The notes beneath the pieces were generated by a model that searched no databases, was not told where the DNA came from, and saw nothing but the letters and a program-made list of their open reading frames with translations. Source: Bacillota bacterium (GTDB lineage: Bacteria; Bacillota; Clostridia; Peptostreptococcales; Anaerovoracaceae). From it: 32,443 nt of DNA. Of the stretch, positions 1 through 32,443 are shown one piece after another. The stretch is from contig JAQXGH010000033.1 in NCBI GenBank assembly GCA_029006195.1, forward strand, positions 1 to 32,443, in the 5' to 3' direction. Within the stretch, counting starts at the first letter, position 1, and each line of letters begins with the position of its first letter. Both the position numbers and the translations under genes were made by a program.

Positions 1-1726
1 TTCCCTGAGTCAGCAGGTTCTTGAAAGGTTCTTCAGTGCTTACAAGTCCCAGGTCGTACAGAGCCATCTGGAAGAATCTAGCATACATCAGGTGAAGAAT
101 AGCGTGTTCAACCCCACCGATGTACTGGTCAACGTTCATCCAGTAATCAGCCTTTTCCTTTGAGAATGCTGCTTCTTTATTTCTAGCATCTGTATATCTT
201 AAGAAATACCATGATGAGTCAAGGAAAGTATCCATTGTATCAACTTCTCTTCTTGCTGGCTTACCGCAGCATGGACAAGTTGTATCAAGGAATGTCTTGC
301 TTGTTGCGATTGGTGATTCACCCTTACCAGTGAATTCAACATCAGTTGGGAGCATTACTGGAAGGTTTTCTTCCTTTTCTGGCTGCCATCCGCAATCTTC
401 ACAGTAGATCATTGGAATTGGAGTACCCCAGTATCTCTGTCTTGAAATGAGCCAGTCACGGAGTCTGTAGTTAACAGTCTTCTTACCAATGCCCTTAGCT
501 TCTGCTGCAGCTGCGATCTTTTCGATTGCTTCCTTATTGTTCAGACCATTATATTCGCCCGAGTTGATCATTGTACCTTCTGCTGCAAAAGCTTCAGTCA
601 GGTTATTTACATCAATGCCTGAACCTTCTGGTGGAGCGATTACTGGGAAGATATCGATACCGAACTTAGTAGCGAAATCAAAGTCTCTCTGGTCATGAGC
701 AGGAACGCCCATAACAGCACCAGTACCATAACCCATAAGTACATAGTCTGAGATGTAGATAGGCATTTCAGCACCTGTGAATGGGTTGATTGCATACTTA
801 CCGATGAATACACCAGTCTTTTCGTTAGTAGTTGAGGTTCTTTCGATTTCGTTCATGTGAGCACATCTATCGATGTATTCAACAGCTGCTTCTTCGTATT
901 CAGTGCCCTTAACCATATCCATAACTGTTGGATATTCAGGAGCCAGTACCATGAATGTAGTACCATGAATAGTGTCAACTCTTGTTGTATAAACAGTCAG
1001 AATTTCATCTGAATCCTTAACCTTGAAGTCTACTTCTGTACCATATGATCTGCCAATCCAGTTTCTCTGCATTGTCTTAACCTTAGTTGGCCATCCTTCC
1101 AGGATATCCAGGTTTTCAAGAAGCTTGTCAGCATAATCAGTGATCTTAAAGTACCACTGTGACAGGTTCTTCTTACCTACTGGTGACTTACATCTTTCGC
1201 AGCAGCCGTCTACAACCTGTTCGTTAGCGAGTACAGTCTGGCAGCTTGGACACCAGTTAACAGGGTTTTCCTTCTTATAAGCCAGGCCCTTCTTGTAAAA
1301 CTGGATGAAGATCCACTGCATCCACTTGTAGTATTCTGGATGTGCAGTTGCTACAGCTCTATCCCAGTCATATGAAAGACCCAGTTCCTTAAGCTGTCTG
1401 TTCATTTCATCGATATTGTTCCATGTCCAGTCAGCTGGAGCTACGTTGTTCTTGATTGCAGCGTTTTCAGCTGGCAGACCAAATGCATCATAACCCATTG
1501 GGTGAAGAACGTTAAATCCGTTCATCTTCTTGAATCTAGCGATTACGTCACCGATTGAATAGTTTCTAACGTGACCCATGTGAAGCTTGCCTGAAGGATA
1601 TGGGAACATTTCCAGTACGTAGTACTTTTCTTTATCAGCATCTTCAACTACCTTAAATGCACCAGTTTCTTCCCATCTTTTTTGCCATTTTGATTCGATT
1701 TCACTAAAATTATACTTTTCCTGCAT
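1..1726 (-). CDS. leuS: Leucyl-tRNA synthetase, N-terminal 575 residues (cut by window edge)
   Basis: Class I aminoacyl-tRNA synthetase that charges tRNA-Leu with leucine in the cytoplasm. I translated the minus strand from an ATG at 1726 preceded by a GGAGG ribosome binding site; no stop appears before the window ends, so about 230 C-terminal residues (including the KMSKS loop and anticodon-binding region) lie outside. Visible marks are the HIGH motif as HMGH at residues 49-52 after PYPSGKL, a zinc-type CPSC/CERC pair near 159-179, the CP1 editing domain with [14 protein letters not shown] near residue 340, a second CEDC/CPCC cysteine set, and [13 protein letters not shown] of the catalytic core. 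It starts 13 bases after rsfS, as the last visible gene of the rel-hisS-aspS series. There is no space for a T-box leader, so expression presumably follows the operon. Confidence 0.97.
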
Positions 1727-1739
1727 CACAATCCTCCAA

Positions 1740-2084
1740 TTAATTAACTTCGATTGTTTCACAATCGCCCCAAATCTTTTCAATATTATATTTTTCTCTC
1801 ATTTCAATAGTCATAACATTTACAACAATATCGCCATAATCCATGAGAATCCAACCGGATGATCTTCTTCCTTCTACGCTCTTAGGAAAAACACCCTGTG
1901 GTTCCATAACATCTTCAACGCTGTCTACCAGTGCAGAAACCTGTCTTTCGCTTCCACCTGAAGCGAGAACAAAGTAATCTGCAAAAGCTGCCTTAGGCTG
2001 GATGTCAATGATAGTAACATCGATACCCTTCTTGTCACTCAGGGTCTGAGCAATCTGTTCAGCTTTATTTCTGATTTCACTCAT
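1740..2084 (-). CDS. rsfS: Ribosomal silencing factor RsfS (Iojap family)
   Basis: A 114-residue protein of the RsfS/Iojap family, which binds ribosomal protein uL14 on the large subunit and blocks subunit joining when nutrients are short (known from the family). The length is normal for the family and the hallmarks are present: an N-terminal helix, the [23 protein letters not shown] strand-turn region (residues about 21-43), and the [14 protein letters not shown] segment near 78-91. The ATG start has a good AAGGAGAG site 7 bases upstream. It lies 12 bases after yqeK and 13 before leuS. The nadD-yqeK-rsfS order is a very common firmicute arrangement, which supports the call. Confidence 0.95.
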
Positions 2085-2096
2085 TATTTTCTCTCC

Positions 2097-2708
2097 TTAA
2101 GTTTTAATTAAATAATCTCTAGCTTTAATTGTATCGGGATCCAGATAATAACCCTTTGAGCTAATATAATCAATCGTACGATTAAGACTGATAAGGCAGG
2201 CTTTATCAAGACTGGTTTCAGCCGCTTCTCTTATTGTATCCACCCCTGGATAAGTTCTTCCCGGTTCGATAGCATCAGCTAAAAATACGATTTTTTCTAC
2301 ACAGCTCATATTCTCACATCCGGTTGTGTGGTAAGAAACCGCTCTTAATAGCTCTTCGTCTTTGATTCCAAACTTTTCTTCGATCATGAAAGCTGCAAGT
2401 TTGCCGTGGGCCAGATTGGGATTACCGTGATATCTTGACGGAATTCCATACTTATCGATAAGTCTATCCATTTCCTCATCGCTAAGATTCTTAGCCATAT
2501 CATGTAGAAGCGACGCGATAATGACTTTCTCTTTATCTGCACCAAATCTTTCGGCTAACTTAATACCTTCATCAACCACTCGTAAAGTGTGCTGCTTTCT
2601 TGATTCTTTGAGGTTCTTATTTATATAGCTTTCTGAAAGTTTCCTTAGTTCTTCGAAACTCATTTCACTTCCAAAGGCTAAAGCCTCGTTATTATCTGTA
2701 TAATTCAT
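2097..2708 (-). CDS. yqeK: YqeK-type HD-domain phosphohydrolase (symmetrical Ap4A hydrolase family)
   Basis: HD-domain metal-dependent hydrolase of the YqeK family. Characterised members split diadenosine tetraphosphate symmetrically into two ADP. Metal-ligand motifs are visible: KQHTLRVV (first His), the HD pair in SLLHDMAKN near residue 68, NLAHGKLAAFM, and SYHTTGCENMS followed by FLADAIEPGR. The 203-residue reading starts inside the end of nadD (17-base overlap), with only a weak AGAAG site. An in-frame ATG 15 codons later (at 2663) has a GGAAG site just ahead and would give about 188 residues, the usual family size, so the true start is uncertain. It sits between nadD and rsfS as in many Firmicutes. 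Confidence 0.92.
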   Translation of the reverse strand: MNYTDNNEALAFGSEMSFEELRKLSESYINKNLKESRKQHTLRVVDEGIKLAERFGADKEKVIIASLLHDMAKNLSDEEMDRLIDKYGIPSRYHGNPNLAHGKLAAFMIEEKFGIKDEELLRAVSYHTTGCENMSCVEKIVFLADAIEPGRTYPGVDTIREAAETSLDKACLISLNRTIDYISSKGYYLDPDTIKARDYLIKT

Positions 2709-3336
2709 GATCTTCTATATATTTCTCGACTGCCAGTGGAACAACTTCAGATATTGAATGTCCTCCTGCAATGAGTTCCCTGATTTCAGTAGCTGAAATA
2801 TCCCTTAATCTATTATGAATATTGATGGATTCAGTGCCGAATTTTTCTCTTATTCTATTCATTGTTTCTTTAAGTTCGTCCTGTTTATAACCAGGTCTTG
2901 AACCTATTATGAAAGAGTAGTTTGTAAGAAGTTCTTCAGCGCTTTTCCAGTACTCCAGCTTAAGGAAACTGTCTGTACCGCAGAGGAAGTAAATTTTAAG
3001 TTCTTTACCCTGCTGCTTTGCAGCCTTTGCATAAAGTTCCTTCATGTATCTAAGTGTAAGATATGTGTAGGATACTCCAGGATGATCAAGTTCATATGAA
3101 GAAATCTTGAATTTATCTTCACCTTCAGCGGCTAGTCTCAGCATTTCAAATCTATGCTGGCTCGCCGTTGCTTTCTTATCCTGCTTAAAAGGCTGGATAT
3201 AGGCTGGCACAAAAATCAGTTCATCAAGAGCTGCCTGTTTAACTGCATCCTGCGCCAGACATACATGACCAGTATGAACAGGGTCAAATGATCCACCAAA
3301 AATTCCTATTCTCAATTCATTTTTAGAACGGTTCAC
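2692..3336 (-). CDS. nadD: Nicotinate-nucleotide adenylyltransferase
   Basis: Transfers AMP from ATP to nicotinate mononucleotide, the step before NAD synthetase in NAD biosynthesis. The nucleotidyltransferase signature GGSFDPVHTGH is at residues about 14-24 (TGH is the catalytic HxGH-type element) and the C-terminal ISATEIREL motif is near 180. At 214 residues it has the normal family size. The start codon is GTG at 3336, chosen because GGAGGATT lies just upstream and the reading leads directly into the first strand. It follows aspS by 14 bases, and its stop codon lies 17 bases inside the annotated start of yqeK, so translation of the two may be coupled. Confidence 0.95.
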   Translation of the reverse strand: MNRSKNELRIGIFGGSFDPVHTGHVCLAQDAVKQAALDELIFVPAYIQPFKQDKKATASQHRFEMLRLAAEGEDKFKISSYELDHPGVSYTYLTLRYMKELYAKAAKQQGKELKIYFLCGTDSFLKLEYWKSAEELLTNYSFIIGSRPGYKQDELKETMNRIREKFGTESINIHNRLRDISATEIRELIAGGHSISEVVPLAVEKYIEDHELYR

Positions 3337-3350
3337 CAGAATCCTCCAGT

Positions 3351-5108
3351 TTATTTAAGAGCAATTCCCAGTTCATCAAGCTGTTGCTGGTCTACTATGC
3401 CAGGAGCTTCACTTACCATACACTGAGCGTTCTGGTTCTTAGGGAATGCGATTACTTCTCTAATTGACTTTTCACCAGTAAGAAGCATAACCAGTCTGTC
3501 AAGACCATAAGCAAGTCCGCCGTGTGGAGGTGTACCATACTTGAATGCGTCTACAAGGAATCCGAACTTTTCGTTGATTTCTTCGTCAGACATGTTAAGT
3601 GCTCTGAACATGTCTTCCTGCATTTCCTTATCGTGGATTCTGATTGAACCGCCGCCAAGTTCAACACCGTTAAGAACGATGTCATAAGCATTTGCTAATG
3701 CTTCATGAGGGTTAGTCTTAAGAAGCTGAGCATGCTCTGCCTTTGGTGAAGTAAATGGATGATGCATTGCTGACCATCTATCTTCCTTTTCGTCATATTC
3801 GAAGAGTGGGAAGTCAACGACCCATAAGAAGTTGAACTGGTTATCATCAAGCAGTCCCATTTCTCCAGCGATATGTCTTCTTAAGAAGCCTAAGCTGTCA
3901 TAAACAACCTTGTTCTTATCTGATACGATGAGAATAAGGTCTCCAGCCTGAGCACCCATCTTGTCTGCGATTTCCTTAAGCTGCTCTGGAGTGAAGAATT
4001 TGTTTACTGATGATGAAACGCCATCAGCTGCAACCTTCATCCAAACCATACCCTTAGCTCCATAGCTCTTTACTGCTTCTGTAAGCTTGTCGATTTTCTT
4101 TCTTGTGTAGCTGTCTGCTGCGCCAGTAAGGCAAATACCTCTAACGCTGCCGCCTGCTGCAATTGCGTCTGTGAATACCTTAAATTCACAATCTTTAACC
4201 ATATCAGTGATATCCTGCAGTTCGAATCCGAATCTAGTATCAGGCTTATCGCTGCCGTATCTATCCATAGCTTCCTGCCATGTCATTCTAGGGAATGGAG
4301 TTTCGATATCGATACCCTTCATTTCCTTCATAACTCTCTTAAGGAATCCTTCCTGGATTTCAATTACATCGTCCTGATCAACGAATGACATTTCAAGGTC
4401 GATCTGAGTAAATTCAGGCTGTCTGTCAGCACGAAGGTCTTCGTCTCTGAAGCACTTAACGATCTGGAAGTATCTATCAGTTCCACCAACCATCAGAAGC
4501 TGCTTGAAAGTCTGTGGTGACTGTGGAAGTGCATAGAAATGACCAAGGTTAACTCTGCTTGGTACCAGATAGTCTCTAGCGCCTTCTGGAGTTGACTTGA
4601 TGAGCATTGGTGTTTCTACTTCTGTGAAACCTAGGCCTGAAAAATAGTCACGTGTCAGTGTAGTAAGCTTTGATCTGAATGCCAGGTTGTCCTGCAGTTT
4701 CTTCTTTCTCAGGTCCAGATATCTATACTTGAGTCTTAAGTTATCATCTACTTTGTCATCATCCTTAATGTAAATAGGAGGAGTATCAGCCTTTGAGTAG
4801 ATAACCAGATCATCTGCAAGAATTTCGATATCACCAGTAGGCATATCAGGGTTCTTTGATTCTCTTTCTGCTACCTTACCAACAACACCTACAACGTATT
4901 CACTTCTAAGTGAATCTGCCTTGTCAAAGAGTTCCTGTGGGATCATATCATTGAATACTACCTGAGTAATACCGCTCTTATCTCTGATATCACAGAAAAT
5001 AAGGCCGCCCAGGTTTCTTCTCTTAGCTACCCATCCGTTTAATACTACGTCCTGCCCGATGTTTTCGATTCTTAAATCACCGCACATGTGTGTACGCTTT
5101 AATACCAT
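3351..5108 (-). CDS. aspS: Aspartyl-tRNA synthetase, bacterial type
   Basis: Class II synthetase that charges tRNA-Asp. It is 585 residues, the length of bacterial AspRS with the inserted GAD domain. In order: an N-terminal OB-fold anticodon-binding domain (GDLR, LNGWVAKRRNLGGLIFCDIRD, about 10-45), class II motif 2 with FRDEDLRADRQPEFTQID near 215-235, the insertion domain in the middle, and motif 3 GGLAYGLDRLVMLL near 533-546 followed by FPKNQNAQC. The ATG has an AGGAGAAGG site upstream. It lies 16 bases after hisS and 14 before nadD. The hisS-aspS pair is a classic firmicute neighbourhood, here without a T-box between the genes. Whether it also mischarges tRNA-Asn cannot be read from the sequence alone. 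Confidence 0.97.
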   Translation of the reverse strand: MVLKRTHMCGDLRIENIGQDVVLNGWVAKRRNLGGLIFCDIRDKSGITQVVFNDMIPQELFDKADSLRSEYVVGVVGKVAERESKNPDMPTGDIEILADDLVIYSKADTPPIYIKDDDKVDDNLRLKYRYLDLRKKKLQDNLAFRSKLTTLTRDYFSGLGFTEVETPMLIKSTPEGARDYLVPSRVNLGHFYALPQSPQTFKQLLMVGGTDRYFQIVKCFRDEDLRADRQPEFTQIDLEMSFVDQDDVIEIQEGFLKRVMKEMKGIDIETPFPRMTWQEAMDRYGSDKPDTRFGFELQDITDMVKDCEFKVFTDAIAAGGSVRGICLTGAADSYTRKKIDKLTEAVKSYGAKGMVWMKVAADGVSSSVNKFFTPEQLKEIADKMGAQAGDLILIVSDKNKVVYDSLGFLRRHIAGEMGLLDDNQFNFLWVVDFPLFEYDEKEDRWSAMHHPFTSPKAEHAQLLKTNPHEALANAYDIVLNGVELGGGSIRIHDKEMQEDMFRALNMSDEEINEKFGFLVDAFKYGTPPHGGLAYGLDRLVMLLTGEKSIREVIAFPKNQNAQCMVSEAPGIVDQQQLDELGIALK

Positions 5109-5124
5109 TGTGTCACCTTCTCCT

Positions 5125-6378
5125 CTATTTCATTAATACTTCAGCAAGTTCTTCCATTGCTACTTCTGTCTGCTCTGAAGTTGCCATATCCTTGATAGTG
5201 AACTTGTTTTCTTTGATTTCGTTTTCGCCGATTACTACAGTTTTCTTAGCGTTTACTCTATTAGCAAGCTTAAACTGGTTTTTGATGTTTCTGCCAACAA
5301 CATCCATCGCAACTGAAAGGCCTTTACGTCTTAAATCAGCAACAAGACCTAAAGCAACAGCCTTAGCTTCATCACCCATGAATGCGATGAATACATCTGT
5401 AGCCTTTGGTTCTGGGAATTCACAACCGCATGCTTCCATTGTCAGAAGGATACGTTCCTTACCCATACCCCAGCCTACGCCAGGTGTAGCAGGACCACCG
5501 ATCTGTTCAACCAGGCCGTCATATCTGCCGCCGCCGCAAACAGTTCCCTGTGCTCCGATAGTAGTTGTTACGAATTCAAAAGCTGTCTTAGTGTAGTAGT
5601 CAAGACCTCTAACGATCTTAGGGTTTACTACATATTCGATCTTCATAGCATCGAGGTTAGCCTTGAGCTGTTCAAAAGCATCTGCACATTCATCACAGAG
5701 GTAATCCAGCATCATTGGTGCTCCCTGTATCAGTTTCTGGTCTTCAGGTGATTTGCAGTCCAGGATTCTCATAGGATTTGTATCAAATCTATCCTGGCAA
5801 GTCTTACAGAGCTTGTCATACTTAGGCTTAAGGAATGCCTTAAGAGCGTCTCTATGCTTCTGTCTGCAGTGTGGACAGCCTACGCTATTTATCTGAAGTT
5901 CAACATCTTTAATTCCAAGTTCGTTAATGAAATCATAAGCCATTGAAATGATTTCAGCATCAGCCATCATATTTGAGCTGCCGAATGATTCAACGCCGAA
6001 CTGGTGGAATTCTCTGAGTCTTCCTGCCTGTGGCTTTTCGTATCTGCAGCACTGAATATTATAATAGTACTTTGTTGGCTGTGGGTTAGCGAATTCTTTA
6101 TGTTCAGTGAAAGCTCTTACTACAGGAGATGTACCTTCAGGTCTTAAAGTGATGCTTCTGTTACCCAGGTCGTTAAAAGTGTACATTTCTTTCTGTACGA
6201 TATCAGTTGTGTCTCCTACACCTCTTTTGAAAAGTTCAGTGTGTTCGAAAACTGGAGTTCTAACTTCTCTGAATCCGTATCTTTCACATAATGAGTCAAA
6301 TTTTTCTTCGATGTAGTGCCATTTGTGGATCTGATCTGGTAATACATCCTTAGTGCCTCTTGGCGCATTAGTAAGCAT
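5125..6378 (-). CDS. hisS: Histidyl-tRNA synthetase
   Basis: Class II synthetase charging tRNA-His, 417 residues, the standard size. It opens with the family-typical PRGTKDVLPDQ, then TLRPEGTSPVVRAF near 77-90, motif 2 as GRLREFHQFGVE near 118-129, the histidine-specific RGLDYYTKTAFEF near 258-270, GGGRYDGLVEQIGG near 280-293 and GWGMGKERI of motif 3. The C-terminal part is the anticodon-binding domain. There is a strong GGAGG site 6-7 bases before the ATG. It lies 24 bases after hemZ and 16 before aspS. A pair of cysteine couples near residues 167-194 suggests a small metal-binding insert, as seen in some clostridial HisRS; that is inference. Confidence 0.97.
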   Translation of the reverse strand: MLTNAPRGTKDVLPDQIHKWHYIEEKFDSLCERYGFREVRTPVFEHTELFKRGVGDTTDIVQKEMYTFNDLGNRSITLRPEGTSPVVRAFTEHKEFANPQPTKYYYNIQCCRYEKPQAGRLREFHQFGVESFGSSNMMADAEIISMAYDFINELGIKDVELQINSVGCPHCRQKHRDALKAFLKPKYDKLCKTCQDRFDTNPMRILDCKSPEDQKLIQGAPMMLDYLCDECADAFEQLKANLDAMKIEYVVNPKIVRGLDYYTKTAFEFVTTTIGAQGTVCGGGRYDGLVEQIGGPATPGVGWGMGKERILLTMEACGCEFPEPKATDVFIAFMGDEAKAVALGLVADLRRKGLSVAMDVVGRNIKNQFKLANRVNAKKTVVIGENEIKENKFTIKDMATSEQTEVAMEELAEVLMK

Positions 6379-6402
6379 TTTATTCCTCCGTTATATATAA
6401 AA

Positions 6403-7752
6403 TTATTTATTCTTTACAAAAAAGCCTTTTTCCTTACGTTCGATCATTTCCTGGATACGTTCAATATATATCTCATAGTTAGATACATTTGGAACTCTTT
6501 CCAGTCTGTTTTCATCAGGAAAATAGATTTTGCTTATACCACCAGCACCCAGCGCTAAAATTGACTGAGCCTCTTCCATAATTCTGATGTTATATATTGA
6601 AGCCTTATTATTAAGGCAGAAACCGGTATTTTCAGTGTTACCTGAAGTATGTTTCTGTCTATAGAGATAATAAGGTACAAAGCCGTTTTCAGCCATTGCC
6701 TTATGGCCAAGCCTCAGCATTTCTTCTCGGAGCTCTTCTTCTCTATAATTAAAAAGTTCATCCATTTCCTTAAGCCTTGAAGCTCTCTTAACAGCCAGAG
6801 TATGTACTGTAATATTCTCAGCTCCAAGTCTGATGATTTCGCTTAAGCTGTGCATGAAGTCATTTTCGTCTTCACCGGGGAGCCCAGCGATAAGATCGGT
6901 ATTAATAGTTTCTATTCTGCACTTATCAGCTGTTTCAAAGGCTTCATAGACGTCTTTTACAGTATGGCTTCTTCCGATGATATCCAGAGTTTCCTGCTTC
7001 ATTGTCTGAGGATTGATACTGATTCTATCAACACCGTGATCTCTTAAAACATTAAGCTTTTCACTAGTGATAGTATCAGGTCTTCCAGCTTCGACAGTAA
7101 ACTCTCTAATTTTGCTAAGATCAAATGAATCATTCATTTCTCTAAGGAGTTCATCCATCTGCTGGGCAGAAATTGTTGTCGGAGTGCCGCCGCCAAAGTA
7201 TACAGATTCGATTATCTGTCCTTCAGCCTTCGCCATTTCTCCACAGATTCTTATCTCGTGATGAAGAGCCTCCAGATATCTCTTTATCTCATCTTCACCA
7301 ACCTGATTAGATGTAAATGAGCAGTATAGGCATCTTGTTGGACAGAATGGAATTCCCAGATAAATCGACATGCTATCCCTTAAAGGTTTGCCTGCTACCT
7401 TTCTCTGAAAATCCAAAGTATTGCTAACAAGATCGATTTTACTATCATGAAGAAGGTAATTGTCCTTCATTACTTTCTTGATATCTATATTATTATCATG
7501 TAATTCTCCAGCAAGCTTAACTGGTCTGATACCAGTTAAAATGCCCCATTTGGGAGACTTGCCGGTGATTTTCGAAAGGTCGTTATAAAGATTTCTCTTA
7601 AGTTCATCCTTGTCTGTAACCATTTCATAAGTATAATCAGCGGCTTTCTCTTCATCTCTTATTATTTCAAATTCAGATGGCTGAAGGAATATCTTGATAA
7701 GTTCTTCGTATTGATTTGTCTTTTCTATATTGTTAAATCTAAAGGTGTACAA
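6403..7752 (-). CDS. hemZ: Radical SAM coproporphyrinogen III oxidase-like protein HemZ
   Basis: Radical SAM enzyme of the oxygen-independent coproporphyrinogen dehydrogenase family, HemZ branch. The iron-sulfur site is GIPFCPTRCLYCSF near residues 132-145 (CxxxCxxC), followed by VYFGGGTPT and later RISINPQTMKQETL. The N-terminal WGILTGIRPVK block (near 69-79) is the feature that separates HemZ from HemW and HemN. The first codon is TTG at 7752, embedded in the last codons of the upstream MBL gene (14-base overlap); no in-frame ATG lies nearby, so coupled translation is likely. No other heme genes are in view, so the cellular substrate (heme intermediate or something else) is open. Confidence 0.9.
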   Translation of the reverse strand: MYTFRFNNIEKTNQYEELIKIFLQPSEFEIIRDEEKAADYTYEMVTDKDELKRNLYNDLSKITGKSPKWGILTGIRPVKLAGELHDNNIDIKKVMKDNYLLHDSKIDLVSNTLDFQRKVAGKPLRDSMSIYLGIPFCPTRCLYCSFTSNQVGEDEIKRYLEALHHEIRICGEMAKAEGQIIESVYFGGGTPTTISAQQMDELLREMNDSFDLSKIREFTVEAGRPDTITSEKLNVLRDHGVDRISINPQTMKQETLDIIGRSHTVKDVYEAFETADKCRIETINTDLIAGLPGEDENDFMHSLSEIIRLGAENITVHTLAVKRASRLKEMDELFNYREEELREEMLRLGHKAMAENGFVPYYLYRQKHTSGNTENTGFCLNNKASIYNIRIMEEAQSILALGAGGISKIYFPDENRLERVPNVSNYEIYIERIQEMIERKEKGFFVKNK

Positions 7753-8368
7753 ATGGGTTATTCACTTTCTCAAATCCGATAGTTGTAGGTGACATGTGAC
7801 CAGGTAAAACCTTAGTTTCATCTGGTAATACATAAATCTTATTTAAGATAGATTCCCTGAGGGCATCAAATGATCCACCTGGGAAATCAGTTCTTCCGAT
7901 TGATGTATGAAAGAGTGTATCGCCACTGAATAAAGTAGCGCCATTCTTAACGTAGATAACCATTCCGCCAGGAGTATGTCCTGGTGTATCAAAGAACTGA
8001 AGATCCATGTTTCCTACACTCATTTCATCTCCATCTTCAACGAAAATGTCAGCTTCGACAGTAACGGCCTGTCCAAACTGTGCGCTCATATTAAGAGGAA
8101 CGCTTTCAAGCATTTCCTTCTCAGCTTTAGCAGCTATAATTTTAGCATCGCCAAAATCATTCATGAAATCTTCAACGCCCATAATATGATCTGCATGTCC
8201 ATGAGTTAAAATGATATATTCGATATTAACTCCAAGCTCCATGATCTTATCTGTTAAGTTCTTGCTGTAACCGCCTGGGTCAACGATGAAACCTTTTTTT
8301 GTTTCTTCATCGAATGCCATATATGTATTTGTACCAATACTGCCTAAAGGCATGCTATAAACCTGCAT
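7739..8368 (-). CDS. MBL-fold metallo-hydrolase (glyoxalase II-like)
   Basis: A 209-residue metallo-beta-lactamase-fold hydrolase. The zinc motif THGHADHIMG near residues 55-64 (HxHxDH) is intact, with further ligands in DTPGHTPGG near 128-136, FSGDTLF near 148-154 and the C-terminal LPGHMSPT. It resembles the YqgX/glyoxalase II group, which hydrolyses thioesters, but the substrate cannot be read from the sequence. The ATG has a GGAG site. It lies 32 bases after rel and overlaps hemZ by 14 bases. This rel-MBL-hemZ-hisS-aspS order is widespread in Clostridia. Confidence 0.9.
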   Translation of the reverse strand: MQVYSMPLGSIGTNTYMAFDEETKKGFIVDPGGYSKNLTDKIMELGVNIEYIILTHGHADHIMGVEDFMNDFGDAKIIAAKAEKEMLESVPLNMSAQFGQAVTVEADIFVEDGDEMSVGNMDLQFFDTPGHTPGGMVIYVKNGATLFSGDTLFHTSIGRTDFPGGSFDALRESILNKIYVLPDETKVLPGHMSPTTIGFEKVNNPFVHL

Positions 8369-8400
8369 ATTAACTCCAATCTATATATTAAAAACAGTAA

Positions 8401-10617
8401 TTATGATCTGCTTCTATAAGCCTCGTAAATTCCCGGAATGCTCTTCATTGATCTGCAAATCTTCTCCAGCTGCTGTTTGTCAGAAACAGTAAGACTTAAA
8501 TCGATTTTGATAGTGTCGTCCTTATTAGCCTGAGCATTTAGACCCTGAATATGAACATCAAGGTCATCACAGATCTTAGAAATCTCAGAAAGCATACCCT
8601 TCTTGTCCGCAGCCACAAGACAAATAGTTCCGTGGAAAGATTTGTCCAGAAGATTAGGTGCCCACTTTACTTCGATGCATCTAGCCTTTTCTTCAGGAGA
8701 AAGCGCTCTTAAGTTAACACAATCTGTACAATGAACTGTGATTCCTCTACCCTTGGTAATGTATCCGACAATATCATCACCAGGTACAGGTGTGCAGCAA
8801 TTTGCCATCTTGAGCATAATGTTATCAACGCCTTCAACGATAACGCCTGTTTCAGTATGAGCTGATCTAAGGTGTTCTTCGCGTTCTGCTCTCTTCTGAG
8901 TTCTTTCGCTTATAACATTAAGGTCATCCAGGAGTGTTTTTTCTTTTTCTTCTAATTCTTTTTTCTGTTTCTCATCATCATACTTCTTAAGAAGCTGAGC
9001 TGTCTTAGTCTGAAGTGATCCGCCATAAGAAAGCTGAGTAAAGAGTTCATCAGCATCTGTGAATCCCATTTCCTTAATAGCCTTATTGAGATATGTATGA
9101 GTGAGTAAAACGTTAGGATCAAGTCCCTTTCTTCTCAGATACTGAGTGAAGAGGTCCTTACCCTTATCTATGGCATCATTCTTATTTTCCTTCTTAAGCC
9201 ACTGTCTAATTTTATTTCTGGCAGAGCTGCTCTTAGCAATTTTAAGCCAGTCGATACTAGGTCCAGCAGCATTAGGTGAAGTGCAAATTTCGATGATATT
9301 ACCATTTTCTAATTTATGGTCTATCGTAACCATCTTGCCATTTACTCTGGCACCAACACATTTACATCCTACGTCAGTATGGATCTTAAATGCGAAGTCA
9401 AGAGGTGTAGCTCCCGCAGGAAGTTCTATAACATCTCCAGCAGGTGTAAATACATAAACCTGATTAGAGAAAAGATCCATCTTTAGAGATTCCATGAATT
9501 CTCTAGGATCATTAACATCCTGCTGAATTTCGAGAGCCTGTCTTATCCAGGAAAGCTTTAATTCGTCCTGAGTCTTCTGAGTAACGCCTTCCTTGTATTT
9601 CCAATGAGCTGCAATACCGTATTCCGCGATTCGATGCATCTCATAAGTTCTTATCTGAATTTCAAAAGGTTTACCGAATTCACCAATTACAGTCGTATGA
9701 AGTGACTGATACATGTTTGGTTTCGGCATAGCTATGTAGTCTTTGAATCTGCCAGGTATAGGAGTATACATCGTATGAACAAGACCAAGAACAGCATAGC
9801 AGTCTCTAACTGAATCTACGATGATTCTAACGGCCATAAGATCAAAGATTTCATCCAGAGTCTTATGCTGGTATTTCATCTTCCTATATATGCTATAGAA
9901 ATGCTTTGATCGTCCATAGATATCGAAATTAAAATCAAACTTATTAAGAGATGCCTTGATTTCTTCGACTACACTTTCAATGGCATCTTCTCTTTCGACC
10001 TTTCTCTCACTTACCTGTTCAGCAAGATCGTAGTATGCCTCAGGATTAAGGAATTTAAGAGCAATGTCTTCGAATTCCATCTTGATGGCATACATACCAA
10101 GTCTTGATGCTAAAGGAGCATAAATATCTAAAGTTTCCTGACACTTCTCGATAATTTTCTCGTGTGTCATGTAGTTGATGGTTCTGAGATTATGAAGTCT
10201 ATCAGCAAGTTTGATGATAAGTACTCTGATGTCCTTTGACATTGCCAGGAACATTTTTCTCAGATTCTCCGCCTGCTTGGCTTCCTTACTCTCGACCTTT
10301 AACATTCTGAGTTTGGTTACACCATCAACAAGCAGAGCAACGCTTTCACCAAAATTGCTGATAAGTTGTTCTTCTGTATAATCTGTATCTTCGACTACGT
10401 CATGAAGAAGTCCAGCAACTATTGTTTCTTCATCCATTCCAAGTCCTGCAAGTATTTCTGCAACAGCAACTGGATGAATGAGGTATGGTTCGCCTGATTT
10501 ACGAAGCTGGCCCTTGTGCATTTCTTCTGCAACATCATAAGCCATTTCGATGAATTCCATATCATAGTTGTTGTTAAACTCTTTAATTGTCTCAAGGAAT
10601 TCTTTTTTCTTCTTCAT
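8401..10617 (-). CDS. rel: Bifunctional (p)ppGpp synthetase/hydrolase Rel
   Basis: Long RSH enzyme of the stringent response, 738 residues. In order: an N-terminal HD hydrolase with intact HD at about 72-73 and ED at 76-77 (LLHDVVEDTDY), so hydrolysis should work; the synthetase domain with RVKD-like RFKDYIAMPKPNMYQSLHT near 290-310; a TGS domain (VYVFTPAGDVIELPAGATPLDFA) near 395-420; a zinc-finger-like MANCCTPVPGDDIVGYI with HCTDC; and a C-terminal ACT domain. Both catalytic halves look active, as expected for the single Rel of a Firmicute. It follows secDF by 32 bases. The start ATG has AAAGGAC just upstream. It heads a series of translation genes, tying (p)ppGpp metabolism to tRNA charging. 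Confidence 0.96.
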   Translation of the reverse strand: MKKKKEFLETIKEFNNNYDMEFIEMAYDVAEEMHKGQLRKSGEPYLIHPVAVAEILAGLGMDEETIVAGLLHDVVEDTDYTEEQLISNFGESVALLVDGVTKLRMLKVESKEAKQAENLRKMFLAMSKDIRVLIIKLADRLHNLRTINYMTHEKIIEKCQETLDIYAPLASRLGMYAIKMEFEDIALKFLNPEAYYDLAEQVSERKVEREDAIESVVEEIKASLNKFDFNFDIYGRSKHFYSIYRKMKYQHKTLDEIFDLMAVRIIVDSVRDCYAVLGLVHTMYTPIPGRFKDYIAMPKPNMYQSLHTTVIGEFGKPFEIQIRTYEMHRIAEYGIAAHWKYKEGVTQKTQDELKLSWIRQALEIQQDVNDPREFMESLKMDLFSNQVYVFTPAGDVIELPAGATPLDFAFKIHTDVGCKCVGARVNGKMVTIDHKLENGNIIEICTSPNAAGPSIDWLKIAKSSSARNKIRQWLKKENKNDAIDKGKDLFTQYLRRKGLDPNVLLTHTYLNKAIKEMGFTDADELFTQLSYGGSLQTKTAQLLKKYDDEKQKKELEEKEKTLLDDLNVISERTQKRAEREEHLRSAHTETGVIVEGVDNIMLKMANCCTPVPGDDIVGYITKGRGITVHCTDCVNLRALSPEEKARCIEVKWAPNLLDKSFHGTICLVAADKKGMLSEISKICDDLDVHIQGLNAQANKDDTIKIDLSLTVSDKQQLEKICRSMKSIPGIYEAYRSRS

Positions 10618-10649
10618 AGTCCTTTGATTTAGCTCCTAATTATTAATTC

Positions 10650-13088
10650 TTAAAGTCTGAAAGTGTCTTCTTCTCTGACTTCAGTTTTTGGCTTATTGCC
10701 CTTAACATAACGCTTTGAACGCTTCTTGTTTGCAGCAATCTGATCAGCTTCACCGCTCTGTTCAAGCTTTAATGCCTTAGCTTCTGCTTCAGCCTGCTTA
10801 GCTTTAGCTTTTTCAGCCTTCTTTACTTCTGGATCAACGTAAGGGATGCCCTTTTCCTTAGCCTTTCTCTTAGCTCTCTTCTTAGCTTCTCTTACCTGCT
10901 TTTCATATTCGCTAGTTCTGCCGCTTCTGCCAAGTTCATAGTAGAGAGGTGAACATACGCAAATTGATGAATATGTGCCAGCCAGTATACCAACCATCAG
11001 TGGTAATACGAATTCTCTGATCGCATCACCTGCAATGATTACCATAGGAACCATTACGATGATAGTTGTGATTGAAGTCATTAATGATCTGCCTAATGTT
11101 TGAGTGATACTCTTATCGATTGTTTCCATGAGAGTACCCTTCTTCATATATTCAAGGTTTTCTCTAACTCTATCGAAGATTACGATAGTATCATTTATCG
11201 AGTAACCAACTACAGTCAGGATACCAGCAATGAATGGGTTATTAACAGTGATGCCGAATATTGCATAGAATGAAAGTACGATAAGTACGTCATGCAGTAC
11301 ACCGCACATAGCTGCTGTACCAAACTTCCACTGTCTGAATCTGATTCTGATATATATAAGCATACAGAGCGCAGCTATGATAATCGCCTTGATTGCATTA
11401 TTTCTAAGTTCCTTACCAACTGAAGGTCCGAAGAATTCCTCTGCTACAATGTCATCATTTGTTGTACCAAACTCAGCGTTAATAGCGTCAATTACCTTAG
11501 CTCTATCTGCCTTTTCAAGTGATTCAATGGTTCTAATTACAACCTGTGAATTGTCTGATCCAGCATAAATGATTTCTGGTTCAAGATCGAATTCTGAAAT
11601 AGATTTTTCTACATCGGCAATTTTAACCTGCTTATGCATATCCATCTGGATCATTGTACCGCCAGTAAAGTCGATACCATAATTCAGTCCTCTGATAAGG
11701 CCGAATGCCAGGCCAATAATAAGAATTACAGCTGAAATGCAGTAGAACACCTTTCTCTTATCCATGAATGCCAGAGCCTTCTTGATCTGGAATGTTGTAG
11801 TATTGTCGCTCTTAATTCCGAAGAATGACTTCTTGCTTAACTTATCGCTCTGAGCCATGAGTTTAACATAAAGCTGAGTAACGATAATAGCAGTAAAGAT
11901 ACTGAGGATAATACCGATCATGAATGTATAAGCGAAGCCCTTAACTGCACTTGTACCGATTTCATAAAGGATAACTGCAGCGATTAATGTAGTTACCTGT
12001 GAGTCGAGTACTGTAGTGATGGCTCTCTTTGAACCAACTTCTGTAGCAACTCTTACTGTTCTGCCAAGAGCGATTTCTTCTCTGATTCTCGAGAAGATAA
12101 CTACGTTTCCGTCTACCGCCATACCTATTGAAAGGATGATACCTGCAATACCAGGAAGTGTTAATACACTGCCCATTGATGCCAGGATGTTAAGATCCAG
12201 TGCTACATAGAGAAGTAATGCGATATCAGCAGCGATACCAAGTCCTCTGTAGATCAGCAGCATGAGGAGAAGTACGATTGCCAAACCAATAAGACCAGCA
12301 TAAATACTCATTTCCAGTGCATTGTATCCGATACTAGCTGACTGTACTGATGAAGTTACTTCTGTAAGTCCGATAGGAAGTGCACCGCCGTTGATCTGTG
12401 CAGCTAACTGCTTAGCTTCATCCTGTGTGAAGTTACCTGTAATCTGACACTTACCACCAGTAATAGGTTCATTTACGTTTGGTGCTGAAATGATCTGATT
12501 ATCCAGAATAATAGCAATTGATCTATCTCCTACTCCAGGAATCTGTGAAGTTACCTGTCCTGAGAATGCCTTAGTTGTTGCATCTGCAAAAGCCTTAGTT
12601 CCTACACTATCAAATGTGAGATTAACAGCATATCCTGTTGAATTTTCATCTCTGCCGTAGTCAGCCTTCTTAACATTCGCACCTTCAAGAACCTGTGTTC
12701 CATCTGCGAGTATGAAAGATAACTGAGCTGTCTTACCGATGAGTTCAATCGCTTCTTCAGGATCTTCTACTTCAGGGATTTCTACTCTGATTCTGTTCTG
12801 TCCTTCAATTGTGATTGTAGGTTCACCTAAACCGTTAGCATTAATACGATTTTCGATAACTGTCTGCGTTTCTTCCATTGCCTTACGCAGTTCGTCATCA
12901 CTAAGTCCTTTGATATCCTTCTTGTTGGCTTCCATGATTACATAAACGCCACCCTTGATATCAAGGCCTAAACTTATTCTGTCCTTGAGCGATTTAACAG
13001 GTCCTATTCCGTTTACACTTACGACCCATCCAAGCGCTACAACTACTACAATCAATACAGCTAATACTTTTCTTAATTTGTAGTTCAT
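10650..13088 (-). CDS. secDF: SecDF fusion, proton-driven Sec export subunit
   Basis: Membrane protein that helps pull secreted proteins out of the SecYEG channel using the proton gradient. Both halves are fused in one 812-residue chain: the SecD half begins with a membrane segment (about 7-24), then LGLDIKGGVYVI near 40, an extracellular P1 domain and a cluster of membrane helices from about 265; the SecF half restarts near residue 450 with a helix and GIDFTGGT near 480 and a second cluster of helices ending near 740. The last 70 residues are a lysine/alanine/glutamate-rich cytoplasmic tail. A GGAGG site precedes the ATG. It is separated from yajC, its usual partner, by a terminator and a promoter-bearing gap of about 200 bases. 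Confidence 0.95.
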   Translation of the reverse strand: MNYKLRKVLAVLIVVVVALGWVVSVNGIGPVKSLKDRISLGLDIKGGVYVIMEANKKDIKGLSDDELRKAMEETQTVIENRINANGLGEPTITIEGQNRIRVEIPEVEDPEEAIELIGKTAQLSFILADGTQVLEGANVKKADYGRDENSTGYAVNLTFDSVGTKAFADATTKAFSGQVTSQIPGVGDRSIAIILDNQIISAPNVNEPITGGKCQITGNFTQDEAKQLAAQINGGALPIGLTEVTSSVQSASIGYNALEMSIYAGLIGLAIVLLLMLLIYRGLGIAADIALLLYVALDLNILASMGSVLTLPGIAGIILSIGMAVDGNVVIFSRIREEIALGRTVRVATEVGSKRAITTVLDSQVTTLIAAVILYEIGTSAVKGFAYTFMIGIILSIFTAIIVTQLYVKLMAQSDKLSKKSFFGIKSDNTTTFQIKKALAFMDKRKVFYCISAVILIIGLAFGLIRGLNYGIDFTGGTMIQMDMHKQVKIADVEKSISEFDLEPEIIYAGSDNSQVVIRTIESLEKADRAKVIDAINAEFGTTNDDIVAEEFFGPSVGKELRNNAIKAIIIAALCMLIYIRIRFRQWKFGTAAMCGVLHDVLIVLSFYAIFGITVNNPFIAGILTVVGYSINDTIVIFDRVRENLEYMKKGTLMETIDKSITQTLGRSLMTSITTIIVMVPMVIIAGDAIREFVLPLMVGILAGTYSSICVCSPLYYELGRSGRTSEYEKQVREAKKRAKRKAKEKGIPYVDPEVKKAEKAKAKQAEAEAKALKLEQSGEADQIAANKKRSKRYVKGNKPKTEVREEDTFRL

Positions 13089-13175
13089 ATTGCCTCCGTT
13101 GTTGCCAATTTATTAATACCATTGACATGTTCACTTGAAAAATTATATAAAAATAGCCATTAAATCATAGAGTAT

Positions 13176-13204
13176 ATTTTACTACTTCTTACAAGTATTT
13201 ACAA
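13176..13204 (-). promoter_or_regulatory. Likely promoter for secDF and the downstream operon
   Basis: On the minus strand TTGTAA (13199-13204) and TAAAAT (13176-13181) are 17 bases apart, placing a start about 80 bases before secDF. A second candidate further down is a perfect TATAAT near 13143-13148 with a poor -35. The sequence TTGTAA occurs four times between about 13190 and 13232, with a small hairpin (CAAGTG/CGCTTG). The gap 13089-13237 holds nothing else I can support. Confidence 0.45.
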
Positions 13205-13237
13205 GCGTTACAAACACTTGGTTTTACAATAAATAAT

Positions 13238-13267
13238 AAAAAAAACAGCGCTTATTACAAGCACTGT
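13238..13267 (-). terminator. Rho-independent terminator after yajC
   Basis: Read on the minus strand: ACAGTGCTT, a 5-base loop, AAGCGCTGT (9 base pairs with one T-G), then eight T residues. It starts about 20 bases after the yajC stop, so yajC transcription ends before secDF. Confidence 0.9.
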
Positions 13268-13286
13268 TAATTTCATTTATTATCGA

Positions 13287-13739
13287 TTATTCTTCGTCTG
13301 CCTTTTCTGGTGCAGGAGCAGCTTCTTCAGTTGCAGGAGCTTCCTCTACAGGAGCAGCTTCTTCAGTTGCAGGAGCTTCTTCTGCTGGAGCAGCCTTCTT
13401 AAGCTTCTTAGGTTTAGCCTTCTTAACTTCTGGTTCTTCAGTTTCTTCAGCAGCAGCCTTACCATGTCCTGGGCCTGGCCTTTCTACCTTTGATACTGAC
13501 CATCTCATCATTTCGAACTTAACCTTGTCAGCTCCAACCTGGATAATGATTGATTCTTCCTTAGTCTTAACAACCTTACCCTTGATACCGCCGATTGTGA
13601 TGATTTCATCTCCTACCTGGATACCAGCTCTCATCTGATTAGTTTCTTTTTCTCTCTTCTTCTGAGGTCTGATCATAAGGAAATACATTACAACCAGTAA
13701 TAATACCAGAAAACCGATAGACATAAATGAATTGTTCAT
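13287..13739 (-). CDS. yajC: YajC, Sec translocase auxiliary subunit, with Ala/Pro/Glu repeat tail
   Basis: Small membrane partner of SecDF. A membrane segment (residues about 7-24) is followed by the family motif MIRPQKKREKE (22-32) and the conserved soluble segment GDEIITIGGIKGKVV near 43-57. The core ends near residue 87. The next 60 residues are an unusual low-complexity tail: a KKAKPKKLKKAA basic stretch and then the unit EEAPATEEAAP twice. Typical YajC is about 90-115 residues, so this one at 150 is extended. A TAGGAGGA site precedes the ATG. It lies 44 bases after tRNA-Leu(CAA) with no clear promoter or terminator between, so it may be read from the tRNA promoter. Confidence 0.93.
   Translation of the reverse strand: MNNSFMSIGFLVLLLVVMYFLMIRPQKKREKETNQMRAGIQVGDEIITIGGIKGKVVKTKEESIIIQVGADKVKFEMMRWSVSKVERPGPGHGKAAAEETEEPEVKKAKPKKLKKAAPAEEAPATEEAAPVEEAPATEEAAPAPEKADEE
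13313..13379. repeat. In-frame tandem repeat in the yajC tail
   Basis: Two identical 31-base copies (13313-13343 and 13349-13379) at a 36-base period, i.e. 12 codons, encode the repeated EEAPATEEAAP. The period keeps the frame, so copy number could change by slippage without breaking the gene. Confidence 0.85.
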
Positions 13740-13783
13740 ACTTTTATCCTCCTAAACTTTACGATTAAAGCATTTAACTATGT

Positions 13784-13870
13784 TGGTGCCGGCTGTGGGG
13801 GTCGAACCCACACGGTGTCGCCACCACGGGATTTTGAGTCCCGCACGTCTGCCAATTCCATCAAGCCGGC
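13784..13870 (-). tRNA. tRNA-Leu, anticodon CAA
   Basis: Minus-strand cloverleaf with acceptor stem GCCGGCT/AGCCGGC, encoded CCA end (13784-13786), anticodon stem CGGGA/TCCCG around loop CTCAAAA (anticodon CAA), a long type II variable arm, and a T arm TGTGGG-TTCGACC-CCCACA. About 87 bases with CCA. It reads TTG codons. Confidence 0.96.
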
Positions 13871-13881
13871 GTAACGATAAA

Positions 13882-13910
13882 ATTATATCATTACGCTGTT
13901 ATGATTTCAA
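13882..13910 (-). promoter_or_regulatory. Promoter of tRNA-Leu(CAA), embedded in the exporter gene end
   Basis: Minus strand TTGAAA (13905-13910), 17-base spacer, perfect TATAAT (13882-13887) with TGA directly before it (extended -10). Start predicted about 5 bases before the tRNA. The -35 lies inside the last codons of the RND exporter gene. Confidence 0.75.
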
Positions 13911-16900
13911 GTTCTTCATCCTCTATTTTTACCATCTTCTTTTTGGACAGAAGCCTATACATTATTGGAACTACAACAAGTGTAGTAAGTGTAGCATAGA
14001 TAAGTCCGCCGATACAAACAATAGCAACAGGCTGTACCATTTCTGCACCGTTTCCGATTCCGATAGCTATTGGCATAAGTCCCAGAACTGTAGTTGCTGC
14101 AGTCATCATTACAGGTCTCATTCTAACTGCGCCTGCAGTAATGATAGCTTCGTCTCTATCCATTCCGTTAAGCCTGAATCTATTGATTGTATCAACAAGT
14201 ACAATAGCGTTATTAACGACTATACCCATGAGCATTACAAATCCCATCATGGCAACTACACTTAATACCTGATTACAGATAATCAGTGCCAGCATACCGC
14301 CGGTGAATGCCAGAGGAATTGTGAATATGATTATGAATGGTGATCTCAGTGACTGGAACTGTGCAACCATTACGAGGTAAACCAAAACGAAACCTACAAG
14401 CATGAGCAGAATCATCTGTCTCATTGCCTTCATGATTTCTTCGTTTTCACCACCGTAATCGATATCTACATCATCAGGAATAAGATTTTCGTTTTCGATA
14501 ATCTCCTTAACTTCTCTTGTTACCTTAGTAACGTTGTATCCTTCTTTAACCTTAGCAGATACACTTAATGTTCTATTCTGGTTAAGTCGTTTGATTGTGT
14601 TAAGTGAAGCATCATCATTAATTGAAGCCACGCTGGTAAGTTTAACCTTTTCGGTTGTGCCATCCTTCTTTGATATAGTAAGCCTCATGTTTTCAAGGTC
14701 ATTTCTAGTGAATTTATCCTTAGTAGTATTTTCGATGCTTACATCAACAGTTGAACCTTCCTTTGTCAGAGTTGTTGCTTTCTTCTCTTCTGCTAATTTA
14801 GCAGCAACCTGCTGGTAAACTTGTGCAACTGTGAGGCCTTTGCGCATAGCCTTATTTTTATTAACAACAATATGAAGTTCGTCTGTACTGTCTTCGTTAA
14901 CGTCTGAAACCTCTTCAAGAGCTTCCATATGTCTCATTCTTTCTTCAAGACCAGCTGCTGTTGTTCTGAGTGTATCAAGATCATCACAGAAGATATCCAT
15001 TGATACGCCTGCACCAGCCATCATTGAAGTCATATCTGATGAAGAAATTGTAACTTCACAGCCTTTCTCTTCACCGATTTGCTTAATGAGCTTTTCGACC
15101 TTTTTACTGTTTTTAGCCTTACTTACATCAAGTACTGCGTAGATTGTTGTCTGAGTTACATCTGTATTTGTTGAATCACTTGTCATTGTGTTAAGAACGC
15201 CGGATGAAAGGATTACACCTACTGTTTCAACACCGTCAACCTTCTGAATTTCATTTATGATTTCGTCGTTTACAGCAATAGTCTGATCGATAGTGCTGTA
15301 TTCAGGAAGCTTAATACCTGCAGAAACCTGATATGATGACATTTCAGGCATGAATTCCAGACCCTTTACAAGAAGGAAGCCTGTTGATGCGATAAGCAGT
15401 GCCAGTGCACCTGCCAGAACTCTCTTCTTATGATCAAGTGACCATGCTGCAATTTTCTTATAAGTTTTAATTACTCTGCCGCCCTGACCTAAAACAGTCT
15501 TATGCTTTGAAGTTTTAACAAGCATTCCCTTAGCCATAGCAGGTACTAATGTAAGAGCGATGATAAGGCTGGCTACTAGCGAGTATGCAATTGTCAGTGC
15601 CAGGTCAGTAAAGATTTCTCTTGTCATTCCGCTTACGAATACGATAGGCGCGAATACACAGATTGTTGTAAGAGTTGATGCAGTAACTGCACCTGCAACC
15701 TGTCCAGCACCAGATACTGCAGCCTGTACTACGCTATATCCCATAGATCGCAATCGATATATGTTTTCGATTACTACAATGGAGTTATCTACAAGCATAC
15801 CGATAGCGATAGCAAGACCAGAAAGGGATATCATATTTAACGTGACGCCTGTGAAGTACATAAGCGCTATCGCGAATATTACACTGACAGGAATACTGAT
15901 AGCGGTAATAACAGTCGGTCTGATATCTCTTAAGAAGAACAGCAGGATCAGGATAGCAAGAATGCCGCCCAGAATCAGGTTCTTGATTACCGAATTGATA
16001 ACTACGTGAATATATTCGCCCTGGTCGATCAGAGTGTCGAATTTAATTCCGTCGTATTCTTTAGAAAGCTGTTCAAACTTCTTTGTGATGTTATCTGCAA
16101 CAGTAGCTGTAGCGTAGTTTGACTGCTTAGTTAAACTGGCAATAACAGCGTTTTCCCCATTGATCTTAGCATAAGTGTTTGAATCATCAGCTACGTAAGC
16201 TACTGTAGCTACATCGCTTACTCTGATAGGGTCGATACCATCTATATCAAGATCGAATAAAATAAGATTTCTGATTTCATCTTCATCTTTAAGCTTATCA
16301 CCAACACTTACCAGAAGATCAGCCTTGCCATCTGAAACGTAACCAGCTGGCATTGAGAAGTTCTGTGCAGAAAGAATCGATGAAACATTTTCCATTGTAA
16401 TAACGCCAGTCAGGTCAGCAGCGTCAATAGCCGCATCCTTAGCGTCTTCAACCTGAGTAAGTGAGCTCTGGAGCTGACTTAAAGTTGATTGAAGAGTAGC
16501 CTGAGTTGCAGAAAGATCTGAATATGTAGTGCCAAGATCAAATCCCATCTCATCCTTCTGATCTTCTAAACTATCTATAGCTTCAACTAAGGCATTAATC
16601 TGAGCTTTAACCAGAGCAATCGCTTCTTCGTCTCTAGGATCCTGTGCTTCCAGGTCAGCAAGCTGCTGCTCAAGCTGCTTCTTATTTGACTTCATCATTG
16701 AAAGAGAGCTTGTAATCTGAGTATAACCATCCTTAATATCCTCTTTGCCCTTCTTTATCTTTTTATCGCCACTCTTAACCTTGCTGATTCCGCCTTTGAT
16801 TTTTGACTTAGCATCGTTCATTTCGCTCAAGATTTTTGAAGAAACTTTATTGTTAAGAGCATCAATTTTATCCTGTGATAAAACAATCTGAATACCACTA

Positions 16901-17439
16901 TCAACAAGACCTGTTGGAGTAACTGATGCTACACCTTCGATACCTTCAAGTTTACTTTCCAGTTCTTCGTTATAGAGCTGTGAAGTCTCGACTGCTGACT
17001 TACCCTCAATTGTAATCGCAGCGACAACAGCCGGCATCATGTCCATACTCATCTTCATAACAACAGGTGTTGATGCTGATTCAGGGAAGAAACCCTTAAC
17101 CTGGTCTATCTTATCTCTGATATCTACCGAAATCGCATCCATATTTACATCTGCATTGAATTCGATGAAAATAACAGAATAGTTATCTGATGAATTTGAT
17201 GTGATATTAACAACATTTGAGAGTGTTGCAAGTGACTGTTCCATTGGGCCAGAAATCTGATTTTCGACTTCTTCTGCACTGGCACCAGGATTTGTTGTCA
17301 TAACCATAACATAAGGTGTTGTAATTTCCGGGAATAAGTCAGGTGTCATTTTCACCATCGATACTCCACCAAAAACAAGAACAATTATGGCGCATACAAA
17401 CACTGTGAATGGTTTTTTTACACTGAATTTAGATAACAT
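13891..17439 (-). CDS. RND-family exporter (AcrB/SwrC-like) with inserted coiled coil
   Basis: Proton-driven inner-membrane exporter of the HAE1 RND family, 1182 residues. Helix 1 is at about 11-30. FPEITTPYVMV and NPGASAEEVE (about 36-59) are typical of the porter domain. Helices resume near 482. TM4 carries GMLVDNSIVVIENI (first Asp of AcrB's D407/D408 kept, second replaced by Asn), and TM10 carries GIVVNNAIVLVD (Asn where AcrB has Lys940), as in many Firmicute members. Between DKIDALNNKVSS (about 190-201) and TMENVSSILSAQNFSMPAG (about 348) sits an extra helical, Lys/Glu/Gln-rich stretch of roughly 140 residues that AcrB lacks, probably a coiled coil. No adaptor or TolC gene is near. It starts 18 bases after the muramidase gene. 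Substrate unknown. Confidence 0.93.
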   Translation of the reverse strand: MLSKFSVKKPFTVFVCAIIVLVFGGVSMVKMTPDLFPEITTPYVMVMTTNPGASAEEVENQISGPMEQSLATLSNVVNITSNSSDNYSVIFIEFNADVNMDAISVDIRDKIDQVKGFFPESASTPVVMKMSMDMMPAVVAAITIEGKSAVETSQLYNEELESKLEGIEGVASVTPTGLVDSGIQIVLSQDKIDALNNKVSSKILSEMNDAKSKIKGGISKVKSGDKKIKKGKEDIKDGYTQITSSLSMMKSNKKQLEQQLADLEAQDPRDEEAIALVKAQINALVEAIDSLEDQKDEMGFDLGTTYSDLSATQATLQSTLSQLQSSLTQVEDAKDAAIDAADLTGVITMENVSSILSAQNFSMPAGYVSDGKADLLVSVGDKLKDEDEIRNLILFDLDIDGIDPIRVSDVATVAYVADDSNTYAKINGENAVIASLTKQSNYATATVADNITKKFEQLSKEYDGIKFDTLIDQGEYIHVVINSVIKNLILGGILAILILLFFLRDIRPTVITAISIPVSVIFAIALMYFTGVTLNMISLSGLAIAIGMLVDNSIVVIENIYRLRSMGYSVVQAAVSGAGQVAGAVTASTLTTICVFAPIVFVSGMTREIFTDLALTIAYSLVASLIIALTLVPAMAKGMLVKTSKHKTVLGQGGRVIKTYKKIAAWSLDHKKRVLAGALALLIASTGFLLVKGLEFMPEMSSYQVSAGIKLPEYSTIDQTIAVNDEIINEIQKVDGVETVGVILSSGVLNTMTSDSTNTDVTQTTIYAVLDVSKAKNSKKVEKLIKQIGEEKGCEVTISSSDMTSMMAGAGVSMDIFCDDLDTLRTTAAGLEERMRHMEALEEVSDVNEDSTDELHIVVNKNKAMRKGLTVAQVYQQVAAKLAEEKKATTLTKEGSTVDVSIENTTKDKFTRNDLENMRLTISKKDGTTEKVKLTSVASINDDASLNTIKRLNQNRTLSVSAKVKEGYNVTKVTREVKEIIENENLIPDDVDIDYGGENEEIMKAMRQMILLMLVGFVLVYLVMVAQFQSLRSPFIIIFTIPLAFTGGMLALIICNQVLSVVAMMGFVMLMGIVVNNAIVLVDTINRFRLNGMDRDEAIITAGAVRMRPVMMTAATTVLGLMPIAIGIGNGAEMVQPVAIVCIGGLIYATLTTLVVVPIMYRLLSKKKMVKIEDEELEIITA

Positions 17440-17457
17440 ATAAACTCTTCACTCCTA

Positions 17458-18183
17458 CTATTTTAGCAATCTTAAATCCCACTTGGAGCCGTTAAAGACA
17501 TCCAAATCAACCTTCTTCTCTCCTCCAGCAATAGAGTCTGAATATCCATCAAAAGTATACTGACAGAAAGTCCAGTCTCTTCCATCCGGCAAGTTGTCAC
17601 TGACATCAAAGTCACTGATCCAGATTCTATAATCATCATAATGACCGGAAATATATTTGCTGTAAATATATTTATTTGTATATATTATTGGCTGCATACC
17701 ATAATGATCTTCGAGTTCGGTGAGCATTTCGTCTAATATCTCATGCATCTTATCTTTTGATGGATGATCATATTCATAACTGCCATAAAACTCGACATCG
17801 ATACATGGAGGCAGCATTCCCCACGTTCTTTTAACTGTAGAAATATAATTCTGAGCCTGATCATGGCCGCTGCTATCGTAGCTTAAGAAGTGATAAGCAC
17901 TTATCCTCATAGGCGTCAGATTAGCAGCCTTCCAGTATCCTTCAAAATTTCTATCTACATAATCGGCTCCTTCGGTAGCCTTTATAAATGCAAAATCCAA
18001 ACCTTCAGAATGGAGTCCTGACCAATCAATTTCTCCCTGATATAGTGAAACATCAATGCCTTTGACATCATAATCCGTAGACTCACCCATATATATGAAT
18101 GAATAACGGATAGCGATAGCAAAGGCAAATGCCAGAATAACCATCAAAACAGTTAGAATTATCTTCTTATGTTTCTCTCCCAA
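17458..18183 (-). CDS. Membrane-anchored GH25 muramidase (lysozyme)
   Basis: Cuts the MurNAc-GlcNAc bond of peptidoglycan, outside the membrane. Residues about 8-31 form one uncleaved-looking membrane anchor after a short basic start. The GH25 fold follows: GIDVSLYQGEIDW (catalytic-face Asp at 44), FAFIKATEGADYVD, AYHFLSY, and the catalytic PCIDVEF with Asp129 and Glu131, ending with DLDVFNG. No cell-wall-binding repeats are present, so the anchor alone holds it at the membrane. The start is TTG at 18183 with AAGGGG just upstream, lying inside the methyltransferase gene (25-base overlap). Its position before the RND exporter suggests a wall-remodelling role for that exporter; this is inference. 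Confidence 0.92.
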   Translation of the reverse strand: MGEKHKKIILTVLMVILAFAFAIAIRYSFIYMGESTDYDVKGIDVSLYQGEIDWSGLHSEGLDFAFIKATEGADYVDRNFEGYWKAANLTPMRISAYHFLSYDSSGHDQAQNYISTVKRTWGMLPPCIDVEFYGSYEYDHPSKDKMHEILDEMLTELEDHYGMQPIIYTNKYIYSKYISGHYDDYRIWISDFDVSDNLPDGRDWTFCQYTFDGYSDSIAGGEKKVDLDVFNGSKWDLRLLK

Positions 18184-19088
18184 AATATCCCCTTATCAAA
18201 CCCTTGAATGGATTTATCAGAATCAGCCATTTCAAGTCTCTGCTCAGCCCAGATACAATACCTTGGATCCTTCTCGATTCCAACATAGTTTCTTGCGAGT
18301 TTTTTAGCAGTAACAGAAGTTGTTCCAGAACCCAGGAAAGGATCGAGAACAATATCTCCTCTATTCGAACTGGCTAAAATAAGCTTAGCAACTAATTTCT
18401 CAGGTTTTTGAGTCGGATGTGCAGTATTCTCAGCCATTGACCAGAACGGAACTGTGAGATCATCCCAGAAATTTGATGGACACGTATCCCTGAATCTTCC
18501 ATCATCAGTTTCTTGCCAGTCTTTAGGCTTACCATCCTGCTTATAAGGAGCAATCACGCGGCGCCTTACCTTAACATCATCAAGGTTAAAGGTATACTTT
18601 TCGCCATTAGTGGCGAACCAGATATCCTCCATACTGTTCTTCCAGTTAGCAGATGCTCCGCGTCCCTTTTCTCTTTGCCATGTGATCCTGTTTCTTAAAT
18701 TGAAATATTCACCTAAAACGCGTCCTATAATGAGGCTGCTTTCCCAATCACAGCATACATAAATGGACCCATCTTTCTTAAGCAAAGGCTTCACAGCTTC
18801 AATCCATTTCCTTGTATAGTCCTCATATTTATCAGAAGACATTTTAGAGAAAGAACTATCGTTAAAATTCTTATAAATGTTATATGGAGGATCCGCGATA
18901 ATAAGGTCAACAGACTCTTCAGGAAGCTCTCTTAGCACCTCCAACATATCTCCATTAACTGTTTTATTTAACGGCAATTCGTTCTTATATTCTCTTTTTA
19001 ACGAAGATAAAGTTAAACATCTGCTTAGATATTTCATTCCATCTTCTAACTTAGTATCTATAGTTTTATTACGTGTTGATTTAGTCAT
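18159..19088 (-). CDS. Orphan N6-adenine DNA methyltransferase (beta-type order)
   Basis: S-adenosylmethionine-dependent DNA methyltransferase. The catalytic DPPY (residues 66-69 in IIADPPYNIY) comes before the SAM-binding DPFLGSGTT (249-257), with HPTQKPEKL just ahead of the latter: the beta-class order of N6-adenine or N4-cytosine enzymes; DPPY favours adenine. The middle region is the presumed target-recognition part. I chose the ATG at 19088 (309 residues), which has GAGAAG 6 bases upstream. A longer TTG reading to 19127 would start upstream of the predicted transcript start. No restriction gene is nearby. It is the first gene of an apparent operon with the muramidase and RND exporter, and divergent to a TetR regulator. 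The recognition site cannot be read from sequence. Confidence 0.9.
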   Translation of the reverse strand: MTKSTRNKTIDTKLEDGMKYLSRCLTLSSLKREYKNELPLNKTVNGDMLEVLRELPEESVDLIIADPPYNIYKNFNDSSFSKMSSDKYEDYTRKWIEAVKPLLKKDGSIYVCCDWESSLIIGRVLGEYFNLRNRITWQREKGRGASANWKNSMEDIWFATNGEKYTFNLDDVKVRRRVIAPYKQDGKPKDWQETDDGRFRDTCPSNFWDDLTVPFWSMAENTAHPTQKPEKLVAKLILASSNRGDIVLDPFLGSGTTSVTAKKLARNYVGIEKDPRYCIWAEQRLEMADSDKSIQGFDKGIFWERNIRR

Positions 19089-19112
19089 TTTATTCTTCTC
19101 ACACAATGTTAA

Positions 19113-19141
19113 ATTGTAGCACGCCAAAAGATGTGATACAA
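19113..19141 (-). promoter_or_regulatory. Promoter of the methyltransferase-muramidase-exporter operon
   Basis: Minus strand TTGTAT (19136-19141), 17-base spacer, TACAAT (19113-19118). The transcript should start about 19106, leaving a short leader with the GAGAAG site before the ATG at 19088. It is the mirror image of the regulator's promoter. Confidence 0.7.
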
Positions 19142-19142
19142 T
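19114..19142 (+). promoter_or_regulatory. Promoter of the TetR-family regulator
   Basis: Plus strand TTGTAG (19114-19119), 17-base spacer, TACAAT (19137-19142) preceded by TGA (extended -10). Its -35 overlaps the opposite promoter's -10 and its -10 overlaps the opposite -35, so the two promoters occupy the same 30 bases. Confidence 0.65.
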
Positions 19143-19202
19143 ATTCTCACAAAATACAAGTCAAATTTTGGAAATACTGTATCACTTTATGAGGTAATTA
19201 TA

Positions 19203-19793
19203 ATGATTCATGTTAAAGATGACAAGCGTTCAAAAAAATCCGCCAGCCTTTTAGTTGACGGGTTAGCTAAGTGTCTTAAGGATAAACAGATAGAAAATAT
19301 AACCATATCTGACATTCAAAAAGCAAGCGGCGTTTCTCGTGCAACTTTTTATAGACTTTTCGATACTGTGGAAGATATACTGGCATACAAATGCGAAGAA
19401 CTTGCTCATGACTTAAAAACAAGATTCATGAATAAGGATAAGGATCCTAATGAAGATTTTCTGCTGTTTTCAATAAAATACTGGATCGAAAACAATGCAT
19501 ATATCGAAGCCATGTATAGATCAAACAGATCGGACATTTTCCAGGATGCTCTTATTAAAGAAACAGAAACAGATGATTTCACAATCGGTAGTTATACTTA
19601 TAATCAGCAAGTTGAGAGCGATGACATTACGATAAGGCTAAAAAAAGAATATATCCTCTCTTCTTTAATAGGAAGTCTCAGTTCTATACTTATGTGCTGG
19701 ATCAAAAACGGTCGTAAGGAAACACCAGAAGAATTATATTCAACATTCTTTGAGTTTGGTCATTTCATGGAAACCCTAAAAAACTCTAAATAA
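19203..19793 (+). CDS. TetR/AcrR-family transcriptional regulator
   Basis: A 196-residue DNA-binding regulator. The N-terminal TetR helix-turn-helix is clear: ENITISDIQKASGVSRATFYRLF at about 31-53, followed by the linker DTVEDIL. The C-terminal ligand and dimer domain (about 60-196) has no recognisable ligand signature. GAGG lies 8 bases before the ATG. It is transcribed away from the methyltransferase-muramidase-exporter operon, and its own promoter overlaps theirs within an inverted repeat. The simplest reading is an autorepressor that also represses the operon and is released by a compound the exporter handles or by envelope stress. That is inference from position and the TetR family's usual habit. 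Confidence 0.9.
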   Translation: MIHVKDDKRSKKSASLLVDGLAKCLKDKQIENITISDIQKASGVSRATFYRLFDTVEDILAYKCEELAHDLKTRFMNKDKDPNEDFLLFSIKYWIENNAYIEAMYRSNRSDIFQDALIKETETDDFTIGSYTYNQQVESDDITIRLKKEYILSSLIGSLSSILMCWIKNGRKETPEELYSTFFEFGHFMETLKNSK

Positions 19794-19794
19794 C

Positions 19795-19832
19795 AAATAA
19801 AAAACCGAAAACAAAATGTTTCCGGTTTATTT
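19795..19832. terminator. Bidirectional terminator between the regulator and tRNA-Leu(GAG)
   Basis: Stem AAACCGAAAACA / TGTTTCCGGTTT (19802-19813 with 19817-19828, one A-C mismatch, 3-base loop). The minus-strand reading ends in a strong T run, serving the tRNA; the plus-strand reading ends in a weaker TTTATTTAT, serving the regulator gene. Confidence 0.8.
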
Positions 19833-19833
19833 A

Positions 19834-19916
19834 TGGTGCGGCCTGCCGGACTTGAACCGGCACGGTCTCCCACACGCCCCTCAAACGTGCGCGTCTGCCT
19901 ATTCCGCCAAGGCCGC
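19834..19916 (-). tRNA. tRNA-Leu, anticodon GAG
   Basis: Minus-strand cloverleaf: acceptor GCGGCCT/AGGCCGC, encoded CCA (19834-19836), anticodon stem CACGT/GCGTG around loop TTGAGGG (anticodon GAG), a type II variable arm, and T arm TGCCGG-TTCAAGT-CCGGCA. About 83 bases with CCA. It reads CTC and CTT codons. Confidence 0.95.
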
Positions 19917-19944
19917 ATATTTGTGTTCTCGTGAGCACTATCTT

Positions 19945-19973
19945 ATAATACTTGAATTGCTAATATTTGTCAA
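19945..19973 (-). promoter_or_regulatory. Promoter of tRNA-Leu(GAG), embedded in the coaE end
   Basis: Minus strand perfect TTGACA (19968-19973), 17-base spacer, TATTAT (19945-19950). The -35 is formed by the last codons of coaE (Val-Asp-Lys) and the coaE stop lies in the spacer. Start predicted near 19938, giving a leader of about 20 bases. Confidence 0.75.
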
Positions 19974-20586
19974 CAACTATTTTATATATTTCTTCTAACT
20001 GCTTATGTAGATTATCGAGATCAGATGAGTTATCAATTATGTAATCAGATTTCTTTATTTTCTCGCTGTCATCAAGCTGTTTATCTATTCTATTCTTCAC
20101 ATCTTCTGGAGTAACTCCATCTCTTTTGCACACTCTTTGGATCTTAGTATCCTTATCAGCAGTAATGAGAACAACGCTGTCGCATAAAGTATCAACACCA
20201 GCCTCAAAGAGAAGCGGAGCATCAAGCAGCACTGCATTAACGCCCTGCCCCTTCATAGTGTCAAGTTTCTCGTGAATATCAGCTATTATTTTACTGAACA
20301 TTATACTGTTTAGTTTATCTGTCTTTTTGCTGTCCGTAAATACAACCGAAGCCAGTGCCTTCCTGTTCAGATTGCCATTCTCATCTAATATAGCTGTACC
20401 GGGAACACCCATTTCACCTTCAGGCCCAAACACTTCGTCTAAAGTCTTAAGAACCGGACTTCCATCTGCAGTAATTTCAGTACCGATTTTATCTGCATCA
20501 ATATGAGCAAAGCCCTTATCAACCAGGTATTTAGCCGCTGTTGATTTACCTGTTCCTATTCCGCCTGTAAGTCCAATTACTTTCAT
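19960..20586 (-). CDS. coaE: Dephospho-CoA kinase
   Basis: Last step of coenzyme A synthesis: phosphorylates the ribose 3'-OH of dephospho-CoA with ATP. It has the P-loop GLTGGIGTGKS at about residues 5-15, DADKIG near 30-35 (catalytic Asp) and the family motif LLDAPLLFEAG near 120-130, followed by KRDGVTPEDVKNRI of the lid. At 208 residues it is normal size. AGGGGA lies upstream of the ATG. It follows polA by 21 bases, a standard firmicute pairing; mutM, often between them, is absent here. Its 3' end doubles as the -35 box for tRNA-Leu(GAG). Confidence 0.95.
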   Translation of the reverse strand: MKVIGLTGGIGTGKSTAAKYLVDKGFAHIDADKIGTEITADGSPVLKTLDEVFGPEGEMGVPGTAILDENGNLNRKALASVVFTDSKKTDKLNSIMFSKIIADIHEKLDTMKGQGVNAVLLDAPLLFEAGVDTLCDSVVLITADKDTKIQRVCKRDGVTPEDVKNRIDKQLDDSEKIKKSDYIIDNSSDLDNLHKQLEEIYKIVVDKY

Positions 20587-20607
20587 TAGTGTCCCCTACT
20601 TCATTTA

Positions 20608-23280
20608 TTACTTAAGATCGTACCAGTTAACACCTTCATTAAGGTCTGCCTTTAGATCAACCTTCATTTCCAGTGCTGATTCCATATTTTCTACCAATAA
20701 TTTCTTAACGATTTCCTTTTCATCAGGATAAGTATTGATGATAAGTTCATCGTGGATCTGTAAGATCAGCCTAGATTTAAGATTATTTTCACGAAGAGCC
20801 TTGTCCACCTTTATCATAGCGATTTTGATAATATCAGCAGCGCTACCCTGAACAGGTGTATTCATCGCAAGTCTTTCTCCAACCTGCCTAACCATATACT
20901 GAGAAGCCTTAATTTCCTTTATGAAGCGTTTTCTTCCCATAATAGTGGTTACATATCCATTAGCCTTACAGAATTCCACAGAATCATCCATAAACTTTTT
21001 AACAGCTGCATGTTTAAGGAAATATGTTGAAATGTAGTTTTCTGCGTCTTTTCTTGTTATATGAAGCTCAGTTGATAAGCCAAAAGCGCTCATGCCATAT
21101 ATTACGCCGAAGTTTACAGCCTTTGCACGACTACGTTCTTCGAGAGTGATCTGATCTTCAGGCACACCTAAAACGTTAGCAGCTGTAGCTCTATGAATAT
21201 CTTCGCCGTTATTAAATGCATCAATAAGGACCTGATCGCCTGACATGTGCGCGAGAACTCTAAGCTCGATCTGTGAATAGTCGGCGCCAAGGAGCACGCA
21301 TTCTTCACTTTCTGGAACAAAGGCCTTACGCAGCTTTCTTCCAAGCTCTTGTCTAATAGGAATATTCTGAAGGTTCGGCTCTGTACAGCTGAGTCTACCT
21401 GTAGCAGCTACTGTTTGCTGGAAATGAGCATGAATCTTACCATCCTGTGAATTGATAAGAGGAATCAGTCCGTCAATATAAGTACTCTTAAGTTTAGAAA
21501 GTGTTCTATATTCCAAAACTGCCGGAACGATCGGATGATCGTTTTTGATTTTTTCCAAAACTTCAGCGCTGGTTGAGTATCCCCTCTTTGTCTTTTTGCC
21601 ATGAGGAAGCTGAAGTTTTTCGAAAAGAATATCTCCGAGCTGTATAGGTGAGTTGATGTTGAATTCTTCACCTGCCATTTCATGAACAGAAGCAGCCAGC
21701 TTATCGATTTCTTCTGAAAGCACCTTACCAAATTCAGTTAAATAGCCGCTATCAGCCTTGAAGCCTTCCTTCTCCATTCCGGCCATGACTTTGATAAGAG
21801 GCAGTTCGATTTCATATAAAACTTCTGTAAGCCCTTCATCTGAGATTTTGGCCTTCTGAATCTGTGCCATATTAAGTGAAGCAGCGCATAACTTTTTGCC
21901 ATATTCTGCAAAAGCTGCAGAGTTATCATCAAATAAACTTATCTGACCATTTGCAGCCAGAATATCCTTTTCACTTTCTATAGAGATGTGAAGATATTCG
22001 TTAGCAAGTGCCGTAATATCATAATTACTTCTACCTGAATCCAGGACGTACTGTGCTATAGCAGTATCAAAAGAAGTATCTAACTTCTGAGCGCCAAGAG
22101 ACATAAGCATAAAGTAATCATCTATGAGATCATGACCTACAAATGAAATATCCAGATCATCAAGCCATTCGCCAGCCTTAGCTACAGCTTCTCCCTTAAT
22201 ATAGTAGAAGTTCTCATTATTTATAAGTGCAATACCGTCAATTACAGGCTTATCAACATGGCTGTTATCGCCAAAAACTTTGATCGCAGTGTCTCCTGTA
22301 ATTGAAATGCTCTTAAGGCCATCTTCATCTGAAATAATTGTTTCGGTAAGCTTATCCACGTCACAGATAATTTCCATCTCTGCCATTGGCTCAGCTTTTA
22401 CTGAATTCGAAACACCGCTCTTACTTAGTTTACTTAAGAAACGATTGAATTCAAGCTTAGTATAAAGCTCAATAAGCTTATCGTAATCAGGATCTTCAAT
22501 TTTATATTCTTCAATATCTATGTCCATAGGAACATTAACATTGATTGTAGCCAGCTTCTTGCTGAGCATCGCCAGCTGCGCATTGTCCTCAACTTTCTTC
22601 TTGAGACCCGCTGGCTTAACTGTATCAACATCCCTGATAATATTCTCTACGCTGCCGTACTGCTGAATAAGTTTAGTCGCAGTCTTATCGCCAATGCCTG
22701 GAATACCAGGAATGTTATCCGATGAATCACCAGCCAGCCCCTTGTAATCGATAAGCTGAAGAGGTTCGAAACCGTAAGCCTGACAGAATGAATCGTGATC
22801 ATATAAATCAAAATCTGTCACACCACGTTTAGTGTAAATGATTTTAGTAATATCAGTAGCAAGCTGCAGCTGGTCTCTATCTCCAGTTACAATTATAGGT
22901 TCCAGGCCCAAAGCTTCGGCCTTTCTGGCAACAGTACCGATTATATCGTCTGCTTCAAAACCTTCAAACTCTGTTCTGCTAATCTTAAGAGCATCGAGCA
23001 CGTCCTTAAGAAGCGGTATCTGCATAGCGAGTTCAGGTGGCATTTTCTTACGCCCAGCCTTATACTCTTCGTAAGCCTTGTGTCTGAAAGTTGGAGCTTT
23101 CATATCAAACGCTATGAGCATATATGAAGGTTCGTAGTCTTTCTTGATCTTTTCGATCATATTGATAAAACCAAAAATTGCATGAGTGTATATTCCCTCA
23201 TTTGTTATCATAGGGGTCCTCATTGCATAAAAAGCTCTATTGATTAAACTGTTACCATCTATAATTGTAATTCTTTTCAT
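20608..23280 (-). CDS. polA: DNA polymerase I (5' nuclease plus polymerase; proofreading domain degenerate)
   Basis: Fills gaps and removes RNA primers in replication and repair. 890 residues. The N-terminal 5'-3' nuclease (about 1-290) has the acidic sites IDGNSLINRAFYA, EADDIIGT, VTGDRDQLQL and GDSSDNIPGIPGIG. The middle domain (about 300-480) occupies the place of the 3'-5' exonuclease, but the DxE motif and the YxxxD motif are not recognisable, so proofreading is probably lost, as in Bacillus and Thermus enzymes. The polymerase part has motif A DYSQIELRVLAH, motif B RAKAVNFGVIYG and motif C QIHDELI. The ATG shares one base with the cdd stop (TAATG), so translation is coupled to cdd. Confidence 0.96.
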   Translation of the reverse strand: MKRITIIDGNSLINRAFYAMRTPMITNEGIYTHAIFGFINMIEKIKKDYEPSYMLIAFDMKAPTFRHKAYEEYKAGRKKMPPELAMQIPLLKDVLDALKISRTEFEGFEADDIIGTVARKAEALGLEPIIVTGDRDQLQLATDITKIIYTKRGVTDFDLYDHDSFCQAYGFEPLQLIDYKGLAGDSSDNIPGIPGIGDKTATKLIQQYGSVENIIRDVDTVKPAGLKKKVEDNAQLAMLSKKLATINVNVPMDIDIEEYKIEDPDYDKLIELYTKLEFNRFLSKLSKSGVSNSVKAEPMAEMEIICDVDKLTETIISDEDGLKSISITGDTAIKVFGDNSHVDKPVIDGIALINNENFYYIKGEAVAKAGEWLDDLDISFVGHDLIDDYFMLMSLGAQKLDTSFDTAIAQYVLDSGRSNYDITALANEYLHISIESEKDILAANGQISLFDDNSAAFAEYGKKLCAASLNMAQIQKAKISDEGLTEVLYEIELPLIKVMAGMEKEGFKADSGYLTEFGKVLSEEIDKLAASVHEMAGEEFNINSPIQLGDILFEKLQLPHGKKTKRGYSTSAEVLEKIKNDHPIVPAVLEYRTLSKLKSTYIDGLIPLINSQDGKIHAHFQQTVAATGRLSCTEPNLQNIPIRQELGRKLRKAFVPESEECVLLGADYSQIELRVLAHMSGDQVLIDAFNNGEDIHRATAANVLGVPEDQITLEERSRAKAVNFGVIYGMSAFGLSTELHITRKDAENYISTYFLKHAAVKKFMDDSVEFCKANGYVTTIMGRKRFIKEIKASQYMVRQVGERLAMNTPVQGSAADIIKIAMIKVDKALRENNLKSRLILQIHDELIINTYPDEKEIVKKLLVENMESALEMKVDLKADLNEGVNWYDLK

Positions 23281-23705
23281 TATTTATCTCTTTCTGGTTT
23301 AAGAACAAATCCCATAGGCATTAATTCATCAAGTGATCTGATGTTAATTACCCCGTTATTTTTTGTTATAACAGCAATGTGTGGTGAAAATTCTAACATA
23401 AATTGCCTGCAAATTCCACAAGGAACAGCTTCTTCATCACCTGCTGAAATTGCTATTGCTGCAAATTCGAAGCCTCTATTAATTGCTCCATCTGATATAG
23501 CGCATGCGAAAGCAGATCTCTCAGCACATATAGTTGCACCGTATGATGAGTTTTCGATATTTACGCCTGTGTAGATTTTTTCGCTGTTATCTTTAACAGC
23601 TAAAAGAGCAGCGCCTACATTAAATTTAGAAAAAGGCGCATAAGCGTTTTTGCGAGCGCCTTCAGCCTTTGCATATAAATTTTCACTTATAGCTTTAATA
23701 TCCAT
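23280..23705 (-). CDS. cdd: Cytidine deaminase
   Basis: Deaminates cytidine and deoxycytidine to uridine forms in pyrimidine salvage. It is 141 residues, the size of the homotetrameric class. Zinc and catalytic residues are intact: NIENSSYGATICAERSA (C-A-E near 55-57) and PCGICRQFMLEF (PCxxC near 95-99). The N-terminal KNAYAPFSKFNVGAALL is typical. A good AGAGGG site precedes the ATG. It follows the FNT gene by 20 bases and overlaps the polA start by one base. Confidence 0.95.
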   Translation of the reverse strand: MDIKAISENLYAKAEGARKNAYAPFSKFNVGAALLAVKDNSEKIYTGVNIENSSYGATICAERSAFACAISDGAINRGFEFAAIAISAGDEEAVPCGICRQFMLEFSPHIAVITKNNGVINIRSLDELMPMGFVLKPERDK

Positions 23706-23725
23706 AATATATCCCTCTAAAAATG

Positions 23726-24544
23726 CTAAGCTTTTCTATGGATAAGCCAATAGAACATTGCAACAAAACCGCCACCGCCGACAATGTTACCAAGTGTTAC
23801 AGGTATAAGATTTTTGACTACAAAGCCATAAACATTAAGCCCTGAAGTGTCCAGCGAGAGCAAATTAACATAGGCGTCGTTTTGTGCAGCGAGAATTCCG
23901 GCAGGAATAAAGTACATGTTAGCAACACTGTGTTCGAAACCGGAAAGTACGAATACCATAATTACGAACCACATTGCCAGAATTTTGCCTGCAGCATTGT
24001 CAGCACCTGTTGCCATCCAGACAGCCAGGCATACGAGCCAGTTACACAGAACGCCAAGGATAAATGCTCTACCGAATGAAAGATTACATTTGCCAATAGC
24101 AGCTTTGACAGTCATTGCACCCAGAAGTCCATCGCCAGTGTCGAGCTGACCTGACCAGTGAATGCAAAGCACAATAATCATAGCCCCAACGAAGTTACCT
24201 AAATATACAATAGCCCAATTCTTGAAAACACCTGATAATTTAATTTTCTTATCAGCAACACCAGCAAACATCATACAGTTGCCAGTGAAGAGCTCAGCGC
24301 CGCAAAGTACAACAAGCATAAGGCCAACCGGGAATACCATGCCAGCTACAAATTTACCCAGGCCAACTGTTGCCGGATTTGAAGTAAGGTTGAATGAAGC
24401 AAGTGTCGAACCTTCTGCTCCAAAGGCTATAAACGCTCCCGCTAAGACAGCCAGTAAAAATAGTTTTGTTACGCTTGAGTTTGCTTTCGCGATGGATGAA
24501 TCTGATACTTTCTCAAGAATTTCACTAGATGTAAGAACTTTCAC
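23726..24544 (-). CDS. Formate/nitrite-type (FNT) channel protein
   Basis: Pentameric membrane channel of the FNT family that moves formate, nitrite or related small anions. 272 residues with six membrane segments. Both family signatures are visible: CGAELFTGNCMM near 81-92, and GFEHSVANMYFIPAGI near 200-215 containing the central pore histidine. A conserved Lys sits in the AIGKCNLSF loop. FocA, NirC and HSC subtypes cannot be told apart safely. In a fermentative anaerobe formate is the likeliest substrate (inference). The start codon is GTG at 24544 with AAAGGAG 10 bases upstream. It begins only about 20 bases after the predicted 6S RNA 3' end, so its transcript may begin at the 6S promoter. 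It leads an FNT-cdd-polA-coaE operon. Confidence 0.92.
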   Translation of the reverse strand: MKVLTSSEILEKVSDSSIAKANSSVTKLFLLAVLAGAFIAFGAEGSTLASFNLTSNPATVGLGKFVAGMVFPVGLMLVVLCGAELFTGNCMMFAGVADKKIKLSGVFKNWAIVYLGNFVGAMIIVLCIHWSGQLDTGDGLLGAMTVKAAIGKCNLSFGRAFILGVLCNWLVCLAVWMATGADNAAGKILAMWFVIMVFVLSGFEHSVANMYFIPAGILAAQNDAYVNLLSLDTSGLNVYGFVVKNLIPVTLGNIVGGGGFVAMFYWLIHRKA

Positions 24545-24563
24545 TTTATTATTTCTCCTTTAA

Positions 24564-24752
24564 AAAATAATTCCCGACGTGCCGTTAGGGATATAATTCA
24601 CGCCCTAACCTAAGTTAGGTGGGTACCCTGTCTTTGACTTCTGTCTTCCTGTACAAGCAGGCCTGACATATTTCAAATGAACAATCGGATTCCCTATGTG
24701 ATAATGTAGGTTGAATTATATTACCCATTACGAACACATCAGGAGATGTTGT
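24564..24752 (-). ncRNA. ssrS: 6S RNA (ssrS/bsrA-type), predicted
   Basis: Regulatory RNA that mimics an open promoter and binds the housekeeping RNA polymerase. I found it by folding the gene-less stretch by eye on the minus strand. The closing stem pairs TCCTGATGTG (24735-24744) with CACGTCGGGA (24572-24581), 10 pairs including two G-U. The second stem pairs 24712-24726 with 24588-24600, 13 pairs around a 2-base bulge. A large central bubble follows. Its 3' side holds the hairpin CCTAAC-TTAG-GTTAGG (24604-24619) in a CCCACCT context, as in known 6S RNAs. The terminal rod continues with TTTGA/TCAAA, TGTC/GACA and CCTG/CAGG and a 6-base loop. The length of about 189 bases fits the family, a promoter is correctly placed, and a T run ends it. 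Confidence 0.8.
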
Positions 24753-24758
24753 ACCTAT

Positions 24759-24787
24759 ATTCTACATCTATCTTTTATTCATTTCAA
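24759..24787 (-). promoter_or_regulatory. Promoter of the 6S RNA
   Basis: Minus strand TTGAAA (24782-24787), 17-base spacer, TAGAAT (24759-24764). It predicts a start near 24752, which coincides with the 5' end expected from the RNA fold. It is probably also the main promoter for the FNT-cdd-polA-coaE genes, since no other fits between the 6S RNA and the FNT start. Confidence 0.7.
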
Positions 24788-24797
24788 CAACCGTAGC

Positions 24798-24830
24798 AAA
24801 AAAATAAAAAGGACTGATTAAAACAGTCCC
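24798..24830 (-). terminator. Terminator after the YebC-family gene
   Basis: Minus strand GGACTG, 7-base loop, CAGTCC (24824-24829 with 24811-24816), then a T-rich run of 13 bases broken by one A. It starts about 13 bases after the stop and isolates the YebC gene from the 6S promoter. Confidence 0.88.
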
Positions 24831-24842
24831 TTATATTATATC

Positions 24843-25574
24843 TTATTCGATTTCGTCTAAATCAACACTGCAGTTGTGATGAACTTTCTGAACGTCATCA
24901 TTTTCTTCAAGGATGTCAATCATCTTCTTAAGTCTCTTAAGATCCTTTTCATCCTTAGGTGCAGCTTCCATTGATGGAACGAATTCAACTTCTGCTTCTA
25001 CGAAAGCATAACCTGCATCAGTAAGTGCTCCATGAACGTCATTGAATGCTGCAGGTTCAGTATAGATTACGAAGCTGTCTTCGTTAACTTCCATATCATC
25101 AGCGCCTGCTTCGAGAGCTGTTTCCATAAGTGCATCTTCGTCGATTTCGTCAGTCTTTTCGATTACGAGAACGCCCTTTCTTGAGAACATGTATGATACG
25201 CAGCCCTGAGTACCCAGGTTACCACCGTGCTTATCGAATGATGATCTTACTGCAGCCGTAGTTCTGTTAGTGTTATCTGTAAGTGCTTCTACGATAACAG
25301 CTACACCGCCGATACCATAACCTTCGAATGAAAGTTCAGTATAAGTAGCGCCTTCGAGTTCGCCAGTACCCTTCTTGATAGCTCTCTTGATATTTTCGTT
25401 AGGCATACCGATAGCTTTAGCCTTTTCTATAGCAACTCTCAGTGTTGCGTTATATTCAGGATCACCACCTGCCTTAGCTGCAACTATGATCTGTCTTCCA
25501 TACTTAGTGAACATTGCAGAACGCTTGGAGTCCTGCGCTGCCTTTCTTCCTGCAATTGTACCGTGTCTTCCCAT
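24843..25574 (-). CDS. YebC/TACO1-family protein (translation or transcription factor)
   Basis: A 243-residue YebC-family protein. Members were long annotated as transcriptional regulators (PmpR); relatives, including mitochondrial TACO1, act in translation, for example of proline-rich stretches. The N-terminal GRHGTIAGRKAAQDSKRSAMFTK block (residues 2-24) replaces the common AGHSKWANIKHKK form. The rest is canonical: GMPNENIKRAIKKGTG near 57-72, YEGYG-like FEGYGIGGVAVIVEALTDN, and GGNLGTQGCVSYMF. AAGGAGGTG lies upstream of the ATG. The gene is alone between its own promoter and terminator. The choice between DNA and ribosome as its target cannot be made from the sequence. Confidence 0.93.
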   Translation of the reverse strand: MGRHGTIAGRKAAQDSKRSAMFTKYGRQIIVAAKAGGDPEYNATLRVAIEKAKAIGMPNENIKRAIKKGTGELEGATYTELSFEGYGIGGVAVIVEALTDNTNRTTAAVRSSFDKHGGNLGTQGCVSYMFSRKGVLVIEKTDEIDEDALMETALEAGADDMEVNEDSFVIYTEPAAFNDVHGALTDAGYAFVEAEVEFVPSMEAAPKDEKDLKRLKKMIDILEENDDVQKVHHNCSVDLDEIE

Positions 25575-25620
25575 GGAGACACCTCCTTCTTCGATATTTT
25601 ATTTGATAATTAACGCAACT

Positions 25621-25649
25621 ATTTTACACGAAAAATCACAACATTTCAA
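25621..25649 (-). promoter_or_regulatory. Promoter of the YebC-family gene
   Basis: Minus strand TTGAAA (25644-25649), 17-base spacer, TAAAAT (25621-25626), about 45 bases before the ATG. No terminator is visible between the activase stop and this promoter, so read-through may add to it. Confidence 0.65.
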
Positions 25650-25661
25650 TAGGAGATTGTC

Positions 25662-28600
25662 TTACTCTTGATTCTTAGACTTTTCTTCAAGGTTTTTGTG
25701 TGCTGTAGTCATCATCAGCTTGATTCTATTAAGCTGATTTACGTGTGAAGCACCTGGGTCATAGTCGATAGCAACAATGTTTGCCTGAGGGCTGAATTTT
25801 CTCATTGCCTTCATCATGCCCTTTCCTGTTACATGGTTTGGCAGACATGCAAAAGGCTGCAGACAAGCGATGTTTTCTACGCCATTGCTGATCAGTTCAA
25901 CCATTTCACCTGTAAGGAGCCAGCCTTCGCCGCACTGATTACCAAGTGAGACTACCTGAGATGCAGCTTCAGCAGTAACCTCTATGTAAGCAGGTTCTTC
26001 GAATCTCTTTGATTCTCTAAGAGCCTTTCTGGCAGGTGCTCTCATGCTTTCAAGAACCTTAATTGAAATCTTATTGCCAACCATTGACTTCCATGTTCCT
26101 GAAAGATGCTGATAATTAAATTCCTTATTGTACATTCCATAAAGCAGGAAGTCCATAAGATCGAGTACTACAGCTTCGCCGCCTTCTGATTCGATAACAT
26201 CAACGATATCGTTATTTGCTGTAGGATGATACTTAACCAGAATTTCTCCAACTACACCAACCCTTGGCTTCTTGATATCTCTAAGCTCAAGTTCGTCGAA
26301 GTCCATGCATATACCCTTGCAGTTCTTCTTAAATTCTTTCCAGTTACCGTTAATTACATTCTCAATAGCGATCTTATTCCACTTTTCATAGAGAGCGTTA
26401 GCAGAGCCAGGCACGACTTCATATGGTCTTGTTGAATAAAGAACTCTCATAAAGAGGTCTCCATATACAATGGCCATCATACCTCTCTTGATAAGTTTAG
26501 GTTCCAGAAGGTTAAATCCAGGATTGCTTTCAAGTCCTGCAACGTTAACTGATACTACTGGAATCTGAGGCATTTCCAGATCCTTAAGAGCCTTTCTCAG
26601 GAGTGCTACATAATTTGATGCTCTGCACTGACCGCCTGTCTGTGACATGAAAATTGCTGTCTTATTAAGATCATAGTCTCCTGACTTAAGCGCAGCGATA
26701 GTCTGTCCAAGTGATACGATAGTTGGATAACATGCATCGTTATTAATATACTTAAGGCCTTCGTCTACAGCGTGAACACTTACAGGAGGAAGCTGTTTAC
26801 AGTTATATCCAACTGAGCTTACAGCAGCTTCTACCAGATTCCAGTGAATTGGTGACATCTGAGGCATGAGAAGCGTATAACCGCTGTCTCTCATTTCTTC
26901 TGTGAAGTATGCTCTTTCGTATGGTGAATTGTCAGGCTTAGCCTTAACCTCTCTCTTATCTCTTTCTGAGATAGCAGCCTTAAGTGATCTGATTCTGATC
27001 TTAGCTGCACCAAGGTTAGAACCTTCGTCGATCTTAAGAACTGTATAGAGTTTATTGTTCTTATGACAGATTTCTTCAACCTGATCTGTAGTAACTGCAT
27101 CAAGGCCGCATCCGAATGAGTTAAGCTGAATGATCTCAACATCATTTCTTGTTCCTGCGAATGTTGCAGCTCTATAAAGTCTTGAGTGATACATCCACTG
27201 GTCAAGTACTCTGATAGGTCTTTCAAGCGTAGCTCTATGTGCTACCGAATCCTCTGTCAGAACAATCATTCCAAATGAATTGATCATCTTATCCATACCG
27301 TGATTAATTTCAGGATCAATATGATATGGTCTGCCTGCTAAAATGATGCACTTGATGCCGTGCTCCTCAGCAAATGCTAAGGCTTCATCGCCGGCTCTTC
27401 TAATATCATCATGGAATCTCTGATCTTCCATTCTAGCCAATTTAACGGCAGTTCTGATTTCAGTCCTTGTAACCTTAATTCCTGAATCCTGCAGAACTGT
27501 TAAGAGCTCCTTCATCAGTCGTTCGTCATCATCATATGGAAGGAACGGATGCAGAAATTCAACATCATTTTCATCGATAGTTTCATCCATATTGTTAGCG
27601 ATTACTTCAGGATAAGTTGCTACGATAGGACAGTTGTAATGATTAGGCTGTGACTTATCTTCTACTCTTTCATAGTTAATGCTTGGATAGAAAATAAGCT
27701 TATGACCATCATCTATAAGTGATTTAATGTGTCCGTGAACAAGCTTAGCAGGATAACATGCTGTATCTGATGAAATAGTATCCATTCCCTTGGCATAAAG
27801 CGACTTCTTTGACTGTGGTGACAGGATTACTCTGAAACCAAGCTGTGTAAAGAAAGTGAACCAGAACGGATAGTTTTCGTACATGTTAAGTACTCTAGGA
27901 ATAGCAATAGTACCTCTAGTTGCCTGTTCTTCTGTTAATGGTTCGTAATCAAATACTCTCTCATATTTATACTGGTAGAGGTTAGGGATATCGTTAGTAA
28001 TTTCAGTCTTACCTTCACCCTTTTCACATCTGTTACCAGTAATGAGTCTAGTACCGTCTGCGAACTTATTTATAGTCAGAAGGCAGTTGTTTTCACATGC
28101 CTTACATCTTGTTGTTGAAGTTTCAACGTTGAAGTTATCAAGTTCTTCAAGTCCAATGATACTTGATTTGTGATTTTCGCCAAAATGTTCTTTAGCTATG
28201 AGTGCAGCACCATATGCTCCCATATGTCCTGAGATATCAGGTCTAACTACTTCCTTGCCAAGGATTTTCTCGATGCTCCTTAATACAGCATCGTTAAGGA
28301 AGGTGCCACCCTGTACAACGATTTTTTCGCCTGCATCATCAGGATTTCTGAGTTTGATAACCTTATAGAGTGCATTCTTGATTACTGAATATGATAAGCC
28401 GGCAGAAATATCGCCAATTGTTGCGCCTTCTTTCTGTGCCTGCTTAACCTTAGAGTTCATGAATACTGTGCATCTAGTACCAAGGTCAACGGGGCCTTTT
28501 GCAAAAAGTGCTTCCTTAGCGAAGTCTGGAACGCTCATTTCTACTGACTTGGCATATGTTTCGATAAATGATCCGCATCCTGATGAACATGCTTCGTTGA

Positions 28601-29909
28601 GCATAATGTCATAAAGTGCATTATCCTTGATTTCCATACACTTCATATCCTGTCCACCAATGTCCAGGATAAATTCAACGCCAGGAAGGAATTCTTCAGC
28701 AGCCTTGTAATGAGCCATTGTTTCAATTTCGCCCATATCGACTTTAAATGCTGCCTTGATGAGATTTTCGCCATAACCTGTTACAGCTGATCCCCCGATA
28801 TATGTGCCTTCTGGCATATGCTCATAAACTTCACGGAGCATTTCCATAATAGGAGCAATCGGCTTACCTCTATTACTTCTGTAGAATGAGTACAGAATGT
28901 TTTTATCATCATCCATAAGTACAGCCTTGGTTGTAGTTGAACCAGCATCTATACCCAGGAATAATCTACCTGTAGCTTCTTCAAGTGGCTTTCTCTTTAC
29001 TTTAGCCTTATCATGTCTAGTCTTGAATTCTTCGTAATCAGCTTCATCCTTAAAGAGCGGTTCGATTCTAGCTGTATCACTGAGCTCAGTCTGATCAGCA
29101 TCCTGAAGCTTTGTCATGATTTCTTCGAGGTTTGTATGTTCATACTTTTCTGCTAAGAATGCTGCGCCCATTGCAACGAAGAGTTTACCGTTTTCAGGGA
29201 AAATAACATCTTCATCAGCAATGTTGAGTGTTTCGATGAATCTGGCTCTAAGTTCTGAAAGGAATGAAAGCGGTCCGCCCAGGAATGCAATCTTACCCTT
29301 GATAGGATGACCACATGCAAGTCCGCTGATAGTCTGGTCTACTACAGCCTGGAATATTGAAGCGGCCAGGTTCTCTATCTTAGCGCCATCATTAATAAGC
29401 GGCTGAATATCTGTTTTAGCGAATACGCCACATCTTGCCGCAATTGGATATATAAGCGTATGCTTCTTTGACGCTTCGTTAAGTCCGTCAGCATCAGTAT
29501 TAAGAAGTACAGCCATCTGGTCTATAAATGCACCTGTACCACCGGCACAAGTACCGTTCATTCTCTGTTCTATAGTCTGTCCATAGAATGTTATCTTAGC
29601 ATCTTCTCCGCCAAGTTCTATGGCAGTATCGGTTTCTGGAATAAGTGTTTCAACAGCCTTGCTGCAAGCGATTACTTCCTGCTCAAATGGAACACCGATC
29701 AATTTGGCAATTGACAGACCGCCTGAGCCTGTAATAACAGCCTGGACATCCTGTGAACCGAATTCTTCATGAGCTTCCTTAATGAGCTCCTGAACCTTCA
29801 GAAAAGCATTAGACATGTGTCTTTCGTATCTGCTGTAGATAATGTTATTGTCGTCATCTAAAAACAGAAGTTTTACAGTTGTTGACCCAACATCTATACC
29901 TAATCTCAT
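25662..29909 (-). CDS. Giant tandem 2-hydroxyacyl-CoA dehydratase activase with dehydratase-like C-terminus
   Basis: A 1415-residue cytoplasmic iron-sulfur protein. Two ASKHA-fold activase (HgdC/BadF-like) domains come first: residues 1-255 (GIDVGSTTVKLLF) and about 316-580 (GIDAGSTTTKAVL). Each has two cysteines 39 residues apart (C121/C160 and C441/C480), the spacing of the cluster ligands C127/C166 in HgdC, so one chain may form a single bridging [4Fe-4S] site. A four-cysteine block (C602, C605, C609, C628) follows. Then come a DUF2229-like region from about 665 (IPRVLNMYENYPFW) and a C-terminal dehydratase-like region (PRVGVVGEILVKYHP near 1215, CLQPFACLPNHVTGKG near 1350). Such fusions are common in Clostridia but their substrate is not established. 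No hgdAB-like partners are nearby. ATG with GAGGAG upstream. Confidence 0.9.
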   Translation of the reverse strand: MRLGIDVGSTTVKLLFLDDDNNIIYSRYERHMSNAFLKVQELIKEAHEEFGSQDVQAVITGSGGLSIAKLIGVPFEQEVIACSKAVETLIPETDTAIELGGEDAKITFYGQTIEQRMNGTCAGGTGAFIDQMAVLLNTDADGLNEASKKHTLIYPIAARCGVFAKTDIQPLINDGAKIENLAASIFQAVVDQTISGLACGHPIKGKIAFLGGPLSFLSELRARFIETLNIADEDVIFPENGKLFVAMGAAFLAEKYEHTNLEEIMTKLQDADQTELSDTARIEPLFKDEADYEEFKTRHDKAKVKRKPLEEATGRLFLGIDAGSTTTKAVLMDDDKNILYSFYRSNRGKPIAPIMEMLREVYEHMPEGTYIGGSAVTGYGENLIKAAFKVDMGEIETMAHYKAAEEFLPGVEFILDIGGQDMKCMEIKDNALYDIMLNEACSSGCGSFIETYAKSVEMSVPDFAKEALFAKGPVDLGTRCTVFMNSKVKQAQKEGATIGDISAGLSYSVIKNALYKVIKLRNPDDAGEKIVVQGGTFLNDAVLRSIEKILGKEVVRPDISGHMGAYGAALIAKEHFGENHKSSIIGLEELDNFNVETSTTRCKACENNCLLTINKFADGTRLITGNRCEKGEGKTEITNDIPNLYQYKYERVFDYEPLTEEQATRGTIAIPRVLNMYENYPFWFTFFTQLGFRVILSPQSKKSLYAKGMDTISSDTACYPAKLVHGHIKSLIDDGHKLIFYPSINYERVEDKSQPNHYNCPIVATYPEVIANNMDETIDENDVEFLHPFLPYDDDERLMKELLTVLQDSGIKVTRTEIRTAVKLARMEDQRFHDDIRRAGDEALAFAEEHGIKCIILAGRPYHIDPEINHGMDKMINSFGMIVLTEDSVAHRATLERPIRVLDQWMYHSRLYRAATFAGTRNDVEIIQLNSFGCGLDAVTTDQVEEICHKNNKLYTVLKIDEGSNLGAAKIRIRSLKAAISERDKREVKAKPDNSPYERAYFTEEMRDSGYTLLMPQMSPIHWNLVEAAVSSVGYNCKQLPPVSVHAVDEGLKYINNDACYPTIVSLGQTIAALKSGDYDLNKTAIFMSQTGGQCRASNYVALLRKALKDLEMPQIPVVSVNVAGLESNPGFNLLEPKLIKRGMMAIVYGDLFMRVLYSTRPYEVVPGSANALYEKWNKIAIENVINGNWKEFKKNCKGICMDFDELELRDIKKPRVGVVGEILVKYHPTANNDIVDVIESEGGEAVVLDLMDFLLYGMYNKEFNYQHLSGTWKSMVGNKISIKVLESMRAPARKALRESKRFEEPAYIEVTAEAASQVVSLGNQCGEGWLLTGEMVELISNGVENIACLQPFACLPNHVTGKGMMKAMRKFSPQANIVAIDYDPGASHVNQLNRIKLMMTTAHKNLEEKSKNQE

Positions 29910-29961
29910 AGATTCTTTATCTCCTCTTCTTCTTACATATATATTTGATATAAATTAATTA

Positions 29962-29970
29962 ATTATATCA
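29962..29970 (-). promoter_or_regulatory. Extended -10 promoter of the activase fusion gene
   Basis: Minus strand TGATATAAT (perfect -10 with TGN extension) about 53 bases before the ATG; no good -35 is seen at 16-18 bases. It lies next to the divergent promoter of the cysteine-cluster gene. Confidence 0.45.
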
Positions 29971-29980
29971 CCCAAAATTT

Positions 29981-30008
29981 TTGATTGCTACATATTATGT
30001 GTTATAAT
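29981..30008 (+). promoter_or_regulatory. Promoter of the cysteine-cluster protein gene
   Basis: Plus strand TTGATT (29981-29986), 16-base spacer, perfect TATAAT (30003-30008) with TGT before it. About 52 bases of leader precede the TTG start. Confidence 0.65.
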
Positions 30009-30067
30009 CAAACAAAAAATAATAACCATAACATTAGATTTATTGATTAAAAAGGCGGTAAGCTAAA

Positions 30068-30703
30068 TTGAAAAGCACAATTACTAAAGAGAAATACCTG
30101 GAAATTTATGAAATGCTTAACAAAGTCTCACCTGTAGATTATGACTGTGGCAGATTATGTGAAGCGGCATGCTGTACATGTAACTTTGAACCCGATGACA
30201 TAGAATTCACTGCAGAAGGTGACGAAAATGCCGATAACTATATGGGCCTCTATCTCCTTCCCGGCGAAGAGAAGGTTTATGAGGACGACTTCGGTTCAAA
30301 CGAAGCTCACGATAACTGGATAAAATGGGGATCTATCAGAGCTGAAGATTATGAATACCCTGAAAGCTGGACTGGACGCGTTTACTTCATTGAATGTAAA
30401 ACGGCACCTAAGTGTAATCGCGAATATAGACCTATTCAGTGTCGCACTTTCCCTCTGGCTCCTCACATATCCGAAGACGACACCTTCCATGTAATAGTTA
30501 ATTGCGACCTTCTCCCTTATGAATGTCCGCTTCTTGAAAGTGCTTTCAATGATGACGGAGAATATGAACTCAACCAGGATTTTGTTGATGTAACATGGCA
30601 GGCTTGGAACGAGCTTGTTAAGGACCCTCTCATTTATGATCTAATAAAAATGGACTCCGATTACAGGATCGAAGATGATGCTGAAATCATAATCATGAAA
30701 TAA
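30068..30703 (+). CDS. YkgJ-like cysteine-cluster protein, function unknown
   Basis: A 211-residue soluble acidic protein I do not recognise beyond a YkgJ-like cysteine pattern. Cysteines sit in three groups: C27, C31, C35, C36 and C38 (CGRLCEAACCTC); C110, C116 and C125 (ECKTAPKCNREYRPIQCRTFP); and C146 and C153. The RxxQCRTFPL element matches the metal or iron-sulfur cluster proteins of the YkgJ/Fli family type. No membrane segment or signal peptide is present. The start is TTG at 30068 with AAGGCGG upstream; the next ATG (codon 16) has no ribosome site. It is divergent from the activase gene with adjacent promoters, so a role linked to iron-sulfur handling is possible but unproven. Confidence 0.75.
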   Translation: MKSTITKEKYLEIYEMLNKVSPVDYDCGRLCEAACCTCNFEPDDIEFTAEGDENADNYMGLYLLPGEEKVYEDDFGSNEAHDNWIKWGSIRAEDYEYPESWTGRVYFIECKTAPKCNREYRPIQCRTFPLAPHISEDDTFHVIVNCDLLPYECPLLESAFNDDGEYELNQDFVDVTWQAWNELVKDPLIYDLIKMDSDYRIEDDAEIIIMK

Positions 30704-30707
30704 TAAA

Positions 30708-30746
30708 AACCTCTTGTTTCTAAGCCGAAGCAAGAGGTTATTTTTT
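30708..30746. terminator. Bidirectional terminator between convergent genes
   Basis: Stem AACCTCTTG/CAAGAGGTT (30708-30716 with 30731-30739) with T-rich runs on both strands (TTATTTTTT on plus, TTTTTATTATTT on minus). The plus-strand T run reaches the stop codon of the MATE gene, so each gene uses the same hairpin. Confidence 0.9.
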
Positions 30747-32127
30747 AATGATGTGCGTTTAATGAAGGTCCTTCTTCACCTAGATGCTTAAGTTCTCTTT
30801 TATAAAGATGCATGAACGCGCATACGATGAAGAGTGTACCGATTATTTCTGCAAGCGGGAATGCAAGCCATACACCTGTAAGCCCTATAATCTTACCCAG
30901 AATAAATGCTACTGGGAGAATACCGATGAGCTGTCTGATCAGTGAACCGAAAAGGCTATAGAATCCATGTCCTGTTGCCTGGAAAACTGATGAAGTCATT
31001 ATTCCATATGCTGCAGGCAGGAAGCACCAGCTGATAGTTCTCATTGCAGGTACGCCCATATCGTACATGTCCTGATTATTCTGTGCATTAAATATTGAAA
31101 TAAGTTGGTAAGGGAATAACTGGAATACAATTACACCGATTACCATGATTGTAAATGCAAAAATGAACCCCTTCTTATAAGCTTCAAATAATCTCTTCTT
31201 ATCTCTAGCACCGTAGTTAAATCCTAAAATAGGAAGAACGCCTTGGTTAAGGCCGATTACAGGCATAAAGATGAATGACTGGATTCTTCCGTATATACCC
31301 ATAATGGCTACAGCTGTTTCTGAGAATGTACCCAGTATCATATTCAGGCAGAACTGCATTATTGACATAATGCACTGCATAAGGATAGCAGGGAAACCTA
31401 CAGCGTAGATATCCTTAGCAATTCTATTTTCCCATTTCCATCCTCTGAGTCTAACCTTAACTACATGATTCCCCTTAAAGAGCAGGAACTGTCCTAAAAT
31501 CATTGAGAACAGCTGTCCGATTACTGTAGCAATTGCAGCTCCAGTAACTCCCATTTCAGGGAAAGGTCCAACGCCGAATATAAGAAGCGGATCAAGTACG
31601 ATGTTTGTAACAGCTCCCAGGATACTGCAGAACATAGGGAACATCATGTTTCCTGTTGCCTGAAGAATCTTCTCTGAGATGATCTGAATGATAACAAAAA
31701 TTGAACCTATCATTACTATTGACAGATACTTGGTACCTTCAACAACTATATATTCAGTATTAGTCATTACGTTCATCAGCGGACCCGAACCGAAAATACC
31801 GAAAAGACAGAATGCAATCCAAGTAAAGAACGCAAGTCTGTAACCGTGGCTTGCTGCCAGGTTAGCTTCATCGATTTTCTTAGCTCCAAGTCTCCTGGCA
31901 ATAAGTGAATTAATACCTACGCCTGTACCGATGGCACATGACATCATAACCATCTGGACTGGGAAAATATAAGTTATAGCTGCCAGAGCATCTTCACCTA
32001 TTCTAGATACAAAGAAACTATCTACTACGTTATACATGGCCTGTATAAGCATTGAGATTATTGCAGGCCATGACATTGTTAAAATTAATCTACCAACGGG
32101 CATTGTGCCCATCTTATTTTCATGCAT
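30745..32127 (-). CDS. MATE-family efflux transporter
   Basis: Multidrug and toxic compound exporter driven by sodium or protons, in the cytoplasmic membrane. 460 residues with about 12 predicted membrane segments in two repeated halves. The N-terminal GTMPVGRLILTMSWPAIISMLIQAMYNVVDSFFVSRIGEDALAAI is typical of the clostridial DinF/NorM-like branch, with GTGVGINSLIARRLGAKK near 78-95 and the matching second-half GLNQGVLPILGFNYGARDKKR near 291-311. The ATG has GAGGTGA 6 bases upstream and a near-consensus promoter, so it is transcribed alone. The substrate cannot be predicted. Confidence 0.93.
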   Translation of the reverse strand: MHENKMGTMPVGRLILTMSWPAIISMLIQAMYNVVDSFFVSRIGEDALAAITYIFPVQMVMMSCAIGTGVGINSLIARRLGAKKIDEANLAASHGYRLAFFTWIAFCLFGIFGSGPLMNVMTNTEYIVVEGTKYLSIVMIGSIFVIIQIISEKILQATGNMMFPMFCSILGAVTNIVLDPLLIFGVGPFPEMGVTGAAIATVIGQLFSMILGQFLLFKGNHVVKVRLRGWKWENRIAKDIYAVGFPAILMQCIMSIMQFCLNMILGTFSETAVAIMGIYGRIQSFIFMPVIGLNQGVLPILGFNYGARDKKRLFEAYKKGFIFAFTIMVIGVIVFQLFPYQLISIFNAQNNQDMYDMGVPAMRTISWCFLPAAYGIMTSSVFQATGHGFYSLFGSLIRQLIGILPVAFILGKIIGLTGVWLAFPLAEIIGTLFIVCAFMHLYKRELKHLGEEGPSLNAHH

Positions 32128-32149
32128 AAATCTTCACCTCAAGTTATGC

Positions 32150-32178
32150 ATTATACCCCTATTGCTATAATTTGTAAA
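32150..32178 (-). promoter_or_regulatory. Promoter of the MATE transporter gene
   Basis: Minus strand TTTACA (32173-32178), 17-base spacer, perfect TATAAT (32150-32155), about 20 bases before the ATG. It is one of the strongest promoter matches in the window. No terminator is seen between htpG and it. Confidence 0.75.
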
Positions 32179-32198
32179 TGTGTAACGTAATAGTCTTA

Positions 32199-32443
32199 CT
32201 ATTCTGTCATAAGCTTGCAGACTTTGTTTGAAAATTCAACAGGATCCTCAACAGCCATTCCTTCAATCATAAGTGCCTGATTGTAAAGAATATAAGCATA
32301 TTCATCAAGTGATCCGTCTGCTGCCTTATGAGCCTTCTCAAGAGCGTCTAAAATAGCATGATCAGCATTGATTTCAAGAACCTTATCAGCATGCATTCCA
32401 CCTTCAGTTACAGGCATCTGGTTGAGAACTTTTTCCATTTCAA
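32199..32443 (-). CDS. htpG: Chaperone HtpG (Hsp90), C-terminal 80 residues (cut by window edge)
   Basis: The end of the bacterial Hsp90 gene; the reading frame is open past the right edge, so the apparent Met at 32438 is internal. MEKVLNQMPVTEGG, then VLEINADHAILDAL, the YAYILYNQALMIEG helix and EDPVEFSNKVCKLM match the C-terminal dimerisation domain of HtpG. The ATPase and middle domains are outside the window. The stop lies about 70 bases before the MATE start. Confidence 0.9.
   Translation of the reverse strand, partial: EMEKVLNQMPVTEGGMHADKVLEINADHAILDALEKAHKAADGSLDEYAYILYNQALMIEGMAVEDPVEFSNKVCKLMTE

Follow-up and report, generated by a model that had tools for sequence, protein, structure and literature searches.

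6S RNA mimics an open promoter and binds RNA polymerase that carries the housekeeping sigma factor, thereby restraining the polymerase as growth slows, and synthesis of a short pRNA by the polymerase, templated by the central bubble, releases it again. Termination of the Escherichia coli 6S unit is reportedly Rho-dependent, as the title of one study puts it. According to another study, E. coli ssrS and ygfA are transcribed as a dicistronic RNA, which is processed to the mature 6S RNA (PMC7641849). For lactic acid bacteria a 6S neighbourhood is described that is conserved at the family level (PMC8414754). Here, we describe a 6S RNA locus in a stretch of 32,443 nucleotides from a bacterium of the family Anaerovoracaceae, which is referred to as the window at its full length. 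Compared to RF00013, the family of the Bacillus subtilis 6S-1 type, the locus is alike in its predicted length, the rod shape, the central bubble, the hairpin on the 3' side, a sigma-70-type promoter-like site and the conserved core. However, the closing stem is followed almost immediately by a T run, and no separate terminator hairpin was found behind it. Conservation of the neighbourhood at the family level is shared with the 6S RNA of lactic acid bacteria, but the neighbouring genes are not those reported there or in E. coli. Similar to ssrS-ygfA, the downstream gene is co-directional and linked to formate or one-carbon metabolism, although it is not ygfA that lies directly downstream, but a gene for a channel of the formate/nitrite transporter (FNT) type. 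6S RNA itself is a long-known family, and it is the 6S-FNT neighbourhood and the 3' end of this locus that merit a test at the bench.

A search of the whole window with Rfam cmscan at the gathering threshold gave two matches in all, one tRNA and RF00013. The latter lies at 24748-24567 on the minus strand and scores 82.4 bits (gathering score 46.4; E 5.1e-15), and positions 1-187 of the 187 positions of the model are covered. A sequence-only reading of this DNA had proposed a 6S RNA gene here and had named the Infernal/Rfam search as its check, which thus was passed over the full length of the model. Moreover, the opposite case of a clear 6S match elsewhere and none here did not arise, since the match at this locus is the single one in the 1,691,964 bases searched, and no second copy was found in this genome (1.69 Mb; assembly 85% complete). 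We are therefore nearly certain that 24748-24567 is the 6S RNA gene of this genome. As the match exceeds the gathering score by far, an Rfam-based annotation pipeline is expected to pick up the gene. As a 6S gene it extends the annotation of a lineage that has received little study.

The minus-strand RNA folds with -61.0 kcal/mol, compared to a mean of -43.7 (sd 3.9) for shuffled sequences, which corresponds to z = -4.43, and none of 200 shuffles folded as well. The plus strand as RNA strand was rejected, as its fold is weaker (z -2.27, four of 200 shuffles as good) and a mirror of the minus-strand fold. The structure is that of a 6S RNA, a rod with a closing stem, a large central bubble and a terminal stem that is supported by covariation. 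In the minimum-energy fold the closing stem is formed by 24734..24744 as 5' strand and 24572..24582 as 3' strand, a helix that is backed by covariation in 32 genus members. The second stem consists of 13 pairs (3 + 10) with a 2-base bulge, a CCUAAC/GUUAGG hairpin is present on the 3' side of the central bubble, and a terminal rod lies beyond. All helices listed in the sequence-only reading, which gave no strand but whose promoter and fold are those of the minus strand, are thus recovered; only the closing stem has 11 pairs instead of the 10 that were claimed. The T run behind the fold (24567-24562) and the promoter (24787-24759) are also present on this strand as it had described them, and its view that the stretch is without coding potential is in line with the finding that no ORF of at least 100 aa overlaps 24564-24787, one plus-strand ORF stopping at 24563.

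The putative promoter TTGAAA-N17-TAGAAT is of the sigma-70 type, with the -35 box at 24787-24782, a spacer of 17 bases and the -10 box at 24764-24759. Only 0.5% of the other scoring windows sampled in the same locus reach an equally high value. The start of the RNA is expected seven bases past the -10 box, near A24752, and an end near 24562 would give it a length of about 191 nt. The motif TATAATTCAACCTAC (24706..24720, minus strand) at the 5' margin of the central bubble is nearly invariant in 32 members of the genus and is the likely template of the pRNA, which is predicted to begin with GUUGAAUUAUA; copying probably starts from the CAAC within the motif. Like known 6S RNAs, the RNA of about 190 nt would bind and restrain the housekeeping RNA polymerase, and the pRNA copied at the edge of the bubble would free it from the polymerase again.

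6S RNA genes occur in one to two copies per genome and are kept in relatives, and the same applies here, with one copy in this genome and a match in 41 of the 49 genomes of the genus, 40 of them over the cut-off. The remaining eight gave no match, and none over the cut-off in a laxer search either; these are draft assemblies, in which absence is unproven. In the family sample 104 of 148 genomes have a 6S match (97 over the cut-off), and in the order 215 of 247 (208 over the cut-off). One genome of the order (G304, contig C41) carries two tandem matches at 57334-57514 and 57524-57704, which are separated by 9 bases on the same strand. Genus and family together gave 83 usable loci, which removal of near-identical ones reduced to 75, among them 32 genus members. 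These 32 were aligned by sequence alone, and RNAalifold applied to the alignment gave 45 pairs, with pairing in 96.9% of the cells. Changes on both sides were seen in 21 of the 45 pairs, compared to a mean of 11.9 after shuffling, the covariation score was 0.312 against 0.126, and none of 500 shuffles was as high on any of five measures, a comparison in which the kinship of the sequences favours the consensus. When the partners were slid by 1-3 columns, pairing fell to 36-45%; here, the consensus structure is favoured over the slid versions as it was drawn from the same alignment.

All genes of the neighbourhood are encoded on the minus strand in the order yebC, 6S, FNT, cdd and polA. The upstream gene, a member of the YebC/PmpR family (24843..25574; NF001030, 301.2 bits, cut-off 243), is followed by a terminator-like hairpin of nine pairs and then TTATTTTTTT (24808..24832). 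The gene for the formate/nitrite transporter (23726..24544; PF01226) matches TIGR00790 with 247.1 bits at a cut-off of 232.3, and the protein is therefore over the threshold of this FNT subfamily, but under that of TIGR04060, FocA proper. It starts with GTG at 24544, 22 bases from the end of the 6S model and ten bases past AAAGGAG (24555..24561), the probable ribosome-binding site. Then cdd (23280-23705) and polA (20608-23280) follow in the same direction, an order that is also found in some relatives. Among 35 FNT stretches from 30 genomes of the genus, this one included, nine have FNT-cdd-polA, six combine FNT with polA but gave no match for cdd, in two FNT and cdd stand where the stretch ends, and 18 have neither cdd nor polA, many of the latter being short or cut by contig ends.

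The FNT gene is a frequent companion of 6S RNA in the genus. It is present in 37 of the 41 genomes with 6S RNA, and in all 29 genomes that have both on one contig it lies downstream and on the same strand. In 21 of these it directly adjoins 6S RNA, defined as less than 130 bases between the 6S end and the start of the FNT Pfam match and including one FNT remnant (G016) and one weak 6S match at a contig end (G045), and in the other eight it is 1.7-2.7 kb away. The remnant (G016:C81:3397-3495) sits just behind 6S RNA and comprises only the last part of the gene with the stop. Two of the eight distant cases were examined, in which htpG (G056) or another gene (G004) is found in between. Two loci (L028, with htpG as next gene, and L023) show the inverted repeat TTAGCACTC-N9-GAGTGCTAA between 6S RNA and the next gene, which we take to be CIRCE-like. 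In the other 145 genomes of the family, 101 have 6S RNA, 70 of these also FNT, and 23 have both on one contig: eleven are adjacent (from nine genera), six are 0.8-3.4 kb apart, two are divergent at about 200 bases, and four are farther away. The back-to-back arrangement with about 200 bases in between is that of G135 and G192, both of genus g86. Outside the family, no close 6S-FNT pair was seen by eye among the matches listed for the 247 genomes of the order. Furthermore, 29 loci of related FNT genes were collected, and in three of the 20 scanned with Rfam a 6S RNA is located upstream on the FNT strand; these are probably the same records as G209, G164 and G082, which have already been counted.

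Past the closing stem follow ATTA, the six Ts of the T run ATTATTTTTT, and then directly the AAAGGAG mentioned above. At least four Ts within 14 bases of the last G of the closing stem are found in 75 of 85 loci of the family (all 41 of the genus and 44 of 102 others, picked as best-scoring or for an FNT gene nearby), whereas among the 18 loci taken from 15 genomes in the order's other families there are four (Fisher p 6e-8, not corrected for shared ancestry). Behind 6S RNA, a terminator hairpin of its own with a T run was found in none of the 20 genus loci with adjacent FNT and in three of the 21 other genus loci, in two of eleven family loci with adjacent FNT and in eight of 33 other family loci, compared to ten of 18 loci outside the family, a comparison that likewise takes no account of ancestry and is based on a crude terminator finder, which flagged L004 but not its near-twin L003. 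The T runs and the missing separate hairpins together fit a closing stem that also serves as terminator. With the T run behind it, the closing stem would terminate the 6S RNA, and polymerases reading past this end would make an FNT-cdd-polA mRNA, by which the gene of the FNT channel would be tied to the 6S promoter. We lean, by a modest degree, towards this combination of an intrinsic terminator with read-through into the downstream genes.

The 22 bases between the end of the 6S model and the FNT start are too few for a promoter, which leaves three origins for FNT transcription: the 6S promoter, a site further upstream, or one inside the 6S gene. From 24759 down to 22967, which is already inside polA, there is no minus-strand site with at least nine of the 12 promoter positions. 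With a hand-entered matrix, weaker promoter-like sites score 8.2 bits inside the 6S gene (CTGATG-16-TATAAT) and 6-8 bits inside FNT and cdd. As there is only this weaker site inside 6S RNA, read-through from the 6S promoter appears to be the likeliest source of FNT expression. A wider and clearly more tentative idea is that the 6S RNA of this family is a built-in attenuator with the closing stem as terminator, in which the share of read-through would set the expression of FNT, cdd and polA, so that an inhibitor of the polymerase and a fermentation channel would come from one promoter.

The strongest alternative accepts the 6S RNA, but gives FNT a promoter of its own, perhaps CTGATG-16-TATAAT. 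A transcript from there would lack the 5' strand of the closing stem, would hence form no terminator and would run into FNT. This site, with its -10 box at 24720-24715, ranks third in a scan of 22900-24860 and is the best one in the interval from the 6S promoter to FNT, and reading by eye the TATAAT is kept in 25 of the 32 genus rows. However, these bases also belong to an RNA helix and to the likely pRNA template, and this accounts for their conservation. The other seven rows have CATAAT or TGTAAT, and TTTAAT, GTTAAT and similar variants occur in the wider family, which shows that the -10 box as such is not kept; moreover, the -35 box is poor with three of six matches. We therefore give a separate FNT promoter roughly one chance in four.

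Less probable still is that 6S RNA is processed from a yebC-6S-FNT transcript and has no promoter of its own. The end of yebC is at most 300 bases upstream of 6S RNA in 30 of 38 genus loci with enough sequence and less than 30 bases in ten, and where only 6-30 bases are left, 6S RNA may be processed from a longer transcript or its promoter may overlap yebC. In addition, a promoter of the top 5% at the expected distance is found in only nine of 39 loci in the genus and in 12 of 43 in the family versus 12 of 18 loci outside the family, loci with too little upstream sequence having been left out and the scoring matrix being hand-entered and used for this comparison between groups only. A strong promoter is thus the minority state in the genus, and the window belongs to that minority. 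Because of its strong promoter-like site at 6S RNA and the terminator-like hairpin with T run after yebC, processing is unlikely in this genome, although it may hold for relatives. Finally, a cis-acting leader or riboswitch of FNT that merely resembles 6S RNA would suit the position directly ahead of FNT and the stem whose T run borders the ribosome-binding site, but can practically be dismissed, since RF00013 is matched at full length with no other Rfam family here, and in some relatives the gene behind 6S RNA is htpG or a different one, FNT being located further downstream or on another contig.

No published report of a 6S-FNT unit was found among the literature matches listed, in a search whose scope left out most subscription journals. 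In full texts, "6S RNA" and "formate transporter" co-occur in one paper, at unrelated places, and no paper in the full-text literature searched has "6S RNA" together with "Anaerovoracaceae". If the reading as an operon is true, the locus would join E. coli ssrS-ygfA as another case of 6S RNA being co-expressed with a gene that is linked to formate or one-carbon metabolism, and formate traffic would be tied to the control of RNA polymerase by growth phase. As FocA is proposed to re-import formate in stationary-phase E. coli (PMC11841067), we infer that a link between 6S RNA and FNT would make sense. Elsewhere in the window, a gene similar to those of adenine-specific DNA methyltransferases is located at 18159-19127 on the minus strand, with a best NCBIfam E of 2.4e-47, but a match below the curated cut-offs. 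A cysteine-rich ORF of 211 aa without Pfam match at E 0.001 is present at 30068-30703 on the plus strand.
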